The notes beneath the pieces are model-generated. The model was given only the letters and a program-made list of their open reading frames with translations, was not told the DNA's origin and made no database searches. A DNA stretch of 64,000 nucleotides from Desulfitobacterium dehalogenans ATCC 51507 (lineage in GTDB: Bacteria; Bacillota; Desulfitobacteriia; Desulfitobacteriales; Desulfitobacteriaceae). Shown here in pieces: positions 1 to 64,000 of this stretch; position 1 is the stretch's first letter, and each line of letters starts with the position of its first letter. Position numbers and translations under genes: made by a program. Location of the stretch: positions 2,046,001 through 2,110,000 of the forward strand of contig NC_018017.1 of the NCBI RefSeq assembly GCF_000243155.2. Reading direction: 5' to 3'.

Positions 1-1
1 T

Positions 2-622
2 ATGGTTAAAGCTCAAATCGACGCAGTTTTCAGGGATATCCCGGTGCATGCCGTAAAAATAGGAATGGTGTCCAATCCGGAGATCATCGAACAAATCGCC
101 CTATCATTGAAAGAATGGAAGGCCTCCAATATTGTCGTCGATCCGGTAATGATCTCTAAAAGCGGTTACTCTCTTCTAAAACCGGAGGCTGTGGCAACTC
201 TGAAGCAGGAATTGATCCCCATGGCCCGGGTCATTACGCCTAACCTGCCTGAAGCCTGCTGCCTGCTGGATATTGAAGCCCTAGCTGAGGAGGGTATGGA
301 GCTTGCTGCTCGGGAGCTCCATCAATTAGGGCCAGATAGTGTTCTTATTAAAGGAGGACATTTAAAAGGAGCTGCCAACGACCTTCTTTTTGACGGAGAG
401 GATTTTTCCTGGTTTAAGGCACCCCATTTAAACCAAAAGCATACCCATGGCACCGGATGTACCCTTTCATCAGCCCTTGCGGCTCATTTAGCCTTGGGCT
501 ATGATCTAAAAACAACTGTACAAAAATCAAAAGATTATCTTTTTGGAGCCATCGAGCACGCCCTTCCCTTGGGGCATGGTGTTGGGCCGGTGCACCATTT
601 TTATCGAATAGCTTATCGGTAG
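2..622 (+). CDS. thiD: Hydroxymethylpyrimidine/phosphomethylpyrimidine kinase, 3' part
   Basis: ThiD phosphorylates HMP and then HMP-phosphate in the pyrimidine branch of thiamine synthesis, in the cytoplasm. The 206 visible residues match the family from about residue 60 on: a TPNLPEA segment near residue 80, an IKGGH strand near 116 and the C-terminal anion-hole/catalytic motif HGTGCTLSSA near 149. The family is about 265 residues long, so the gene almost certainly starts before the window and the ATG at base 2 is internal. A strong hairpin terminator follows 30 bases after the stop, so it is the last gene of its transcript. Confidence 0.9.
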   Translation: MVKAQIDAVFRDIPVHAVKIGMVSNPEIIEQIALSLKEWKASNIVVDPVMISKSGYSLLKPEAVATLKQELIPMARVITPNLPEACCLLDIEALAEEGMELAARELHQLGPDSVLIKGGHLKGAANDLLFDGEDFSWFKAPHLNQKHTHGTGCTLSSALAAHLALGYDLKTTVQKSKDYLFGAIEHALPLGHGVGPVHHFYRIAYR

Positions 623-650
623 ACTGGAAGGATCATCACCATAAAGCCTA

Positions 651-689
651 CAGACCAAAGTCCGATTTTGGACCGAGGTCTGTTTTTTA
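651..689 (+). terminator. Rho-independent terminator after thiD
   Basis: Inverted repeat CAGACC-AAAGTCC / GGAC-CGAGGTCTG around a short loop, followed by six T residues. Confidence 0.85.
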
Positions 690-772
690 TTGACTTGGTG
701 TTATCCGCTTTGTTTGCGGATAGAATAGGAGTGAATCCTTGATTTTATATTTCCGGTAGATGAGGTAAGCCA

Positions 773-1567
773 ATGCCTATAGTAACTCTCTCCGATGGAA
801 AGCTCCATTACTTGGATCGTGGAACAGGTAAGCCCCTTGTCTTTATTCATGGACTTGGAGCGAACCTGAGCTTCCATGACCCGCAAATTGAGTTTTTCAG
901 TCGGACTCACCGGGTCATTTGCCCTGAGTTACGGGGCAATGCCCGGTCCAGCAAACTCACCGGCCCTATCCACAAGATCCTGGACATCCAGTGTCAGGAT
1001 GTGGCAGCCTTAATGGAGCATTTGGGTATTGAGCGAAGCGTTTTGGCGGGCACGTCTTACGGCGGTGTCTTATGTTTTAACTTTGTTCTTCGTTATCCTG
1101 AGAAGGTTTCCGGGTTGATCATTGGGGATGCTCTGGGAGACACTCAAATAAGCAGCTTCAGGGAAGCTCTTCTTATGTTCGTGCAATACATAGGGCTATG
1201 GGGGCTTTACCTCCCCAAGCCCTTGCTGATTTCTATGGTGAAGCATCAATACAAACAATGGCCTTATGCACGGGACCATGTGGTGAACTTTGTCAGAGGT
1301 ATGCGACGGACAGAATTTCTGCTTCAGCTTTTGGCAATGAATCGAATTGATTTTTCTCCTTATCTTAAGCAAGTAAGTTGCCCTGCCTTGGGAATTGTAG
1401 GAGAGCAAAATAAAGTGGGGGTGGGCTGGATGAAAAGTGCTATGAAGGAAATTCCTCACTCTTCCCTGGAAATCGTTCCTCATTCCTTGGATCCTACGAA
1501 TCTGTGTCAGCCCGAACGATACAACTATTTAGTGAAAGAATTTCTGGAAAGACTGAACTATATATAA
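773..1567 (+). CDS. Alpha/beta hydrolase fold protein
   Basis: A 264-residue cytoplasmic protein with the alpha/beta hydrolase layout. The oxyanion-hole motif FIHGLGAN lies near residue 25. The nucleophile elbow GTSYGG puts the catalytic Ser at residue 95. A late PHSLDPTNLCQPERYN segment supplies the likely catalytic His near residue 237. The usual acidic residue after the sixth strand is read as Glu in GIVGEQN, where many relatives have Asp. No signal peptide is seen. The substrate cannot be told from sequence; members include esterases, lactonases and C-C hydrolases. It stands alone between a terminator and an ABC transporter gene about 200 bases downstream. Confidence 0.8.
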   Translation: MPIVTLSDGKLHYLDRGTGKPLVFIHGLGANLSFHDPQIEFFSRTHRVICPELRGNARSSKLTGPIHKILDIQCQDVAALMEHLGIERSVLAGTSYGGVLCFNFVLRYPEKVSGLIIGDALGDTQISSFREALLMFVQYIGLWGLYLPKPLLISMVKHQYKQWPYARDHVVNFVRGMRRTEFLLQLLAMNRIDFSPYLKQVSCPALGIVGEQNKVGVGWMKSAMKEIPHSSLEIVPHSLDPTNLCQPERYNYLVKEFLERLNYI

Positions 1568-1764
1568 ATGAGAGGGAAAGCTATCCATCTTCCTATGTCG
1601 TAATAAAATTATAGAATGATAACATTTATCATTTGGCTAGCGGAGATTTTTGTGCTAGGATAATTATGTCAGCGGTTTTGGAGGTTTATTGCCAGACCAG
1701 GGGAGCTGTACCAGGATTCTTTTCTAGATACGACAACGATTAGCAGAAAGAGTGGAGTTTCGAA

Positions 1765-3507
1765 GTGACTATTTTTAAGCGTTTTATCAGCTACTACAAG
1801 CCCTACCGAGTGCTTTTTTACACGGATATGCTGTGTGCAATCATCGTATCCGCCATTGATTTGTCCTTTCCCATGATTCTAAGCTATTTGATCAACAGGG
1901 TATTTACTCAGGGGCGGGAAGTTATTCTGGACACAATCCTTGCGGTGGGTATAGCCCTATTGGCTATGTACATCATCAAATATTTTTGTCAGTTTTTTAT
2001 CGTTTCCTACGGACATATCATGGGTGCAAAAATGGAAACGGATATGCGGCGGGATCTGTTCACCCATCTGCAGAAATTATCCTTCTCCTATTATGACAAA
2101 CGCAATACGGGAGAGCTTATGTCCCGGCTGGTTGCGGATTTATTCGATATCTCGGAGTTAGCTCACCACGGACCCGAGAATCTCTTTATATCGATTTTAA
2201 AAATTGTCGGTTCCTTTGTTATCTTAATGACCCTTAATGTCCAAATGACTCTTGCACTCTCGATTGTAACCCTTATTATTATTGTTTTCAGCCTCTATAA
2301 AAATAAAGTAATGCAGCCCATCTTCAGTGATAACCGTGTCAAAATCGCCAAGGTGAATTCCAGTGTTCAAGATAGTCTGGCGGGAATTCGGGTGGTCCAA
2401 TCCTTTGCCAATGAGGGGATCGAGAAGAAGAAATTTGCCCGAAGCAATGAAGCTTTCCTCGAATCGAAAACAGGAGCCTATAAGGTCATGGGCGGGTTCC
2501 ACGCCTGGAACTCCTTCTTTGAAGGGCTGCTCTACATCGTGGTGGTCGTCACAGGGGGCATTCATATTGCCAACGGGACCTTAAGGGCTTCTGATCTGGC
2601 GGTGTATATTCTTTACATCAATATCTTTATTAATCCGATTGATGTTTTGATCAACTTTACGGAGCAATTCCAGAAGGGTTACGCGGGCTTTAAGCGCTTT
2701 GTAGAGGTTCTGGAGACCCACCCGGATATTAAAGATGAACCTGGGGCAAGACCTTTAACCCAGGTCAAAGGGGATATTGAGTATCAGAATGTCTCCTTCC
2801 GCTATGATGAGGAGGAATCCCATGTTCTCAATCAGGTCAGTCTGAAGATCAAAGCAGGTGAAACCATTGCCTTGGTAGGTCCTTCCGGCGGTGGGAAAAC
2901 CACTCTGTGTTCCTTATTGCCGAGATTTTACGAAGTGACTTCCGGAACCATAACCATCGATGGTCAGGATATTCGTAAGGTGAATCTGGCCTCCCTGCGC
3001 AATGCCATCGGGGTAGTCCAACAGGATGTTTACCTGTTTGATGGAAGCATTAAGCAAAATATCGCCTATGGTAAAGCGGGAGCCACCGATGAAGAAATCA
3101 TTGAGGCAGCGAAAAAGGCCAATATCCATGAGTTTATTACATCTCTTGAAGAGGGTTATGACACCTATGTCGGTGAGCGGGGAGTAAGACTTTCCGGCGG
3201 TCAAAAACAGCGACTGTCCATTGCCCGGGTTTTCTTAAAGAATCCTCCCGTCTTGATACTGGATGAAGCCACCTCAGCCTTGGATAATGAGAGTGAACGC
3301 TATATTCAAAAATCTCTGGAGGAGCTGGCTCAGAACCGGACCACGATTGTTATTGCTCACCGTTTAAGCACGATTCGCAATGCCGATGAAATTATCGTAA
3401 TCACAGATGAGGGAATTAAAGAAAGAGGAAATCACCAGGAACTCCTAGAAATAGATGGAATATATAGCCATTACTACAGAATGCAATTTGAGGGATTGGA
3501 AGAATGA
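1765..3507 (+). CDS. ABC transporter, fused membrane and ATPase domains (MsbA/LmrA type)
   Basis: A 580-residue half-transporter expected to work as a homodimer in the cytoplasmic membrane, exporting lipid or drug-like substrates. Residues 1-310 carry six membrane segments of the exporter fold. The ATPase half has Walker A GPSGGGKTT near residue 372, signature LSGGQ near 476, Walker B VLILDEATSALD near 497 and the H-loop IAHRLST near 532, all intact. The start is GTG at 1765 behind a modest GGAG. It is not paired with a second half-transporter gene, so homodimer is more likely than heterodimer. The substrate is unknown. Confidence 0.88.
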   Translation: MTIFKRFISYYKPYRVLFYTDMLCAIIVSAIDLSFPMILSYLINRVFTQGREVILDTILAVGIALLAMYIIKYFCQFFIVSYGHIMGAKMETDMRRDLFTHLQKLSFSYYDKRNTGELMSRLVADLFDISELAHHGPENLFISILKIVGSFVILMTLNVQMTLALSIVTLIIIVFSLYKNKVMQPIFSDNRVKIAKVNSSVQDSLAGIRVVQSFANEGIEKKKFARSNEAFLESKTGAYKVMGGFHAWNSFFEGLLYIVVVVTGGIHIANGTLRASDLAVYILYINIFINPIDVLINFTEQFQKGYAGFKRFVEVLETHPDIKDEPGARPLTQVKGDIEYQNVSFRYDEEESHVLNQVSLKIKAGETIALVGPSGGGKTTLCSLLPRFYEVTSGTITIDGQDIRKVNLASLRNAIGVVQQDVYLFDGSIKQNIAYGKAGATDEEIIEAAKKANIHEFITSLEEGYDTYVGERGVRLSGGQKQRLSIARVFLKNPPVLILDEATSALDNESERYIQKSLEELAQNRTTIVIAHRLSTIRNADEIIVITDEGIKERGNHQELLEIDGIYSHYYRMQFEGLEE

Positions 3508-3536
3508 TTCCTCTGCACGATGTTTGCTCGGGTCGT

Positions 3537-3716
3537 GTAGCTTTACGCACAACGCTCACTCCATAGCTCCAGGGCTAGTCAACTCGCTTTCTTAACAGTC
3601 GAGCCAAACCCCTGGGTAGTACCTGATGTGAACCGGTGGCTCGTCTAAGTTAAGAAAGCCTCGCTGACCTAGACCGCCCCTCCGCTAAATTCGTTCGCTC
3701 TTGTGCGTAAAGCTAC
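3537..3716. repeat. 180-bp inverted-repeat element with 16-bp perfect ends
   Basis: GTAGCTTTACGCACAA at 3537-3552 is repeated as its exact reverse complement at 3701-3716. Inside, CTTTCTTAAC (3587-3596) pairs with GTTAAGAAAG (3649-3658), and GAGCCA (3601-3606) pairs with TGGCTC (3637-3642), giving a nested long fold. No reading frame of note lies in it and no flanking target duplication is evident. It fills most of the 311-base gap between two same-strand genes. It could be a structured RNA, a MITE-like element or an extended terminator/attenuator. Confidence 0.7.
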
Positions 3717-3818
3717 GCTTGGAGGTCTTTTTAGCACTTCTTTTTTTCAGAGTGGAAATTAGTTATTGCAGCTGAAGCAAAGTTTAAACTAAAAAAATAA
3801 GAGAGCGGGGAATATAAG

Positions 3819-4940
3819 ATGGAAGATATCGGAGGAGAGCAGCGGTATGACCAATCTCCAGTCAAGAAGCTTGCCATTTTAACAGGGGGCGGAGACTGCC
3901 CTGGGTTGAATGCGGTGATTCGTGCCGCTGTAAAAACAGCTTGCCATCGTGGCATAGAGGTTGTGGGGATTCAGGATGGTTTTCGGGGGGCTGTGGAAGG
4001 GGATTTCCGCCCCTTAGGACCTAAGGACGTCTCCGGTATTTTACCCCGGGGAGGAACTATTTTGGGAACCACCAACCGGGATAATCCTTTTGCCTATCCC
4101 ACACGGGTCGGAGAAGAGCGGCAGACCCAGGATCGTTCCGATGAAGTGATGGAGAGGTTTAAAGCGGAAGGAATTGATGCCCTCATCGCTATCGGAGGAG
4201 ACGGAAGCTTAAGTATCGCTTTGGAGTTTGCCAAAAAAGGGCTTAATGTGGTAGGTGTTCCCAAAACCATCGACAATGATCTGATGTGCACGGATTTGAC
4301 CTTCGGCTTTCAGACCGCTGTGGCCACTGCACAGGATGCTTTGGACCGGCTCCATACGACAGCCGAATCTCACCATCGCATCATGATTTTAGAGGTCATG
4401 GGACGATATGCCGGTTGGATCGCTCTCTATGCCGGGGTGGCAGGGGGAGCGGATGTCATCTTAATTCCGGAAATTCCTTATCAGCTTGAGAGTATCGCCA
4501 AAGCTGTCCAGGGACGAGCCCGTCTGGGGAAACACTTCAGCATCATTGTAGTGGCTGAAGGTGCGAAACCTCACGGGGGAGAAATGGTTGTGGAACGCAC
4601 TATGCCAGGGAGAACGGATCCTATTAAATTGGGTGGAATCGGGGCAAAGCTGGCAGCGGATTTAGAGAAGATCACCGATATGGAGACCCGGGTAACTGTG
4701 CTGGGGCATTTGCAGCGGGGAGGTTCTCCCATCGCTGTGGATCGGGTTCTGTCCACACGCTATGGGGTGGCTGCCGTCGAAGCCGCTTTGGATGGTGATT
4801 TTGGCATGATGGTGGCATTGCAGGGACAAGATATCGTTAGAGTGCCTATGGCAGAAGCCGTTCATAAGCTCAAGAAGGTGGAGATTGACGACCCTGTCTT
4901 AAAAGCTGCACGAAGCATGGGTATCGAATTTGGCGATTAA
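3819..4940 (+). CDS. pfkA: 6-phosphofructokinase
   Basis: Phosphorylates fructose 6-phosphate to the 1,6-bisphosphate in glycolysis. Motifs are complete: GGGDCPGLNAVIRA near residue 24, IGGDGSL near 126, PKTIDND near 148, MGRYAGW and HLQRGGSP. The Gly in GGDG is the form found in ATP-dependent enzymes, while the Lys in PKTIDND is shared with pyrophosphate-dependent ones. This combination marks the mixed (group III) PFKs; ATP use is the likelier reading. At 373 residues it is longer than PfkA of E. coli (320). Odd point: the best Shine-Dalgarno (GGAGGAG, 3831-3837) precedes an ATG at 3847 that is out of frame, so the 3819 start rests on the open frame and a weaker GCGGGG upstream. Confidence 0.9.
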   Translation: MEDIGGEQRYDQSPVKKLAILTGGGDCPGLNAVIRAAVKTACHRGIEVVGIQDGFRGAVEGDFRPLGPKDVSGILPRGGTILGTTNRDNPFAYPTRVGEERQTQDRSDEVMERFKAEGIDALIAIGGDGSLSIALEFAKKGLNVVGVPKTIDNDLMCTDLTFGFQTAVATAQDALDRLHTTAESHHRIMILEVMGRYAGWIALYAGVAGGADVILIPEIPYQLESIAKAVQGRARLGKHFSIIVVAEGAKPHGGEMVVERTMPGRTDPIKLGGIGAKLAADLEKITDMETRVTVLGHLQRGGSPIAVDRVLSTRYGVAAVEAALDGDFGMMVALQGQDIVRVPMAEAVHKLKKVEIDDPVLKAARSMGIEFGD

Positions 4941-4999
4941 AGCTAGTCGGGAATTTAGGTTAGAGAGATCTATTGCAGGTATTTAATGGAGGGATTGGC

Positions 5000-5473
5000 T
5001 TGACCACAGTGGCATTGATCATTGCCATTCTGCTGTTTATCCTAGGTTTATTAGGCACTGTTCTGCCCATTTTGCCGGGGGCTATTCTCATTTACGGCGG
5101 CATGTTGATTTATGGGCTGATGACAGGATTTGCAACCCTGGATTTTAGCTTCTACTTTATCCAGGGTCTCGTCTTTGCTTTTATATTTCTGGTGGATTAT
5201 CTGGCTACTGCCGCAGGAACACGCCGCTTTGGCGGAAGCAAGCAAGCAGGCTGGGGAGCAGCCGCGGGGATGATTGTCGGGCTCTTTTTTGGTCCCCTGG
5301 GAATCCTTGTCGGACCTTTTTTGGGTGCTGTGGGGGCGGAATTGCTGCGTAAAACAGAGTTTAACCAGGCAATCCGCGTAGGCTTTGGTACCTTAGTAGG
5401 ACTCCTGGGAGGAACAATCATCAAGCTTGGTGTGGAAATCCTCATGATCATTTACTTCTTTATTAAAATTTAA
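5000..5473 (+). CDS. DUF456 family membrane protein
   Basis: A small, very hydrophobic protein of about 157 residues with four or five membrane segments and glycine-rich turns (VLPILPGAILIYGG, FFGPLGILVGPFLGA) typical of DUF456. I prefer the TTG at 5000 because GGAGGG (4988-4993) sits at the right distance; an in-frame TTG at 4973 lacks such a site. Function unknown. It follows pfkA by about 60 bases without a terminator between them, so it may be co-transcribed. A terminator follows directly. Confidence 0.8.
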   Translation: MTTVALIIAILLFILGLLGTVLPILPGAILIYGGMLIYGLMTGFATLDFSFYFIQGLVFAFIFLVDYLATAAGTRRFGGSKQAGWGAAAGMIVGLFFGPLGILVGPFLGAVGAELLRKTEFNQAIRVGFGTLVGLLGGTIIKLGVEILMIIYFFIKI

Positions 5474-5481
5474 GGGTAAAG

Positions 5482-5507
5482 TCCGGCCAGCTGAGGCCGG
5501 ATTTTTA
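5482..5507 (+). terminator. Terminator after the DUF456 gene
   Basis: Hairpin CCGGCC-AGCTGA-GGCCGG followed by ATTTTTAA. Confidence 0.85.
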
Positions 5508-5578
5508 ATGGTCCAAAGGCTCAAAAACGGTAGCTTTAATGACCTGGAAGGTAAAAGTTAATAATTGTCAAAGATAAA

Positions 5579-5595
5579 GGTCAAATATGGTCAGA
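5579..5595 (+). promoter_or_regulatory. CtsR-like heat-shock operator
   Basis: Two heptads GGTCAAA and GGTCAGA are separated by three bases (TAT), the layout known for CtsR boxes (RGTCAAA-NAN-RGTCAAA), with one mismatch in the second heptad. A further GGTCAGA lies at 5646. The site precedes an Hsp20 remnant and a DnaJ-like gene, which fits a stress regulon. No ctsR gene is in the window. Confidence 0.5.
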
Positions 5596-5700
5596 AATCA
5601 ATATTGAAGTTTTTGGGTAAAAAGTTTACACTAATATCAGAGAAGGTCAGAAACGTATATGCAGAGGTGTCTTCTATGTAAAATTTAATTTCCGTGCCAC

Positions 5701-5825
5701 GAGTCATTTCCTTTACCAGAGTTAAAGAAGAAGAGATTAAAGCCAAATATGAAGATGGGGTACTCCAGGTAACCCTGCCCAAAATGGAAACATCTGCACC
5801 GAAGAAACATCAAAATCGACATTGA
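5701..5825 (+). pseudogene. Hsp20 small heat-shock protein remnant
   Basis: The frame from 5712 reads VKEEEIKAKYEDGVLQVTLPK and ends at TGA 5823-5825. This is the characteristic last strand region of the alpha-crystallin domain of Hsp20. Just upstream, SFPLPE appears in another frame, so at least one frameshift separates the two parts. The N-terminal two thirds of the domain are not recognisable. It sits between a CtsR-like box and a DnaJ-like gene, as an intact hsp20 commonly would. No start codon serves the fragment, so it is probably dead. Confidence 0.6.
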
Positions 5826-5937
5826 CTAAGGGAGGACGCACAGTTCCCCTTTTCACCATATTATGGAGTGAACACCCGCTGATGAATACCCAAGGAAAGA
5901 AACTATTAAACTAGGGAATGAAGGGAGGGGATGTCCT

Positions 5938-6864
5938 TTGCAATATAAGGATTATTATCAAATTCTTGGTGTGGAGAAAAAGGCAACTCTCGAGGAAGTC
6001 AAAAAGGCTTATCGAAAGCTCACCAAAAAGTATCACCCGGATATTAATCCGGGCAATAAGGAAGCTGAAGAAAAGTATAAAGAGATCAATGAAGCCTACG
6101 AAGTCCTCGGAGATCCTGAAAAACGAAAGAAATATGATAGCTTTGGCAATGAATTCAACTACCAGAACGGCTATAATTTTGACCCCTCCCAATTTGGATT
6201 CGGGAATGGTCAGTTTGAATTCAAGACCACTGGAGGAGGCAATTACAGCGATTTCTTCAACCTCTTCTTTGGAGAAGGGGGCTTGGATTTAGGTAACCTC
6301 TTTGGTCAAAAAGATCCCCGATTCCGGGGAACACGTTCCCAGTTTGTTTATCCAGGAGAGGATGTTGAGTCGGAATTGCGCATTACCCTGGAAGAAGGCT
6401 TTCAAGGCGCCGAAAAACAGATATCCCTGAGAGGCAGGACCGAGCAGAAAAGTCTCTCAGTGAAAATTCCCAAGGGGATCAAAGAAGGAGAAAAGATTCG
6501 GCTCAAAGGACAAGGTGAACAAGGGGTTAATGGGGGAGAGAATGGAGATTTATATCTAACCCTTCGTTTTCATCCTCATAGTCATTATTCTCTGGAAGGG
6601 ATTAATCTCACCACAACCGTTGATATTCTCCCTTGGGATGCAGCCTTAGGGTCCGAAGTTACGGTGAAAACCCTGGACTCTACAATCAAAGTCAGAATAC
6701 CTTCCGGGATACAAACGGATAATAAGATTCGTGTCGCCGGAAAAGGGTATATCGATCGGAACGAGACGCGGGGGGACCTCTATATTAAAGTGCGAATAAT
6801 TAACCCAAGCTCCATTAGTCCCGAAATGAAGAGCCTGTTTGAAAAGTTAAAGGATCTATCCTAG
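5938..6864 (+). CDS. CbpA-type DnaJ co-chaperone
   Basis: A 308-residue Hsp40. The J domain (about residues 1-70) holds the HPD motif in YHPDINPG that triggers DnaK ATPase. A Gly/Phe-rich linker follows ([15 protein letters not shown]), then the two beta-barrel substrate-binding C-terminal domains from about residue 135. There is no Cys-rich zinc finger, so it is class B (CbpA type), not DnaJ proper. It starts with TTG at 5938 behind AGGGAGGGG. It probably shares the stress-controlled transcript of the broken hsp20 upstream. Confidence 0.88.
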
Positions 6865-6885
6865 GAGCAATAATCGGTGATGTTC

Positions 6886-8721
6886 TTACTGGATATAATT
6901 AATAGGCGTATCCTCTTTAATTCCGTAGCACTGTTTCATAAAGTAGGGCATATCATTCCAATTCCCTAGATTATAACCATAATAACTTGGAGGCACCTTT
7001 TTCAGGAGGAGCTCTCCTTTTTTTTCTCCCTCATGATATTGTTTTATGGCCTCCAGATTATAGTTCTGCGGAATGGAAGCTTGATAGTAGCCGTGAAGAG
7101 TAGTGCCGAAAACCATAACAGAAATAAGGCAGAAAAACACACCCAAACCGACTTGAATAAGCTTTATCCCGCTCCCGGAACCTTCTTCTCTAAACATTGA
7201 GTAGAGATAATGAATAAGTGCAAGGCCAAAGATCACACCTCCGGCAAGGGCGGGGAGTTTCTCCTGAAGGCTTAAGGTCAAGAAAAAGAAAGCCAGAGAT
7301 AAGTAAAGGGTATTCCGACGGAAAGCCAGGACTGAATAGAAGATAAAGACACTGAATAAGAGCAGTGAAGGAAACATGACCTTATAGGTTGCTGCAAATC
7401 GGGCATCCACAACGATCAGCATGATTTGAGCCCCTAGGGCATTGATGGTGTTGAAGAGCAGAAAAGGGTAATCCTTTTTTATCAGCATGATAACCGAGAT
7501 ATAGACTAAGGCAGAGAAATAGAGAAAAACAAAGGCAATAATACTTAACCCGTAAAAAGAATGAAGATTTTCATGAGTAAGATCAAAAGGAATCTTCTTG
7601 TACAAAAGAAGGTAGATATATCCGGTCAGGGCCGCGCATAAAAGAATGGCAATGGAGCGATTGAAGATGCGTTGTTTTCGACACATGGGTTCGCAATACC
7701 ATGTCTCCGCTGAAAAGTGTTTTTCTTGAGCAGAAGAAGTTTCAGACCGGAATTCAGATCCGGCGGTTCTTGACCATTCTGAAGAGGAGAGAGTCGCAGC
7801 TACGGATGGGGGGTCACCGGCTGGGGAGCCGGGACGGGAAAAGGCAAAAAGCCAAAAGATACAGCTAAGGCTGATGAGCATTACAAAGGGAGCCGCAGGT
7901 AAAGAGAAAATATTCGTCTTGATTAGTTCGGTTATGACATCTGTAAGAACTACCTCATTACCGGCAGTCCTTTCCCAGACTAAACGCTTTAAAGAACCGT
8001 AGCTGACCAGTATATACCCTAAGAACATGACTCCATAGAGGGGAAGAAACGTTCTAAAGGGCAGCTTTCTGCGGATAAAGGAAAGATAAACAGAGATCAT
8101 GACAGTAAAGCCGATTCCGATCATTCCTACCTGCTGAGTGGAGGAGCCGACAAAGAAGGCCAGAGCAATAAGCAATAACTTTTTACTTAGGCTTCTGGAA
8201 CCTATCCGGGTGTAGAGCAGATAAGCATATAATAGAACAAGGGCCATGGGATAGAGATAATTAAAAGCACAGGCAGCATAATAAATTGTTATATGGGCAA
8301 TTTTTAGGGGCAAAAAGAGAAAGAATAAGACAGCGCAGAGCAGGGCAATCCAGAGGGAAGGATTGTCCTTTTTCTTATGGAGAGAGGATTCGGAGAAGGT
8401 GGCCATTTTGGCCAGGATATAGACTACCGACATGAGTATAAGGGGATTGAGGATACGGAAAAACTCGATTTGCGGTTTAAGAGCCAAGACCATTGCTCCG
8501 CCGATCCAGACCCGTCCATTGGAATTCAATTCATCAAGCAGAGCTTCTGGAAGGTAATTCAGCCCGTATTGAGCATCCCGGCTGTAGTATAAATCATCGG
8601 CATAAAGGAAAATGTAACGATGAATCCAGAGCATGGCGAAAAGAAAGACCAGGAGAATCAGCCAGTCTCTCTTTGAACATCTGGAACTGGATTTTAGATA
8701 AGCATATAGATTCTTAAACAA
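6886..8721 (-). CDS. Polytopic membrane protein, DUF6056/GtrII-like
   Basis: A 611-residue protein with about a dozen membrane segments. The N-terminus has the short acidic motif YADDLYYS right after the first membrane helix, as in DUF6056 and other GT-C-like glycosyltransferases. It is divergent from and adjacent to gtrB- and gtrA-like genes, so a role in moving a sugar from a lipid carrier to a cell-surface acceptor is a fair inference. Residues of about 295-345 form an unusually polar, Ser/Gly/Pro-rich stretch between membrane helices. The start is TTG at 8721 behind GGAGTGAT. Family name given with moderate confidence. Confidence 0.65.
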   Translation of the reverse strand: MFKNLYAYLKSSSRCSKRDWLILLVFLFAMLWIHRYIFLYADDLYYSRDAQYGLNYLPEALLDELNSNGRVWIGGAMVLALKPQIEFFRILNPLILMSVVYILAKMATFSESSLHKKKDNPSLWIALLCAVLFFLFLPLKIAHITIYYAACAFNYLYPMALVLLYAYLLYTRIGSRSLSKKLLLIALAFFVGSSTQQVGMIGIGFTVMISVYLSFIRRKLPFRTFLPLYGVMFLGYILVSYGSLKRLVWERTAGNEVVLTDVITELIKTNIFSLPAAPFVMLISLSCIFWLFAFSRPGSPAGDPPSVAATLSSSEWSRTAGSEFRSETSSAQEKHFSAETWYCEPMCRKQRIFNRSIAILLCAALTGYIYLLLYKKIPFDLTHENLHSFYGLSIIAFVFLYFSALVYISVIMLIKKDYPFLLFNTINALGAQIMLIVVDARFAATYKVMFPSLLLFSVFIFYSVLAFRRNTLYLSLAFFFLTLSLQEKLPALAGGVIFGLALIHYLYSMFREEGSGSGIKLIQVGLGVFFCLISVMVFGTTLHGYYQASIPQNYNLEAIKQYHEGEKKGELLLKKVPPSYYGYNLGNWNDMPYFMKQCYGIKEDTPINYIQ

Positions 8722-8830
8722 GATATCACTCCAATGAAGGCTGTTGTTTAAAAAAGCAGGTAATACGTCAATAATTTAATTAGAATAATTTTCAACCTGT
8801 TTTATATGATTGTTTTTTGGGGGCAGTTCA

Positions 8831-9778
8831 TTGATTTCCATAATCCTACCCGTATACAACGAAGAAAAACAAATATATGTCAATGTCCAAAGGATCCGCT
8901 CTATTTTATTAAGTGAAAAGATAAAGCATCAGTTCGTTTTGGTTGACGACGGGTCTACGGATGGTTCGTGGTCAGAGCTGCAGCGATTAGCCGAGGACTT
9001 CGATAATGTACTCCTTCTCAAATTCAGCAGGAATTTCGGTAAAGAGGCAGCTTTATGTGCAGGATTGGAGGCCGCGGCAGGGGATGCTTGTGTCACCCTC
9101 GATGCGGATCTTCAGCACCCTCCCGAGTACATTCCGGAAATGGTCCGTCTCTGGCGGGAGGAAGGGTATGAAGTGGTAGAGGGAATCAAAGCCACACGTG
9201 GCAGAGAAACGGTTTGGGGAAAAATAACCGCCTTGACCTATTACAGATTGTTTAATACAGCTACTGGAATTAATCTAACCAATGCTTCGGATTTTAAACT
9301 CTTAGACCGCAAAGTAGTGGAAGCTTGGAAAATGCTTAAGGAGACGGACACCTTTTTCCGGGGCATGTCGGCTTGGTTAGGGTACAAACGAATCCAGATT
9401 CCCTTCCAAGTTCAAGAGCGAAGGGAAGGTCAATCCAAGTGGTCCTTGCCAAATTTATTTAAACTTGCTATTGATTCCATAACCTCCTTTAGCTCCATGC
9501 CTTTACAAATCATCACCGGACTTGGGTTAGGGCTTTTGCTTTTTGATGTGGTCTTAGTTGGTCAGACTCTCTATATGAAGTTTAGCGGTCAAGCCTTTAC
9601 CGGATTTACGACCGTGATTATTTTAATTCTGGGTATCGGCAGTTCGATCATGATCAGTCTCGGCATTATTGGGATCTATATCTCAAAAATTTATGACGAA
9701 GTCAAAGGAAGACCCCGCTATATTATCTCCGAACAGAGAAAAAGTGTAATCAAAACGATTCGCAGGAGAATTCAATAA
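8831..9778 (+). CDS. GT2 glycosyltransferase, GtrB / dolichyl-phosphate mannosyltransferase type
   Basis: Transfers a sugar from a nucleotide donor to undecaprenyl phosphate on the inner face of the membrane. The GT-A domain starts SIILPVYNEE and has VDDGSTDGS, the DXD-type LDADLQHPPE and a later QERREGQSKWS loop. Two C-terminal membrane helices follow (from about residue 220), as in GtrB. I choose the TTG at 8831 because a G-run at 8818-8823 is well spaced and the protein then begins at the canonical strand; an in-frame TTG at 8810 is possible. It is followed at 25 bases by a gtrA-like gene, its usual flippase partner. Confidence 0.82.
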   Translation: MISIILPVYNEEKQIYVNVQRIRSILLSEKIKHQFVLVDDGSTDGSWSELQRLAEDFDNVLLLKFSRNFGKEAALCAGLEAAAGDACVTLDADLQHPPEYIPEMVRLWREEGYEVVEGIKATRGRETVWGKITALTYYRLFNTATGINLTNASDFKLLDRKVVEAWKMLKETDTFFRGMSAWLGYKRIQIPFQVQERREGQSKWSLPNLFKLAIDSITSFSSMPLQIITGLGLGLLLFDVVLVGQTLYMKFSGQAFTGFTTVIILILGIGSSIMISLGIIGIYISKIYDEVKGRPRYIISEQRKSVIKTIRRRIQ

Positions 9779-9803
9779 TAGAGAGGCCTGGGAGGGGAAG
9801 ACC

Positions 9804-10160
9804 ATATTTATCAAGTACATTATTGTCGGTGGCTCTACAGCGCTCCTGGAGCTATTGCTCTTTCTCGGGTTGCGAAGGGGAATCGGGGTGGATGTGATTT
9901 CAGCCAATATTATAGCGATGGGAGTTGCCACGGGAGTCAATTTTCTGATGAACAGGAATTGGTCCTTTCGCAGCAGTGCAAAGCTTGGGCGCAGTTTTAT
10001 CTTGTATGTTTCGCTGATCGGATTCAATATGATCGTTACCACCTGGATGATTACCCTTCTAATGAGTTGGGGCGTGGTTGATTTTTGGGCAAAATTTTTT
10101 GTGATGGGTGCAGCTGCGGCTTGGAATTTTATCCTCTATAGGAAAGTTGTTTTTGCTTGA
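9804..10160 (+). CDS. GtrA family membrane protein (lipid-linked sugar flippase)
   Basis: About 118 residues with four membrane segments. The first codons read FIKYIIVGGSTALLELLLF, the typical GtrA N-terminus, and the fold runs to FILYRKVVFA at the end. GtrA proteins are thought to flip undecaprenyl-phosphate-linked sugars. No ATG, GTG or TTG exists in frame between the upstream stop at 9747 and TTG 9855, which would delete most of the first helix. ATA at 9804, six bases after GGGAGGGG, is the best start. Either a rare start codon is used or the start codon has mutated. Confidence 0.75.
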   Translation: MFIKYIIVGGSTALLELLLFLGLRRGIGVDVISANIIAMGVATGVNFLMNRNWSFRSSAKLGRSFILYVSLIGFNMIVTTWMITLLMSWGVVDFWAKFFVMGAAAAWNFILYRKVVFA

Positions 10161-10163
10161 ACA

Positions 10164-10210
10164 GCAAAGCACCGGCGAGTCAATACAATTTGCCGGTGCT
10201 TTAAGTTTTT
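10164..10210 (+). terminator. Terminator after gtrA-like gene
   Basis: Stem AAAGCACCGGC / GCCGGTGCTTT followed by AAGTTTTT. Confidence 0.85.
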
Positions 10211-10416
10211 GTCGGTGGCACTCAATGTCCTGTTGACACACGTGCATATCCAATTAGCACAAAAATCACTCATTTCTTGTTTTTCCTCTTTTTTCATTGT
10301 ACCATAAGATAAATGAAAATCGCTTAGTGAAGATAGATAAAGAACTGGGTTTTAATGCCGTGTTTTCTGGTTGTTATATGTTTGTTATAAGATATCTACT
10401 GACGAGGAGGGAAAAT

Positions 10417-11127
10417 GTGAACGAAAGTATACTCATTATAGAAGATGAAGTGGGAATAATTAAAATGCTAAAACGATTGTTAGATAAGGAAGGATTTCAA
10501 AAAATATGCCAGGCCGAGTCGGGTGCTGAAGCATTGAAAAAGGTTAGAGAACATAGGATTGATCTGATATTGCTTGATGTCATGCTACCTGATACAAACG
10601 GTTTTGATTTGTGTCAGCAAATTAGAGAAATATCGGATGTTCCCATTATCTTTTTGACTGCACGTACCACCGATATTGATAAATTAATCGGCTTTTCTAT
10701 GGGTGGGGATGATTACATAACGAAACCTTTTAATCCCCTTGAAGTCGCTGCCCGAATCAAGGCCATTCTACATCGTCAAAGAAAAACAATGCCAGAGATG
10801 GTACAGCTGTTTCGAACAGAGCGTTTCGTTTTGCATTATGACCAAGCTAAGTTAATTGTGGAAGGAAAAGAAGTAAATTGCCCGGCTAAGGAGTTTCAAT
10901 TACTTAAATTCATGTGCCAGCATCCCAATCAGGTTTTTAGCGTTGATCAACTATATGAAAAGGTTTGGGAAGATTACAGTATTGTGGGAAAAGAAAATAC
11001 GATTATGGTCCATATAAGTCGCCTACGTCAAAAAATCGAAAAAGATCCTAAACATCCGGAGTATTTAAAAAATGTGAGGGGATTGGGTTACATGCTAAGT
11101 AATGAAAACCAAAGGAGTCCCCAATGA
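10417..11127 (+). CDS. OmpR/PhoB-family response regulator
   Basis: A 236-residue transcription factor. The receiver domain has the acidic pair IIEDE, the phosphoacceptor Asp in LLLDVMLPD, Thr in FLTAR and Lys in YITKPF. A winged-helix DNA-binding domain follows from about residue 135 and ends in VRGLGYML. The GTG at 10417 sits after GAGGAGGG; a longer in-frame ATG at 10297 lacks this site and adds a non-family tail. Its stop overlaps the ATG of the kinase gene (ATGA), showing translational coupling. The gene pair is more AT-rich than the cassette after it. Targets may include the adjacent peptide/ABC cassette. Confidence 0.88.
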   Translation: MNESILIIEDEVGIIKMLKRLLDKEGFQKICQAESGAEALKKVREHRIDLILLDVMLPDTNGFDLCQQIREISDVPIIFLTARTTDIDKLIGFSMGGDDYITKPFNPLEVAARIKAILHRQRKTMPEMVQLFRTERFVLHYDQAKLIVEGKEVNCPAKEFQLLKFMCQHPNQVFSVDQLYEKVWEDYSIVGKENTIMVHISRLRQKIEKDPKHPEYLKNVRGLGYMLSNENQRSPQ

Positions 11128-12190
11128 AATTAGAAACCAAAATTTCATTGATATTAATAATTATCTTTTTAATCATAGGCGCTATTTTTTTATTACGGGA
11201 TTTTCAGCCCTTAACTTATTGAACATCTCTTTGGGAATTAATGGGTTGGTGACATATGTTTTATTCCCACTACTATTCATTGGAATGCTTATTCTGATTG
11301 GACTTGTTATTGACCGCCAAATCAGGAAGCCTCTTTTCTTTTTTATACGCTGGATTGATCAATTATCACTTGGGGTTTTTAAAATGCCTAATACAATAAA
11401 GAATTTTCCCTTAAATAAGATGAGGTTTAGCCTGTTTTTGGAACTTAAATCAAAGCTTGATGGTTTAACATATCAACTCAACGCAACAGAGAAAGAACGA
11501 AAAGAACTTGAAAAAACTAGGAGGAACTGGACCTCTGGAGTGACACATGACTTAAAAACGCCGTTATCATACATTAAGGGTTACGCAGCCATGCTTCGCT
11601 CCGAACATAAATGGAATGAAGAAGAGATTAAGGAATTTGCTAAAATTATTGAAGAAAAATCATTGTATATGGAGCAGTTAATTGATGATTTAAGTGTTGT
11701 TTATGAGTTTGATAAAATGCAAATCCCTTTGGATTTACGCACTATAAATCTGGTCACGTTTGTAAAAAATGTTTTGGAAGATCTCCGTCAGTATCCGATG
11801 GCTAATGACTATCCTATTCATTTAAACGTCAAGGATGAAGGTGATATTTTATTATCTTTTGATCAGACATTATTAAAGAGATCATTAGAAAATTTCATTA
11901 TGAATGCTATTTATCATAACCCCCATGAAACAACGATTACTGTCTCCATAGAAACAAGAGAAGGTTCAACCTTAATAGAAATTAAAGACGATGGCATCGG
12001 AATGGATGATAAAACAATTCAACAATTATTTAATCGATATTACCGAGGGACGACGACGGACAAGTCCCATCTCGGGTCAGGGTTGGGAATGTCCATTGCT
12101 AAACAGTTTATTGAAAAACAAGGGGGGCAGATTAAAGTCGAAAGTGAGCCGAATAGAGGAACGAAGATAAAAATTTTATTCCCTTTATAA
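11124..12190 (+). CDS. Sensor histidine kinase with apparent frameshift at a T7 tract
   Basis: The natural start is ATG 11124, behind AGGAG and overlapping the regulator's stop. That frame gives MKLETKISLILIIIFLIIG, a classic first membrane helix, but stops at TGA 11220. The rest of the kinase lies in the -1 frame: a second helix around 11255-11310, a linker/HAMP-like stretch, phospho-acceptor His in SGVTHDLKTPLSYIKGYA, N-box IMNAIYHN, G1 IKDDGIGM, and G2 GSGLGMSIAKQF. One extra T in the run at 11185-11191 would join them. An ATG at 11102 in the downstream frame gives a full-length product but an atypical N-terminus without this helix. Decayed gene, slippage site or sequence error are all possible. 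Confidence 0.7.
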
Positions 12191-12207
12191 AATTAAGGTT
12201 CCGTTAA

Positions 12208-12237
12208 GACACCATTTCAATGGTGTTTATTTTTTTG
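12208..12237 (+). terminator. Terminator after the two-component genes
   Basis: Hairpin ACACCAT-TTCA-ATGGTGT followed by TTATTTTTTT. Confidence 0.85.
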
Positions 12238-12308
12238 CCCTATACTAGGTTTAGAAACTAATTGTTCGCGGTGGGCCATTCATTACTAAATGGGAAGGAA
12301 TGAAACAA

Positions 12309-12428
12309 ATGGAAAAACCTTTATATAAGCAAAAAAGGAAAGACCTGAATCAAATTATCAAAGGGATGTTCACTATGCTGGAAATGTTCTCAACAGATGT
12401 TGAATTAGGTGGGTGGTGCAGATGTTAA
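12309..12428 (+). CDS. 39-residue peptide, candidate bacteriocin/RiPP precursor or coupled leader
   Basis: ATG 12309 lies nine bases after GGGAAGGA (an ATG at 12300 is too close). The frame runs 39 codons and its TAA overlaps the ATG of the ABC ATPase gene at 12422, a coupling arrangement. The peptide is basic at the front (begins MEKPLYKQKRKDL), amphipathic in the middle (GMFTMLEMF) and ends ELGGWCRC, with a GG pair before a Cys-containing tail. No Sec signal peptide. I recognise no family. Position directly before a bacteriocin-type ABC set suggests a secreted or self-immunity-related peptide, but a regulatory leader is equally possible. Confidence 0.45.
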   Translation: MEKPLYKQKRKDLNQIIKGMFTMLEMFSTDVELGGWCRC

Positions 12429-13102
12429 TTGAAGCTCAAGACATTTCAGTAGCAATTGGCGGGCGGCTTGTGCTTGACGGTGAGTCCCTTCGTTGCAAGC
12501 CCGGTATTATGACAGCTCTCGTTGGCGCGAGTGGATCTGGAAAGACCACACTCCTACATTGCCTCGGATTGTTGCTCCCGGTGGATAAAGGAAGCATCCT
12601 GATTGACGGGAAAGATGTCACAAGGTACGGTACCGCAGCACGACGTCGGTTCTGGCGCGATCACGCGGCATTCGTACTTCAGGATTATGGAATTATGGAT
12701 GAGGAGTCGGTTGCCTTCAATATCACTATGCAGGCAAGCGTCATTGGAAGACGTGTCTCGGGAAACAAAGAACAGTTGATACAATCACTCGAACAGACAG
12801 GTCTTAAAGGTAGGGAAAATGAATTGGCCGGGCACCTGAGTGGAGGCGAGAAACAGCGTCTTGCTTTATCTCGTGCCATTTACAAGGATGCCGACATCCT
12901 GTTTGTTGATGAGCCAACTGCTTCACTGGATGCAACTAACCGGCGTATGGTCATCGAACTGCTTGAGGACTTCGCTGTGCGTGGCCGGACGGTCATTGTG
13001 TCAACACATGATTCCGAGATGATCGATGCGTGCAGCGCCATTCATCAGGTTGGTTCCGAAGCTCGTCACATTAACTATAGAACACAAGGAGGATACTTAT
13101 GA
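12422..13102 (+). CDS. ABC transporter ATPase, lactococcin-972-group bacteriocin export type
   Basis: A 226-residue ATPase with Walker A GASGSGKTT near residue 36, Q-loop in FVLQDYGIMDEE near 87, signature LSGGE near 140, Walker B ILFVDEPTASLD near 160 and H-loop STHD. The Q-loop region and short length resemble the MacB-like ATPases of the lactococcin 972 group. ATG 12422 is chosen over GTG 12413/12416 because it overlaps the peptide's stop and follows GGTGGGTGG. It is followed closely by a membrane-anchored protein and a large polytopic protein, its likely membrane partner. Confidence 0.8.
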   Translation: MLIEAQDISVAIGGRLVLDGESLRCKPGIMTALVGASGSGKTTLLHCLGLLLPVDKGSILIDGKDVTRYGTAARRRFWRDHAAFVLQDYGIMDEESVAFNITMQASVIGRRVSGNKEQLIQSLEQTGLKGRENELAGHLSGGEKQRLALSRAIYKDADILFVDEPTASLDATNRRMVIELLEDFAVRGRTVIVSTHDSEMIDACSAIHQVGSEARHINYRTQGGYL

Positions 13103-13458
13103 AATCAACGTCTAAGATTATTATCAGTGTCATTGTTGGCTTACTCTTGTTAGTTGTAGCATTTGCGTTTATAAATGGTTGGATAACGGCATCACCAAAA
13201 GACACCCACCCGCCATGCGACCAGCTACCGACTGTTACGGAGGTCACTGCTGCTTTGGACAATCACGAAAATCTCGCCAAGGAAATAGAAAAGCTGGGAG
13301 ATGGGATTAAAGTGGAAGTGGGCAAGCCGTGTCCGGATCATCAGGAACGTGGGCTCGTCTTGGTGAGATATGATTCGAAATCCGAGCGTGATGCCATAAA
13401 CAAACTGCTTTCCCGCAGTGAAGGATTTGGGGTTCCAGTTCATTTGGAGAAGCGCTAA
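13099..13458 (+). CDS. Small membrane-anchored extracytoplasmic protein, unknown
   Basis: A 119-residue protein with one N-terminal membrane helix (about residues 8-28) and a soluble outer domain holding two Cys, in PPCDQ and KPCPDH, that could form a disulfide. No family recognised. Its ATG overlaps the ABC ATPase stop by four bases, so the two are translationally linked. A role as an accessory or immunity protein for the cassette is inference from position only. Confidence 0.7.
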   Translation: MKSTSKIIISVIVGLLLLVVAFAFINGWITASPKDTHPPCDQLPTVTEVTAALDNHENLAKEIEKLGDGIKVEVGKPCPDHQERGLVLVRYDSKSERDAINKLLSRSEGFGVPVHLEKR

Positions 13459-13529
13459 CGCAAGCTTTCAACTGGTTAGCCCCAAAATTGTCTCCCGCAT
13501 TTAAAAAGAAAGAGGGGTGAAAAAGAGAG

Positions 13530-15509
13530 ATGAATATGTATAAACGTATCATAGTGGCTGTTTCGGTAGCGTTGTTTACTTTACTTGCACTGTTGGCCGC
13601 AATCATTACCGACCTAAATGATCGAGACTTCCCACAGGCTATTGGGAGCGAAAGTAGGCTTAATATTAGCTTCAACGAATCGGGGTACTCTATCACTGAA
13701 GCGTTTTCGAAGTTAGAAGAACTTGATACACGCCTAAAGCTTGGACTGGTCAAGATCGCCCCAGATCTGGCCAGCGAAGGAGATGGCCAGATTTTTGCAA
13801 CGCTTAACGATGATGGGCTGCCCGATAAATTTACTTGGTTTAGTGGCGACGATACAGGCAAAATTGTTGGCAAAGATCGGCTTGCCAATTCCTATCCCGA
13901 TGGGTTATATCTTGTGACTGGCAATACTGCTCGTTTGAATGAGTTTGCGGACACCCTGAATGATGCGGGGGTAAAGGTTAGCCGCAGGGATGCCTCAATC
14001 TTGGATAGTCTTGTATTCGTGGTGCAGGAAAGAGGATTTACTACCGCAATTCTTGCATCGCTTGCGCTGATTTCATCGCTTGCACTGTTCTGGTTGTCAG
14101 TGAGGGCGCGGGGACGTGCACTTCAGGTTCTGGGCGGGTCTCCGACTATGCGGATTCAGATGCAGGACCTCACAGAGTTTGGTGGGGCGCTCTTTGTTTC
14201 AGCGGGGACAGTGGCTATGGTTGCAGCAATCTATGTGGGTGTTTTTCATGGCTGGATGTACGTCAGTACCTTCCTCAAAGTACTGATTAGTCTTCAAGTC
14301 GTTGTTATTGCCATATCCATACTTGCTGCACTTATTATGTCAGCCTCTGTGTGGCCGAGTGCTGTCATGCTTGCCACTAGACAACCGGCTGTAAAAAGCC
14401 TGCGTTCGGTGGCGATTGTGATCCAGGTGCTAACGTTCGTTTTAGTGGTGGCTTTTGCTACCCCTGCTTGGTCTGCATATAAACACTCGTCTGCTAAGGC
14501 AGCTGAAATGGCGCAATGGGAGAGACTTGCAGACCAAGTATCAATTGTGTTCGCAACAGACATTGACGAAATGGATCGCATGGAGCCAATGATTGGCGAG
14601 ATGGTAAAGGATGCGGAATCGATTGAGGTAGCAGCACTTTCCTATACTTACACCAAGGAAATGTGGCCATCGGTTAATTTCGACGAGTACTCCGCCATCT
14701 CTTTCGTAAATCAGCGTTGGCTTGACTTAGTCACTATGGGTGCGAAGCAGCCGGTTGTAATGCCTATTTCGCACCACAACATGTCAGAAGATCTTGTTCA
14801 TGAAATTCAAGAGGTGATAGATATTTTGTCGAGAGAAGAGCATTCCGAGAATCTATTCGAACAATTACAATTCCTCCAACCAGTTGAGGGGTCTCGACTT
14901 CCAGTGGCTCAAGGGGGAGGGGGCGAAAGTCTCCACTTTGGAGATGATATCCTGCTCGCTGTCGTTCCCTCGCTGTACGACACCTTTAATGATTCTGCCT
15001 TGACATCCATGATCTCGTGTAACAACATAGTGTTCACTGGTGTATCTGCTACGCAACAATTATTAGAACGACACAGCCTTGATGTACAGGCGCTACGCGA
15101 TCTTGGCATCAAAGGTGAACTGAAAGTTGTTTACATTGCCGAAGAGGGCATACTCCAAGCCCAGTTTGCAGCATACCTTGTATGGATGCAGAATCTTTCG
15201 CTGATTGCACTGGCGGTTGCTTTCAGTGTTGCTACTGCAATCAGTACATTGATCACCGCAACATTACAGGCGAAGCGTGACTTCCCATTGCGGTTGGCAG
15301 GGCGGTCTTGGATGCTAATCCTTCAGAGCCGCGTGACCAAGGAACTGCTTGTGGGGATAATACTCGTGATTATCGTCGTCCTACTACAAAGACCTGACGC
15401 GATAGGAATTGTACTTGTGACTGCGGCATATGGATTGCTTATTGTTCCGCTGTCCCATCTGTTTGCTGTACATTGGTGTTTCAATGGAGTCAGTAAACGT
15501 AGGATTTGA
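13530..15509 (+). CDS. Large integral membrane protein, bacteriocin-associated (DUF1430-like)
   Basis: A 659-residue protein: a first membrane helix at about 8-28, an extracytoplasmic domain to about 165, four helices at roughly 170-310, a second large outer domain to about 535, then three helices to the end. This order matches the bacteriocin-associated 7-TM protein paired with lactococcin-972-type ATPases, and it acts as the ABC permease. RBS is AGAGGGGTG before 13530. Spacing of 72 bases from the gene before and no terminator suggest one operon. Family assignment is from topology and neighbours and is moderate. Confidence 0.62.
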   Translation: MNMYKRIIVAVSVALFTLLALLAAIITDLNDRDFPQAIGSESRLNISFNESGYSITEAFSKLEELDTRLKLGLVKIAPDLASEGDGQIFATLNDDGLPDKFTWFSGDDTGKIVGKDRLANSYPDGLYLVTGNTARLNEFADTLNDAGVKVSRRDASILDSLVFVVQERGFTTAILASLALISSLALFWLSVRARGRALQVLGGSPTMRIQMQDLTEFGGALFVSAGTVAMVAAIYVGVFHGWMYVSTFLKVLISLQVVVIAISILAALIMSASVWPSAVMLATRQPAVKSLRSVAIVIQVLTFVLVVAFATPAWSAYKHSSAKAAEMAQWERLADQVSIVFATDIDEMDRMEPMIGEMVKDAESIEVAALSYTYTKEMWPSVNFDEYSAISFVNQRWLDLVTMGAKQPVVMPISHHNMSEDLVHEIQEVIDILSREEHSENLFEQLQFLQPVEGSRLPVAQGGGGESLHFGDDILLAVVPSLYDTFNDSALTSMISCNNIVFTGVSATQQLLERHSLDVQALRDLGIKGELKVVYIAEEGILQAQFAAYLVWMQNLSLIALAVAFSVATAISTLITATLQAKRDFPLRLAGRSWMLILQSRVTKELLVGIILVIIVVLLQRPDAIGIVLVTAAYGLLIVPLSHLFAVHWCFNGVSKRRI

Positions 15510-15538
15510 TTGAATATTGGTATAAAAGTTAAACATAG

Positions 15539-15588
15539 AACAGAGTGAGGGATCTCAGCATGAGAATCCCACACTCTGTTCTTCTTTT
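15539..15588 (+). terminator. Terminator after the peptide/ABC cassette
   Basis: Stem AACAGAGTG / CACTCTGTT with inner GGGAT / ATCCC pairing, followed by CTTCTTTT. Confidence 0.85.
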
Positions 15589-15668
15589 AAAAGGAACTGT
15601 ATTCTTGACAATTCTCCGGCATAGGGGTATCGTAAAGTTTCGATAAGTCTTATAAGCAGGTGATGTTC

Positions 15669-17162
15669 ATGGATACCGCTCAAAAATCCAATCGGAGTCT
15701 TGTTTTAACTTGCATCATGTTAGCCACCTTTATGTCTGCCATTGAAGGGACCATTGTCGCTACTGCAATGCCCAGTATTGTGGCGGATCTTGGCGGTTTC
15801 TCCTCTTTTAGTTGGGTTTTTTCCGCTTTCTTATTGTCACAGGCTATTACTATACCCATTTATGGGAAATTAGCCGATCTTTATGGGAGGAAACCGATTT
15901 TTTTTATTGGGGTCATTATCTTCCTGATAGGTTCTGTTCTTTGCGGCTTTGCCACCACCATGAATTCACTCATCCTCTTTCGCCTGATTCAGGGAGTGGG
16001 TGCGGGTGCGGTACAACCCATTTCGGCCACCATCGTAGGGGATATCTTTGCCGCACATGAGCGAGCAAAAGTTCAGGGATACATATCCGGTGTCTGGGGC
16101 GTCGCTTCAGTTATAGGCCCTGCCCTGGGAGCGGTTTTTGTTCAGTACATTCATTGGGCCTGGGTCTTTTGGGTGAATATCCCTATTGGGATAATATCCA
16201 TGGCAGGCATTTATTTCTTTTTTCATGAATCTGTGAAAAAGCAAAGTCACGACATTGATTATGCCGGTTCTGGATTGATATTTCTGGCAGTCAGTGCGTT
16301 AATGTTCATCCTGATTCAAGGCGGAGTCGTTTGGCCGTGGGTATCTTGGCAGGTGGGAGGACTCCTTGCCTTTATACTGGTGGTACTGATCCTTTTCATC
16401 CGTCAGGAAGAAAGAGCAAAAGAGCCTGTTATGCCTCTTGGTCTATGGAAGGATCGTCTGATTACACTCTCCAATCTTGCCACCCTGACAACGGGGATGT
16501 TGATGATTGGTGTGTCGACCTTTGTTCCCACCTTTGTACAGGGGGTGATGGGACAACCCCCTATAATTGCCGGTTTTGCTTTAACAGCCATGTCCATTGG
16601 CTGGACAGTAGCTGCCGCCTTAGTAGGCTTAATTATGGTAAAGGTTGGTTTTAGACCAACAGCAATCAGTGGCGGAGTGTTTTTATTAGCGGGTTCCATT
16701 CTCTACCTTATCATACAGCCTCAGATGGGATGGTTATGGGTTGCAGCAGGCTCCTTTACAGTAGGGATCGGAATGGGGCTTACCCGGACCGTATTTATCG
16801 TAGCAATCCAGAACAGTGTCCACTGGGAGATGCGGGGTGTGGCCACAGCCACGAATATGTTTATGAGCATCTTAGGAAATACCTTGGGAGCAGGGCTCCT
16901 GGCGGGAATACTTAATGGCCGTCTGTTAAATTATTTGAATCTAAGAGCAGCGGATATTAATATTCCCGTGAGTATCGACCTTGTCAACACGATTCTGGAT
17001 CCCCAAAGGATGGCAACGATTCCAACTCATATCACGGCGATTGTCAAAGAAGGTCTGGCCTCTTCTCTTCATTATGTTTTTGGGTGTATTCTTCTTATGG
17101 CAATAATAAGCACTGTACTTTTAATTTTTCTGCCTGCAGAGCGCAGGGGAGAAGCTGAATAA
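15669..17162 (+). CDS. MFS drug exporter, DHA2 (EmrB/QacA) family
   Basis: About 497 residues with 14 predicted membrane helices, which marks the DHA2 drug:H+ antiporters. Motif A appears as GKLADLYGRKPIF after the second helix, and motif C as GVASVIGPALGAVF in helix 5. The start region holds GTG 15660, ATG 15663 and ATG 15669; I use 15669 because AGGTGAT then serves as ribosome site. It stands alone after a terminator, 150 bases from the cassette, so it need not belong to it. Substrate unknown. Confidence 0.85.
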   Translation: MDTAQKSNRSLVLTCIMLATFMSAIEGTIVATAMPSIVADLGGFSSFSWVFSAFLLSQAITIPIYGKLADLYGRKPIFFIGVIIFLIGSVLCGFATTMNSLILFRLIQGVGAGAVQPISATIVGDIFAAHERAKVQGYISGVWGVASVIGPALGAVFVQYIHWAWVFWVNIPIGIISMAGIYFFFHESVKKQSHDIDYAGSGLIFLAVSALMFILIQGGVVWPWVSWQVGGLLAFILVVLILFIRQEERAKEPVMPLGLWKDRLITLSNLATLTTGMLMIGVSTFVPTFVQGVMGQPPIIAGFALTAMSIGWTVAAALVGLIMVKVGFRPTAISGGVFLLAGSILYLIIQPQMGWLWVAAGSFTVGIGMGLTRTVFIVAIQNSVHWEMRGVATATNMFMSILGNTLGAGLLAGILNGRLLNYLNLRAADINIPVSIDLVNTILDPQRMATIPTHITAIVKEGLASSLHYVFGCILLMAIISTVLLIFLPAERRGEAE

Positions 17163-17172
17163 AGAAACCGGC

Positions 17173-17547
17173 CTATTCCAGTTCATAAGGTACGATGTAG
17201 ATTTGTTCTCCCATTTTACGGGCCTTAATCAGCTCGCAATGCCTTAATATGGCTATCTCCTTATCCAGCTCCCATTCCTTTAAGTTAAAGGAAGCCATCA
17301 GTTCGGGGCGGGTTAGTTTTCCGATTTCCTTGATTCGGTCATAGATATTACACTGGAGTTCGGTAAGTCCATCTGTTCCGCTCTCCCCGGAAAGCTGACG
17401 GTGAGTTTTGGCAGAATGAACTGCAGTTACATCACAGGACTTAGGAGGTTGCAGAGCACCTATATAGCAATCTTCACAAAGGATTTTGCCTCGATGGCTG
17501 TAGCTTTCACCATCAGTGATCGGATCCAGGCACCGTTCGCAGTTCAT
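17173..17547 (-). CDS. Zinc-ribbon / winged-helix small protein
   Basis: A 124-residue protein. The N-terminus has two Cys pairs, CERC and CEDC, about 20 residues apart, a LIM-like zinc-binding set. The C-terminal half (from about residue 65) reads as a small winged-helix domain (LTRPELMASFNLKEWELDKEI). It may bind DNA as a regulator, but no family name is certain. It has a strong AAGGAGGAA site. It converges on the MFS gene with only about 10 bases between the stops. Confidence 0.7.
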   Translation of the reverse strand: MNCERCLDPITDGESYSHRGKILCEDCYIGALQPPKSCDVTAVHSAKTHRQLSGESGTDGLTELQCNIYDRIKEIGKLTRPELMASFNLKEWELDKEIAILRHCELIKARKMGEQIYIVPYELE

Positions 17548-17734
17548 AGAGCATTCCTCCTTAAATTAAGAATAAAATGGTAACCTACCATTAATAATTA
17601 AGCATCTCCAAGAGAACTCCTTCAAAACAATTCAGATAATTCCTTAAATAGAGTTTTTCTGTGCCGGGATGGTAAATAACCTATGCTTTTGATAGTAAAA
17701 AGGTGTTATACCAAAATAAAAGGGGAGAATTCCA

Positions 17735-18712
17735 ATGAGTATTAATATTTCAAATAAATCCGATGTCTTTAAATTCGCGCTTGCTCTCTATGACTACCTT
17801 ATCCAAAAGGGTCAAACTAAAGAAGCTAATGATCTCAGCCAATTAGTGGATTCCTGCTATACCAATGATGAATATGCTCTAAAGGCTCACCTCGAGGCTT
17901 TTAGACTGATACAAGAAAGGGTACAGATCTTGCCCCTTCAATATCAGCGTGCTCTTGAGGAGGCCATAACCTATATTCTTCAAGAGATTGACAGTAGGAA
18001 GGACAAGGATACTGCACAAGGGTGCTGTACTGCTGATAAAACAAAGGAGTGCAGCGAGAACACGGCCAAGGAGCAGGAATTTCAGGAAATTGAACTAAAA
18101 CTTAAGATACACAATCCGCAGCTTGGGGAGAGGATACTGGAAGATCCTTTGATCAGGGAATTAAGTCGAAATACCCGGCCCCAAGTCAAGGAATATGAGA
18201 CAACCTATTATGACACTTGGGGCCATCAGCTCATTAATCACCAGGTATGCTACAGAATACGGAGTTCAGCAGGGGAATATACTGCCACCATCAAAGGATT
18301 GGGTTCATCTCAGAGTGGACTATCCATAAGAAGGGAATGGAATCGAAAATTATCGGAGAATATCCCTACCTTAGAACCTTTTAAGGATCTGGCCATAGGC
18401 CAAGAATTAGGGAACTTTGTTAGAGATGAAGAACTCCTCCCTATTTTTGTCACTCGGTTTAAACGAACCGCTCTTGACCTGACTTGCCAAGACGGCAGCC
18501 ACATTGAGTTAGCCCTGGATGTGGGGGAGATCGAAGCAGAGAGTAAAAGAGAACCCATCTGTGAACTCGAGCTCGAACTCAAAAGCGGTCAAATAGAGAA
18601 TGTGCTAAAATTAGGAGAAGTTCTTTCTGAGGTCTACCGCTTAAAGCCTGAAGAACAGAGTAAATACCAACGGGGAATGATCCTTGCCGGAATTATGATT
18701 TCTTGCAGATGA
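17735..18712 (+). CDS. CYTH domain protein, probable inorganic triphosphatase
   Basis: A 325-residue cytoplasmic protein. Residues about 120-320 form a CYTH tunnel domain: it opens with the ExExK-type signature (IEIELKLKI region), has charged strands (YRIRSS, TIKG, RREWN) and ends with ELELELKSG and EQSKYQRG. CYTH enzymes hydrolyse triphosphates with Mg2+; YgiF-like members act on inorganic triphosphate. The first 115 residues are helical and specific to this protein, including a Cys-bearing linker (QGCCTADKTKEC). Start ATG has AGGGGAGAA upstream. It is followed by a short hairpin terminator. Confidence 0.75.
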   Translation: MSINISNKSDVFKFALALYDYLIQKGQTKEANDLSQLVDSCYTNDEYALKAHLEAFRLIQERVQILPLQYQRALEEAITYILQEIDSRKDKDTAQGCCTADKTKECSENTAKEQEFQEIELKLKIHNPQLGERILEDPLIRELSRNTRPQVKEYETTYYDTWGHQLINHQVCYRIRSSAGEYTATIKGLGSSQSGLSIRREWNRKLSENIPTLEPFKDLAIGQELGNFVRDEELLPIFVTRFKRTALDLTCQDGSHIELALDVGEIEAESKREPICELELELKSGQIENVLKLGEVLSEVYRLKPEEQSKYQRGMILAGIMISCR

Positions 18713-18749
18713 ATACTTTGAAATATAGATACACAGAAAGATTATACAG

Positions 18750-18773
18750 ACCTGGCTAATTGGCCAGGTTTTG
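18750..18773 (+). terminator. Short terminator after the CYTH gene
   Basis: Hairpin ACCTGGC-TAATT-GGCCAGGT followed by TTTTG; T-run is short. Confidence 0.6.
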
Positions 18774-18848
18774 CTTATAACATAACCTGCCTGCTTTGGG
18801 TAAACTATAAGACAGGTATCCAACAAGATTAAAGTATTTTGGGGAGAA

Positions 18849-19481
18849 ATGACTATGCCAAGCACAACTTTTCAAGAAATCGACAATCATCTTCTGAATG
18901 ATAATAAACCTTCAAACTTCATAATAGAATTAAGCAAGAGGGGAATATTTGAGAGGTCATATCCTTTTACCCTATTAGGAGCACTGAAAAATACCCCCCA
19001 GTCTCCAAAGTACCATCCCGAGGGTAGTGTTTGGAACCATACTCTTATGGTTCTTGATAACGCGGCCGAGAGAAAACACATCAGCAAAAATCCTCAGGTG
19101 TTCATGTGGGCGGCCTTGCTCCACGACTTGGGCAAAGCCCCCACCACCCGCATACGTAAAGGGCGTATCACTTCTTATGACCATGATTCAGAAGGGGAGA
19201 AGCTGGCCAGCCAATTCCTCCGGGAGTTAACCCAGGATGAAATGTTCATCCGCCAGGTAGCCAAAATGGTCCGCTGGCATATGCAGATTCTCTTTGTCGT
19301 TAAAGGATTGCCCTTTGCCAATGTCAAAAAAATGGCCTCGGAAGTCTCTGTGGAAGAAATTGCCCTTCTTGGTTTTTGTGACCGTTTAGGAAGGGGTGAA
19401 ATGACTGAAGAAAAAAAGCAGGAAGAAGAGCAGACCATAGAGAAATTCTTAGTACGGTGTATGGAAATACTTCAATTTTAA
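18849..19481 (+). CDS. HD-domain phosphohydrolase
   Basis: A 210-residue metal-dependent phosphohydrolase candidate. The HD signature is complete: H in WNHTLMVLD near residue 63, HD in AALLHDLGKAPTT near 92, and a later conserved Asp in CDRLGRG. The arrangement with HPEGSVWNHT before it resembles the HD domain of tRNA nucleotidyltransferases, but the nucleotidyltransferase part is missing, so it is a stand-alone HD protein. Ribosome site TTGGGGAGAA. The next gene follows after only 14 bases, suggesting one transcript. Confidence 0.78.
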   Translation: MTMPSTTFQEIDNHLLNDNKPSNFIIELSKRGIFERSYPFTLLGALKNTPQSPKYHPEGSVWNHTLMVLDNAAERKHISKNPQVFMWAALLHDLGKAPTTRIRKGRITSYDHDSEGEKLASQFLRELTQDEMFIRQVAKMVRWHMQILFVVKGLPFANVKKMASEVSVEEIALLGFCDRLGRGEMTEEKKQEEEQTIEKFLVRCMEILQF

Positions 19482-19495
19482 AGGAGATTTGTAAA

Positions 19496-20008
19496 ATGCG
19501 CGAATTCAAAGAAATTACTCCGGAACAATTTGTACATAGTCCTTTTCAGATCCTGGACAAAGAGTGGATGCTCATTACCGCCGGCAAAGATGAAAAAACC
19601 AACACTATGACAGCTTCCTGGGGCGGTTTTGGGGTATTGTGGAATAAGAATGTAGCTTATATTTTTATTCGCCCTACACGCTACACCAAGGAATTTGTAG
19701 ATCATTCCGATTCCCTGTCACTATCCTTCTTTGATCCCTCCTACAAAAAACAACTGAGCTACTTAGGGCGCGTATCCGGAAGAGATGTGGATAAGATTAA
19801 AGAATCCAGCTTAACTGTGATCAAAACTGATGATGGGACCCCCTACTTTGAAGAAGCAAAAATGACACTCTTTTGCAAAAAGCTCTATGCCCAGGAACTA
19901 AAGCCTGAGTGCTTTATTGTGGATGGTCTGGATGAGAAGAATTATCCTCTGAAGGATTATCACACCATGTATGTAGTAGAGATCGAAAGAATTCTTGTAG
20001 AAGCATAA
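19496..20008 (+). CDS. Flavin reductase-like FMN-binding protein (flavoredoxin type)
   Basis: A 170-residue split-barrel flavoprotein. The segment TNTMTASWGGFGVLWNKNVAYIFIRPTRYT (residues about 31-60, key features TASWG and the PxRYT strand) is the FMN-binding core of the flavin reductase-like family. Members of this branch transfer electrons from NAD(P)H or ferredoxin to free flavin or small acceptors. ATG 19496 is set by AAGGAG at 19481-19486; an in-frame ATG at 19457 lies inside the gene before. Co-transcription with the HD gene is likely. Confidence 0.8.
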   Translation: MREFKEITPEQFVHSPFQILDKEWMLITAGKDEKTNTMTASWGGFGVLWNKNVAYIFIRPTRYTKEFVDHSDSLSLSFFDPSYKKQLSYLGRVSGRDVDKIKESSLTVIKTDDGTPYFEEAKMTLFCKKLYAQELKPECFIVDGLDEKNYPLKDYHTMYVVEIERILVEA

Positions 20009-20048
20009 CTGTTTTGAAAAACAGGATCACCGGGGAGGAGCTCACATC

Positions 20049-20480
20049 ATGAATATGCAAAGAGAGAGGCAGAGAAGAGGTTTAGTGATTCTTGCTTCAA
20101 TTTTGTGTCTGTTTTTATTAACGGCTTGTAATAAGGAATTGCCGGCTCTGTCCAGCAAGTTTGATCCGGTCAAGGTTGAGGAAAAGGCTAAAAACGTCAT
20201 CGCCTTGGTGAATGACAGGGACGGCCAGACTATGCGGGAGATGGGTACTGAAGAAATTAAACAGAGTTTAACTGACGAGGCTATGAAGCCTGTTTATGAT
20301 GCCCTGCAAAAAGCGGGTGCCTTCAAGGAAATTAAAGATATCCAATTGGCCGGCAATACGGATTCTTCCGGGCAGGAGTATGCGGTCTTTATAGCTAAAG
20401 CTGTTTACGAGAAGAAAAGTTTTATTGTTACTATCACCTTTACACCGGATATGAAGCTGTCCGGACTATTTTTTAAATAA
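20049..20480 (+). CDS. Lipoprotein with DUF3887-like domain
   Basis: A 143-residue exported protein. Signal peptide at 1-27 with lipobox LTAC (Cys 27), so lipid anchored on the outer face of the membrane. The mature part (VEEKAKNVIALVNDRDGQ and a following small alpha/beta fold) matches DUF3887, found in many Firmicute lipoproteins of unknown role. Ribosome site GGGGAGGAG. No clear functional link to neighbours. Confidence 0.75.
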   Translation: MNMQRERQRRGLVILASILCLFLLTACNKELPALSSKFDPVKVEEKAKNVIALVNDRDGQTMREMGTEEIKQSLTDEAMKPVYDALQKAGAFKEIKDIQLAGNTDSSGQEYAVFIAKAVYEKKSFIVTITFTPDMKLSGLFFK

Positions 20481-20517
20481 GATATGTAGCTAATAATAAA
20501 AAACGAAAGGATAAACC

Positions 20518-21720
20518 ATGATCAAGATCACGGGTCAATACAATCACGCTTTTGTCTTTACCGAGACGATGGAGGCAGGAGCCAGCCAACAAATCGAAGT
20601 CTTATGCGATCAAGAATTTGTCAAGGGCAGCAAGATTCGAATCATGCCTGATGTCCACAGCGGTGTGGGATGTACGATTGGCACAACCATGACCATTAAT
20701 GATAAAGTGGTGCCTAATTTGGTCGGTGTGGATATAGGGTGCGGCATGGAAGTAACCCAGCTTGAAGGCTCACACTTTGAGCTGCAAAAGCTGGATAAGC
20801 TGATCTATGCGAACATTCCCAGCGGCTTTAATATCCGCAATAAAGAGCACCGTTTTCATGAGAGTATTGATTTAGATGATCTCAAATGCAAAAAGGAAGT
20901 CAATTTAACTCGTGCCCGTAGAAGCATCGGTACCCTGGGTGGGGGCAATCATTTTATCGAGGTCAATCAAGACAGCCTGGGAATTTATTATTTAGTGATT
21001 CACTCAGGCAGCCGCCATTTAGGCAATGAAGTAGCTAAGCTGTATCAAGAGGAGGCTTATCGGACTTTAAATAAGTCCACAAAGGCCGATATCGAAGAAT
21101 TGATCGCCGGGTTGAAAGCCGCAGGGCGGGATAAAGAGATCCTCAAAGAGGTCAAACGGAAAAAGGCAGAGGTCCTAACGGATATCCCCAAGGCTTTAGC
21201 CTATGCTTCCGGAGCCCTTTTTCAAGACTATATCCACGATATGAAGATTGTGCAGCATTTTGCGGCCTTAAACCGGAAAGCCATGGCGGATGAAATACTT
21301 AAAGGGATGAAGCTCAAGGCCGTGGATCAGTTCACGACCATTCATAATTACATCGATACAGAGAACATGATTCTGCGCAAAGGCGCAGTCTCAGCCCAAA
21401 AAGATGAACGACTCCTGATTCCTATCAATATGCGGGACGGCAGCCTGCTCTGTATCGGCAAAGGCAACCCTGACTGGAACTATTCCGCTCCACACGGAGC
21501 GGGCCGCCTCATGAGCCGCTCCCAAGCCCGTAATTCCTTGACCTTGACCCAATATAAGGACATAATGCAAGGAGTATTCTCCACATCGGTCAACAAAGAA
21601 ACCTTGGATGAATGCCCTTTAGCTTATAAGCCAATGGAGGATATCATCAGGAGCATCCACGATACGGTGGAGATAGTAGATCAGATTAAGCCGGTCTATA
21701 ATTATAAAGCTGCGGAATAA
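20518..21720 (+). CDS. rtcB: RtcB-family RNA ligase
   Basis: RtcB joins RNA 2',3'-cyclic phosphate (via 3'-phosphate) to 5'-OH ends using GTP and Mn2+. The 400-residue protein keeps the family metal and catalytic sites: PDVHSG near residue 43, GVDIGCGM near 75 (Asp and Cys ligands), GGGNHFIEV near 142, HSGSRHLG near 162, and the guanylylated His in APHGAGRLMSRS near 325. It is of the shorter clade (about 400 residues), so it may be an RtcB2-like paralogue. It has its own AACGAAAGGA site and a strong terminator behind it. Confidence 0.9.
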   Translation: MIKITGQYNHAFVFTETMEAGASQQIEVLCDQEFVKGSKIRIMPDVHSGVGCTIGTTMTINDKVVPNLVGVDIGCGMEVTQLEGSHFELQKLDKLIYANIPSGFNIRNKEHRFHESIDLDDLKCKKEVNLTRARRSIGTLGGGNHFIEVNQDSLGIYYLVIHSGSRHLGNEVAKLYQEEAYRTLNKSTKADIEELIAGLKAAGRDKEILKEVKRKKAEVLTDIPKALAYASGALFQDYIHDMKIVQHFAALNRKAMADEILKGMKLKAVDQFTTIHNYIDTENMILRKGAVSAQKDERLLIPINMRDGSLLCIGKGNPDWNYSAPHGAGRLMSRSQARNSLTLTQYKDIMQGVFSTSVNKETLDECPLAYKPMEDIIRSIHDTVEIVDQIKPVYNYKAAE

Positions 21721-21724
21721 AAAA

Positions 21725-21769
21725 AGTCATGATTTGGAGATATATTGCTCCGAATCATGGCTTTTTTTG
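21725..21769 (+). terminator. Terminator after rtcB
   Basis: Stem GTCATGATTTGGAG / CTCCGAATCATGGC with a T7 run. Confidence 0.88.
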
Positions 21770-21793
21770 GCGGAAAAATATTTTTAACTCCTC

Positions 21794-21850
21794 TTGACAT
21801 CTTTTAAGAATGATGTATTATTGTATTAAGCACTTAATACAATAATACAT
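21794..21850 (+). promoter_or_regulatory. Promoter with 18-bp perfect palindrome operator for the GntR/YtrA operon
   Basis: TTGACA (21794-21799), 16-base spacer and TATTAT. ATGTATTATTGTATTAAG at 21813-21830 is mirrored exactly at 21833-21850 around a CA centre. The palindrome covers the -10 and start region, so binding would block transcription. Autoregulation by the first gene is the likely reading. Confidence 0.8.
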
Positions 21851-21869
21851 TGATACAAGAGGTGAGAAC

Positions 21870-22241
21870 ATGTTATGGGATCTGAAGACGGACAGACCTA
21901 TTTACACCCAGTTAATTGAGCAGATTCAGCTTAAGATTTTTTCAGGAGTGTACCCCTTAGGGTCCAAACTCCCTTCGGTCCGGGATATGGCTCAAGAGGC
22001 GGCTGTTAACCCCAACACCATGCAAAGAGCCTTAGCAAAAATGGAAGAGGACGGATTGATTATAACCCACCGCACCAGCGGTCGGTCGGTAACGGAGGAT
22101 GCGCACATGGTAGAGATGGCAAAAACCAAAGTAGCCAAAGAACAAATCACTGAGTTTCTGGAAAAAATGAAAATGATGGGATTTGAACAAAAAGAGATCC
22201 TAACCATCATCAACACTATGGCAGAGGAGATGAAAAAATGA
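21870..22241 (+). CDS. GntR-family regulator, YtrA subfamily
   Basis: A 123-residue repressor type. The winged helix-turn-helix (residues about 10-75: PIYTQLIEQIQLKIFSG, LPSVRDMAQEAAVNPNTMQRA) is followed by only a short helical tail, as in YtrA regulators that control neighbouring ABC transporters. GAGGTGAG precedes the ATG. Its stop overlaps the ATG of the ABC ATPase gene (ATGA), and a perfect palindrome overlaps its promoter, so autoregulation of the three-gene operon is likely. Confidence 0.88.
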   Translation: MLWDLKTDRPIYTQLIEQIQLKIFSGVYPLGSKLPSVRDMAQEAAVNPNTMQRALAKMEEDGLIITHRTSGRSVTEDAHMVEMAKTKVAKEQITEFLEKMKMMGFEQKEILTIINTMAEEMKK

Positions 22242-22936
22242 AGCCAATCCTGGAATGTAAGGGGCTGACCAAGAAGTACGGCACCAAGGTCGCCCTGAAC
22301 AATATCAACTTAACTTTGGAACGGGGGCAGATCGTAGGTCTTTTAGGACCGAACGGCAGTGGAAAAAGCACCCTTATCAAACTGGCCAATGAGCTTTTAA
22401 CTCCAACCGGGGGCGAAATTCTCATCGATGGTAAAAAGCCGGGTATCGAGACCAAGAAAATAATCTCCTACCTCCCCGAAAAAACTTACCTTAATGACTG
22501 GATGAAAGTCCACGAGATCATCGAGTTTTTCAAGGACTTCTACGAGGATTTCAAGACTGAGAAGGCTTTCGATATGCTGAAAAGCCTCAATATTAATCCC
22601 CATGACAGACTTAAGACCATGTCCAAGGGTACCAAGGAAAAAGTTCAGCTCATCCTGGTCATGAGCAGGGAAGCAGATCTTTACCTTTTAGATGAACCCA
22701 TCGGGGGTGTGGACCCGGCTGCTCGGGATTATATCCTGAAAACCATCCTCAGCAACTACAATGAAAAGGGAACCGTTCTCATTTCCACCCACCTTATATC
22801 CGAAATTGAAAATATCCTCGACTATGTTGTCTTTATCAATCAAGGTCAAGTCGCATTGACCTCCACAGTGGATGAAATCCGCAGTGAAAAGGGTAAATCC
22901 GTCGATGCCTTATTCCGGGAGGTGTTTAAATGTTAA
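22238..22936 (+). CDS. ABC transporter ATPase, YtrB-like
   Basis: A 232-residue ATPase: Walker A GPNGSGKST near residue 38, signature degenerate as MSKGTKEKV near 125, Walker B LYLLDEPIGGVD near 147, H-loop STHL. The Lys-Gly-Thr version of the signature is usual for this exporter branch. It is coupled by overlap both to the regulator before and to the permease gene after. Substrate unknown; relatives respond to cell-wall stress or peptide antibiotics. Confidence 0.86.
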   Translation: MKPILECKGLTKKYGTKVALNNINLTLERGQIVGLLGPNGSGKSTLIKLANELLTPTGGEILIDGKKPGIETKKIISYLPEKTYLNDWMKVHEIIEFFKDFYEDFKTEKAFDMLKSLNINPHDRLKTMSKGTKEKVQLILVMSREADLYLLDEPIGGVDPAARDYILKTILSNYNEKGTVLISTHLISEIENILDYVVFINQGQVALTSTVDEIRSEKGKSVDALFREVFKC

Positions 22937-23727
22937 GTAAGCTGATGAAATATGAGTTAAAAGCCACAGGAAGAGTATTCTTGCCCTTATTTCTGGCCTT
23001 ATTGGTCTTTGGTCTTATTAACCGTTTCATGCTGGGAGTGAGCGCCAGTCATCAATGGCAGACTCCAGCGATCATTAGTATGGCTGTTTATATCTTTATT
23101 ATGGTTGGTATGTTTGTTATGACCTTGATTATGACTCTCCAGCGCTTCTATAAGAATCTTCTCTCCGAAGAAGGCTACCTGATGTTTACCCTCCCTGTGA
23201 AACCCTGGCAGCATATTGTCTGCAAGATGACGATCTCTTTGTTTTGGCTAGTGCTCAGTTTTTTCGTGGCCATTCTCTCTATCGTACTCATTGCCTTTAA
23301 GCCAGGTGACTGGGAGCACATCATGAGGGAAATAATGAACCTTGGCAAAGTATTGGATTATTTTGGCTCATCCGTCTATTTGTACTCCTTGGAGGGTATT
23401 CTCGGAATCATCATCGTCTTAACTTCGGCCGTTTTGATTCTCTACGCCTCGATTGCCGTTGGTCATCTATTTACCCAGCACCGCATTCTGGCTTCCTTTG
23501 CCGCCTTTATCGGGCTCAATACCATAACACAAATTATCAGCATGGGGATCACTTATGTGGTAGGATATAATTTTCATAATCTGCAGGTAACCTCAGAGAA
23601 TTTTCTCACAATGCAAAGCGAACTGCACCTGTTCATTGTTTATTTACTGATTGAATCGGCATTGATCACTGCAGCCTACTTTGCCATTACCAACCATATT
23701 TTGAAGAAGCGTTTGAATCTTGAGTAA
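22930..23727 (+). CDS. ABC transporter permease
   Basis: A 265-residue membrane protein with six predicted helices (roughly 15-35, 55-75, 100-125, 145-170, 175-205, 235-255), the usual partner of YtrB-type ATPases. It overlaps the ATPase gene by seven bases. The end KRLNLE is followed by a bidirectional terminator. Confidence 0.82.
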   Translation: MLSKLMKYELKATGRVFLPLFLALLVFGLINRFMLGVSASHQWQTPAIISMAVYIFIMVGMFVMTLIMTLQRFYKNLLSEEGYLMFTLPVKPWQHIVCKMTISLFWLVLSFFVAILSIVLIAFKPGDWEHIMREIMNLGKVLDYFGSSVYLYSLEGILGIIIVLTSAVLILYASIAVGHLFTQHRILASFAAFIGLNTITQIISMGITYVVGYNFHNLQVTSENFLTMQSELHLFIVYLLIESALITAAYFAITNHILKKRLNLE

Positions 23728-23752
23728 TGAGTGGCCGGCGCCACGATTCTAT

Positions 23753-23794
23753 CAAAAGACTTAAGGTGCTCCTATGAAGACCTTAAGTCTTTTG
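23753..23794. terminator. Bidirectional terminator
   Basis: Perfect 15-bp inverted repeat CAAAAGACTTAAGGT / ACCTTAAGTCTTTTG, with T-runs on both strands. It serves the ABC operon on the plus strand and the DUF2238 gene on the minus strand. Confidence 0.88.
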
Positions 23795-23807
23795 CATGGA
23801 TTTTGCG

Positions 23808-23872
23808 GTATTCCAGCTTCATCAATGGGGCGGTGATTGTGGCTGATGGCGGCTGGACTGCCTATGAATGGA
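23808..23872 (+). pseudogene. C-terminal scrap of a short-chain dehydrogenase
   Basis: On the plus strand this stretch reads SSFINGAVIVADGGWTAYE, the very characteristic C-terminal strand of an SDR oxidoreductase (normally ...GQVIVVDGGW). Nothing of the rest of an SDR gene precedes it. It lies behind the terminator and under the 3' end of the minus-strand DUF2238 gene. It is a relic left by a deletion. Confidence 0.6.
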
Positions 23873-24451
23873 CTGGAACCTTCGATTTCCCTGGAAGTAG
23901 AGGAGCAGGGCAAATAGCAAAGCCCCCAGGGCATCCAGGATAATATCTCCCATGGTGTCATGAATGCCAATCCCTTGATAGAGAGTGCCAAAGGTACAGT
24001 CCATAGTATACTCGTAGATTTCCCAGACCCCACCGGCAGCCAAAGAGAAGGAAAAGGAAAAAAGGGCGGCCAGGATTCTACTCATTATGGAGTCCTGCTT
24101 TTGGCGAGGATCAAGGAACATCAGAAGTAAGAAACCCATATGGGCAAAGATGAAGCCTGATGCACCGTGGAGCATTTTATCCCACCACCAAAACACAGAA
24201 TAGAAGCGATTGGCTGTTCCTAAAAAAATGGAGGCGTATAAGAATAGAATCAGGACGGTAAGAAACCCTCGGGGGATAGTCAGCTTGTATCTGGTCTCCA
24301 AACTAAAGGGAAGGGTCATAAAGAACAGGGTCAGCAGGCACATCCCCGTGGATAACCAATTCAAGCGGGCAAGGTGGAAGAAGGTCATAGGGACAATCGT
24401 TATGCATAGCAAAATATAAAGCCAAAAGACAAAAGGTTTTTTTCTTTTCAT
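23822..24451 (-). CDS. DUF2238 (YjdF-like) membrane protein
   Basis: A 209-residue protein with about six membrane helices. Family landmarks are DKMLHGASGF near residue 91, GGVWEIYEYTMD near 140 and DTMGDIILDALGALL near 165. These acidic and His residues in the membrane suggest metal or proton handling, but the function is unknown. AAGGAG precedes the ATG. The last 20 or so residues (RRFQSIHRQSSRHQPQSPPH) are antisense to an SDR relic, so the original stop seems to have been lost and the protein extended. Confidence 0.78.
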   Translation of the reverse strand: MKRKKPFVFWLYILLCITIVPMTFFHLARLNWLSTGMCLLTLFFMTLPFSLETRYKLTIPRGFLTVLILFLYASIFLGTANRFYSVFWWWDKMLHGASGFIFAHMGFLLLMFLDPRQKQDSIMSRILAALFSFSFSLAAGGVWEIYEYTMDCTFGTLYQGIGIHDTMGDIILDALGALLFALLLYFQGNRRFQSIHRQSSRHQPQSPPH

Positions 24452-24539
24452 AGTTTACTCCTTAAGAAGGTAAGTTCTTGCTAATTCGGCTTATAATGAC
24501 TTATAATTTCCTTAGAACAAGAATTTAATTCTATAATTG

Positions 24540-24573
24540 AAGCAGGAAGCCCTATTCCTGCTTTTCATTTTTG
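24540..24573 (+). terminator. Hairpin with T-run in the leader of the second ABC operon
   Basis: Stem AAGCAGGAA / TTCCTGCTT followed by TTCATTTTT. No plus-strand gene precedes it, so it may be an attenuator or the end of a short untranslated RNA starting after 24452. Confidence 0.55.
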
Positions 24574-24690
24574 AGGAGGGCCTCATGTGAAGGGTGTATG
24601 ATCATAGAAAATCTAGTTTAGACTAAGTATTAGAAAGAGCTGAAAAAGACATAAAAGCAATCTAAAAAGTTCCTGAGAAGGGAGTAGATT

Positions 24691-25464
24691 ATGAATCAAG
24701 TTTTGATAAAAACCAATCAACTAACCAAACGCTACGGGGATGTAGCTGTAGTGAATCATTTAAATCTTGAAGTAAGGGCAGGAGAGATTTTTGGCTTTCT
24801 TGGCCCCAATGGAGCAGGAAAAACCACCACGATCAAGCTCCTGACCGGACTTATGGAGCCAAGTGAGGGAGAAGCTTTAATTTGCGGTTATGATATTCGC
24901 AAGCAGCCCACCCAAGCCAAAGCCCTTATGGCTTATGTCCCGGATCAACCCAAACTCTATGGTAAACTCTCGGCTTGGGAATTCCTAAAGCTCATAGGGG
25001 ATCTTTATCAGATACCCAAAGATGTGACCATAAAAAGGGCAGAGATGCTTTTGGAGATGTTTGGACTTCTGGACAGAGCCGATGAACTTTTGGAAGGATA
25101 TTCCCACGGGATGCGCCAGAAGGTGGTGTTAGCCTCCGCCCTGATCCACCAACCCAAAGTCATTCTCCTGGATGAACCCACCGTAGGGCTGGATCCGGCC
25201 AGCGCCCGTCTCCTCAAGGACGTTTTGCAGGAGTTGGCACACCAGGGAGCGGCTGTTTTTGTCTCCACGCATATCTTAGAGATTGCCGAAAGAATGTGCC
25301 ACAGGGTGGGCATTCTTCAAAAAGGAAAACTCATCGCTCAAGGCAGCCCGGAGGAATTGCGTCAAAAAGTAGGGCATGGGGGAGAAAGCTTAGAAGATAT
25401 CTTCCTGGAGTTGACCGGGGGTCATGAAAATGAGGAATTGATCAAAAGCCTGGAGGAGGGATGA
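24691..25464 (+). CDS. ABC exporter ATPase
   Basis: A 257-residue ATPase with Walker A GPNGAGKTT near residue 40, signature YSHGMRQKV near 138, Walker B VILLDEPTVGLD near 158 and H-loop STHILEIAERM. It is the CcmA-like class that pairs with large ABC-2 permeases. AGAAGGGAG precedes the ATG. Its stop overlaps the GTG/ATG start of the permease gene by four bases. Confidence 0.87.
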   Translation: MNQVLIKTNQLTKRYGDVAVVNHLNLEVRAGEIFGFLGPNGAGKTTTIKLLTGLMEPSEGEALICGYDIRKQPTQAKALMAYVPDQPKLYGKLSAWEFLKLIGDLYQIPKDVTIKRAEMLLEMFGLLDRADELLEGYSHGMRQKVVLASALIHQPKVILLDEPTVGLDPASARLLKDVLQELAHQGAAVFVSTHILEIAERMCHRVGILQKGKLIAQGSPEELRQKVGHGGESLEDIFLELTGGHENEELIKSLEEG

Positions 25465-27377
25465 GCGTGAGAATCCTTTTACCGCCTCCTATAGAAACAC
25501 CGCCGCCGCCTCAATCTTTCTTTCAGGACTTCATCCTCCTCCTCAAAAATCAATTCCGGGTGTCTTGGAACAAATTTCGCCATCGGCCGAAAAGTGCTAT
25601 TCTGCTTTATGCCCTGCTGATCTTTTTCATAGCGGCTTTCATTTCTTCCATGGGTTTCCTGGCTTATGGAGCTATGGGCTCTATTTCCCATGAAGTGGTG
25701 GAGGGATTTCTTTCCTTGCTCTTTTTAGGCGGATTGGTCGGTCAGATATTTTTCGGTATCACCGCCGCCTTTGCCGCCCTTTATATGTCGGAGGATCTGG
25801 AGCTTCTCTTCATAGCTCCGGTATCCTTGAAAGCCGTCTTTGCGGTCAAATCCCTCAGCGTCATCGCCAGCAACTTTTTAACAGCACTCCTTTTTGTGTT
25901 TCTGCCGGGGATTTTTTATGGATTATTCTTTCAGGCCGGTCCCGCCTTTTACATCCTCGTCCTGCTTGTGGGGTTGGGTCTCATGATCATCGGCACAGCT
26001 ATTGCCGAGCTGCTGAATTTAATCGTTATGCGCATCGTTCCCCCCCATCGCAGCAAAGAAGCCGTAGGCTTCATCGGAGCATTGGCGGGAATTATGATCG
26101 CCTTGTTTTTCCAGATTCCCAATCTGATTCTGGGCAGGGGAGAGCAATTTGACATGACCTCCTGGCTTACAGGCAATGAACAGATCCTCAACCTTATGCA
26201 TCTCTTTCCCTGGGGATGGGGATCCCAAGCCTTAGTAGCCGGTATGTCGGGAAAATTCTTAGTGGGGCTGGGCTGGAGCCTGCTCCTTCTCGCCGTAGGG
26301 ATCGGACTCTTTCTCCTGGCGTTTAATCTCTTGGAACAGGGGTTTCGCCGGGGCTTTATCTCCCTGAGTCAGGGTGAAGGGGGCCGCCGACGCACCAAAA
26401 GCCGGAAAAGAGCATTGCCCGACCAAATTACACCAGAAAGAACTTCCCGGGCGGCTCTTCAAGGAAGAGCGGATACCAATCTAAAGCGGGTATTTTCTAT
26501 ACTCAATGAAGAACCCATAGGCAAAACTTCTCCCTTGCGGGGAATGTGGGCTGTTGCCCAAAAGGATTTGCTTTACCTGAAGAGAGATACCCGGGAGTGG
26601 TTTGGTTACCTGACTCCTTTGATCATCATGGCTTTTTTTATCGCCCAATACCTCTTTGTCCGCACACCAGGCTCCGAATCCTCCCTGGTAACAGTCTTTA
26701 TCATGTACACGATCATGTTCAGCGGCAACATGGCCCTGCTTTCCTTTGGCCGGGAAGGTGAATCCGATTGGCTTTTGAACAGCGTTCCTCTGGGAGGCTG
26801 GCCGGTTGTATTAGGAAAACTGCTGGCGGCGGTCTTACCCACCTTGGTCCTTATGGAAGCTCTCCTGGTGGGAACTGCCCTAGCCATTGGCTTAAGCACC
26901 ACGATGATTCTGGCTTTAGCCTTCGGCGCTATCTTTCTATCGATGGGTTCCAGTGCCATTGGTCTCTTTTATTCCATTAACTATTCCCGATTTAACCCGG
27001 AAAATCCTCAACAGCGAATTTCGCCGGGAGCATCTATGTTCATGTATCTGGTGAATATGGTCTTTGTACTCTTGCTGGCCTTAGGCATCCTCTATGTGTT
27101 CCGTCCGGTGGAATTAGTAGCTGTTCTTGAAGGGCTTCCTCCTGTAACCTATGAAGGTGGCTTTTGGTCAGGCGTTCTCTATGCCCTCTATCTCTTAACC
27201 CGCCCTCTGCTCTGGCCAACCTGGGCGCGCTTAATCATAGGTATACCCGTTACAGCGGCTATCTGGGCAGTGATGTTTTTCGGTTTTATGGCCGCCACCG
27301 TAAGGGAAAGCCGCAAGGGATTCCGGGTGGAGATTGTTACGACGAAGAAGAAAAGCAAAAAGACAAGGAAAAGGTAG
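25461..27377 (+). CDS. Large ABC exporter permease
   Basis: A 638-residue membrane protein with two sets of about six helices (residues 40-300 and 385-620). The middle is a basic loop (GGRRRTKSRKRALPD, near 310), and a basic tail ends KKKSKKTRKR. This double size suits the putative ABC exporter family where one permease replaces a dimer. It is coupled to the ATPase gene by overlap. Substrate unknown. Confidence 0.82.
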   Translation: MSVRILLPPPIETPPPPQSFFQDFILLLKNQFRVSWNKFRHRPKSAILLYALLIFFIAAFISSMGFLAYGAMGSISHEVVEGFLSLLFLGGLVGQIFFGITAAFAALYMSEDLELLFIAPVSLKAVFAVKSLSVIASNFLTALLFVFLPGIFYGLFFQAGPAFYILVLLVGLGLMIIGTAIAELLNLIVMRIVPPHRSKEAVGFIGALAGIMIALFFQIPNLILGRGEQFDMTSWLTGNEQILNLMHLFPWGWGSQALVAGMSGKFLVGLGWSLLLLAVGIGLFLLAFNLLEQGFRRGFISLSQGEGGRRRTKSRKRALPDQITPERTSRAALQGRADTNLKRVFSILNEEPIGKTSPLRGMWAVAQKDLLYLKRDTREWFGYLTPLIIMAFFIAQYLFVRTPGSESSLVTVFIMYTIMFSGNMALLSFGREGESDWLLNSVPLGGWPVVLGKLLAAVLPTLVLMEALLVGTALAIGLSTTMILALAFGAIFLSMGSSAIGLFYSINYSRFNPENPQQRISPGASMFMYLVNMVFVLLLALGILYVFRPVELVAVLEGLPPVTYEGGFWSGVLYALYLLTRPLLWPTWARLIIGIPVTAAIWAVMFFGFMAATVRESRKGFRVEIVTTKKKSKKTRKR

Positions 27378-27388
27378 GGGAGAAAGCA

Positions 27389-27760
27389 TTGACGGAGAAA
27401 CCAATGCTCATTCAGAGCAGGGAAAGCCTGGATCACCTGCTTCGAGAACAAAAGATTTCAATCCTCTATTTCAGCAGCTCAAATTGTAATGTCTGCCATG
27501 CCCTTTTGCCAAAAGTGTTGAAGCTGGCACAGAATTACGAGATTGTGGTGGGGGAGATCAACATCCAGGAATTGAGGGAAGAGGCAGGGCAATTTCTGGT
27601 CTTTACTGTGCCGACACTCCTGATTATGTTGGAGGGAAAAGAGATTCTCAGAGAGAGTCGGTTCATAGACCTTCTAAACGTAGCCCGGACCTTGGAATCC
27701 CTCAGTGAATATCTTGAACCGCTTTTACCTTCTGGCAATATAAGCTTATCTAATATATAA
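27389..27760 (+). CDS. Thioredoxin-like protein
   Basis: About 123 residues with a thioredoxin fold: active site CNVC after the FSSSN strand, near residue 33, and cis-Pro in FTVPTLLIM near 74. The CNVC pair differs from the CGPC of thioredoxin, so redox potential and partner are unknown. I start at TTG 27389 because GGGGAG (27377-27382) is well placed; ATG 27404 is the alternative. It follows the permease stop by 11 bases and is probably in the same transcript. Confidence 0.75.
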   Translation: MTEKPMLIQSRESLDHLLREQKISILYFSSSNCNVCHALLPKVLKLAQNYEIVVGEINIQELREEAGQFLVFTVPTLLIMLEGKEILRESRFIDLLNVARTLESLSEYLEPLLPSGNISLSNI

Positions 27761-27865
27761 TTAGGTGGAATATAATAAATCTCGAATATTCCGAGCATCT
27801 TAAGAAAACAGCATATCAGAAAGAATAGTATAGAGGCTCAGATAATTAAAAATTGAGGTGAAACG

Positions 27866-28072
27866 ATGATTACTTTTGGAATGATAACACCAATGGTAGC
27901 TGTTATTGTATTGATTATTGCCCTTCTTATTTTTGGCCCCGGAAAACTTCCTGAAGTAGGAAAGGCGATGAGTAAGGGAGTTAAGAACTTTAAGCGTGAA
28001 ATGAACACCGTCGATGCGGAAATCGTCAGTGAGGAAAAGAACACAGACGAAAAGGAAAAGAAAGAAGAGTAA
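27866..28072 (+). CDS. tatA: Sec-independent translocase subunit TatA/TatE
   Basis: A 68-residue pore-forming subunit of the twin-arginine translocation system. One N-terminal membrane helix ends in the family hinge FGPGKLPEVGKAMSKGV, then an amphipathic helix and an acidic/Lys tail follow. GAGGTGAAACG precedes the ATG. No tatC is adjacent. About 1.7 kb downstream lies a Tat-signal molybdoenzyme (29829), which needs this pathway. Confidence 0.9.
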   Translation: MITFGMITPMVAVIVLIIALLIFGPGKLPEVGKAMSKGVKNFKREMNTVDAEIVSEEKNTDEKEKKEE

Positions 28073-28077
28073 AATCA

Positions 28078-28132
28078 AAGGGGCGTTTTGGCTTCACATA
28101 TATGTGGAGAGCCATAACACCCCTGTTTTTTT
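28078..28132 (+). terminator. Terminator after tatA
   Basis: Long stem starting AGGGGCG and closing ACACCCCT, with an inner CACAT/ATGTG helix, followed by a T7 run. Confidence 0.85.
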
Positions 28133-28252
28133 ATGGTCTAAGGTATAATAAATCCTTCAGGGACTATGCAGTAAGCAGGAAATACACCTTTAGAATAGAA
28201 TATTTAGGCAAATCAGTTTATTTGGGTGAATAGGTGTAAAGGTGGGTTTGTA

Positions 28253-28861
28253 ATGACGACAGAAAGTCAGAAGAAATATCGGGATGCCTTGGAGCATGCC
28301 AAGAGTGAATTTGCCAAGCGCAGTTTTTCCAAGATTCTGGAGCTTTCCGGAGCTGCCTCATATGACGAATCCAGCCTGGTCCTTGGCTATGGGGGTGAGC
28401 TTTACCGAGTTTGGTACCCCGAAGGAGAGATAACTCCTTGTGAGGACATCACCGATCATATTCTCATTCTCCAGTACCTGACGGAAGTATGCGGAGTTCA
28501 GCCCACCGGACGGTGGATATCCTTCAGAGAGCTGCCGGGAGGAAACAACCATTACGGGGCATTTAAACTGGAAGCCATGGATCCTTTGGCCAAGCACTTT
28601 GGAAATTCGCCGGAGAAATTTGAGACCATATGCCAGAAACTTAAGGGCAAAAAATTGGCTATGGGAGACATAGCCTATACCATAGAGGTTCTTCCCAAAC
28701 TTGAACTGGCCCTGATCCTATGGTTGGCCGATGATGAATGGCCGGCAAAGGCTAATATACTTTATGACGCCACGGCCAGCATGCATCTGAATACGGAAGG
28801 ATTGGAAGTCATGGCCATCAATTTAGTAGAGAAGATGGTAGCTAAGACTTCAATACTATAG
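28253..28861 (+). CDS. DUF3786 family protein
   Basis: A 202-residue soluble protein of the DUF3786 type, common in anaerobes with corrinoid or molybdenum enzymes and of unknown role. Recognisable parts are GYGGELYRVWYPEGE near residue 43, ILQYLTEVCGVQPTGRWISF near 71, ELPGGNNHYGAF near 94 and the end LPKLELALILWLADDEWPAKANILYD (key LADDEWP). ATG 28253 is set by AAGGTGGG; a GTG at 28226 is in frame but poorly placed. Confidence 0.75.
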   Translation: MTTESQKKYRDALEHAKSEFAKRSFSKILELSGAASYDESSLVLGYGGELYRVWYPEGEITPCEDITDHILILQYLTEVCGVQPTGRWISFRELPGGNNHYGAFKLEAMDPLAKHFGNSPEKFETICQKLKGKKLAMGDIAYTIEVLPKLELALILWLADDEWPAKANILYDATASMHLNTEGLEVMAINLVEKMVAKTSIL

Positions 28862-28870
28862 TTAAAATGC

Positions 28871-28920
28871 ATAAAGGGTGCCGCAGAGCTGCTTCTTAGC
28901 ATCTGCGGCACCCTTTATTC
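28871..28920 (+). terminator. Terminator after the DUF3786 gene
   Basis: 17-bp stem ATAAAGGGTGCCGCAGA with its exact complement at 28902-28918. Confidence 0.85.
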
Positions 28921-28981
28921 TCAAAAGATTTAGAAAAAAATAATAATTTATTAATATTTAACAATAAACTATTAATATATA

Positions 28982-28997
28982 TGTGATAGTATACACA
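28982..28997. promoter_or_regulatory. CRP/FNR-like dyad upstream of the torD-dms operon
   Basis: TGTGATAGTATACACA is a near-symmetric TGTG-N8-CACA dyad in a very AT-rich leader, 116 bases before the torD start. It resembles sites of CRP/FNR-family regulators, which often control anaerobic respiration genes. No base-level proof of a promoter. Confidence 0.35.
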
Positions 28998-29112
28998 AAG
29001 TAGTAATAAATATACTGATAATCAAACTGTGAAGGGAGGTAAAATTCAAGCATTACTGGGGAGGTGAAAGTAAAGAAATTCACAAAAGATAAATAAGAGT
29101 GGAGGATACGGG

Positions 29113-29829
29113 ATGGAACCTTCCAATTCGGGAATGGGACTTCTGGAAGCACGGGCGCTAACGTACAAAATTATTAGTGCAGGATTTATCAAGCTACCCA
29201 GCACAAATCTAATCAAGCTCACTATCAAAGATAAGCTTTTTGATTTCTTTCCCTTAGAGCTGAATACGGAGGAGTTTCAGCAAGGTTTACTTCAGTTAAA
29301 GTTGTGGAGTAGTCAGATAAACGAAACCAGCCTGGATAATATCGTTGTCCAACTAAATGCTGACTATAATCGATTATTTGTGGGACCTAATCATCTCCTG
29401 GCACCACCTTGGGAATCGGTTTATCTCACGGAAGAAAGATTGACCTTTGACCGTATAACTCTTGACGTGAGGGAGTTTTATGGTCGACATGGTCTGGAGT
29501 TTATCTTGATGAATAAAGAGCCGGATGATCATTTTGGCGTTGAACTTGAATTTATGGCAGAGTTGATTCACCGTCAGATCCAACACTTAAGGAAAGGTCA
29601 AATTGAAGAAGCTTCCTATATAGAAAAAGAACAACAGGCATTCCTTGGATTACATTTGTCAAAATGGACTCCCCATTTTACCCATAGTGTCCTCGAAGGA
29701 GCGCATACGGATTACTACCAAGGACTAGCCCGTTTAGCTCGAGATTTTATTATCTGGGATTACGAATACCTGAGCAGGGAGGATACTCAAGAACTAAGAA
29801 AATCTAAGGACGAATGGGAGGTAGGATAA
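29113..29829 (+). CDS. TorD/DmsD-family molybdoenzyme chaperone
   Basis: A 238-residue cytoplasmic helical chaperone that binds the Tat signal of its molybdoenzyme and holds it until the cofactor is in. Family marks are YNRLFVGPNHLLAPPWESVY near residue 84 and the DHFGVELEFMAELI segment near 139. Its stop overlaps the start of the catalytic subunit gene (TAATG), fitting a dedicated chaperone. Confidence 0.87.
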   Translation: MEPSNSGMGLLEARALTYKIISAGFIKLPSTNLIKLTIKDKLFDFFPLELNTEEFQQGLLQLKLWSSQINETSLDNIVVQLNADYNRLFVGPNHLLAPPWESVYLTEERLTFDRITLDVREFYGRHGLEFILMNKEPDDHFGVELEFMAELIHRQIQHLRKGQIEEASYIEKEQQAFLGLHLSKWTPHFTHSVLEGAHTDYYQGLARLARDFIIWDYEYLSREDTQELRKSKDEWEVG

Positions 29830-32213
29830 TGGTAAATAAAGACTTTAAAATCAGTCGTCGCTCCTTTTTAAAATGGAGCGCAGCTGTAGCGGGATCAACG
29901 ACACTGGTGGGATGCATGCCCATAACTTCGGGAGTAGGAGCTGAACCTGCTGTTGCTCAAGCTGGGAATCGTCATCTCAATGCAGAAACAAAACCTTCGA
30001 TATGTTGGCATAATTGCGGCGGTCGGTGTCAGATTAAAGCCCAGGTGAAAGACGGCGTTGTACTGAGTTTTGTTACGGATAATGAAGGGCCCGATACCCC
30101 AGACAATCTTCAAGCGAGAGCTTGTTTGAAGGGGAGATCCCAGCGTCAACGCCTGTATCATCCCGACCGGCTGAAATATCCCATGAAAAGAGTGGGGGAA
30201 CGGGGAGCCGGACAATGGGAGAAGATTTCCTGGGAAGAGGCTCTGGATACCACAGCCTCTGAGTTAAAACGTATCATCAACCAATACGGCAATGAATCCG
30301 TATATTTCATTTATGCTTCGGGGGTCGGAGGAGCATTTAACCAAAGCTATATGGGGGGAGCATCAGGGAGACTCCTTAATGCATTGGGTGGATATCTCAG
30401 CTTTTATGGCAACTACAGCCAGGCAAATTATATGTATGCTATTCCTTATATGTTTGGGGCCGGTTATGGGGGAAGCTCTCCGACCAGTTTTCCGGATGCC
30501 AAGCTTATCGTGATGTTTGGCGATAATCCTGCCTGTACGCGGGTCGGAGGTCTCAATTCAACCTATTATCTCAAGTTAGCGAAACAGAATGGAACCAAAA
30601 TTATTGTAATTGATCCTCGTCACAGTGATACAGTAGGTACCTTTGCCGACCAGTGGATTCCTATTCGTCCGACCACTGATGCTGCACTTGTGGCAGGCCT
30701 TGCTTATGTCATACTGACAGAAGGGCTTCACGATCAAGCTTTCCTGGACAAGTACTGCATAGGCTTTGATGAAGAGCACATGCCTGAGGGAGTTCCGGCA
30801 GGAAATTCCTACAAGAGCTACTTGATGGGAGTAAGCGATGGGCAGCCGAAAACCCCGGAATGGGCATCAGAGATCACGGGGGTTCCTGTGGAAACCATTA
30901 AACAATTGGCCAGGGAAATTGCCGGAGCAAAGCCCTGCTTTGTCCTTCAGGGACGGGGAGTACAGCGTCATGCTAACGGAGAATTCCAGGCCCTTTCCAT
31001 ACCCCTTTTAGCCCTGATGACAGGAAACATGGGGAAACTCGGTGCCAATCCCGGTATGCATGAAGGATTTACTTCAGTAAAAATGGGTGCATACCCTGCG
31101 GGCAGCAATCCAATACAAGCTAAAGTGTCGTTCTTCATGTTTACCGATGCCATTGAAAAAGGGGGCAACCATACCAAAGAAAATGGTGGATTGCAAGGTG
31201 CGGACCGGCTGCAGCATGGCATCAAGTTTATTTGGAATTATGGCGGCAATGCCTTGATCAATCAGCATTCCGATACCGGGCGGACTGCGGAGTTACTGAA
31301 AGACACCACGAAGTGCGAATTTATCTTGGGTATTGAGAATTTTATGACGCCAAGTATGGAGTATGCAGATATTATTCTCCCTGATATCACTCAATTTGAG
31401 CAGGAGGATATTGTTACACGCGCTTTGGGACAAGGGCTTGCTCTGTATGGGCAAAAATTGGTGGATCCCTTGTATGAGTGCAAGGGTGTTTACGAAATTT
31501 GTACAGAGCTGGCAAAACGCCTTGGCGTTCTTGATAAGTTTGATGAAGGCAAGAGTCAGGAGCAATATTTGCGTGAATGTGTAGCTGTGGCCCAGGAGGC
31601 TCATCCCGACTTCCCATCTTTCGAAGAATTCAGGAAAAAGGGCATTTATAAGACAAAACCTAAGACAGTTATTGCTTATCAAGCTTTCGTGGAAGATCCG
31701 GAAAACAACCCTCTGCAAACTCCTTCAGGAAAGGTAGAGATTTTCTCTAAAGCCCTCTACGATATGAATAATCCGGAAAGGATACCGGCTGTTCCTAAAT
31801 ATGTAGCTGTTGCAGAGGGACCAAAAGGTGCTCTGAAAGATAAATATCCCCTTCAATGCATCGGCCATCATAGTAAACGCCGTGTTCATTCCACCTTTGA
31901 TAATCTGCCCTGGATGGAGGAAGCAGAGCCTCAGAAATTATGGCTCAACCCCCAAGACGCGGCTGAGAGAGAGATTGAAGATGACGATACGGTAAGGATC
32001 TTTAACGATCGCGGGACGGTAAAAGTAAAAGTGAAGGTCACTCCCCGCCTCATCCCAGGAGTATGTTCTCTTCCCCAAGGAGCTTGGTATACCCCAGATG
32101 ATAAGGGAGTGGACATCAGGGGATGTATCAACACCTTAACCACTTGGGACCCCACCGCCCTAGCCTGGGGTAATCCTCAGCATACGAATCTAGTTCAAGT
32201 AGAGAAAGCGTAG
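29829..32213 (+). CDS. DMSO reductase-family molybdopterin oxidoreductase, catalytic subunit (DmsA-like)
   Basis: A 794-residue bis-MGD enzyme exported folded by Tat: the twin-arginine motif SRRSFLKWSA lies at the N-terminus. The N-terminal Fe-S site is C-X3-C-X3-C (CWHNCGGRC near residue 58) with a fourth Cys in RACLKG. YGNYSQAN near 195 carries the Ser expected as molybdenum ligand in DmsA-type enzymes. The C-terminal cap has HHSKRRVHSTFDNLPW. The substrate is a small oxidised compound such as DMSO or an N-oxide, but this large family in Desulfitobacterium-like genomes has many unknown substrates. It is followed by DmsB- and DmsC-like genes. Start ATG 29829 with GGGAGGTAGGA. Confidence 0.85.
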   Translation: MVNKDFKISRRSFLKWSAAVAGSTTLVGCMPITSGVGAEPAVAQAGNRHLNAETKPSICWHNCGGRCQIKAQVKDGVVLSFVTDNEGPDTPDNLQARACLKGRSQRQRLYHPDRLKYPMKRVGERGAGQWEKISWEEALDTTASELKRIINQYGNESVYFIYASGVGGAFNQSYMGGASGRLLNALGGYLSFYGNYSQANYMYAIPYMFGAGYGGSSPTSFPDAKLIVMFGDNPACTRVGGLNSTYYLKLAKQNGTKIIVIDPRHSDTVGTFADQWIPIRPTTDAALVAGLAYVILTEGLHDQAFLDKYCIGFDEEHMPEGVPAGNSYKSYLMGVSDGQPKTPEWASEITGVPVETIKQLAREIAGAKPCFVLQGRGVQRHANGEFQALSIPLLALMTGNMGKLGANPGMHEGFTSVKMGAYPAGSNPIQAKVSFFMFTDAIEKGGNHTKENGGLQGADRLQHGIKFIWNYGGNALINQHSDTGRTAELLKDTTKCEFILGIENFMTPSMEYADIILPDITQFEQEDIVTRALGQGLALYGQKLVDPLYECKGVYEICTELAKRLGVLDKFDEGKSQEQYLRECVAVAQEAHPDFPSFEEFRKKGIYKTKPKTVIAYQAFVEDPENNPLQTPSGKVEIFSKALYDMNNPERIPAVPKYVAVAEGPKGALKDKYPLQCIGHHSKRRVHSTFDNLPWMEEAEPQKLWLNPQDAAEREIEDDDTVRIFNDRGTVKVKVKVTPRLIPGVCSLPQGAWYTPDDKGVDIRGCINTLTTWDPTALAWGNPQHTNLVQVEKA

Positions 32214-32225
32214 GAGGTGATTTGA

Positions 32226-32798
32226 ATGGCAAATCAATACGGTTTTTATGTGGATCAACAGAACTGCATTGGCTGTTTTACCTGCCAGATTGCCTGCAAG
32301 GATAAAAATGATTTGGCAGATGGATTGCGCTGGAGAAAGGTCCATGAATTCACTGGAGGATCCTGCATCGAGGAAAACGGTGTATTCAAAAGCAATGTCT
32401 TTGCTTACTGGCTTTCTCTGGGCTGTAATCATTGCCAAAATCCTAAATGTGTGGAGAATTGTCCAACCGGCGCAATGTACAAACGGAAGGAAGATGGCAT
32501 CGTATTAGTGGACCAGGATCGGTGTGTCGGCTGTGGTTACTGTACATGGTCTTGTCCTTATGAAGTTCCGAAAGTCTCCGGTAAAACGGCCAGTAAATGC
32601 AATTTCTGCATCGATCTGCAGCAGGAAGGGAAAAATCCCGCCTGTGTTGATGCTTGCATTATGCGGGTATTGAAATTCGGTCCTATCGATGAGCTTCGCG
32701 CTGAATACGGAAAAGTTGCCGAGGTTAAGGGACTCCCCAGCGCCGATATCACCGAACCTTCGTTGGTTATTACACCGCATAAGGCCGCAATAAAGTAG
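32226..32798 (+). CDS. 4Fe-4S electron-transfer subunit (DmsB-like)
   Basis: A 190-residue iron-sulfur protein with four Cys groups for four [4Fe-4S] clusters: CIGCFTCQIAC near residue 14, CNHCQNPKCVENCPTG near 67, CVGCGYCTWSCPYEVP near 100 and CNFCIDLQQ...CVDAC near 120. It wires the catalytic subunit to the membrane anchor. It has no Tat signal and should be carried across with DmsA. GGAGGTG sits eight bases before ATG. Confidence 0.9.
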   Translation: MANQYGFYVDQQNCIGCFTCQIACKDKNDLADGLRWRKVHEFTGGSCIEENGVFKSNVFAYWLSLGCNHCQNPKCVENCPTGAMYKRKEDGIVLVDQDRCVGCGYCTWSCPYEVPKVSGKTASKCNFCIDLQQEGKNPACVDACIMRVLKFGPIDELRAEYGKVAEVKGLPSADITEPSLVITPHKAAIK

Positions 32799-32812
32799 AA
32801 GGGAGCTTTATC

Positions 32813-33640
32813 ATGAAAGAAATGCCATTGATAATTTTTACTTTAACTATGCAGGCGGCTATCGGTGCAATCCTTTGGGCAACTATCCTACGCATCAAGG
32901 ACAAAGAAGTCTCCGCCTTCAAAACCAATACCTTATGTGCATTAATCCTGAGTGCAGTGGGCATCATCGCTTCGCTGCTTCATTTAGGGAAACCTTTCTT
33001 AGCACTTACCACCATGTCCAACTTCATGGCCTCCTGGTTGAGTAGAGAGATATTCTTTAGCGGCGGCTTCTTTGTTCTAATAGCTGTCTTTTGGTGGCTG
33101 GAACGGACAAACAAAGCCAATTCCCTTAAACAAATAGCTGGCTATTTAGCCTGCTTATCAGGTTTAGCCGCAGTATTGGCCATGGCCAAACTTTATATGG
33201 AGACGATCATTCCGGCATGGCAAAGTGTGAACACATTGGTTGATTTCTATGCCACCACTCTAGTTCTAGGTGCGATAGTATTCTATGTATCCGCAGGACA
33301 AAAAGAAAGAGGGAAACTGCCCAGACTTGAGTTCTTCGTTCTTGGAATCGTTTTAGTGCAAATCGTTTTTCTTCCCAATTATGTTGCCGGCTTAGGAGCA
33401 ACAGCAGGTGCCGGCCAAGAAAGTGCTGCATTGCTTGCCGGTGGTTATAGCGCTGTTGTTTTCTTGCGTTGGCTGCTTATGTTAGGCGGAATTTTTCTTT
33501 TCCTAATTTCACGCACAGGGAAATTTGTTAACCAAAAGAGCTTCTTATATACAGCGGTGGGGGTCTTGATCATCGGAGAAGTCATGGGGAGGTATCTTTT
33601 CTATACCTCCGGTATTCCCATTGGATTAGGAATACTTTAA
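32813..33640 (+). CDS. Membrane anchor subunit (DmsC-like)
   Basis: A 275-residue protein with eight predicted helices, the quinol-oxidising anchor of DMSO reductase complexes. The start KEMPLIIFTLTMQAAIGA and the segment SRTGKFVNQKSFLYTAVG fit DmsC. Electrons would pass quinol to DmsC, DmsB and then DmsA. AAGGGAG precedes the ATG; the gene lies 14 bases after dmsB. A terminator ends the operon. Confidence 0.82.
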   Translation: MKEMPLIIFTLTMQAAIGAILWATILRIKDKEVSAFKTNTLCALILSAVGIIASLLHLGKPFLALTTMSNFMASWLSREIFFSGGFFVLIAVFWWLERTNKANSLKQIAGYLACLSGLAAVLAMAKLYMETIIPAWQSVNTLVDFYATTLVLGAIVFYVSAGQKERGKLPRLEFFVLGIVLVQIVFLPNYVAGLGATAGAGQESAALLAGGYSAVVFLRWLLMLGGIFLFLISRTGKFVNQKSFLYTAVGVLIIGEVMGRYLFYTSGIPIGLGIL

Positions 33641-33687
33641 ACATCCGGATCATAATCGACAAACAAAATTATAGAGTGAATTAAAAT

Positions 33688-33727
33688 ACAAAGGCTTAGA
33701 AATGGTTGATCATTTCTAAGCCTTTGT
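33688..33727. terminator. Bidirectional terminator between dms operon and ferredoxin
   Basis: 17-bp perfect inverted repeat ACAAAGGCTTAGAAATG / CATTTCTAAGCCTTTGT around a six-base loop. Confidence 0.8.
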
Positions 33728-33785
33728 CATGTAGTATCCTTCTTCAGGATGATTTGGCAGTTAAGCAATCATTAAAAGCTTGTTT

Positions 33786-33971
33786 TTACTCCAAAATGAT
33801 TACATCTACAGGGCACATATCGGCAGCTTCCTTGGCCTTCTCTTCCAGTTCCGATGGAACAGGATTAACATAAGCTTCAGCCAGTCCGTCATCATTCATC
33901 CTAAAAATTTCTGGGCACACCGCTTCACAGGAGCCGCAACCAATGCAGTCAGATTCTACAGTTGCATACAT
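33786..33971 (-). CDS. 4Fe-4S ferredoxin
   Basis: A 61-residue single-cluster ferredoxin: CIGCGSCEAVCP near residue 9 and the fourth ligand in MCPVDVI near 53. The lone CP near the end and the acidic middle match the Bacillus/Thermotoga-type [4Fe-4S] ferredoxins. Reads away from the corrinoid operon. It could supply low-potential electrons to the RACo-like activase, which is inference from closeness. Strong site GGGAGGGG. Confidence 0.88.
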   Translation of the reverse strand: MYATVESDCIGCGSCEAVCPEIFRMNDDGLAEAYVNPVPSELEEKAKEAADMCPVDVIILE

Positions 33972-34099
33972 GATAATTCCCCTCCCTTTTTATGTTCTTG
34001 CCTATATTGTAACAGAATTGTGTAAAATTTGGCAGTATTTTTTTCATGAAGAATTTTGTCGTTTTTAGGGGCATTAATTGTCTTTACAATTGTGAAGAT

Positions 34100-34147
34100 T
34101 TGGTTTACCTTTGGAATAGAAGTATACTAGTATATACAACTATACTA
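34100..34147 (+). promoter_or_regulatory. Promoter/operator region of the corrinoid operon
   Basis: TATACTAGTATA (34123-34134) is a perfect 12-bp palindrome and is followed by a related ATATAC...ATACT repeat. GntR/HutC-type sites commonly have such GT-TA-AC symmetry, and a UTRA regulator gene lies at 36861. A TTTACC hexamer 18 bases before TAGTAT is a possible promoter. Confidence 0.45.
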
Positions 34148-34163
34148 AAAGGAGGTCTTTGTT

Positions 34164-34784
34164 TTGAGCGGTGAATTAGCGAAAAAACTGGGAGCACTGG
34201 ATGAGGACGCAGTCTTAGCGGGAGTACAAGCTTTAAAGGAACAAGGTGTTCCTGGGCTGGATATCATTCAGGAGCTGCAGGAAGGAATGCAGGCGGTTGG
34301 TCAAAAGTATGAAGCTAAAGAGTATTTTCTCTCTGAATTGATTATGTCAGCTGAAATTTTCAATGAAGCTATTAGTGCACTGGGCGATTTATCCGGAACA
34401 GAGCAATCTCATTTAGGAAACTTTGTATTGGGCACAATCTATGGCGATATCCACGACATTGGGAAAAACATTGTCAGCACGGTTTTAAAATGCAATGGTT
34501 TTAATGTGATTGATCTTGGCGTTGATGTACCTACTGAAAAATTTATCGAAGGGATCAAAGAATATAAGCCAAAGGTCATAGGGTTCTCCTGTTTACTTAC
34601 AACTGCTTTTGATAATATAAAGGCTGCCATCGAAGAGATTGAAAACGCCGGCCTTAGGAACGATCTGAGAATTCTCATTGGAGGCGGTCCTGTTGACCAA
34701 TCAGTATGTGATTATGTAAAAGCGGATGCGGTCTGCAGGAGTGCTCAGGAAGCTGTGGAAGTCGCTCAAGAATTTTCAGTTTAG
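34164..34784 (+). CDS. Corrinoid protein 1 of a methyltransferase system
   Basis: A 206-residue methyl carrier. The N-terminal helical cap (about 1-85, with FLSELIMSAEIFNEA) covers a Rossmann B12-binding domain. The lower-ligand motif DIHDIG (D-X-H-X2-G) begins near residue 95, and the C-terminal IGGGP loop near 172 completes the site. It accepts the methyl group from MT I on Co(I) and passes it to MT II. TTG start behind AAAAGGAGGTC, first gene of the operon. Confidence 0.9.
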   Translation: MSGELAKKLGALDEDAVLAGVQALKEQGVPGLDIIQELQEGMQAVGQKYEAKEYFLSELIMSAEIFNEAISALGDLSGTEQSHLGNFVLGTIYGDIHDIGKNIVSTVLKCNGFNVIDLGVDVPTEKFIEGIKEYKPKVIGFSCLLTTAFDNIKAAIEEIENAGLRNDLRILIGGGPVDQSVCDYVKADAVCRSAQEAVEVAQEFSV

Positions 34785-34832
34785 AAACCAGCCAGTCTAT
34801 AGAGCATAGTGATCAGAATAGGAGGCGCTCGG

Positions 34833-35636
34833 ATGCTCATTGTCGGAGAATTGATCAATACCAGTCGTACAGAAATTAGGACTGCTGCCTTAAACAGGGA
34901 TGCCAAAACCATTCAACAGGTGGCTAAGGCCCAAGAGGAAGCAGGGGCAAGCTACCTTGATGTGAATTGCGGTAATTTAGTGGAACAGGAAATTGCAACC
35001 ATGAGATGGCTTGTGGATACTCTCCAAGAGGTATCGACTTTACCCCTGAGTATCGATAGCCCTAATCCCACTGCTTTAACAGAAGGTCTGCAAAGAGCCC
35101 GGCATGGACAACCCATGATCAATTCAATTTCCAATGAATCTGCCCGCTGGCGAGCTGTAGTACCCCTGGTTTTGGAATACAAGACCAAAATCATTGCTCT
35201 ATGTATTGAAGATTCAGGAATGCCGAAAGGGCTGGAAGATCGGTTAAGAATTGCTGATAGTATTATTAATAAGCTTGTTCAGGCTGGAGTGCCGCTGGAA
35301 GATATTTATATAGACCCCTTGGTGACTCCCATAAGCACGGATCAAAAAAACGGCAAAATACTTTTAAATGTTATTCGCACTATTATGGAGAACTATCCGG
35401 GTATTCATACGATCTGCGGCTTAAGTAATATTTCTTATGGATTACCTGCCCGCAAAGTCTTAAATCGTCTCTTTATGGTCCAAACCATGAGTGCGGGTAT
35501 GGATAGTTATATCCTTAATCCTACGGACAAAGGAATGTTGGGGTCTCTGAAAGGTTCAATGGCATTGCTTGGACTCGATAGGCATTGTCGGGCCTATAAT
35601 AATGCCTATCGAGATGGGTTATACGATCACGCCTAG
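34833..35636 (+). CDS. Methyltetrahydrofolate:corrinoid methyltransferase (MT II, MtrH/AcsE-like)
   Basis: A 267-residue TIM-barrel of the pterin-binding (DHPS-like) family. GELINTSR at the start, LDVNCGN near residue 47, SIDSPNP near 75 and GLSNISYGLP near 200 form the folate pocket. It would transfer the methyl group from the corrinoid protein to tetrahydrofolate. ATG 34833 follows AGGAGG at seven bases; a GTG at 34809 is less likely. It lies 48 bases after corrinoid protein 1. Confidence 0.87.
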   Translation: MLIVGELINTSRTEIRTAALNRDAKTIQQVAKAQEEAGASYLDVNCGNLVEQEIATMRWLVDTLQEVSTLPLSIDSPNPTALTEGLQRARHGQPMINSISNESARWRAVVPLVLEYKTKIIALCIEDSGMPKGLEDRLRIADSIINKLVQAGVPLEDIYIDPLVTPISTDQKNGKILLNVIRTIMENYPGIHTICGLSNISYGLPARKVLNRLFMVQTMSAGMDSYILNPTDKGMLGSLKGSMALLGLDRHCRAYNNAYRDGLYDHA

Positions 35637-35674
35637 GTTACTCGACCAAGAAGTAAAAGTTAGGAGTGAAACTA

Positions 35675-36793
35675 ATGTCAAATAGTCAGTTATATAATGA
35701 GCGGAGAGAAAGGCTAGCAAAAGCTGTAGCTCTTGAGAAAACGGATCGGACTCCTGTGGTGCTGGAATTTGCAGCGTTTGCAGCCAGGGTACAAAACATG
35801 ACGGTAGCTAATTATTCCAGCAACAGTTTAATTTCAGCTGAAGCAATGATCAAGACGGTAGAAAAAGTCGGTGGAGCAGATGGTATTGACTATGGAAGCT
35901 GGTTTAAACAAGGACTAGGTCTTATATGGCTAAGCAGGTTGAAGGTACCTGGTGAAGACCTTGCCGAGAACGAATTATGGCAAGTTGAAGAGATGGAACT
36001 AATGAAGCAGGATGACTATGACAGGATTGTTGTTGAGGGATGGCCTAATTGGCATTTGTCCTATATTCAGGAACGCATTAGCTCCGACATGCTCCCACAG
36101 ATTATGGCCGATGCGCAAAACGCCCCCAAAGTAATGGAAATGTGGAAAGAAGCTGGTGTACCTCAATTGACGGGCGGTGCCGCTACCATAACGACAATTC
36201 CTTTCGAGATGTTTTGTGGTGGGCGTTCCTTCACTAAGTTTGTACGGGATCTGTTTAAAATACCTGATAAAGTTCAAGCAGCTATGGATGCGGCCTTACC
36301 TTACATGGCACCTCAAAGTATAACTAATTGTAAAAGTCTGGGTTCTGAATATATATGGTTAGGTGGCTGGCGGGCTGCAAGTGACATGCTTTCACAAAAA
36401 CAGTGGGATCGATTTGTTTTTCCATATTATGAAAAACTCATTTACCAAGTACTTGACGCTGGAATTACTCCGATTCTCCATTTTGATTCCAACTGGACAC
36501 GTGATTTAGCACGTTTCAAAGACTTTCCGAAAGGAAAGATCATCCTAGAGCTTGATGGCATGACGGATATCTTTAAAGCCAAAGAAATTTTAGGGGATAC
36601 CATGTGTATTATGGGTGATGTGCCGGCATCCCTTCTTTCCCTGGGAACACCGGATGATGTTCATAACTATTGTCGGAAGTTAATTGAAGAGCTTGGTCCT
36701 ACGGGCTTCGTTCTTCACTCTGGCTGTGATATTCCCATTGATGCAAAATTAGAGAATGTTCAAGCTATGGTTGCTTCTGTAACCTCTAAATAA
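35675..36793 (+). CDS. UroD/MtaA-family methyltransferase (MT I), VdmB-like zinc motif
   Basis: A 372-residue uroporphyrinogen-decarboxylase-fold protein of the corrinoid methyltransferase kind. Asp 283, Cys 311 and Cys 351 are spaced exactly D-X27-C-X39-C. From memory this is the zinc motif described for the methyltransferase I of an Acetobacterium veratrol O-demethylase. The enzyme would cleave a methyl group from a donor such as a methoxylated aromatic and load it on the corrinoid protein. The real substrate cannot be told from sequence. Start ATG 35675 with AGGAG eight bases before. Confidence 0.78.
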   Translation: MSNSQLYNERRERLAKAVALEKTDRTPVVLEFAAFAARVQNMTVANYSSNSLISAEAMIKTVEKVGGADGIDYGSWFKQGLGLIWLSRLKVPGEDLAENELWQVEEMELMKQDDYDRIVVEGWPNWHLSYIQERISSDMLPQIMADAQNAPKVMEMWKEAGVPQLTGGAATITTIPFEMFCGGRSFTKFVRDLFKIPDKVQAAMDAALPYMAPQSITNCKSLGSEYIWLGGWRAASDMLSQKQWDRFVFPYYEKLIYQVLDAGITPILHFDSNWTRDLARFKDFPKGKIILELDGMTDIFKAKEILGDTMCIMGDVPASLLSLGTPDDVHNYCRKLIEELGPTGFVLHSGCDIPIDAKLENVQAMVASVTSK

Positions 36794-36804
36794 TTGATGA
36801 TACA

Positions 36805-36840
36805 ATAGACAAAGGCAGGCTGCTGCCTTTGTCTATCATT
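36805..36840 (+). terminator. Terminator between the two halves of the corrinoid cluster
   Basis: 14-bp perfect stem ATAGACAAAGGCAG / CTGCCTTTGTCTAT with a short loop, followed by CATT. Confidence 0.75.
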
Positions 36841-36860
36841 ACTAAAGGGAGAAGGCTGTT

Positions 36861-37586
36861 ATGAAGACTCGAGAATCCTTTGTACCGGTTTATTTTCAAC
36901 TTGCTGAAGATCTAAAAGAAAAAATCCTGGCCGGCGAACTTAAGCCAGGTGATGCTTTACCTTCAGAGACCCAGCTGGGCGAGCAATACAGAATTAGTAA
37001 AATGACAGTGCGCAATGGACTAAGGCTCTTAGCTCAGGAAGGGCTGATTAAATCCTTCCGTGGCAAGGGGAACTTTGTTGCTCACCCGAATCTCAGTGAG
37101 CTTATACTTAAACTTTCCGATCCTGGATTAGAGAGTTCGAGAAGCTACGATGCTAAATTGCTCGCCATTAATGTTATATCCGCAGAGGATGGTGTTGCTC
37201 TACGCCTTCAGATTAAACCTGGAAGTAAACTCATTCGGTTCCGACGGTTGCTTCTTATGGATAAGGAACCGGTGGCGGTAGAGAACCGCTATCTAACCTA
37301 TCAACGGGGTCAGCCCCTCGTGGAGCAGGAAATTAAGTATGCGGATTTTCCCGAGGCTGTAGCCAAGCATACAGGAATCATTACCGAAGGTAATCAAGTC
37401 ACCATTTCCGCCGTCTCTTTAAACCAGGCAGATTCCGAATTATTGGAAACATCTTCAGGAATTCCTGCTCTAAAAATTGAACAACTGGTTTATGGAAGAA
37501 AAAATACCCCCTTAGGATTATCCATTATGATATGCCATGGTGAAAAATATCATCTCATCGCTTCAACACGGAGTTTTTTTAGCTAA
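36861..37586 (+). CDS. GntR/HutC-family regulator with UTRA domain
   Basis: A 241-residue ligand-responsive regulator. The winged helix (about 10-75: PVYFQLAEDLKEKI, LPSETQLGEQYRISKMTVRNGL) is followed by a UTRA effector domain (from about 95: LKIKPGSKLIRFRRL-type strands, VENRYLTYQ). It sits in the middle of the corrinoid genes and likely controls them in response to the substrate. AAAGGGAGAAGG precedes the ATG. Confidence 0.87.
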   Translation: MKTRESFVPVYFQLAEDLKEKILAGELKPGDALPSETQLGEQYRISKMTVRNGLRLLAQEGLIKSFRGKGNFVAHPNLSELILKLSDPGLESSRSYDAKLLAINVISAEDGVALRLQIKPGSKLIRFRRLLLMDKEPVAVENRYLTYQRGQPLVEQEIKYADFPEAVAKHTGIITEGNQVTISAVSLNQADSELLETSSGIPALKIEQLVYGRKNTPLGLSIMICHGEKYHLIASTRSFFS

Positions 37587-37632
37587 GAAGTGCTTTGCTT
37601 TAGTGCTTCACGCTAGAGGGGAAGGAACGCAT

Positions 37633-38283
37633 ATGGTTGAAAGTATGCTTGTCGCCGCAGTGACCCGCCTTGATGTGGATAAGGTGTTATCCTTGGTGGA
37701 GTCGGAAATAGCAATTGGCAAAGGCTCCATAGAAATCATTGAAGAAACTCGCCAAGGAATGACACAAGTTGGTCATTTATACGACCAAGGAAAATACTTC
37801 CTGGCTGATCTTATGATGTCTGCAGAGATATTTAAAGATGTAATCAGTCTTGTGTCAAACCAGGCTAATTCCCTAGCAGCAATCGAACCATCTGCGACGA
37901 TTTTGTTCGGAACCGTAAAAAAAGATATCCATGATATTGGTAAGAATTTAATGATTAATTTACTTCGCTTTAATGGGTACAATGTCATTGATTTAGGTGT
38001 GGATGTGGCGCCGGAGAGATTTGCCGAAGGGTGCATTAAGCATAAGATCTCCATCGTCTGCTTATCGGGGCTGATTACCCAATCCTATGATTCTATGCGT
38101 CTGACCGTCCAAGCTCTTGAGAAAATGGGACTAAGGCCAGGGGTAAAGGTGGTTATTGGCGGCTTAGTTAATGAACAGGTTAGACAATATACCAAAGCAG
38201 ATTATTGGGTTAAAGATTGCTCAGAAGGAGTAAAGCTCTGTTCCTCTCTCTTCAATCTCAAAACACATCAAGAAATATCCTGA
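37633..38283 (+). CDS. Corrinoid protein 2 of the methyltransferase system
   Basis: A 216-residue homologue of the carrier at 34164: helical cap with FLADLMMSAEIFKD, then DIHDIGKN near residue 100 (lower axial His ligand) and IGGLVN near 180 in place of IGGGP. Two different carriers in one cluster suggest either two methyl donors or a specialised partner for the downstream genes. ATG 37633 follows GGGGAAGGA. A longer frame from 37537 overlaps the regulator gene and is not needed. Confidence 0.87.
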   Translation: MVESMLVAAVTRLDVDKVLSLVESEIAIGKGSIEIIEETRQGMTQVGHLYDQGKYFLADLMMSAEIFKDVISLVSNQANSLAAIEPSATILFGTVKKDIHDIGKNLMINLLRFNGYNVIDLGVDVAPERFAEGCIKHKISIVCLSGLITQSYDSMRLTVQALEKMGLRPGVKVVIGGLVNEQVRQYTKADYWVKDCSEGVKLCSSLFNLKTHQEIS

Positions 38284-38294
38284 AGGTGAATTAT

Positions 38295-38996
38295 ATGAAG
38301 AAGACTGTAATCATAGCTTGCCATACCCTTAAGGATGAACTTAACAGAGCAATCCAAGAGGCGGAATGCCAATTCCCTGTTTTATGGATAGAATCAGGGT
38401 TGCATCTTTACACAGATACCCTAAATAAGCGCCTCCAACAGGAATTGGATAGAATCACCAATGTAGAGCGTATCCTCCTGGCATTCGGGTATTGTGGCAA
38501 CTCTTTACTGGGGCTGACATCCTCTGGTGCTCAATTGGTCTTTCCCTGTGTCGATGATTGTATCAGCCTTCTCTTAGGCTCTCAGCACGCAAGGAAGAAG
38601 ATATCGGAAGAAATAGGGACCTATTATCTCACCAAAGGTTGGCTGGAATTCGAAAGCAACATATGGCAGGAGTATCAGTATGCGGTGAAGCGCTATGGCA
38701 AGGAAAAGGCGGAGCGCCTGTTCAGACAAATTCTTAATCATTATCACCGGTTGGCTGTTATTGATACAGGGGCCTACGCGGTATCCGACTTTCTCGAACT
38801 TACGAAAAAGATAGCTGACACCTTAAAATTAGCTCATCAGGTTATACCCGGCTCTACAAACTATCTGAAGAAATTGCTCACGGGTCCTTGGGATGATGAG
38901 TTTGTGATTATTCCTCCTGGGGAAATCGTTACCTTAACCCATTTATGCCACGACACTACCGAACCGCTTTTACAAATTACCGGTATATCCCAGTAG
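38295..38996 (+). CDS. DUF1638 family protein
   Basis: A 233-residue soluble protein of DUF1638. Seen marks: IIACHTLKDEL at the start, WIESGLHLYTDTLNKRLQ near residue 32, LAFGYCGNSLLGL near 61 and VFPCVDDCISLLLGS near 79. DUF1638 genes often sit beside corrinoid methyltransferases, but the role is unknown. The Cys-rich VFPCVDDC and CGN sites could bind metal or an Fe-S cluster. Start ATG 38295 with AAGGTGAA; lies 11 bases after corrinoid protein 2. Confidence 0.82.
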   Translation: MKKTVIIACHTLKDELNRAIQEAECQFPVLWIESGLHLYTDTLNKRLQQELDRITNVERILLAFGYCGNSLLGLTSSGAQLVFPCVDDCISLLLGSQHARKKISEEIGTYYLTKGWLEFESNIWQEYQYAVKRYGKEKAERLFRQILNHYHRLAVIDTGAYAVSDFLELTKKIADTLKLAHQVIPGSTNYLKKLLTGPWDDEFVIIPPGEIVTLTHLCHDTTEPLLQITGISQ

Positions 38997-39034
38997 TCGA
39001 TAGACAACCAGGGCGGTTGAGCGAGGTTTATTAA

Positions 39035-40882
39035 ATGAGTGAAGAAATGAAAAATCAGATCATAATTGATGGTCAAAATCTCATCATAGCTAAAAACAGT
39101 GCATGGACCCTTATGGATACCTTAACGGATGCAGGTGTACCTATGGAGTCTGTTTGCGGCGGAAAAGGAACCTGTGGCAAATGCAAGGTTCGGGTTTTGA
39201 GCGGGGAGGTTATGGGTTGTAACGGAAGCTTTGCTGAACCCGAAAAAGATGGTTCATACTTAGCTTGTCGGATTTATCCATTAGGTCAAGTCGTATTGGA
39301 TAAAATCACAAAAAGAGGAGTGACGGCGAAAGGAGAAATAGGGAGAATCCATATTTCCTCCAAAGATAGGGTTTCAGTGCTCAGAAAGTCGGCGGTGCGA
39401 CCGACCTATCCGACTTTAACTCAAAACTACTCGCTACAGGAAATGGTTAATAAGGTTAATGATGTGAAATATAAAGAGATGTTCAATTTACACAGCACAG
39501 CATTACAGGATATCCCTTTACTGGCACGGACCAAGACAGAGATATATACCTTAATTCATTTGGACAATAATGTGACCGCTGTGGAAGCAGGGGATACTTC
39601 CTCGGTTTTTTATGGAGTAGCTTTTGATATAGGAAGTACCACAGTGGCTGGAATGCTTATGGATATGAATAGAGGAGAAGTGGTCGCTTCAGCAGCCGAG
39701 ACCAACCCTCAAACAGCCTATGGTGCAGATGTCATTTCTCGCATCAAAGCAGCAGAGAAGTCAGAAGGATTAAAGCAGCTTTCTGACTTAATTCGTCATT
39801 GTCTAAATAACCTTATCTGCAAGCTTTGTTCCGCCATAGGGATAAGAACGCAGGATATTTATCTGATGACCATCGTGGGAAATTCAACCATGGAACATCT
39901 TTTGATGGGTATCTCACCGATCAGCTTAACCATACCGCCCTATGTGCAAGTCTTTAAATCCATACCTCCCTTACCACCACAGGAACTTTCCCTGGATATT
40001 CATTCGGGGGGACGGGTGGTTCTTATACCCAATATTACTAGTTTTGTGGGTGCCGATACCACCGCAGCTGTCATGGCCGTGGATCAGGATCTGACACCTA
40101 AGCTCACCTTATTGATAGATTTAGGGACGAACGGAGAGATTGTTCTCGGCAATCGTGAGCGCATGATTGTTACCTCTACAGCTGCCGGCCCCGCTTTTGA
40201 AGGTGCACAGCTATCCTGCGGCATGAGGGCAACGGATGGGGCCATTGATGATATCGTCATACTAGAGGATGTCCATATCCGAACGATTAACGATCAGAAG
40301 CCCGCAGGAATATGTGGTTCGGGAATCATTAAAGCTCTCGCGGAAATGGTTCGCAGGAGGATCATCACCTTCTCAGGTCGATTTGCGGAGAGCAGTCAAA
40401 TGTCGCAACTCCCTCCTAAGCTCCGGTCCAGAATAAGAGAGAGGGATGGGCAAAGAGAATTTGTACTGGCTTTTGCAGAGGAAAGCGCAAACGGTTCAGA
40501 TATTGTCATTACCCAAGGGGATGTCCGGGAACTTCAGTTGGTTAAATCCTCGATTTGCACGGGGTCTCAAATCTTAATGCAATCATTTGGAGTCAATCCG
40601 GAGGAGATTGAGCAAGTTTTTATCGCCGGTGCTTTTGGCAGTTTTGTAGATTTGGACAGCGCCTTAGCCATTGGCTTGATTCCTGTACATGAACGAAAAA
40701 GAGTTCGCTCCGTTGGCAACGCTGCCGGAGAAGGGGCTGCCAAGGCTTTGCTGTCAAACAACCACATCCAACGCTGCCAAGCCATTGCCGAGAAAGCAGA
40801 GTTCATCGAATTAGCGAATCATCCTCAGTTTCAAAAGAGCTTTATTAAAAATCTGGCATTTCCAGAGGAGGGTATAACATGA
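39035..40882 (+). CDS. Reductive activase of corrinoid proteins (RACo type)
   Basis: A 615-residue protein. The N-terminal plant-type [2Fe-2S] domain has Cys 41, 47, 50 and 78 (CGGKGTCGKC and YLACRI). From about residue 195 an ASKHA-type ATPase core follows (VAFDIGSTTVAGMLMD, LLIDLGTNGEIVLG, GICGSGIIKALAEM, VFIAGAFGSFVD). Such enzymes use ATP to reduce accidentally oxidised Co(II) corrinoid to Co(I). It ends four bases into the next gene, so it is coupled to the GTPase. Its presence completes the classic four-part O-demethylase set. Confidence 0.92.
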   Translation: MSEEMKNQIIIDGQNLIIAKNSAWTLMDTLTDAGVPMESVCGGKGTCGKCKVRVLSGEVMGCNGSFAEPEKDGSYLACRIYPLGQVVLDKITKRGVTAKGEIGRIHISSKDRVSVLRKSAVRPTYPTLTQNYSLQEMVNKVNDVKYKEMFNLHSTALQDIPLLARTKTEIYTLIHLDNNVTAVEAGDTSSVFYGVAFDIGSTTVAGMLMDMNRGEVVASAAETNPQTAYGADVISRIKAAEKSEGLKQLSDLIRHCLNNLICKLCSAIGIRTQDIYLMTIVGNSTMEHLLMGISPISLTIPPYVQVFKSIPPLPPQELSLDIHSGGRVVLIPNITSFVGADTTAAVMAVDQDLTPKLTLLIDLGTNGEIVLGNRERMIVTSTAAGPAFEGAQLSCGMRATDGAIDDIVILEDVHIRTINDQKPAGICGSGIIKALAEMVRRRIITFSGRFAESSQMSQLPPKLRSRIRERDGQREFVLAFAEESANGSDIVITQGDVRELQLVKSSICTGSQILMQSFGVNPEEIEQVFIAGAFGSFVDLDSALAIGLIPVHERKRVRSVGNAAGEGAAKALLSNNHIQRCQAIAEKAEFIELANHPQFQKSFIKNLAFPEEGIT

Positions 40883-41505
40883 AAGTTCTACTCTTTGGCG
40901 GCTTTTTGGGTGCGGGTAAGACTTCCTCGATTCTCTCTGCGGCCAAGTTCCTGGTGGAGAATAACCCAACTGCCCAGGCAAGCAACCCGGAAACCCCTTC
41001 GCTGGTTATTATCGAGAATGAAGTGGGCGAGACAGGAATTGATGATAAAATCCTCAAAGCAGAAGGGCTGATGGTTCGGGAGCTTTTCTCCGGCTGTATT
41101 TGTTGTACATTGACCTCGGAACTGACCGTGACTTTAAATGAACTTTATGAAGCTTATGATCCCCAGTGGGTGATCGTGGAAGCCACGGGAATGGCTTATC
41201 CCCATCGAATCGCTGAAACAATCCACACCTACGGAAAGGGGGTTGAAAGCCTGAAGAACATCATCGTCGCCGATGCCGAACGTTGGGAAGAACTGACGGA
41301 GATCGTCCCCGGCTTGGTTGAAGGCCAGATCGCTAAAGCGGATCTGATTTTTCTCAATAAGATCGACTGTATGCAACCCGAGACCTTGTCTGAAATAGAG
41401 AAAAACCTGCATCACCTTAATCCTTCAGCGCAAATTTATTGTGTGTCGGCCTTTAGAGGAATTAATTCGGAAATCTGGAGTGAGGCGGTATTGGGAAATG
41501 AGTGA
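40879..41505 (+). CDS. CobW/COG0523 G3E GTPase
   Basis: A 208-residue metal-chaperone GTPase: Walker A GGFLGAGKTS near residue 8, the metal-binding CXCC as GCICC near 73, and the NKID base-recognition motif near 159. It is short: the C-terminal domain of typical CobW/YjiA proteins is missing, as seen in the short forms next to corrinoid methyltransferases. A cobalt or zinc supply role for the cluster is inferred from context. The last bases overlap the next gene. Confidence 0.85.
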   Translation: MKVLLFGGFLGAGKTSSILSAAKFLVENNPTAQASNPETPSLVIIENEVGETGIDDKILKAEGLMVRELFSGCICCTLTSELTVTLNELYEAYDPQWVIVEATGMAYPHRIAETIHTYGKGVESLKNIIVADAERWEELTEIVPGLVEGQIAKADLIFLNKIDCMQPETLSEIEKNLHHLNPSAQIYCVSAFRGINSEIWSEAVLGNE

Positions 41506-42577
41506 GTCAAAGCACGAGCATCACCAACATAGTCATAAATGGGAGGATGGGGAAAGCCATAATCTCCAGCACGGTCATGAATGTAAATGCGAAAACTGTC
41601 ATAGACCTGAACACCGGAACGAAAACACTTCACAGGAAAATGCTTCAAAAAAAGTCTGCGCTCCTGATCAGGAGCCCGGAATTTTCTCGGAAAAATATGA
41701 ATTAGTCCTGAGTCAGGAAAGCAGTCTCCTCCCCGTCCAAGAGGCCCTTCTCCGCTGGGTCGGTGAAATACTCCAATGGGTGAAGAATAAGCAGGGCTTT
41801 GTAGGGCATATCAAAGGGTTCATCGAAGGGAAGGAGCATTTTTGGTTTTCTTCTACGGGAAAAGCCGTTACGGCAAAATCCTCTTCCGGTTGGAATGAGG
41901 GGCTGGACCAAACCTTCACCATCAACGCAACCGCCATAATCTTTGGTATCCGTAAGGAAGAGCTTGATGAATACGCCGAGCAGTGTTTAGAAACTTGCAT
42001 CGCGGAGCAATGTCCTGATTCAACACTGGTTCAAATAGATCTATTGTGCTCCCTGGCCAAATCTCTCGGTGCAGCTCATGCAGCTCTTATAGCCGTGGAT
42101 AGTATTAAGTTTAATCATGATTTCAGAAAGCAATGTGAGCAAAATACCTGCGGCAGTTACGACAAAAACTGGATGTGTCCACCCAATATGCCTTCTATCG
42201 ACGAACTCAGGGACAAAGTATTGCCATATGATCGAGGGTTATTGTTCCAAACCGTGTATCAGCTTAAAAACTCCTTTGACTGGAGAGGGGTGCAGCAAGC
42301 GGTTGTCGAACATACCCAAGTTTTTAGGAAGGTCTTAGCTGAACTGAGAAGCATGAAAAATTTCCTGAATCTCCTCCCTTTAAATGTAGGACCATGTACT
42401 TACTGTGGCCGGTGTTCTTTTCTTGACGGTGAAGAGTGCCGATTCCCCGAAGAAGCAATTCCTTCAGTCGAGGCTTATGGGATTGATGTGATGGCTTTGG
42501 AGAAAAGCTGTGGTATGCCCTATTATAATGGAAAAGATACGGTCTCCTGCGTAAGTCTTATTTTATTTAGGTTCTAG
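41498..42577 (+). CDS. DUF2284 metal-binding protein with His-rich N-terminus
   Basis: About 359 residues. The first 45 residues are a His/Cys-rich tail (SKHEHHQHSHKWED, HGHECKCENCH) fit for Ni/Co/Zn storage. The central part (about 65-200) has no clear family, and the last 150 residues are DUF2284, with CGSYDKNWMCPPNMP near 220 and a Cys cluster CTYCGRCSFLDGEECRFPEE near 305. ATG 41498 overlaps the GTPase stop, so the two are coupled. A metal delivery or Fe-S role for the corrinoid system is inference. Confidence 0.75.
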   Translation: MSESKHEHHQHSHKWEDGESHNLQHGHECKCENCHRPEHRNENTSQENASKKVCAPDQEPGIFSEKYELVLSQESSLLPVQEALLRWVGEILQWVKNKQGFVGHIKGFIEGKEHFWFSSTGKAVTAKSSSGWNEGLDQTFTINATAIIFGIRKEELDEYAEQCLETCIAEQCPDSTLVQIDLLCSLAKSLGAAHAALIAVDSIKFNHDFRKQCEQNTCGSYDKNWMCPPNMPSIDELRDKVLPYDRGLLFQTVYQLKNSFDWRGVQQAVVEHTQVFRKVLAELRSMKNFLNLLPLNVGPCTYCGRCSFLDGEECRFPEEAIPSVEAYGIDVMALEKSCGMPYYNGKDTVSCVSLILFRF

Positions 42578-42716
42578 CGCAGTGGGAGTTGTATGCTCCT
42601 TCTGTAATTCTGCTTAGGAATTGAACTTTAATGTTCTTGGAGAATTGATATCACCCTTACAGGGCAACATTATAGATAGCTTTTGTTGATCCTGAAAAAT
42701 CGAAGGAGTGATAACC

Positions 42717-43586
42717 ATGAGTGAAACAAAAATTCCTCAACCCGCTTTTCCTGCCCAGCACCAAAATAAGCAACCTGGTCTTGAAACCTTAATGAATCCC
42801 AGTCCGATCTTTGAAAACCCCAACTATCGCCCCAGTGGCAAGCTACAGGGAAAAGTCGCATTGATTAGCGGTGGAGACAGCGGAATCGGGAGAGGGGTAT
42901 CCATTCTCTATGCCAAAGAAGGTGCCGATATTGCCATCGTCTATCTTGATGAACACGGTGATGCGCAAACGACCAAAGAGAGGATTGAGCAGCTAGGAAG
43001 ACGCTGTTTGTTGATAGCTGGGAATATCGGAGATGAGAATTTTAGTAACCAAGCGGTGCAAAAGACCCTGGATACCTTTGGGAGCCTGGATATACTTGTG
43101 AATAATGCAGCGGAACAGCATCCACAGAATTCACTTCTGGATATCACTGCTCAACAAATTGAGCAGACCTTCCGCACCAATATTTTAGCTATGCTGTATC
43201 TGACCAAGGCGGCACTTCCCCATCTAAAGCAAGGTTCCGTGATTATCAATACTGCTTCGATTACAGCTTATAAAGGTGATGCCAAACTTATCGATTATTC
43301 CGCATCCAAAGGAGCGGTAGTGGCTTTCACACGTTCTCTTTCAGAATCACTGATCAAACAGGGAATCCGCGTCAATGGAGTAGCACCTGGACCCATCTGG
43401 ACCCCCCTGATTCCTGCTTCTTTCGCTGCCAACGAGGTCGCCACCTTTGGCAGCACCACTCCCATGCAACGAGCCGGGCAGCCGGTAGAAGTAGCTCCGG
43501 CCTATTTGTTCCTTGCTTGCGAAGATTCTGCCTACATGTCGGGGCAAATACTGCATGTTAATGGGGGAACGATAGTTAATGGCTAA
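42717..43586 (+). CDS. Short-chain dehydrogenase/reductase (YghA-like)
   Basis: A 289-residue NAD(P)-dependent oxidoreductase with a 45-residue N-terminal extension (PQPAFPAQHQNKQPG) typical of the YghA/general-stress SDR branch. Cofactor motif GGDSGIGRG near residue 52, NNAAEQ near 132, catalytic Ser in NTASITAYKG near 182, Tyr/Lys in IDYSASKGA near 196. ATG 42717 is preferred over GTG 42708, as GAAGGAG lies eight bases before it. Stands alone before a terminator-like hairpin. Confidence 0.86.
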   Translation: MSETKIPQPAFPAQHQNKQPGLETLMNPSPIFENPNYRPSGKLQGKVALISGGDSGIGRGVSILYAKEGADIAIVYLDEHGDAQTTKERIEQLGRRCLLIAGNIGDENFSNQAVQKTLDTFGSLDILVNNAAEQHPQNSLLDITAQQIEQTFRTNILAMLYLTKAALPHLKQGSVIINTASITAYKGDAKLIDYSASKGAVVAFTRSLSESLIKQGIRVNGVAPGPIWTPLIPASFAANEVATFGSTTPMQRAGQPVEVAPAYLFLACEDSAYMSGQILHVNGGTIVNG

Positions 43587-43588
43587 AC

Positions 43589-43630
43589 TAATGGCATCTG
43601 CGGGATGAGAGCAGATGCCATTACTATTTC
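43589..43630 (+). terminator. Terminator-like hairpin after the SDR gene
   Basis: 13-bp stem TAATGGCATCTGC / GCAGATGCCATTA, then CTATTTCC. T-run is weak. The rest of the gap up to 43838 shows nothing I can name. Confidence 0.65.
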
Positions 43631-43838
43631 CTCCCCCCGGTTAAAGAGGACTTGTTAAAGCATGCCGAACGGAATATACGGTTCTAAAATATTTAATCAG
43701 AAAGACACTCAACATGCCGTGAGTACTATGGAACTGGGAACAATGGCTTTTTCATTTGGAAAAAAATCTTAAGTTAAAAGGAATATGAAAATCTGATACA
43801 ATAGTGGAGAAGTGTAAGGATTGATAGGAGAGATACAC

Positions 43839-44585
43839 ATGAACGAAATCCTCACCCAACTCAAAAACAGAAAATCAGTAAGAATTTTCGAAGACAGAGC
43901 CATCGATTGCGAGATAAAGGAGAAGATCCTTCATGCCGCCTTCGAAGCCCCCACGGCGGGAGGAATGATGCTCTATTCCATCCTGGATATCACGGACCAA
44001 ACTCTCAAGGAAAAATTGGCCTTAACCTGTGATAACCAGCCCTTTATTGCCAAGGCTCCTTTGGTGCTCGTCTTCCTTGCCGATTATCAGAGATGGTATG
44101 ATGCCTATTGTTATGCGGAGTGTAACCCGCGACAACCTGGGGAGGGAGATATTCTCCTGGCCTGTGCCGATGCCCTTATTGCTGCCCAAAATACTGCGGT
44201 GGCCGCCGAGTCCCTGGGGGTGGGGTCTTGTTATATTGGTGATATTATTGAAAACTATGAGATCGTTCGCGAATTATTGGAACTTCCGGATTATGTACTG
44301 CCTGCGGCTATGCTGGTCTATGGTTATCCTACAGAATCTCAGAAGAATAGGAAAAAGCCGGCCCGCTTTGATGAGCAATTTTTAGTTTTTGAAAATAAAT
44401 ACCGTAGGCTCAGCCTGGAAGAACACGAAGAAATGCACCGCACACGCAATGAAAAGTCCGGGCTGAGCAAGGAGAATATCTATGAAAGCATTAAGGCCAA
44501 TTGCAACCGCAAATACATGTCGGAGTTCGCACTGGAGATGAATCGCTCGGCGGCAGAGTATCTGAAGAATTTCAGACCGGAATAA
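43839..44585 (+). CDS. Nitroreductase-family flavoprotein
   Basis: A 248-residue FMN protein: start LKNRKSVRIFEDR (phosphate-binding Arg), ILHAAFEAPTAGGMML near residue 31 and the late ESLGVGSCYIGDI near 128. The C-terminal tail beyond about 190 is helical and rich in charged residues, an addition to the minimal fold. Substrate unknown. ATG 43839 follows ATAGGAGAG. Confidence 0.85.
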   Translation: MNEILTQLKNRKSVRIFEDRAIDCEIKEKILHAAFEAPTAGGMMLYSILDITDQTLKEKLALTCDNQPFIAKAPLVLVFLADYQRWYDAYCYAECNPRQPGEGDILLACADALIAAQNTAVAAESLGVGSCYIGDIIENYEIVRELLELPDYVLPAAMLVYGYPTESQKNRKKPARFDEQFLVFENKYRRLSLEEHEEMHRTRNEKSGLSKENIYESIKANCNRKYMSEFALEMNRSAAEYLKNFRPE

Positions 44586-44665
44586 TGTTGAAATAGTGTC
44601 GAAAGGGATTAAGATCCCTGGTATAGGCTTGATTCAACCATAAGGTAGAATAGAGAAGAGGATAT

Positions 44666-44712
44666 AAGAACCGTTTACAAGTTCCAGGACTGTAGACGGT
44701 TCTTCTCTGTGA
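44666..44712 (+). terminator. Possible terminator before the pot operon
   Basis: Imperfect stem AAGAACCGT-TTACA / TGTA-GACGGTTCTT, followed by CTCTG rather than a T-run. Confidence 0.45.
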
Positions 44713-44756
44713 GAATGAAATTTGTAGATATATTTTTATTTTTTCTTAAAGAATTA

Positions 44757-44784
44757 TTGACGTTATTCTGTTAAAATGTAAAAT
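44757..44784 (+). promoter_or_regulatory. Promoter of the potABCD operon
   Basis: TTGACG, about 16 bases, TAAAAT, followed by a 65-base leader to the ATG. No known riboswitch pattern in the leader. Confidence 0.5.
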
Positions 44785-44850
44785 AGACATTGTTATGTTT
44801 TTAATTACTGCCGGTTTTCGACAACTGGCTTTGGTTTAAGGAGGTCAGGG

Positions 44851-45897
44851 ATGAGCGAAGAAATCATCAGGCTTGTCAACGTGACAAAAGAGTATGACGG
44901 TGTACAAGTCCTGGATAATATAAATCTCTATATATTGCGTAATGAATTTATAACCCTTCTTGGACCGAGCGGTTGCGGAAAAACAACGACCCTCCGAATC
45001 ATTGGAGGGTTTGAAAATGTTACCGGTGGGGACATCCTCTTTGAAGGTAAGAAGATCAATGATTTTCCTCCTTATAAGAGAAAAGTCAATACGGTTTTTC
45101 AACAATATGCTTTGTTTCCGCATATGAATGTTTTTGAGAATATTGCCTTTGGTCTACGGATAAAGAAAATAGACAATAAGGCTATTTACACGAAGGTGCT
45201 TCAGGTTATGGAACTGATGAACCTTAAGGGCTTTGAAAAAAGGAATATCGATTCCCTAAGCGGGGGACAACGTCAGAGGGTGGCTATTGCCAGAGCTATC
45301 GTCAATGAACCTGAGGTTCTCTTATTAGATGAGCCCTTGGCTGCTCTGGATTTAAAATTAAGGAAAGAAATGCAGATGGAGCTGAAGCGAATCCAGCAGC
45401 GTTTGGGAATTACCTTTATCTTTGTCACTCATGATCAGGAAGAGGCCTTAACCATGTCCGATACCATCGTAGTGATGAATGAGGGGAGAATTCAGCAAAT
45501 TGGCACTCCCATCGATATCTATAATGAACCCAAGAATGTTTTTGTGGCTGATTTTATCGGAGAAAGCAATATTCTGGGTGGGGTCATGCTTCAGGACTAC
45601 CTGGTTCATTTCCACGGTCGTCAGTTTGAATGTCTGGATAAGGGCTTTGGACCTAACGAAGCGGTGGATGTAGTGATTCGTCCTGAAGACCTGAAGCTGG
45701 TACCGGTGGAGGAAGGTATGATCATAGGTGAGGTCCAGTCCGTGGTCTTTAAGGGTGTTCATTACGAAATGATGATTCAGAGCAACGAGTATAGCTGGAT
45801 GGTACACAGCACTCAAATGGAAGAAGTGGGAAATGGGGTCGGGCTCAAGATCCTTCCCAATGATATTCACATTATGAAGAAGGTGAGAGGGGATTGA
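44851..45897 (+). CDS. potA: Spermidine/putrescine ABC transporter ATPase
   Basis: A 348-residue importer ATPase: Walker [10 protein letters not shown] near residue 36, Q-loop [16 protein letters not shown], signature LSGGQ near 134, Walker [12 protein letters not shown] near 154, and a C-terminal TOBE/MOP-type domain from about 240. PotA drives uptake of polyamines with PotBC. AAGGAGGTC precedes the ATG. First of four overlapping genes, which guarantees co-expression. Confidence 0.93.
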
Positions 45898-46718
45898 AAA
45901 AAAAATTATTGACCGCTCCCTATCTGTTGTGGATGCTGATCTTCACCATTGTTCCTCTGATTTTGGTGGTTTATTTCAGTATGTTTAAAACCGGTCCGGA
46001 TGGGATTCAGTTTACTACTGAACATATAGAAAGGGTCTTTGAACCCATCTATCTCAAAGTCATTTTGCGTTCGATTTGGCTTGCTGTAATCAGTACTCTT
46101 TTTTGTTTACTGCTGGGTTATCCTATGGCCATGATTCTGGCATCCAAAGTGCTAAAGAAGAGGGACTTTTTAATTGTTCTTTTTGTTTTGCCCATGTGGA
46201 TGAACTTTCTGGCCCGAACCTACGCCTGGATGACTCTTTTAGAAAATAACGGTATCATCAATCAGATTCTGGCGGCTTTGAGTTTGCCGGCTTTAAATAT
46301 TCTCTATACAGATAAAGCTGTGATCTTGGGCATGGTCTATAATTTTCTTCCCTTTATGGTGTTGCCTATCTATTCTGTTTTGCAAAAAATTGACCGCTCT
46401 CTGATCGAGGCAGCAGAGGATTTAGGGGCTACCCCTTATAAAACTTTCTTTAAAGTGACTTTTCCGTTAAGCTTATCAGGTGTGGCTTCCGGTATTATTA
46501 TGGTCTTTATGCCTGCCGTGACTACCTTTGTCATATCCAGGCTGTTAGGCGGAGGTCAGTATATGTTGATTGGCAATCTGATCGAACAGCAATTCCTGAC
46601 TACCGGTGACTGGGGCTTCGGCTCATCGTTATCCCTGATTCTCATGATCTTCCTGCTCCTGACCATGGGTATCATGTCCAAGACGGACAAAGATCAGGAA
46701 GGGGGTAGGTTCTGGTGA
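45894..46718 (+). CDS. potB: Spermidine/putrescine ABC transporter permease PotB
   Basis: A 274-residue permease with six helices and the coupling-loop motif [20 protein letters not shown] near residue 177. TTG start overlapping the potA stop by four bases. Confidence 0.9.
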
Positions 46719-47506
46719 AGTCTTTCTTGATGAAAAGCTATACCTTTCTGATTTTCTTCTTTCTTTATGCCCCTATACTGATCCTGATGATTTTTTCCTT
46801 TAACGATTCTAAGTCCCGGGGGAACTGGGATGGATTTACTTTAAAGTGGTATATAGAGCTTTTTCGGGACAGCCAGATAGCTTCCGCTCTGTATTACACC
46901 TTAGTGATAGCTATTCTTGCCTCCTTGATCGCTACGATCATCGGCACTTTAGCAGCCATTGGCATTAATAATATGCATGGACTTCCCAAAGTCATGACTT
47001 TGAATGTAACCTATCTGCCTATGCTCAGCCCGGATATTGTTATGGGAATATCCTTGATGCTGCTCTTCATTTTTATTAAATTTAAATTGGGCTTTATGAC
47101 CATGCTCTTTGCCCATATCACCTTTAATTTGCCTTTTGTTATTTTTTCGGTGCTGCCGAAACTGCGACAGTTAAATGATGATACTTACGATGCGGCCTTG
47201 GATTTGGGGGCCACTCCTTTGGAAGCCTATAAAAAGGTCATCCTGCCTCAGATCTCGCCGGGTATCGTCACAGGCTTTCTGCTGGCCTTTACCATGTCCA
47301 TCGATGATTTCGTGGTGAGCTTTTTCACTACGGGGTCCGGGGTATCCAATCTGGCCATTACCATTTATTCTATGGCTCGTCGGGGAATTAATCCCAAGAT
47401 TAATGCTTTGCTTACGTTGATGTTTATTTTTATTATGGTAACCTTGGTCTTTGTGAACTATCGGATGGCCAAGGATAAAGGAAATGAAAAGAGGGATATG
47501 TATTGA
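46715..47506 (+). CDS. potC: Spermidine/putrescine ABC transporter permease PotC
   Basis: A 263-residue permease with six helices, the NDSKSRGNWDGFTLKWY segment after helix 1 and coupling loop DAALDLGATPLEAYKKV near residue 157. GTG start overlapping potB by four bases. Confidence 0.9.
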   Translation: MKSFLMKSYTFLIFFFLYAPILILMIFSFNDSKSRGNWDGFTLKWYIELFRDSQIASALYYTLVIAILASLIATIIGTLAAIGINNMHGLPKVMTLNVTYLPMLSPDIVMGISLMLLFIFIKFKLGFMTMLFAHITFNLPFVIFSVLPKLRQLNDDTYDAALDLGATPLEAYKKVILPQISPGIVTGFLLAFTMSIDDFVVSFFTTGSGVSNLAITIYSMARRGINPKINALLTLMFIFIMVTLVFVNYRMAKDKGNEKRDMY

Positions 47507-48552
47507 AAAAATCGGTACTAAAAAAAGCAGGGGTGGTCGTGCTCCTGGTCGCTATGCTCTTAGGACTTGCCGGTTGCGGCGGGTCGGATCAGGCTAAGCT
47601 TTATGTCTACAACTGGGGAGACTACATTGATGAATCGGTCCTGGCTGAGTTTGAGAAAGCCAATAATGTGGATGTCATCTACGAACAGTTCGCCACTAAT
47701 GAAGAAATGTATGTTAAGATTAAAGCAGGAACAGCCAAGTATGATGTGGCCATCCCTTCGGATTATATGATTACCAAAATGATCCATGAAGGTTTGCTCC
47801 ATACCATTGATATGAACACTATTCCTAATTACGCTAAAATTGATGATCGCTTTAAGAATCTGGCCTTTGACACCAAGAATGAATACTCGGTTCCTTATAT
47901 GTGGGGCACTGTCGGGATTATTTACAACAAGACCATGGTAGACGGTGTGGTGGACAGCTGGGATATTTTATGGGATAAAAAATACGCCAAGCAGATTCTG
48001 ATGCTGGACAGCCAACGGGATTCCATTGCGGTGGCCTTGAAAAAACTGGGCTACTCTCTGAACAGCAGAGAAGAGAAAGAACTGGATGAAGCCAAAAAAT
48101 TGCTGATTCAGCAGAAGCCTTTGCTGATGGCCTATGTAGGGGACGAAGTGAAGGATAAGATGATCGGCAATGAAGCCGCCATGGCTGTGGTATGGTCAGG
48201 GGATGCGGTCTTTATGAAAGGTGAAAATCCTAATCTGGAATATGTCATTCCCAAAGAAGGTAGCAATATTTGGTACGATTCTATGGTTATTCCCAAAACC
48301 AGTCAGAACAAGGAAATGGCTGAGAAGTTCATCGATTTTATGTGCAGTACGGATGTAGCCTATAAAAACGCTGATTATATCGGTTATTCCACACCTCAAA
48401 AAGAAGTTAGGGGAATGCTTCCCGAGGATCTGACCTCTGATCCAGCCTATTATCCGGCTGAGGGTGCATTAAAAGGTTCGGAAGTTTTTGAAGATCTCTC
48501 CGATGTTTTACCAATTTATGATAGAATATGGACAGAGGTAAAATCACAATAA
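47503..48552 (+). CDS. potD: Spermidine/putrescine-binding lipoprotein PotD
   Basis: A 349-residue substrate-binding protein. Signal peptide with lipobox LAGC (Cys 25), so lipid-anchored outside. The mature part starts LYVYNWGDYIDES, the standard PotD opening, and has VPYMWGTVGIIYNK near residue 128 and SGDAVFM near 233. TTG start overlapping potC. Completes the operon. Confidence 0.92.
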   Translation: MKKSVLKKAGVVVLLVAMLLGLAGCGGSDQAKLYVYNWGDYIDESVLAEFEKANNVDVIYEQFATNEEMYVKIKAGTAKYDVAIPSDYMITKMIHEGLLHTIDMNTIPNYAKIDDRFKNLAFDTKNEYSVPYMWGTVGIIYNKTMVDGVVDSWDILWDKKYAKQILMLDSQRDSIAVALKKLGYSLNSREEKELDEAKKLLIQQKPLLMAYVGDEVKDKMIGNEAAMAVVWSGDAVFMKGENPNLEYVIPKEGSNIWYDSMVIPKTSQNKEMAEKFIDFMCSTDVAYKNADYIGYSTPQKEVRGMLPEDLTSDPAYYPAEGALKGSEVFEDLSDVLPIYDRIWTEVKSQ

Positions 48553-48559
48553 AGGAAAC

Positions 48560-48595
48560 TTGCTTCAGAGGAGCTTTACTTCTCTGAAGTTTAGT
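48560..48595 (+). terminator. Hairpin after potD
   Basis: Stem CTTCAGAG / CTCTGAAG followed by TTTAGTT. Weak T-run. Confidence 0.5.
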
Positions 48596-48615
48596 TGACT
48601 TATCCAGGGACTTAG

Positions 48616-48654
48616 CGCCACTTATCTCCCACTGAAGTGAGAGAATTAGTGGCG
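48616..48654. repeat. 39-bp hairpin, possible IS200/IS605-type end or REP-like unit
   Basis: Outer stem CGCCACT / AGTGGCG encloses a second stem TCTC-C-CACT / AGTG-A-GAGA capped by TGAA. Interrupted long hairpins of this kind are typical of single-strand transposon ends and REP units, but no transposase is nearby. Confidence 0.5.
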
Positions 48655-48694
48655 GTTAGTCATCGGGAAATAAAGCGAAAAGCTTGAGGTTTTT

Positions 48695-48943
48695 ATGGTT
48701 AGATATTTAAGGGTAAAAAAATTCCGTAAAAAGAAAAATGCTCAACCTGAGGTTGAACAACCCAAACTCATGATGGATATCATTGAAGAAGAGTACCCGG
48801 AAAAGTATGACACCTTAAAAGAAAAAATTTCACAGCTTGGTCGTATGTTTACTCAAGAAGAATGGCTGACCATCCTGATGAGATCAAGGGCGGAGCATGA
48901 GCGCTTTTTGCCTAAAAAGACAAATCGGGAATCTAAGGATTAG
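48695..48943 (+). CDS. Small charged protein, unknown
   Basis: An 82-residue hydrophilic protein with a basic N-terminus (RVKKFRKKKN), then a helical segment with EEYPEKYDTLKEKI and FTQEEWLTILMRSRAEHERF. No family recognised. Ribosome site is weak (TTGAGG), so the start is less sure. Lies alone between the pot operon and a convergent diguanylate cyclase gene. Confidence 0.6.
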   Translation: MVRYLRVKKFRKKKNAQPEVEQPKLMMDIIEEEYPEKYDTLKEKISQLGRMFTQEEWLTILMRSRAEHERFLPKKTNRESKD

Positions 48944-48963
48944 CCGGAATATAAGGTCTATCT

Positions 48964-48992
48964 TAAAGGACACCTATCCAGGTGTCCTTTTT
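48964..48992. terminator. Bidirectional terminator
   Basis: Stem AAAGGACACCT / AGGTGTCCTTT around ATCC followed by TTG, between convergent genes. Confidence 0.85.
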
Positions 48993-48993
48993 G

Positions 48994-50067
48994 TTAGGTG
49001 TGAACTTTATTGCGGCCTGTTCTTTTAGCTGCGTACAAGGCATTATCCGCTTTTTCGACGATTTTTCCGATATCCTTTAGGGTATCAGGATAGGTAGCTA
49101 GGCCGATTGAAACCGTAATATTGATTGTTTTACCATTGGATAATTGAAAAGGGTGAATTTCTACATTATGCCGAATGTGTTCAGCTATATGCTGAGCCTG
49201 GGCATTGGGGCAATCAAGTAACAGAACAGAAAATTCCTCACCCCCATTACGAAAAATTTCATCAAATTCCCGACAACTATTCTTGAGGATTTTTCCTAAC
49301 TCTTTGAGAACATAATCCCCCTCTTTGTGTCCGTAAGTATCATTGACCTTTTTGAAGAAGTCAAGGTCCAGCATAAGGAGGGAGAGATGTTCTTCTTTTT
49401 GTAGGGCATTATTAATAGCATTATTGAGAAGAAGGTCAAATTGCCTTACATTATTAAGGTCAGTAAGAAAGTCTTTGGTGGACTCCTTTTGTAGTCGCCG
49501 ATACATTTTATTAGCGGTATTGCTGTAATACAGATACCAGTATGTAATTGCGGAGACAAGAGCATGAGAACACCAATAGATAAGCATGATTTTCAAAAAA
49601 TCGGATTTATCTTTGAGCAGATAGGTAAGGGTAATGGATGAAGCGAATAAGACAAAGAATGTGGAATAGGCCCATTTTTGCCAAGTCTTAAAGGCAGCCC
49701 GGGTTATTAACCAACACCCAACGGTATTAATGAGAGCAGTTACCACGCCAAGAAGAGCTGCTGTATTAAACCCAAAGAACATCAAGCGAAACAAAGCAAT
49801 CATAATCCCCGTAATATATACAGTAAGGGCACTACCAAAAACTGCAGACATAATAATAGGGATATTGCGAAAATCGATGATGGTGTTTGCGTCAACAGGC
49901 ATAGTAAACAGCATAAGTATAATCCCAAGAGCTCCAGACAAAAAACCAAAAAACATCTTAATCGAGAAGGAATTGTTCTCTTCCAGACTGTAGTTTTTAA
50001 GTAACTGAGTGATTAAGCTGATAAAAGTAATGAGGATGGTCATATTGATAAACAAATCTTTTAACAA
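48994..50067 (-). CDS. Membrane diguanylate cyclase (5TM-5TMR_LYT and GGDEF domains)
   Basis: A 357-residue enzyme making c-di-GMP from two GTP. Residues about 1-185 hold five or six membrane helices of the LytS-like 5TM sensor type. A GGDEF domain follows with DLDFFKKVNDTYGHKEGD near 235 and the active-site form GGEEF near 275. The allosteric I-site RXXD (REFD) lies five residues before it, so product inhibition is expected. It starts with TTG at 50067; the fifth base block upstream has AAGGGG. The signal sensed is unknown. Confidence 0.85.
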   Translation of the reverse strand: MLKDLFINMTILITFISLITQLLKNYSLEENNSFSIKMFFGFLSGALGIILMLFTMPVDANTIIDFRNIPIIMSAVFGSALTVYITGIMIALFRLMFFGFNTAALLGVVTALINTVGCWLITRAAFKTWQKWAYSTFFVLFASSITLTYLLKDKSDFLKIMLIYWCSHALVSAITYWYLYYSNTANKMYRRLQKESTKDFLTDLNNVRQFDLLLNNAINNALQKEEHLSLLMLDLDFFKKVNDTYGHKEGDYVLKELGKILKNSCREFDEIFRNGGEEFSVLLLDCPNAQAQHIAEHIRHNVEIHPFQLSNGKTINITVSIGLATYPDTLKDIGKIVEKADNALYAAKRTGRNKVHT

Positions 50068-50283
50068 AGAATCTTCTACCCCTTGCTAATGAGTTATAAT
50101 GGTAAAGGCGGTGAGGCAAAGTCAATAAATAGTTTTAGGTTTTATGTAAATGTTATTTGATTATTAATTGCGTCAAATTATTATACATTGAATCAATAGC
50201 ATCAACAATATATCTGTGACTTTTTTCATGACGGTGATTATAATTGCAGTGGAGGAATTTCCAGAGGGAGTGGAGGAGAGAAT

Positions 50284-50646
50284 ATGAATTTATTGGGTAA
50301 TATTATTTGGTTAGTATTCGGTGGGATACTTGCGGCAATCGCATGGTTTTTGGCGGGCTTAATTTTGTGCATTACGATCATCGGAATTCCATTTGGTCTC
50401 CAATGCTTTAAGATAGCTCAGTTTGTCTTATTGCCTTTCGGCAAAGACATAGAATTAGGACATTTCGGTGTGGGCGGATTGTTGCTGAATATTCTTTGGA
50501 TACTCTTTCTTGGCTGGGAATTGGCCGTAAGTCATTTGGTGATCGGTCTGGTATTCTGTCTCACCATCCTAGGGATTCCGTTTGGAATTCAGCATTTTAA
50601 ATTTGCACAGCTTGCCTTTATACCCTTTGGGGCTAAGATTCGTTAA
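50284..50646 (+). CDS. YccF family inner membrane protein
   Basis: A 120-residue protein built from two similar halves, each with IIGIPFG / ILGIPFG followed by Q-C/H-F-K, and GNIIWLVFGG at the start, as in YccF. Four predicted helices. Function unknown. GTGGAGGAG precedes the ATG. Confidence 0.85.
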   Translation: MNLLGNIIWLVFGGILAAIAWFLAGLILCITIIGIPFGLQCFKIAQFVLLPFGKDIELGHFGVGGLLLNILWILFLGWELAVSHLVIGLVFCLTILGIPFGIQHFKFAQLAFIPFGAKIR

Positions 50647-50715
50647 GGTGCCACAAAAATCAAAATAAGGTGTTCATGCCGTGGAATGAGCATGGGTTAG
50701 AAAGAGGGTGGGGCT

Positions 50716-50904
50716 TTGGAGTACAGTCTTGAAGAACGTGAGGAAGTATGCAGTGTGGCTAGCAAACTCGTTATACTAAAAATATATCGATACCCACCAT
50801 CCGATCCTAATACAGCGGGGGAGATTGCGGACTTTCATTGCAATCACAGCAGTGATCGCTGTGAGTCCCGTTGTACCTATCGGATGCTTATGAATGATTA
50901 TTAG
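50716..50904 (+). CDS. Small cysteine-containing protein, unknown
   Basis: A 62-residue protein with TTG start after AGAGGGTGGGG. It has Cys at about 12, 42, 48 and 52 (HCNHSSDRCESRCTYR), possibly a small metal site. Family not recognised. It ends directly before the aldo/keto reductase gene and may share its transcript. Confidence 0.5.
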   Translation: MEYSLEEREEVCSVASKLVILKIYRYPPSDPNTAGEIADFHCNHSSDRCESRCTYRMLMNDY

Positions 50905-50940
50905 GTGCCTTTAAAAAACATCAACAAAGGTGGAACTACA

Positions 50941-52047
50941 GTGAAAAAGCTAGGATTTGGAATGATGCGTCTACCACTAACTGCTCAGGAGAATCCCCAG
51001 AGTATCGATCAAGAACAAGTGAATGCCATGGTGGACTATTTTCTGGAAAGGGGGTTTACCTATTTTGACACTGCCTATCGTTACCATCAGGGAATAAGTG
51101 AAATCGCAGTAAGAAAAGCTCTTGTGGAACGCTATCCAAGGAATTCGTTCACCATCACAGATAAAATGCCGGTTTTTTTGGTCGTTGGGAAGGAAGATTA
51201 TCAGAGGATATTTGACGAGCAATTGGCTCGATGCGGAGTTCGTTATTTCGATTATTATTTGCTCCATGCCCTGGACGCCGGCAGGTATGCTGCAACAGTG
51301 GAACACGGCGGTTTTGAATTTATGCAGAGATTAAAGGCAGAGGGTAAGGTGAAGTCTATTGGATTCTCTTATCATGACAAGGCGGAACTGCTGGATCGGA
51401 TATTAACTGAGCATCAGGAGATGGAGTATGTGCAGCTTCAAATTAACTACATAGATTGGGAGGACGAAGGGATCGAATCCCGTAAGTGCTATGAAGTCGC
51501 TAAAAAGCATAATAAACCTGTCATCGTGATGGAGCCTATAAAAGGAGGGGCGTTGGCAACTGTACCTGAAGAAGGTGAGAAACTCTTTAAGGGCTATCAT
51601 CCTAATCAAAGCATTGCATCCTGGGCAGTCCGCTTCGCGGCCTCTTTGGATAATGTTTTCATGGTACTCAGCGGTATGAGCACCATTGAACAGCTTAAGG
51701 ATAATACAGGCTATATGCAGAATTTCATTCCCTTAAATGCGGAAGAACAGAAGCTTATCCAAAAGGCCATAGATAGTATTAACAGCGGCATAGCTATTCC
51801 CTGTACCGCATGTGAGTACTGCGTGGAAGGCTGTCCAAAGAAAATACCTATACCGAAATTTTTTTCTTTGTATAATAACCAGAAGCAGCATGGTTTGTCT
51901 ACCCAGAGGACTTATTATGGGAATTTAACCAAGGACTTGGGCAAAGCTTCGGATTGCATCGATTGTAAGCAATGCGAGCGGCATTGTCCACAGCATATAG
52001 CGATTGTAAAAGAATTGAAAGAAGTCTCCAGGGTCTTTGATGTATAA
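50941..52047 (+). CDS. Aldo/keto reductase with C-terminal 4Fe-4S domain
   Basis: A 368-residue protein of the COG1453 type. The AKR barrel starts [10 protein letters not shown] and has the catalytic Tyr in [10 protein letters not shown] near residue 47 and the Lys in TITDKMP near 75. The C-terminus carries two Cys clusters, [19 protein letters not shown] near 288 and [13 protein letters not shown] near 340, so electrons may come from ferredoxin. GTG 50941 follows AAAGGTGG; GTG 50905 is the longer alternative and directly abuts the previous stop. Confidence 0.85.
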
Positions 52048-52166
52048 TAGGCTGTTGTCGATGACGAGAACCCATAAGTGCACTTGGGAAGAAAGGGATT
52101 ATCATAGCTTTAGAGACCGGCGAATATGAATAAATGCATGCTTTGTTATCCATAGGGGGAGCAGAT

Positions 52167-52895
52167 ATGGATCATTCCTCAAGAGGGTGTAGATTCCCAA
52201 GAAAGTTCAATTATCGGAGAACCTTAATTATAGGAATTGGCCTCTGTACGTTATTACTCTTTTTCTCTGGCTGCAGCAAGAAACTCTCCCCGGAGATAAA
52301 GGACCTGGAGCCTAAGCTTTATTTACAGGTACCCACTATAGATTGTCCTCTGGACAAAGACCGGGATGGGATCAATGATCTAAAGGATATCGTGGCGGGA
52401 GGAAAAGAAGAGGTGCGGAAAAGACCTCGTTATCGAGATGCCTATTATGCCGAAGGATTTCCCCCGGAGAACGAGGGAGTATGCACGGATGTCATCTGGA
52501 GAGCGTTACGCAATGCGGGATACGATCTTAAAGCCATGGTTGATGAAGATATCCGTCAGAATATCTCCCTGTATCCACGGGTTGATGGGGAACGGGATCC
52601 CAATATAGATTTTCGTCGAGTACAGAACCTAAGAATTTTTTTCCAACGGCACGGTCAGGAGTTAACTACGGAGATCATCCCTAATGATGTGGATAATTTA
52701 TCCCAATGGCAGCCCGGAGATATTGTCACCTTCGCTCTGCCTCATGAACACATAGCCATTATCTCGGATCGCCGCCGACCTGATGGTGTTCCCTTTATCC
52801 TTCATAATGGAGGCCCCGTGGCTTCCGAAGAGGATCGCTTGCTTTCTTGGAAAAGCCCTATTACAGGGCACTATCGGTTTCCTAAGTTTGAATGA
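52167..52895 (+). CDS. DUF1287 lipoprotein, NlpC/P60-like fold
   Basis: A 242-residue exported protein. Signal peptide with lipobox FSGC near residue 36. The mature domain is DUF1287: Cys in GVCTDVIWRALRNAGYDLK near 108 and His in FALPHEHIAIISDRR near 195 form the likely Cys-His pair of the papain-like fold. Role probably in cell-wall turnover. ATG 52167 has GGGGGAG upstream; a GTG-free longer frame from 52134 is less likely. Confidence 0.78.
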   Translation: MDHSSRGCRFPRKFNYRRTLIIGIGLCTLLLFFSGCSKKLSPEIKDLEPKLYLQVPTIDCPLDKDRDGINDLKDIVAGGKEEVRKRPRYRDAYYAEGFPPENEGVCTDVIWRALRNAGYDLKAMVDEDIRQNISLYPRVDGERDPNIDFRRVQNLRIFFQRHGQELTTEIIPNDVDNLSQWQPGDIVTFALPHEHIAIISDRRRPDGVPFILHNGGPVASEEDRLLSWKSPITGHYRFPKFE

Positions 52896-52974
52896 AACTT
52901 TTTTGAAGATATAAGGAAGAGTTTACACTTTAATTGTAAATAATAGTAAGAAAGATAGTGATGGAGGTCCTAAT

Positions 52975-53838
52975 ATGTCAGTAGAAGAAGTTCATATCTC
53001 CATGATCCAACAAATGAAGAGACGGATCTCCGTCAGAACGTATCAAGAAGAACTTTTAGATCCTGAATTGAGAGAAAAGATTAATTTAGCTTTTAGGGAT
53101 AATCTGGGCCCCTTTGGAGGAACGGTAAGGTTCGAACTCATTGAAAGAGAACTCGCTCAAAAAGATGCTAATGTAAAATTGGGGACCTATGGAGTAATTA
53201 AAGGTGCTTCTTCGTTTATTGTGGCCGTAATCCAAGAAGGATCACGGGACTTAGAGGATTTCGGGTATGTCCTCGAGAAATTCATCCTTTATGCTACCTC
53301 CTTAGGTCTTGGCACTTGTTGGCTGGGAGGGACGTATACAAAAAGCGAATTTAGTAAGGCCATTGGATTGAAAGGGCAGGAGATTATGCCGTGCATAACT
53401 CCTATTGGATACCCAAGTCAGAAGCGTAGCTTGCTGGAGTCTGCTATGAGGTTAGCTGCCGGTTCCAAGAATCGCAAACCCTGGAAGGATCTCTTCTTTA
53501 ACCAGGATTTTGAACAGCCCTTAACAGAGTTAGAGGCAGATAACTATGCTACACCATTGGAGATGGTTCGGATTGCCCCATCGGCTTCCAATAAACAACC
53601 CTGGCGAATTGTTATGGATCATGGAAAGTTTCATTTCTATCTTCAGTATGCAAAAGATTATGGCAAAAGGTTAGGATTTGATATTCAGCGAGTAGATATG
53701 GGTATTGCTATGTGCCATTTTGAGTTGGCGGTCAAAGAACTGGGATTGTCAGGTAAATGGCAGATCGTTAAGCCAAGTGCGGAGGCAGAGAAAATCACTA
53801 TTCCACCGAATACGAAGTATATTGTAAGCTGGGGATAG
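52975..53838 (+). CDS. Nitroreductase-family protein, longer form
   Basis: A 287-residue protein of the putative TM nitroreductase kind: RRISVRTYQEELLDPEL at the start, GLGTCWLGGTYTKSEF near 110, and a second half with the flavin-pocket motif IAPSASNKQPWRIV near 200. Cofactor FMN; substrate unknown. TGGAGG precedes the ATG. Confidence 0.8.
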   Translation: MSVEEVHISMIQQMKRRISVRTYQEELLDPELREKINLAFRDNLGPFGGTVRFELIERELAQKDANVKLGTYGVIKGASSFIVAVIQEGSRDLEDFGYVLEKFILYATSLGLGTCWLGGTYTKSEFSKAIGLKGQEIMPCITPIGYPSQKRSLLESAMRLAAGSKNRKPWKDLFFNQDFEQPLTELEADNYATPLEMVRIAPSASNKQPWRIVMDHGKFHFYLQYAKDYGKRLGFDIQRVDMGIAMCHFELAVKELGLSGKWQIVKPSAEAEKITIPPNTKYIVSWG

Positions 53839-53924
53839 ACTATCTTCCGACATTGAATGTAAACAGAGAGCACCTTATTGAAGGAGATGTCAATAAGGTG
53901 CCTTGCTTTATGCAAATAGTATTA

Positions 53925-53953
53925 TTGATCATTATCGATATCGATAGTATTAT
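53925..53953 (+). promoter_or_regulatory. Promoter with embedded palindromic operator
   Basis: TTGATC (53925-53930), 17-base spacer and TATTAT (53948-53953). The spacer holds the perfect 14-bp palindrome TATCGATATCGATA (53933-53946). A repressor bound here would exclude polymerase. Confidence 0.65.
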
Positions 53954-54009
53954 AATTAGTGAGATAATTATTAAACTTGATAACATTAATCTGAATCGAG
54001 GTGCGTTTA

Positions 54010-54561
54010 ATGGACAGTAAAGTTTTAAGTGCTTTATTAAATCCGGTGAGAATGAAAATTCTGCAGCTGTTTTTACAGAATGAAACAGAAACAGTGAAGC
54101 GGATCGCTGAGGAATTGCCCGGCATTCCTCCGGCCAGCCTTTACCGTCATGTTAATAAGCTGGTTGAGGGTGAGATCATCGAAGTCTGTGCAGAATATAA
54201 AATCCGTGGGACAGTAGAAAAGGTGTATCGTCTGAAGAACAATTCCCTCCTTTATAACGATGAGCAGATATTGGAGGCTGGTCAAGAAGAAGTCTTTAGT
54301 TATTTCTACTCCTTTGCCACGGCTCTGTTAAGCGATTTCGACAATTATTTAAGTGGTAAGGATTATGATCTCGGCCAAGATAGAGTAAGTTTTCAGAGTT
54401 ATCCTCTTTATCTCACCGATCAGGAGTGCGATGAATTATTCCAGACTATCCAAGAAACACTGAATAAGGTCGCAAGCAATAAAGAGGAAGGAGAGCGAAG
54501 ATTAAGGAAGTTCTCCTTTGTGTTGATGCCTGGGGATGAGAATAAAAAGGTAAAAAAATAG
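54010..54561 (+). CDS. ArsR-like helix-turn-helix regulator
   Basis: A 183-residue regulator with an N-terminal winged helix (LSALLNPVRMKILQLFL, VKRIAEELPGIPPASLYRHVNKLVEGEIIEV) of the HTH_20/PadR-ArsR type and a helical C-terminal part. ATG 54010 follows GAGGTG (the GTG at 54001 is inside that site). It probably acts on its own promoter, which holds a palindrome, and perhaps on the permease gene behind it. Confidence 0.8.
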   Translation: MDSKVLSALLNPVRMKILQLFLQNETETVKRIAEELPGIPPASLYRHVNKLVEGEIIEVCAEYKIRGTVEKVYRLKNNSLLYNDEQILEAGQEEVFSYFYSFATALLSDFDNYLSGKDYDLGQDRVSFQSYPLYLTDQECDELFQTIQETLNKVASNKEEGERRLRKFSFVLMPGDENKKVKK

Positions 54562-54640
54562 TCTTGGGTGTTATTGAATTATAGCGGTATTTTTGCTAAA
54601 GTTGTGCATGTGACATAATTAGAGAGAGGGAGTGCTGCTT

Positions 54641-55999
54641 ATGGATTATGGGCTGCAGAAAAAGTATGGTTTATTCACTGCAATTGCCATGGTCATTGGA
54701 ATTGTCATTGGAAGTGGCGTATTTTTTAAAGCAGAGAAAATCTTAGTAGCCACGGGAGGGGATCTGCCGCTAGGTATTTTAGCCTGGATTATCGGCGGAA
54801 TTATCATGATTGTGTGTGCCTATGTGTTTGCCACTATGGCTACACGTTATGAAAAGGTCAATGGGGTCGTAGACTACGCGGAAGCCGCCATGGGCAGGGG
54901 ATATGCCTATAGTGTGGGCTGGTTTATGACCACTATCTATTATCCGGCAATTACCTCCGTATTAGCTTGGGTCTCAGCCCGATATACCTGCGTTCTTCTT
55001 GGGTGGGATATCGTAGGTGCGGAAGCGATGGCTATTTCAGGCTTTTACTTGGTGGGAAGCTATGCACTCAATGCTTTATCCCCGAAATTGGCGGGAAAAT
55101 TCCAGGTTTCAACCACTGTCATTAAGCTTATTCCCTTGATTTTAATGGCGATTTTAGGGACTATTACCGGTTTAAGTAATGGGGTTTTGATTAAGAACTT
55201 CACAAGCGGTGTTATCGCAGATGTATCTACTGCCAATCCTATGTTCACCGCAGTAGTGGCCACCGCTTTTGCCTACGAAGGTTGGATCATCGCCACCAGC
55301 ATTAACGCTGAATTAAGAGATGCAAAAAAGAATCTTCCTCGTGCCTTAACCTTTGGTACCATGTTTGTCGCTCTCATCTATATTTTATATTACACCGGAC
55401 TAGCTGGTGCCGTGGAGAACAGCGTTATCATGCAAGGGGGAGAGACCGGAGCTAAGATTGCTTTCTCCACAGTCTTTTCCAATCTCGGCGGGTCCATACT
55501 CTTTGTTTTTGTTGTGATCTCCTGCTTGGGAACTCTTAATGGATTAATGCTCGGATGTACCCGGGGGTTCTACTCCTTAGCAGCCAGAGATCTTGGCCCT
55601 CACCCCGATGTCTATAAGAACATCGATGCCAACACCAATATGCCAACCAACTCCGCTATCTTAGGGCTTTTATTCTCCGGAGGGTGGCTGCTGTATTTCT
55701 TTGGTGCCAATCTGGTGCCTGTACCTTGGTTTGGCCCTTTTAGTTTTGACAGTTCGGAGCTCCCTATTGTCACACTATACGCTATGTATATTCCCATCTT
55801 CGCAATGATAATGATAAAAGAACAAACCTTAGGCGGGTTTAAACGGTTTGTTATGCCCATCCTGGCGATCTGCGCCTGCATCTTTATGGTGATTGCCGCT
55901 GTTTATGCCCATGGTTGGGCAGTTGCGTACTACCTGATCCTCTTTGCAGTGATTATGGCAGTAGGTGGGTTGTTCTATTCTACTAAAAAGGCTCATTAG
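54641..55999 (+). CDS. APC-family amino acid permease
   Basis: A 452-residue transporter with 12 predicted helices. The first helix has the substrate-backbone motif GIVIGSGVFFKAE and helix 6 the FAYEGWIIATS segment, both typical of the APC superfamily. Substrate unknown. ATG 54641 has AGAGAGGGAG upstream; GTG 54632 lies too close to it. A strong terminator follows. Confidence 0.87.
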   Translation: MDYGLQKKYGLFTAIAMVIGIVIGSGVFFKAEKILVATGGDLPLGILAWIIGGIIMIVCAYVFATMATRYEKVNGVVDYAEAAMGRGYAYSVGWFMTTIYYPAITSVLAWVSARYTCVLLGWDIVGAEAMAISGFYLVGSYALNALSPKLAGKFQVSTTVIKLIPLILMAILGTITGLSNGVLIKNFTSGVIADVSTANPMFTAVVATAFAYEGWIIATSINAELRDAKKNLPRALTFGTMFVALIYILYYTGLAGAVENSVIMQGGETGAKIAFSTVFSNLGGSILFVFVVISCLGTLNGLMLGCTRGFYSLAARDLGPHPDVYKNIDANTNMPTNSAILGLLFSGGWLLYFFGANLVPVPWFGPFSFDSSELPIVTLYAMYIPIFAMIMIKEQTLGGFKRFVMPILAICACIFMVIAAVYAHGWAVAYYLILFAVIMAVGGLFYSTKKAH

Positions 56000-56018
56000 A
56001 ACCGCTCTCTTATAGAGA

Positions 56019-56060
56019 AAAAAACACCTTCCCTATGTAAAATAGGAAGGTGTTTTTTTC
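56019..56060 (+). terminator. Terminator after the permease gene
   Basis: Stem AACACCTTCCCTAT / ATAGGAAGGTGTT (one bulge) with a T7 run. Confidence 0.87.
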
Positions 56061-56061
56061 T

Positions 56062-56150
56062 CTCAAAATCGCAAACATTGCGATTGGGAATAAGACCGGC
56101 ACGAAGTAAAGCTACACCTTTCATCCTTTGCCGGTGCCGCCTGAGCAACC
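56062..56150. other. Hairpin-rich intergenic stretch, unassigned
   Basis: Contains ATCGCAA / TTGCGAT, ACCGGC / GCCGGT and CCGGT / ACCGG pairs in close order. Also has GTAAAGCTAC, shared with the ends of the element at 3537-3716. Lies between convergent transcripts and fits no riboswitch I could confirm. Confidence 0.4.
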
Positions 56151-56169
56151 GGAAGTGTGATTAATTAAG

Positions 56170-56200
56170 CCAGGGGCTTGTCTTACATGACAGCCCCTGG
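56170..56200 (-). terminator. Hairpin after the NlpC/P60 gene
   Basis: Stem CCAGGGGC-TTGTC / GACA-GCCCCTGG; the minus-strand flank is T/A-rich rather than a pure T-run. Confidence 0.6.
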
Positions 56201-56241
56201 TGATTAAAAGATTTAATGTATATACGGTTTTGTTATACAGT

Positions 56242-57672
56242 TTAGTATCGGCGTGCCCCAAGATAGCGGGGGCCATAAAAGCTATCGCTTACTCCTGAAA
56301 CCTTAACCCCACTGCCGGGATTGGAAGCATGAACAAACTTACCGTCACCGACGTAGATGCCTACATGAGATGCTCCGGCAGCATAGGTGCTGAAGAAGAC
56401 TAAATCTCCCGCTTGTAGATTATCCTTACTCACGGCTGAACCTGAATTGAATTGATCGTAGGAAGTTCGCGGAAGGGAAATTCCCGAACCTGAATAGATG
56501 TACTTGGTAAAGCCGGAGCAGTCAAAACCACTGGTGGAAGTGCCTCCGAAAACATACTTGGTTCCTTGAAAACCGAGAGCGCGATCGACGATAGAAGAAC
56601 CATCGGCGCTACCCCGCGAGGCGGTATAGGCTACATTGACGGTTTGTTTGTTAGGGCCTTTAGAGACGACTTCATCAACGGGTTTCTCAACAATCTTCTC
56701 ATCAAGAACTTTTTTGGCTACCTCTACACCATTTCTTTGCTCGTAAGAATAGGTTACGATTTTTGAACCGTTGCTGCCTTTTGTAATAACTTTAGTTTGG
56801 CCTGGATTGAGTTTATAATCGGTTTTGGTGACTACATCATAGGGAATGATTTCCTGACCGGAATATGTACCCTGGCTCACGACTGTCAGATAAGGTTCAA
56901 CAGTAACAAGTTTAATCACTTCTCCCGGCTTGATCATGGTGTCTTCAGTTGCCCCGGGATTCCCGGCAAGAACTTCGGCGGTCAGCATATTGTTTTTGCG
57001 GGCAATCAACCACCAGGAGTCGTTTTCCTCTACAGTATACTCTTTTGTGGTGACCTGACCTTCGATGAGCTTTTCATAGGCTAACTCAAGAGAAGCCATT
57101 TGCTCGGGTTGGATAGAAACTTTTTCAATAGTTACTTCTTCTAAAAAGCTGACGGAAGTAATTTGGTTCTCATTGCTGGATTTGGAATAGTACTCTTCGT
57201 ATTCTTTAAGCAATGTGTCTGCTTCTTCTTTACTGGGTAAATAGGCTATGGGTGTTTCATTAACATGAATTTTGTAGCCTTCCAGATAATAGCTCAAAGA
57301 GTTGGCTAAATTTTCTTCCTTGATCTCTGAGGCTTTATAGGCGGTATTTTTGATTCTGACATGTTCATAGTTGATCTGGTCCCGTGTCTTGGCAACGACA
57401 CCATAGGGTTCCCCTTTTTCCTGGAGGAATGTATCCACAAGGGTTTGTCCGCTATGGGAATCTGCCACATAGCCCACTTGCTGGCCGTTGATCGTCACAG
57501 CAGCTGCGGTGGTCGTGGTTAGAAAATAGAATCCTAATCCACCGGTCAGGACAAGGGTTACAGTTAAAGAACCAAGAACACGAGGTGATTTCCAAGAAAC
57601 GTTTTTTGCTATTCTTTGAACTTGATCGGATGCAGAGGCCTTGAATTGAGACAAGCTTTCCTTAAAATGCAT
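56242..57672 (-). CDS. Cell-wall hydrolase with LysM, G5 and NlpC/P60 domains
   Basis: A 476-residue exported or membrane-anchored endopeptidase. One membrane helix at about 34-56, then a linker domain, a LysM repeat near 215-265 (YTVEENDSWWLIARKNN), a G5 domain near 265-340 and a C-terminal NlpC/P60 peptidase. Catalytic Cys lies in GFDCSGFTKY near 385, His in ASHVGIYVGDGKFVHAS near 433. It would cut peptidoglycan stem peptides in growth, sporulation or germination. A c-di-AMP riboswitch directly precedes the gene, matching the known link of this second messenger to wall hydrolases. Confidence 0.88.
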   Translation of the reverse strand: MHFKESLSQFKASASDQVQRIAKNVSWKSPRVLGSLTVTLVLTGGLGFYFLTTTTAAAVTINGQQVGYVADSHSGQTLVDTFLQEKGEPYGVVAKTRDQINYEHVRIKNTAYKASEIKEENLANSLSYYLEGYKIHVNETPIAYLPSKEEADTLLKEYEEYYSKSSNENQITSVSFLEEVTIEKVSIQPEQMASLELAYEKLIEGQVTTKEYTVEENDSWWLIARKNNMLTAEVLAGNPGATEDTMIKPGEVIKLVTVEPYLTVVSQGTYSGQEIIPYDVVTKTDYKLNPGQTKVITKGSNGSKIVTYSYEQRNGVEVAKKVLDEKIVEKPVDEVVSKGPNKQTVNVAYTASRGSADGSSIVDRALGFQGTKYVFGGTSTSGFDCSGFTKYIYSGSGISLPRTSYDQFNSGSAVSKDNLQAGDLVFFSTYAAGASHVGIYVGDGKFVHASNPGSGVKVSGVSDSFYGPRYLGARRY

Positions 57673-57689
57673 GCTCAGACACCTTTCTT

Positions 57690-57800
57690 AGCCTACGGGG
57701 TTAGTTGACGGATTCGGGCGAAAGTGTAAGCCCTACGCACAGGTTGTGCGATTCACCCCAGAAATGTAGTCCCCCGTTCCAGGATACCCTAGATTAGGCT
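57690..57800 (-). promoter_or_regulatory. c-di-AMP riboswitch (ydaO/yuaA type)
   Basis: On the minus strand the region shows conserved ydaO pieces in order: GGAACGGGGGAC, GGGGTGAATC, TAGGGCTTACAC, CCGAATCCGTCAACTAACC and CGTAGGC. P1 closes by AGCCTA / TAGGCT. A -10 hexamer TATAAT lies just upstream (57804-57809). Only 17 bases separate the aptamer from the ATG and they hold the ribosome site, so control may be at translation or by P1-coupled folding. The rest of the gap to 57983 carries no other feature I recognise. Confidence 0.88.
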
Positions 57801-57983
57801 TTAATTATACAATGCACATATTTTATTCTGATTCGACATCAAGTTCTAAAGTTCCTTCATTAATACTTTATGAAATACGTGGAAATTCCATGACAAATCT
57901 TGGATGAAAGGGTTTAGCTGTTAGTTATTCATTCTGGAATATGGTAAAATAGTGGCATGCTCTAAGCCGATAGCAGAGGACTA

Positions 57984-58958
57984 ATGACTAGGGGGATAGC
58001 CTTGTTCTTTTGGAAACGGGAAAAAGAAGTGAAAAAAATTACTCCTGAACTGAAAACTGCTCGGGAGACCTGGCAAGGGAAAAAGTATAAGACCAATTAT
58101 TACTCTTATAACTCGGTAAGGAGAAGAGACTCCTTACGGAGCAAGAAACAACGTAAACATGAGATCGGGGAATACAAGCTTGAAGTGGAGCTTACTCATT
58201 TGCCAAGATGCTTTCGTCGTCTGAGCAATCTCCTGTTAAAAACAAAGGGTGGCTTTCAGCAGATTGATCACCTTCTGATATCTCCTTATGGAATCTTTCT
58301 CTTGGAGGTCAATAATTTGTCGGGGCTGATTGTAGGGGAAGAAGAGGACCCCAAGTGGTATCAGTCGATTACCTGGAGGGTGAAACCTTTCCCTAATCCT
58401 ATTCTGGAGAATCAGGTCCGAATTAAAGTGCTGCAAGAGTTGGCGGGGCTTGATGAAACAATCCCGGTCTTTTCTTATGTGACCTTTAACCGGCGTTGTA
58501 ACCTGAAGGTTTTTTCAAGTGTGGTCTTTTATGATATTGATCTTCTGGCCTCAATCATTAAACTGACCCAGAATCAGCCTGTCGTACTCTGTGATGAGGA
58601 AATTCTGCAGATTATAGAGAGGATTGAAAAAATCAATGTGACGGAGCTGGGGATTCGCAATGAGTATGCTGCACGCCAGCGTAGAGAAAGAATGCAGCAT
58701 AGACCGAAGTATGGGGATATTCGTTGCAGTATTTGCCAAAAGGCTGTAAACGAACGAATGGCCCGATATTGTCTGAATCGTCCTGAGAAATTTGCTTGGA
58801 AAATCTATTGCGAAAAACACCAAAGGGAAATGACCAGGGTAGTAAGACGGGAATACACTCAACGTGAAGAATATGAGGAGATCGGAAATGGTAAGGGGAG
58901 AGAAAGACATGATACATACGTTAAGACTGGAGACCCAAAAAAGGAATCAATGGATTGA
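57984..58958 (+). CDS. NERD-like domain protein with C-terminal Cys cluster
   Basis: A 324-residue protein. Residues about 60-200 match the nuclease-related NERD domain: GGFQQIDHLLISPYGIFLLEV, then Q-V-R-IKVLQEL and SYVTFNRRCNLKV. The usual ExK pair reads E-V-N here, so the lysine of the PD-(D/E)XK-type site is missing. A C-terminal part has Cys in RCSICQ, YCLN and YCEKH, a possible zinc ribbon. Start ATG 57984 has AGAGGA upstream; a TTG at 58002 is possible. Its 3' end overlaps the yjbQ gene by 50 bases. Confidence 0.72.
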   Translation: MTRGIALFFWKREKEVKKITPELKTARETWQGKKYKTNYYSYNSVRRRDSLRSKKQRKHEIGEYKLEVELTHLPRCFRRLSNLLLKTKGGFQQIDHLLISPYGIFLLEVNNLSGLIVGEEEDPKWYQSITWRVKPFPNPILENQVRIKVLQELAGLDETIPVFSYVTFNRRCNLKVFSSVVFYDIDLLASIIKLTQNQPVVLCDEEILQIIERIEKINVTELGIRNEYAARQRRERMQHRPKYGDIRCSICQKAVNERMARYCLNRPEKFAWKIYCEKHQREMTRVVRREYTQREEYEEIGNGKGRERHDTYVKTGDPKKESMD

Positions 58959-59307
58959 TATTACTTTTTTAATAGAAGGATTTTTGCAGAACTCCCAGAT
59001 TAAGGATGGCGCAGCGATTATCTATTGTCCTCATACTACGGCGGGAATCACGATTAATGAGAATGCGGATCCCGATGTTTCCCGGGATATGCTGAGGCGC
59101 CTGGATGAGATCTGCCCTTGGGATATAGCCCAGGATAAGCACGGGGAAGGGAATTCGGCAGCCCATTTGAAAGCCAGCCTGATGGGAAGCTCTCAGACTG
59201 TCATAATCAAAGAGGGAAGATTGCTTTTAGGCCGTTGGCAAGGGGTTTATTTTTGTGAATTCGATGGACCTCGCTCCAGAGAGTGTTTTGTAAAGATATT
59301 GGCTTAA
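58909..59307 (+). CDS. YjbQ/UPF0047 family protein
   Basis: A 132-residue protein with the full YjbQ pattern: IIYCPHTTAGITINENADPDVSRDM (key H and T residues near 41), GNSAAHLKASLMGSS near 84 and GRWQGVYFCEFDGPR near 109. Members have weak thiamine-phosphate synthase activity; true role unsure. ATG 58909 follows AAGGGGAGAG. It is read out of frame with the end of the gene before it (50-base overlap). Confidence 0.88.
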   Translation: MIHTLRLETQKRNQWIDITFLIEGFLQNSQIKDGAAIIYCPHTTAGITINENADPDVSRDMLRRLDEICPWDIAQDKHGEGNSAAHLKASLMGSSQTVIIKEGRLLLGRWQGVYFCEFDGPRSRECFVKILA

Positions 59308-59367
59308 AAAATAATTGTAGGGCAAAGGCAAGTACCCATTTTGGAAGTAAGTACTTGAAAGGGAAAC

Positions 59368-60303
59368 ATGAGTGAACTTATAGTTGAAAAGCACGAAGAA
59401 AAGACTCAAAATATCAGGACAAAAGCCGTCAGAGGGACGATATTTACCCTTATTGGCGGGATCAGTTGGGGATTTTCCGGTGCCTGCGGACAATACCTTT
59501 TTTCCGTGAAGGGGATCGACCCTCATTGGGTTACAGTGGTACGGATGTTTATAGCGGGGCTGATTTTATTTTCTTTGGTTTTATTTAAACATAGAAAGCA
59601 AATGATAGGTTTGTTCAGCAATACAAAGGATCGCTGGACACTTATCGCCTTTAGCTTATTTGGGCTTATCTCTTGTCAATACACCTATTTATTGGCCATA
59701 TCGTATACCAATGCGGGAACAGCGACTGTGCTGCAGTATTTAGGGCCGTTATTAATTATGATTTTCGTTTGCGGAATAGATAGGCGCTTACCGACGAAGA
59801 CAGAAGGCATTGCTATTGTTTTAGCTGTAACCGGTACCTTTTTATTGGCTACCCATGGGAATCTCAGCAACCTTGTCATATCTACCCAAGGGCTTTTCTG
59901 GGGACTGATGTCCGCTTTAGGATTGATGCTTTATACGATCATTCCGGGGAGGATTATTGGCAGATGGGGGAGCATCGTCGTTACAGGCTGTGGAATGTTA
60001 ATCGGTGGGACAATCCTGCTTATATTTATTCGACCTTGGCAGATTCCCGTTTCCCTGGATTGGCAGGTGTTCTGGGGGATGTTGGCTATTATCGTGATCG
60101 GGACGGTTGTGTCTTTTACTTTGTATTTACAGGGGGTCAGTGATATTGGGCCTGTAAAGGCTAGTATGATCGCCAGTGTAGAACCTGTGTCAGCTGCTTT
60201 GTTCTCCGCTTTTTGGTTGAACACGGCTTTTGTCTGGCTCGATATTATAGGGTTTGCCTTAATTATTACCACAGTGATTCTTTTGACAAGGAAGGGAAGC
60301 TGA
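59368..60303 (+). CDS. EamA/DMT-family transporter
   Basis: A 311-residue protein with ten predicted helices in two EamA repeats (TLIGGISWGFSGACGQYLF near residue 28; GLFWGLMSALGLMLYTIIPG near 177). Such proteins move metabolites out of or into the cell; substrate unknown. ATG after GAAAGGGAAAC. Confidence 0.83.
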   Translation: MSELIVEKHEEKTQNIRTKAVRGTIFTLIGGISWGFSGACGQYLFSVKGIDPHWVTVVRMFIAGLILFSLVLFKHRKQMIGLFSNTKDRWTLIAFSLFGLISCQYTYLLAISYTNAGTATVLQYLGPLLIMIFVCGIDRRLPTKTEGIAIVLAVTGTFLLATHGNLSNLVISTQGLFWGLMSALGLMLYTIIPGRIIGRWGSIVVTGCGMLIGGTILLIFIRPWQIPVSLDWQVFWGMLAIIVIGTVVSFTLYLQGVSDIGPVKASMIASVEPVSAALFSAFWLNTAFVWLDIIGFALIITTVILLTRKGS

Positions 60304-60449
60304 GAATAGATTGGATTAATGGACTTGTATTTTTTCTGTTAAAGAGCGGTACAATTAACTAAAAACAGGAATATATAGCCAGATATTGTTTCGAATTAAC
60401 CGAATGTTTTCCCTAAAATATGTTAATTCTACTTAATAGAAAAAAGTAT

Positions 60450-60478
60450 TTGACAAGTAAAGCTAGTCCATGTATTAT
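60450..60478 (+). promoter_or_regulatory. Promoter of tRNA array copy 1
   Basis: TTGACA (60450-60455), 17-base spacer, TATTAT (60473-60478), ending 16 bases before the first tRNA. Confidence 0.85.
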
Positions 60479-60493
60479 AGTTATTGCGCTAGC

Positions 60494-60569
60494 GGCCCAT
60501 TGGTCAAGCGGCCTAAGACACCGCCCTTTCACGGCGGTAACACGGGTTCGAATCCCGTATGGGTCACCA
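60494..60569 (+). tRNA. tRNA-Glu(TTC)
   Basis: Acceptor GGCCCAT/ATGGGTC, anticodon loop CTTTCAC, T-arm GGTTCGAATCC, CCA encoded. Confidence 0.95.
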
Positions 60570-60575
60570 AAATTC

Positions 60576-60651
<76 letters not shown>

Positions 60652-60657
60652 AAATCC

Positions 60658-60733
60658 GGCCCCGTGGTGTAGTGGTTAACATGCCTGCCTGTCACGCAGG
60701 AGATCGTCGGTTCAAGTCCGATCGGGGTCGCCA
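60658..60733 (+). tRNA. tRNA-Asp(GTC)
   Basis: Acceptor GGCCCCG/CGGGGTC, discriminator G, anticodon loop CTGTCAC, CCA encoded. Confidence 0.95.
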
Positions 60734-60763
60734 TTTTAATTTTATAAGCGGGAAACACAATGT

Positions 60764-60847
60764 GGGTAGATGGCCGAGTGGTTAAAGGCGGCAGACTGTA
60801 AATCTGTTCCGAAAGGTACGGTGGTTCGAATCCATCTCTACCCACCA
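60764..60847 (+). tRNA. tRNA-Tyr(GTA)
   Basis: Acceptor GGGTAGA/TCTACCC, anticodon GTA in ACTGTAAAT, long variable arm as expected for bacterial Tyr, CCA encoded. Confidence 0.95.
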
Positions 60848-60855
60848 CTAAACAT

Positions 60856-60930
<75 letters not shown>

Positions 60931-60972
60931 AGGTTTTAAGTCAACAGCAGTTGATTTAAAAATAGATAGGAT

Positions 60973-61047
60973 AGGGATGTCGCCAAGCGGTAAGGCACCA
61001 GACTTTGACTCTGGCATTCGTAGGTTCGAATCCTGCCATCCCTGCCA
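60973..61047 (+). tRNA. tRNA-Gln(TTG)
   Basis: Acceptor AGGGATG/CATCCCT, discriminator G, anticodon loop CTTTGAC, CCA encoded. Confidence 0.95.
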
Positions 61048-61053
61048 TTTTAT

Positions 61054-61129
61054 GAGCCATTAGCTCAGTCGGTAGAGCACCTGACTTTTAATCAGGGTGT
61101 CCCGCGTTCGAGTCGCGGATGGCTCACCA
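61054..61129 (+). tRNA. tRNA-Lys(TTT)
   Basis: Acceptor GAGCCAT/ATGGCTC, anticodon loop CTTTTAA, CCA encoded. Confidence 0.95.
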
Positions 61130-61148
61130 TTTTATCATTCAACGACAT

Positions 61149-61223
61149 GCGGGTGTAACTCAGTGGTAGAGTGTCACCTTGCCAAGGTGAAAGTCGCGAG
61201 TTCGAATCTCGTCACCCGCTCCA
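61149..61223 (+). tRNA. tRNA-Gly(GCC)
   Basis: Acceptor GCGGGTG/CACCCGC, anticodon loop TTGCCAA, CCA encoded. Confidence 0.95.
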
Positions 61224-61230
61224 AAGACAT

Positions 61231-61307
<77 letters not shown>

Positions 61308-61331
61308 TTTCAATTTTAGATAATCCTCAAT

Positions 61332-61407
<76 letters not shown>

Positions 61408-61415
61408 CAAACAAT

Positions 61416-61500
61416 GCGGGAGTGGCGGAACTGGCAGACGCGCACGTTTGAGGGGCGTGTGGGTAACACCGTATGGGTTCAAGTCCCATCTTCCGCACCA
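61416..61500 (+). tRNA. tRNA-Leu(GAG)
   Basis: Class II tRNA with long variable arm; anticodon loop TTGAGGG; acceptor starts GCGGGAG, CCA encoded. Confidence 0.93.
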
Positions 61501-61514
61501 AAAAGTAGTCTTTC

Positions 61515-61605
61515 GGAGAAGTACTCAAGTGGCTGAAGAGGACGGTTTGCTAAACCGTTAGAGTGGGTAACTGCTGCGAGGGTTCGAATCCCTCCTTCTC
61601 CGCCA
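61515..61605 (+). tRNA. tRNA-Ser(GCT)
   Basis: Class II tRNA with long variable arm, acceptor GGAGAAG/CTTCTCC, discriminator G, anticodon loop TTGCTAA, CCA encoded. Confidence 0.95.
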
Positions 61606-61618
61606 GTCATAACACTAT

Positions 61619-61693
61619 TCCTCGATAGCTCAATGGTGGAGCAACCGGCTGTTAACCGGTAGGTTGCAGGTTCGAGTCCTGCTCGGGGAGCCA
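61619..61693 (+). tRNA. tRNA-Asn(GTT)
   Basis: Acceptor TCCTCGA/TCGGGGA, discriminator G, anticodon loop CTGTTAA, CCA encoded. Confidence 0.95.
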
Positions 61694-61694
61694 T

Positions 61695-61771
61695 GGCAGG
61701 GTAGCCAAGTGGTCTAAGGCAAGTGGTTCATACCCGCTCATTCGAGAGTTCAAATCTCTCCCCTGCTACCA
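61695..61771 (+). tRNA. Elongator tRNA-Met(CAT)
   Basis: Anticodon arm AGTGGTTCATACCCGCT resembles elongator Met of Bacillus rather than the initiator or lysidine-type Ile. G1-T72 wobble closes the acceptor. One base after tRNA-Asn. CCA encoded. Confidence 0.9.
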
Positions 61772-61776
61772 CACCT

Positions 61777-61850
61777 GCGGGTGTAGCTCAATGGTAGAGC
61801 GCTAGCCTTCCAAGCTAGTTACGTGAGTTCGATTCTCATCACCCGCTCCA
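61777..61850 (+). tRNA. tRNA-Gly(TCC)
   Basis: Acceptor GCGGGTG/CACCCGC, anticodon loop CTTCCAA, CCA encoded. Last tRNA before the terminator. Confidence 0.95.
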
Positions 61851-61862
61851 TAGGCAAGATTT

Positions 61863-61891
61863 AACCGTACTGATGTCAGTACGGTTTTTTT
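61863..61891 (+). terminator. Terminator of tRNA array copy 1
   Basis: Stem CCGTACTGA / TCAGTACGG with a T7 run. Confidence 0.9.
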
Positions 61892-62106
61892 CACGATCAG
61901 ACTTTCATGCTGAAAAGCAAGCATTTCCTCGGTAGAAAATGCTACTTAATTAAAAACTTAAGGTGCTGTTAAAATAAATTAAATAATTGTAGGTGAATTT
62001 TAGATAATAAGCAGACCAAAATAGTCAGTTAAGAGTGTATAGAATGGCGTATAAAAGCAGTATATATGGGTGATATAAGATTAAACTACTTTTTTAAATA
62101 AACGTG

Positions 62107-62135
62107 TTGACATTTATGCTCGATTCGGATATACT
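62107..62135 (+). promoter_or_regulatory. Promoter of tRNA array copy 2
   Basis: TTGACA (62107-62112), 17-base spacer, TATACT (62130-62135). Sequence around it is unlike the copy-1 promoter. The 215-base gap before it (61892-62106) holds only an AGCATTT/AAATGCT hairpin near 61925. Confidence 0.85.
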
Positions 62136-62155
62136 AACAAATGTTCCGCTAAAAC

Positions 62156-62231
62156 GGCCCATTGGTCAAGCGGCCTAAGACACCGCCCTTTCACGGCGGT
62201 AACACGGGTTCGAATCCCGTATGGGTCACCA
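62156..62231 (+). tRNA. tRNA-Glu(TTC), copy 2
   Basis: Same sequence as the gene at 60494; anticodon TTC, CCA encoded. Confidence 0.95.
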
Positions 62232-62237
62232 AAATTC

Positions 62238-62313
<76 letters not shown>

Positions 62314-62319
62314 AAATCC

Positions 62320-62395
62320 GGCCCCGTGGTGTAGTGGTTAACATGCCTGCCTGTCACGCAGGAGATCGTCGGTTCAAGTCCGATCGGGGTCGCCA
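62320..62395 (+). tRNA. tRNA-Asp(GTC), copy 2
   Basis: Same sequence as the gene at 60658; anticodon GTC. Confidence 0.95.
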
Positions 62396-62425
62396 TTTTA
62401 ATTTTATAAGCGGGAAACACAATGT

Positions 62426-62509
62426 GGGTAGATGGCCGAGTGGTTAAAGGCGGCAGACTGTAAATCTGTTCCGAAAGGTACGGTGGTTCGAATCCATCTC
62501 TACCCACCA
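62426..62509 (+). tRNA. tRNA-Tyr(GTA), copy 2
   Basis: Same sequence as the gene at 60764; anticodon GTA, long variable arm. Confidence 0.95.
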
Positions 62510-62517
62510 CTAAACAT

Positions 62518-62592
<75 letters not shown>

Positions 62593-62634
62593 AGGTTTTA
62601 AGTCAACAGCAGTTGATTTAAAAATAGATAGGAT

Positions 62635-62709
62635 AGGGATGTCGCCAAGCGGTAAGGCACCAGACTTTGACTCTGGCATTCGTAGGTTCGAATCCTGCCA
62701 TCCCTGCCA
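62635..62709 (+). tRNA. tRNA-Gln(TTG), copy 2
   Basis: Same sequence as the gene at 60973; anticodon TTG. Confidence 0.95.
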
Positions 62710-62715
62710 TTTTAT

Positions 62716-62791
62716 GAGCCATTAGCTCAGTCGGTAGAGCACCTGACTTTTAATCAGGGTGTCCCGCGTTCGAGTCGCGGATGGCTCACCA
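62716..62791 (+). tRNA. tRNA-Lys(TTT), copy 2
   Basis: Same sequence as the gene at 61054; anticodon TTT. Confidence 0.95.
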
Positions 62792-62810
62792 TTTTATCAT
62801 TCAACGACAT

Positions 62811-62885
62811 GCGGGTGTAACTCAGTGGTAGAGTGTCACCTTGCCAAGGTGAAAGTCGCGAGTTCGAATCTCGTCACCCGCTCCA
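62811..62885 (+). tRNA. tRNA-Gly(GCC), copy 2
   Basis: Same sequence as the gene at 61149; anticodon GCC. Confidence 0.95.
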
Positions 62886-62892
62886 AAGACAT

Positions 62893-62969
<77 letters not shown>

Positions 62970-62993
62970 TTTCAATTTTAGATAATCCTCAAT

Positions 62994-63069
<76 letters not shown>

Positions 63070-63077
63070 CAAACAAT

Positions 63078-63162
63078 GCGGGAGTGGCGGAACTGGCAGA
63101 CGCGCACGTTTGAGGGGCGTGTGGGTAACACCGTATGGGTTCAAGTCCCATCTTCCGCACCA
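63078..63162 (+). tRNA. tRNA-Leu(GAG), copy 2
   Basis: Same sequence as the gene at 61416; anticodon GAG, class II. Confidence 0.93.
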
Positions 63163-63176
63163 AAAAGTAGTCTTTC

Positions 63177-63267
63177 GGAGAAGTACTCAAGTGGCTGAAG
63201 AGGACGGTTTGCTAAACCGTTAGAGTGGGTAACTGCTGCGAGGGTTCGAATCCCTCCTTCTCCGCCA
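63177..63267 (+). tRNA. tRNA-Ser(GCT), copy 2
   Basis: Same sequence as the gene at 61515; anticodon GCT, class II. Confidence 0.95.
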
Positions 63268-63280
63268 GTCATAACACTAT

Positions 63281-63355
63281 TCCTCGATAGCTCAATGGTG
63301 GAGCAACCGGCTGTTAACCGGTAGGTTGCAGGTTCGAGTCCTGCTCGGGGAGCCA
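63281..63355 (+). tRNA. tRNA-Asn(GTT), copy 2
   Basis: Same sequence as the gene at 61619; anticodon GTT. Confidence 0.95.
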
Positions 63356-63356
63356 T

Positions 63357-63433
63357 GGCAGGGTAGCCAAGTGGTCTAAGGCAAGTGGTTCATACCCGCT
63401 CATTCGAGAGTTCAAATCTCTCCCCTGCTACCA
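63357..63433 (+). tRNA. Elongator tRNA-Met(CAT), copy 2
   Basis: Same sequence as the gene at 61695; anticodon CAT. Confidence 0.9.
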
Positions 63434-63438
63434 CACCT

Positions 63439-63512
63439 GCGGGTGTAGCTCAATGGTAGAGCGCTAGCCTTCCAAGCTAGTTACGTGAGTTCGATTCTCA
63501 TCACCCGCTCCA
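63439..63512 (+). tRNA. tRNA-Gly(TCC), copy 2
   Basis: Same sequence as the gene at 61777; anticodon TCC. Confidence 0.95.
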
Positions 63513-63524
63513 TAGGCAAGATTT

Positions 63525-63552
63525 AACCGTACTGATGTCAGTACGGTTTTTT
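63525..63552 (+). terminator. Terminator of tRNA array copy 2
   Basis: Stem CCGTACTGA / TCAGTACGG with a T6 run. Confidence 0.9.
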
Positions 63553-63592
63553 GTTGTTATAGGCTTGAGCCTATTGAGCGAAAGCGGTAGGC

Positions 63593-63985
63593 CTATCTTC
63601 CGGGGCGTGTTTCAACCAGGACGCATTCATGGGTGATTAACTTGATATGGTTTTCGCGCCCCTTTGATAAAGCTTCATCACTCTCGGCGCCAGGCTGCAT
63701 CCAGATTCTTTTGATACCTAACTGGGCACATTGGTCGACAATTTGTTCCGATATATGGGGAGGAACGATGAGGCTGACCACATCAGGAAGAACGGGTAAG
63801 GCATTTAATGAGGGGAAGCAAGGTTCGCCGTCTATCTCTGAGAGTTTTGGATTAATAGGATAGACTGTATAACCGGATTGTTTGAGCCTATGGTATACTT
63901 TAGTGCCAAATTTAGCCGGATCCTTAGAGACTCCAACAACTGCCCAGGTCTTCTGTTCTAAGAACTCTTCAATGTACTTTCGCAT
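63593..63985 (-). CDS. CoA-binding domain protein (YccU-like)
   Basis: A 130-residue single-domain protein with the Rossmann CoA-binding fold: WAVVGVSKDPAKFGTKVY near residue 14, YPINPKLSEIDG near 37, SLIVPPHISEQIVDQC near 71 and IWMQPGAESDEA near 94. The same fold forms the N-terminal domain of succinyl-CoA synthetase alpha. Role of the stand-alone form is unknown. TAAGGAGAG precedes the ATG at the window edge. Converges on the tRNA array. Confidence 0.85.
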   Translation of the reverse strand: MRKYIEEFLEQKTWAVVGVSKDPAKFGTKVYHRLKQSGYTVYPINPKLSEIDGEPCFPSLNALPVLPDVVSLIVPPHISEQIVDQCAQLGIKRIWMQPGAESDEALSKGRENHIKLITHECVLVETRPGR

Positions 63986-64000
63986 TTTTTTCTCTCCTTA

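Follow-up and report, generated by a model that had tools for sequence, protein, structure and literature searches.

What is the 39-codon open reading frame (sORF) that stands directly in front of an ABC transporter operon in Desulfitobacterium dehalogenans, and what does the operon do? The stretch of 64,000 nucleotides analysed here (the window) holds genes for this peptide, an ABC ATPase, an anchored protein of 119 residues (p119) and a permease, preceded by the genes of a two-component system (Table 1). An earlier note had described this architecture correctly: by their coordinates and hairpin z-scores the four reading frames, the flanking terminators and the two-component pair are all real, the small gene overlaps the ATPase start and the ATPase gene overlaps that of p119, which has an N-terminal helix and two cysteines. 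The sORF stops 7 nt inside the ATPase gene, the ATPase and p119 genes share 4 nt, and 71 nt separate p119 from the permease. The interpretation offered there holds in part. The connection to lactococcin-972 and the option of a regulatory leader stand, whereas a different export or self-protection system with its own peptide does not, since the peptide consists of a truncated precursor signal sequence and permease-tail DNA.

Table 1. Features of the locus in the 64,000-nt window
Feature	Position	Strand	Basis
OmpR/VanR-type response regulator, GTG start VNESILIIEDE	10417..11127	+	PF00072 + PF00486
Histidine kinase, two TM helices + short outer loop	11102..12190	+	PF00512 + PF02518
Direct repeat TTAAG-N6-TTAAG, likely response-regulator site (predicted)	12193..12208	+	Conserved in 11 aligned two-component loci
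Hairpin + T7, kinase-gene terminator overlapping promoter	12207..12228	+	z -2.65
-10 element TATACT, inferred promoter	12241..12246	+	Alignment of two-component loci
sORF Shine-Dalgarno AAGGA	12295-12299	+	Ten bases ahead of ATG
sORF, 39 aa	12309-12428	+	Open reading frame, 7-nt overlap with ATPase gene
sORF codons 1-28, relic of lactococcin-972 precursor signal-peptide N-terminus	12309..12392	+	Alignment to precursors L020-L023, L028, L051
sORF codons 29-39 + stop, relic of permease 3' end (shifted frame) + ATPase RBS/start	12393..12428	+	L021 permease-tail paralogue; L008 permease-ATPase junction
ABC ATPase, 226 aa	12422..13102	+	TIGR03608 closest
p119, single N-terminal TM + small outer alpha/beta domain, Cys40/Cys78	13099..13458	+	Present in 20/20 aligned loci
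ABC permease, 659 aa, two large outer domains	13530..15509	+	Distant TIGR01654 relative
Strong intrinsic terminator	15538..15588 (hairpin 15538-15581)	+	-28.2 kcal/mol, z -5.9

Sequence comparison makes it nearly certain that the sORF is not a new bacteriocin gene but the deletion scar of a lactococcin-972-type locus. The signal peptide of the related locus L028 begins MKKILYRQKRKPLTRMIKVTLAALAM, and the window sORF begins MEKPLYKQKRKDLNQIIKGMFTMLEM. Compared with lactococcin-972 precursors, the scar peptide beats all 500 of its own shuffles in 12 of 14 loci; the exceptions are L013, with 1 of 500 shuffles as good, and L026, with 22. Locus L021 carries both a bacteriocin gene and a scar, the 5' regions of which align over 128 nt, leader included. 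The scar diverges after GTCC, and beyond this point its counterpart within the same locus is the 3' end of the permease gene together with the beginning of an ATPase remnant. Similarly, in L008, where the permease still lies ahead of the ATPase, the junction GTCGAATTTGATCGGAGGTG..ATG closely resembles the second half of the scar. Because the two halves map to the precursor and to the permease tail, the scar is the joint of a deletion that ran from a bacteriocin gene into the tail of the permease copy behind it; together with the bacteriocin kept in six relatives, this mapping marks descent from a lactococcin-972 locus. A permease fragment after the bacteriocin (L021, L051) and ATPase remnants after the permease surround the scar, showing that the ancestor was a tandem array. 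The gap between p119 and permease holds a remnant of a second bacteriocin leader, with Shine-Dalgarno sequence and first codons, in L021 (5684-5985) and also in L020, L023 and L028. In L008, a Thermacetogenium-labelled MAG, duplicate 'MTENxxRYKIIHIGML' reading frames (3769-4224 and 12935-13690) and a p119 remnant (6681-6961) flank the operon, a further sign of tandem duplication.

Taken by itself, the ELGGWCRC ending next to an ABC transporter could suggest that the adjoining transporter secretes the peptide as an active bacteriocin or pheromone, with a leader of the double-glycine type and a tail containing Cys, and the earlier note had listed this tail as a feature. The comparison dissolves it. 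GGTGGGTGG is the ribosome-binding region of the ATPase and TGCAGATGT spans its start codon, so the GG, W and C codons coincide with signals for the next gene. Among relatives the sORF ends in GGGANVN (L013 and L014) or GSGANVN (L015) after one-base indels, and in GEQYKC in L050 (permease identity 91%); all four variant frames still stop a short way into the ATPase gene, where translational coupling needs them to end. The Pfam domains of the ATPase are ABC_tran and related P-loop ATPase domains only, with no peptidase domain found; a conserved GG leader and core is lacking, as is the peptidase-containing exporter of double-glycine peptides. The tail arises by chance from the ribosome-binding site and start codon of the ATPase and is not selected as peptide. 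As the sequence moreover derives from a bacteriocin signal and a permease tail, a secreted product is hardly credible.

To place the scar in its family context, we collected related loci from a phylum sample, which gave three close and one distant locus, and from a scan of named genomes, which gave 17; L027 is the same stretch as the phylum match L003/L008 and was counted once, and L050, L051 and L052 were added by further family searches. Each locus counted once, the window included and the distant L011 left out, 23 loci were classified. Twelve, among them the window, are of a two-component type with the order ATPase - p119 - permease; they come from Lederbergia, Brevibacillus, Cytobacillus, Caldibacillus, Niallia, Ornithinibacillus, Aliibacillus, Tissierella and others, and from a strain labelled 'Bacillus subtilis'. 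Six (L020-L023, L028, L051) carry an intact lactococcin-972 precursor upstream of the scar and no two-component system, the precursors scoring about 41-43 bits on PF09683 in L020, L022, L023 and L028 (cut-off 22) and passing in L021 and L051 as well. The remaining five (L024, L052, L008, L009, L010) have neither, and in L008, L009 and L010 the permease precedes the ATPase. The bacteriocin is present in 0/12 genomes with the two-component system versus 6/11 without (Fisher 0.005, kinship ignored), and none of the 23 loci combines the two. The later-fetched L050 and L051 fell into these two types, a consistency check for which no expectation was recorded beforehand. The ABC set of L052 is 66% identical; sORF, bacteriocin and window kinase all lack a match in this locus, and only a weak response-regulator match (29%) lies upstream.

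The distribution of the operon is patchy, as the permease is absent from all 60 relatives of the window genome examined, and none of its relatives was found in the plasmid or the viral collection. One might therefore regard the locus as a decaying, non-functional relic island moving among Bacilli, a reading to which a frameshift in the window kinase also lends itself. It is improbable: ATPase, p119 and permease are intact in loci of many genera, the permease evolves at an omega of about 0.2-0.4, and the promoter block is conserved.

The ABC proteins point to the same family as the scar, at a distance. The best NCBIfam model of the ATPase is TIGR03608 of the lactococcin-972 group (180 bits, cut-off 254.9), and the sole notable NCBIfam match of the permease, which has no Pfam match, is a partial one to TIGR01654 (24.7 bits, cut-off 189). 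That both lie far under the curated cut-offs counts against the assignment, but the same is true beside intact bacteriocins: the ATPase of L028 reaches 180.7 bits on TIGR03608, likewise under the cut-off, and the permeases of L022 (24.8 bits) and L028 (no match) do no better on TIGR01654. The p119 protein occurs in 20/20 aligned loci; like the 39-residue peptide it matches no Pfam or NCBIfam family over cut-off, and for p119 this speaks against membership in the YxeA family. AlphaFold models its outer domain with a pLDDT >90, and neither the comparison with solved structures (none below E 0.001) nor a profile search gave a match; the permease model is of low confidence (pLDDT 59.8). In the p119 proteins of L009 (7603-7953) and L010 (7078-7425) both conserved cysteines are gone together, with Tyr and Phe instead. 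Such joint loss is the pattern expected of a disulphide and suggests that the Cys40/Cys78-type pair forms one in the other p119 proteins. We infer that p119 is an anchored, as yet unclassified third subunit of the ABC module with an accessory or signal-modulating role.

How does the locus compare with known systems? In the lcn972 operon of pBL1, orf2 and orf3 follow the order permease, then ATPase. Lcn972 binds lipid II, and orf2-orf3 is a putative immunity ABC transporter [PMC4055356]. The lcn972-orf2-orf3 operon (PF09683, TIGR01653, TIGR01654, TIGR03608) shares with the window locus the deduced ancestral order bacteriocin - permease - ATPase, and relatives of the window pair an intact PF09683 precursor with a window-type ABC set whose ATPase has TIGR03608 as best model. 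Unlike this operon, the window locus has a 28-codon relic in place of the bacteriocin, a permuted gene order, an added p119, a two-component system in front and ABC proteins under the curated cut-offs; an intact PF09683 precursor with a Sec signal and hits over the TIGR03608 and TIGR01654 cut-offs are all lacking in the window, and in the window genome, which has no PF09683 precursor over cut-off, the signal N-terminus alone remains. A precedent for such loss is streptococcin B, as scbBC occurs without scbA in 27.5% of pneumococci; no B or C protein of lactococcin-972-like loci is reported to have a verified function [PMC11796350]. In both cases immunity or transport genes outlive the bacteriocin; the streptococcin B locus has a ComR-type regulator, whereas the window has a two-component system and a scar that is kept across genera and probably translated. 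In Lactococcus lactis, YsaDCB/TCS-G, which comprises a two-component system, an ABC transporter and the secreted YsaD, protects against Lcn972, and YsaD, a protein of 119 aa, seems to modulate signalling [PMC7438565]. The window locus resembles this BceAB-like system by architecture, with a two-component system, an ABC pair and a small anchored protein. An adjacent two-component system with an intramembrane-sensing-like kinase, its topology read from sequence, is present in 12 loci, but the permease, having TIGR01654 similarity only and no Pfam match, is a TIGR01654 relative and not BceB. The module may thus work like a Bce-type detoxification module while not being a member of that family.

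The response regulator adjoins the operon in 12 loci including the window and is 80-93% identical across the 11 relatives, and the kinases of relatives show a short loop on the outer side between two hydrophobic helices, apparently like kinases that partner peptide-sensing ABC transporters. The two-component genes have a GC content of about 35%, compared with 46-50% for the ABC genes in the window, L012, L013, L015 and L016, and 31% compared with 39% in L025; from this contrast the two halves are probably of different origins. Between kinase and sORF, 11 aligned loci have in common the direct repeat of TTAAG, a T7-tailed hairpin and a -10 element that reads TATACT in most of them and TATAAT in L025 (Tissierella); the first half-site is TTAAG or a TTAAGA-type variant, Tissierella included. 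The conserved block suggests that the operon promoter depends on the response regulator. Autoregulation of the regulator gene was considered and is unsupported, as the exact TTAAG-N6-TTAAG occurs once in the window and the region upstream of the regulator gene has no conserved block except its ribosome-binding site. Read from the conserved start at 11124, the window kinase is frameshifted within 11124-11222, at a T7 tract where 10 relatives carry one base more; the cause may be an assembly error in the homopolymer, phase variation of the slippage type or real inactivation.

Although a relic by origin, the sORF is kept. An in-frame version precedes the ATPase in 10 of the 11 other two-component loci and in five of the six bacteriocin-bearing loci, a recurrence beyond chance that bears out the conservation upstream of this ATPase type for which the earlier note had asked. 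We estimated omega for codons 1-32 in ten sequences by a grid scan in IQ-TREE with the permease tree fixed. The likelihood peaks at 0.4 (2dlnL 15.9 against omega 1; largest of 60 null simulations 5.6), at 0.4-0.5 with L050 added (2dlnL 12.9) and, more weakly, at 0.5 in the seven indel-free sequences (2dlnL 5.4), while in the two alternative frames the peaks lie at 0.7 and 1 and the selection signal is absent. A ratio near 1 in relatives keeping the ABC genes, named in the earlier note as the result that would speak against the peptide, was thus not found. The frame is under selection, and the constraint indicates that the sORF probably undergoes translation, its likeliest role being that of a leader coupled to the ATPase. 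An RNA attenuator is not supported: leader and sORF fold unremarkably (z 0.03), with no structure hiding the ATPase start.

The same constraint raises the question whether the residues themselves are selected. The truncated signal peptide could have been exapted as a micropeptide with its own membrane-proximal or regulatory role on transporter or kinase; its omega is like that of variable permease segments (about 0.4), each of the three indels within codons 1-32 has a length divisible by three, and the basic N-terminus is retained. Yet the sORF is dispensable, given that L025 keeps two-component and ABC genes without it and L020, the sixth bacteriocin-bearing locus, has 16 codons left; the L026 copy is diverged and has a GTG start, the C-terminal frame differs among relatives, and the sORF tree has about double the length of the permease tree. 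This makes the exapted micropeptide rather unlikely. Equally tentative is the idea that a truncated bacteriocin signal sequence was recruited as a conserved micropeptide controlling expression or activity of its former weapon's immunity transporter.

We consider it quite probable that a lactococcin-972-type tandem operon acquired the scar and a permuted gene order, lost its bacteriocin and became a two-component-linked inducible immunity transporter. The ancestor was a tandemly duplicated operon of bacteriocin - permease - ATPase - p119. A deletion fused the first ~28 bacteriocin codons to the last bases of the next permease copy, leaving the 39-codon sORF before the ATPase, and because the downstream second permease copy survived, the gene order became ATPase - p119 - permease. 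In the window lineage the intact bacteriocin was lost later, and in front now stands a two-component system whose sensor kinase has a short loop. With the toxin gene long since deleted and the scar kept open before the transporter beside a two-component sensor, the locus looks like a former weapon turned into inducible armour, and the operon is likely a bacteriocin self-protection transporter that confers inducible resistance without the weapon. Kinase and transporter would sense a bacteriocin acting on the envelope, probably a lipid II binder of the lactococcin-972 kind; the regulator would bind TTAAG-N6-TTAAG and switch on sORF, ATPase, p119 and permease; ribosomes would load at the strong sORF Shine-Dalgarno sequence and begin anew at the ATPase start that overlaps the sORF; and the transporter would remove or shield the bacteriocin, with p119 as accessory or signal-modulating subunit. 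Besides the low ABC scores, four observations count against this explanation: the kinase frameshift in the assembly, the permease tree, which does not root the two-component group, the absence of an RNA structure over the ATPase start, and an sORF omega of about 0.4, below what a pure coupling leader predicts.

On the best reading, what is new here is an ABC immunity module of the lactococcin-972 type that has a permuted gene order, no weapon and an anchored third subunit of 119 residues, and that is transcribed from a conserved, response-regulator-like promoter. It would provide a stepwise sequence record, its intermediates present in living genomes, of how a weapon locus becomes a defence locus linked to a sensor. 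It also advises caution, as a well-placed small reading frame before an ABC transporter may be a deletion scar and not a new bacteriocin, and it offers a direct test case for orphan immunity to lipid II-binding lactococcin-972-like bacteriocins.
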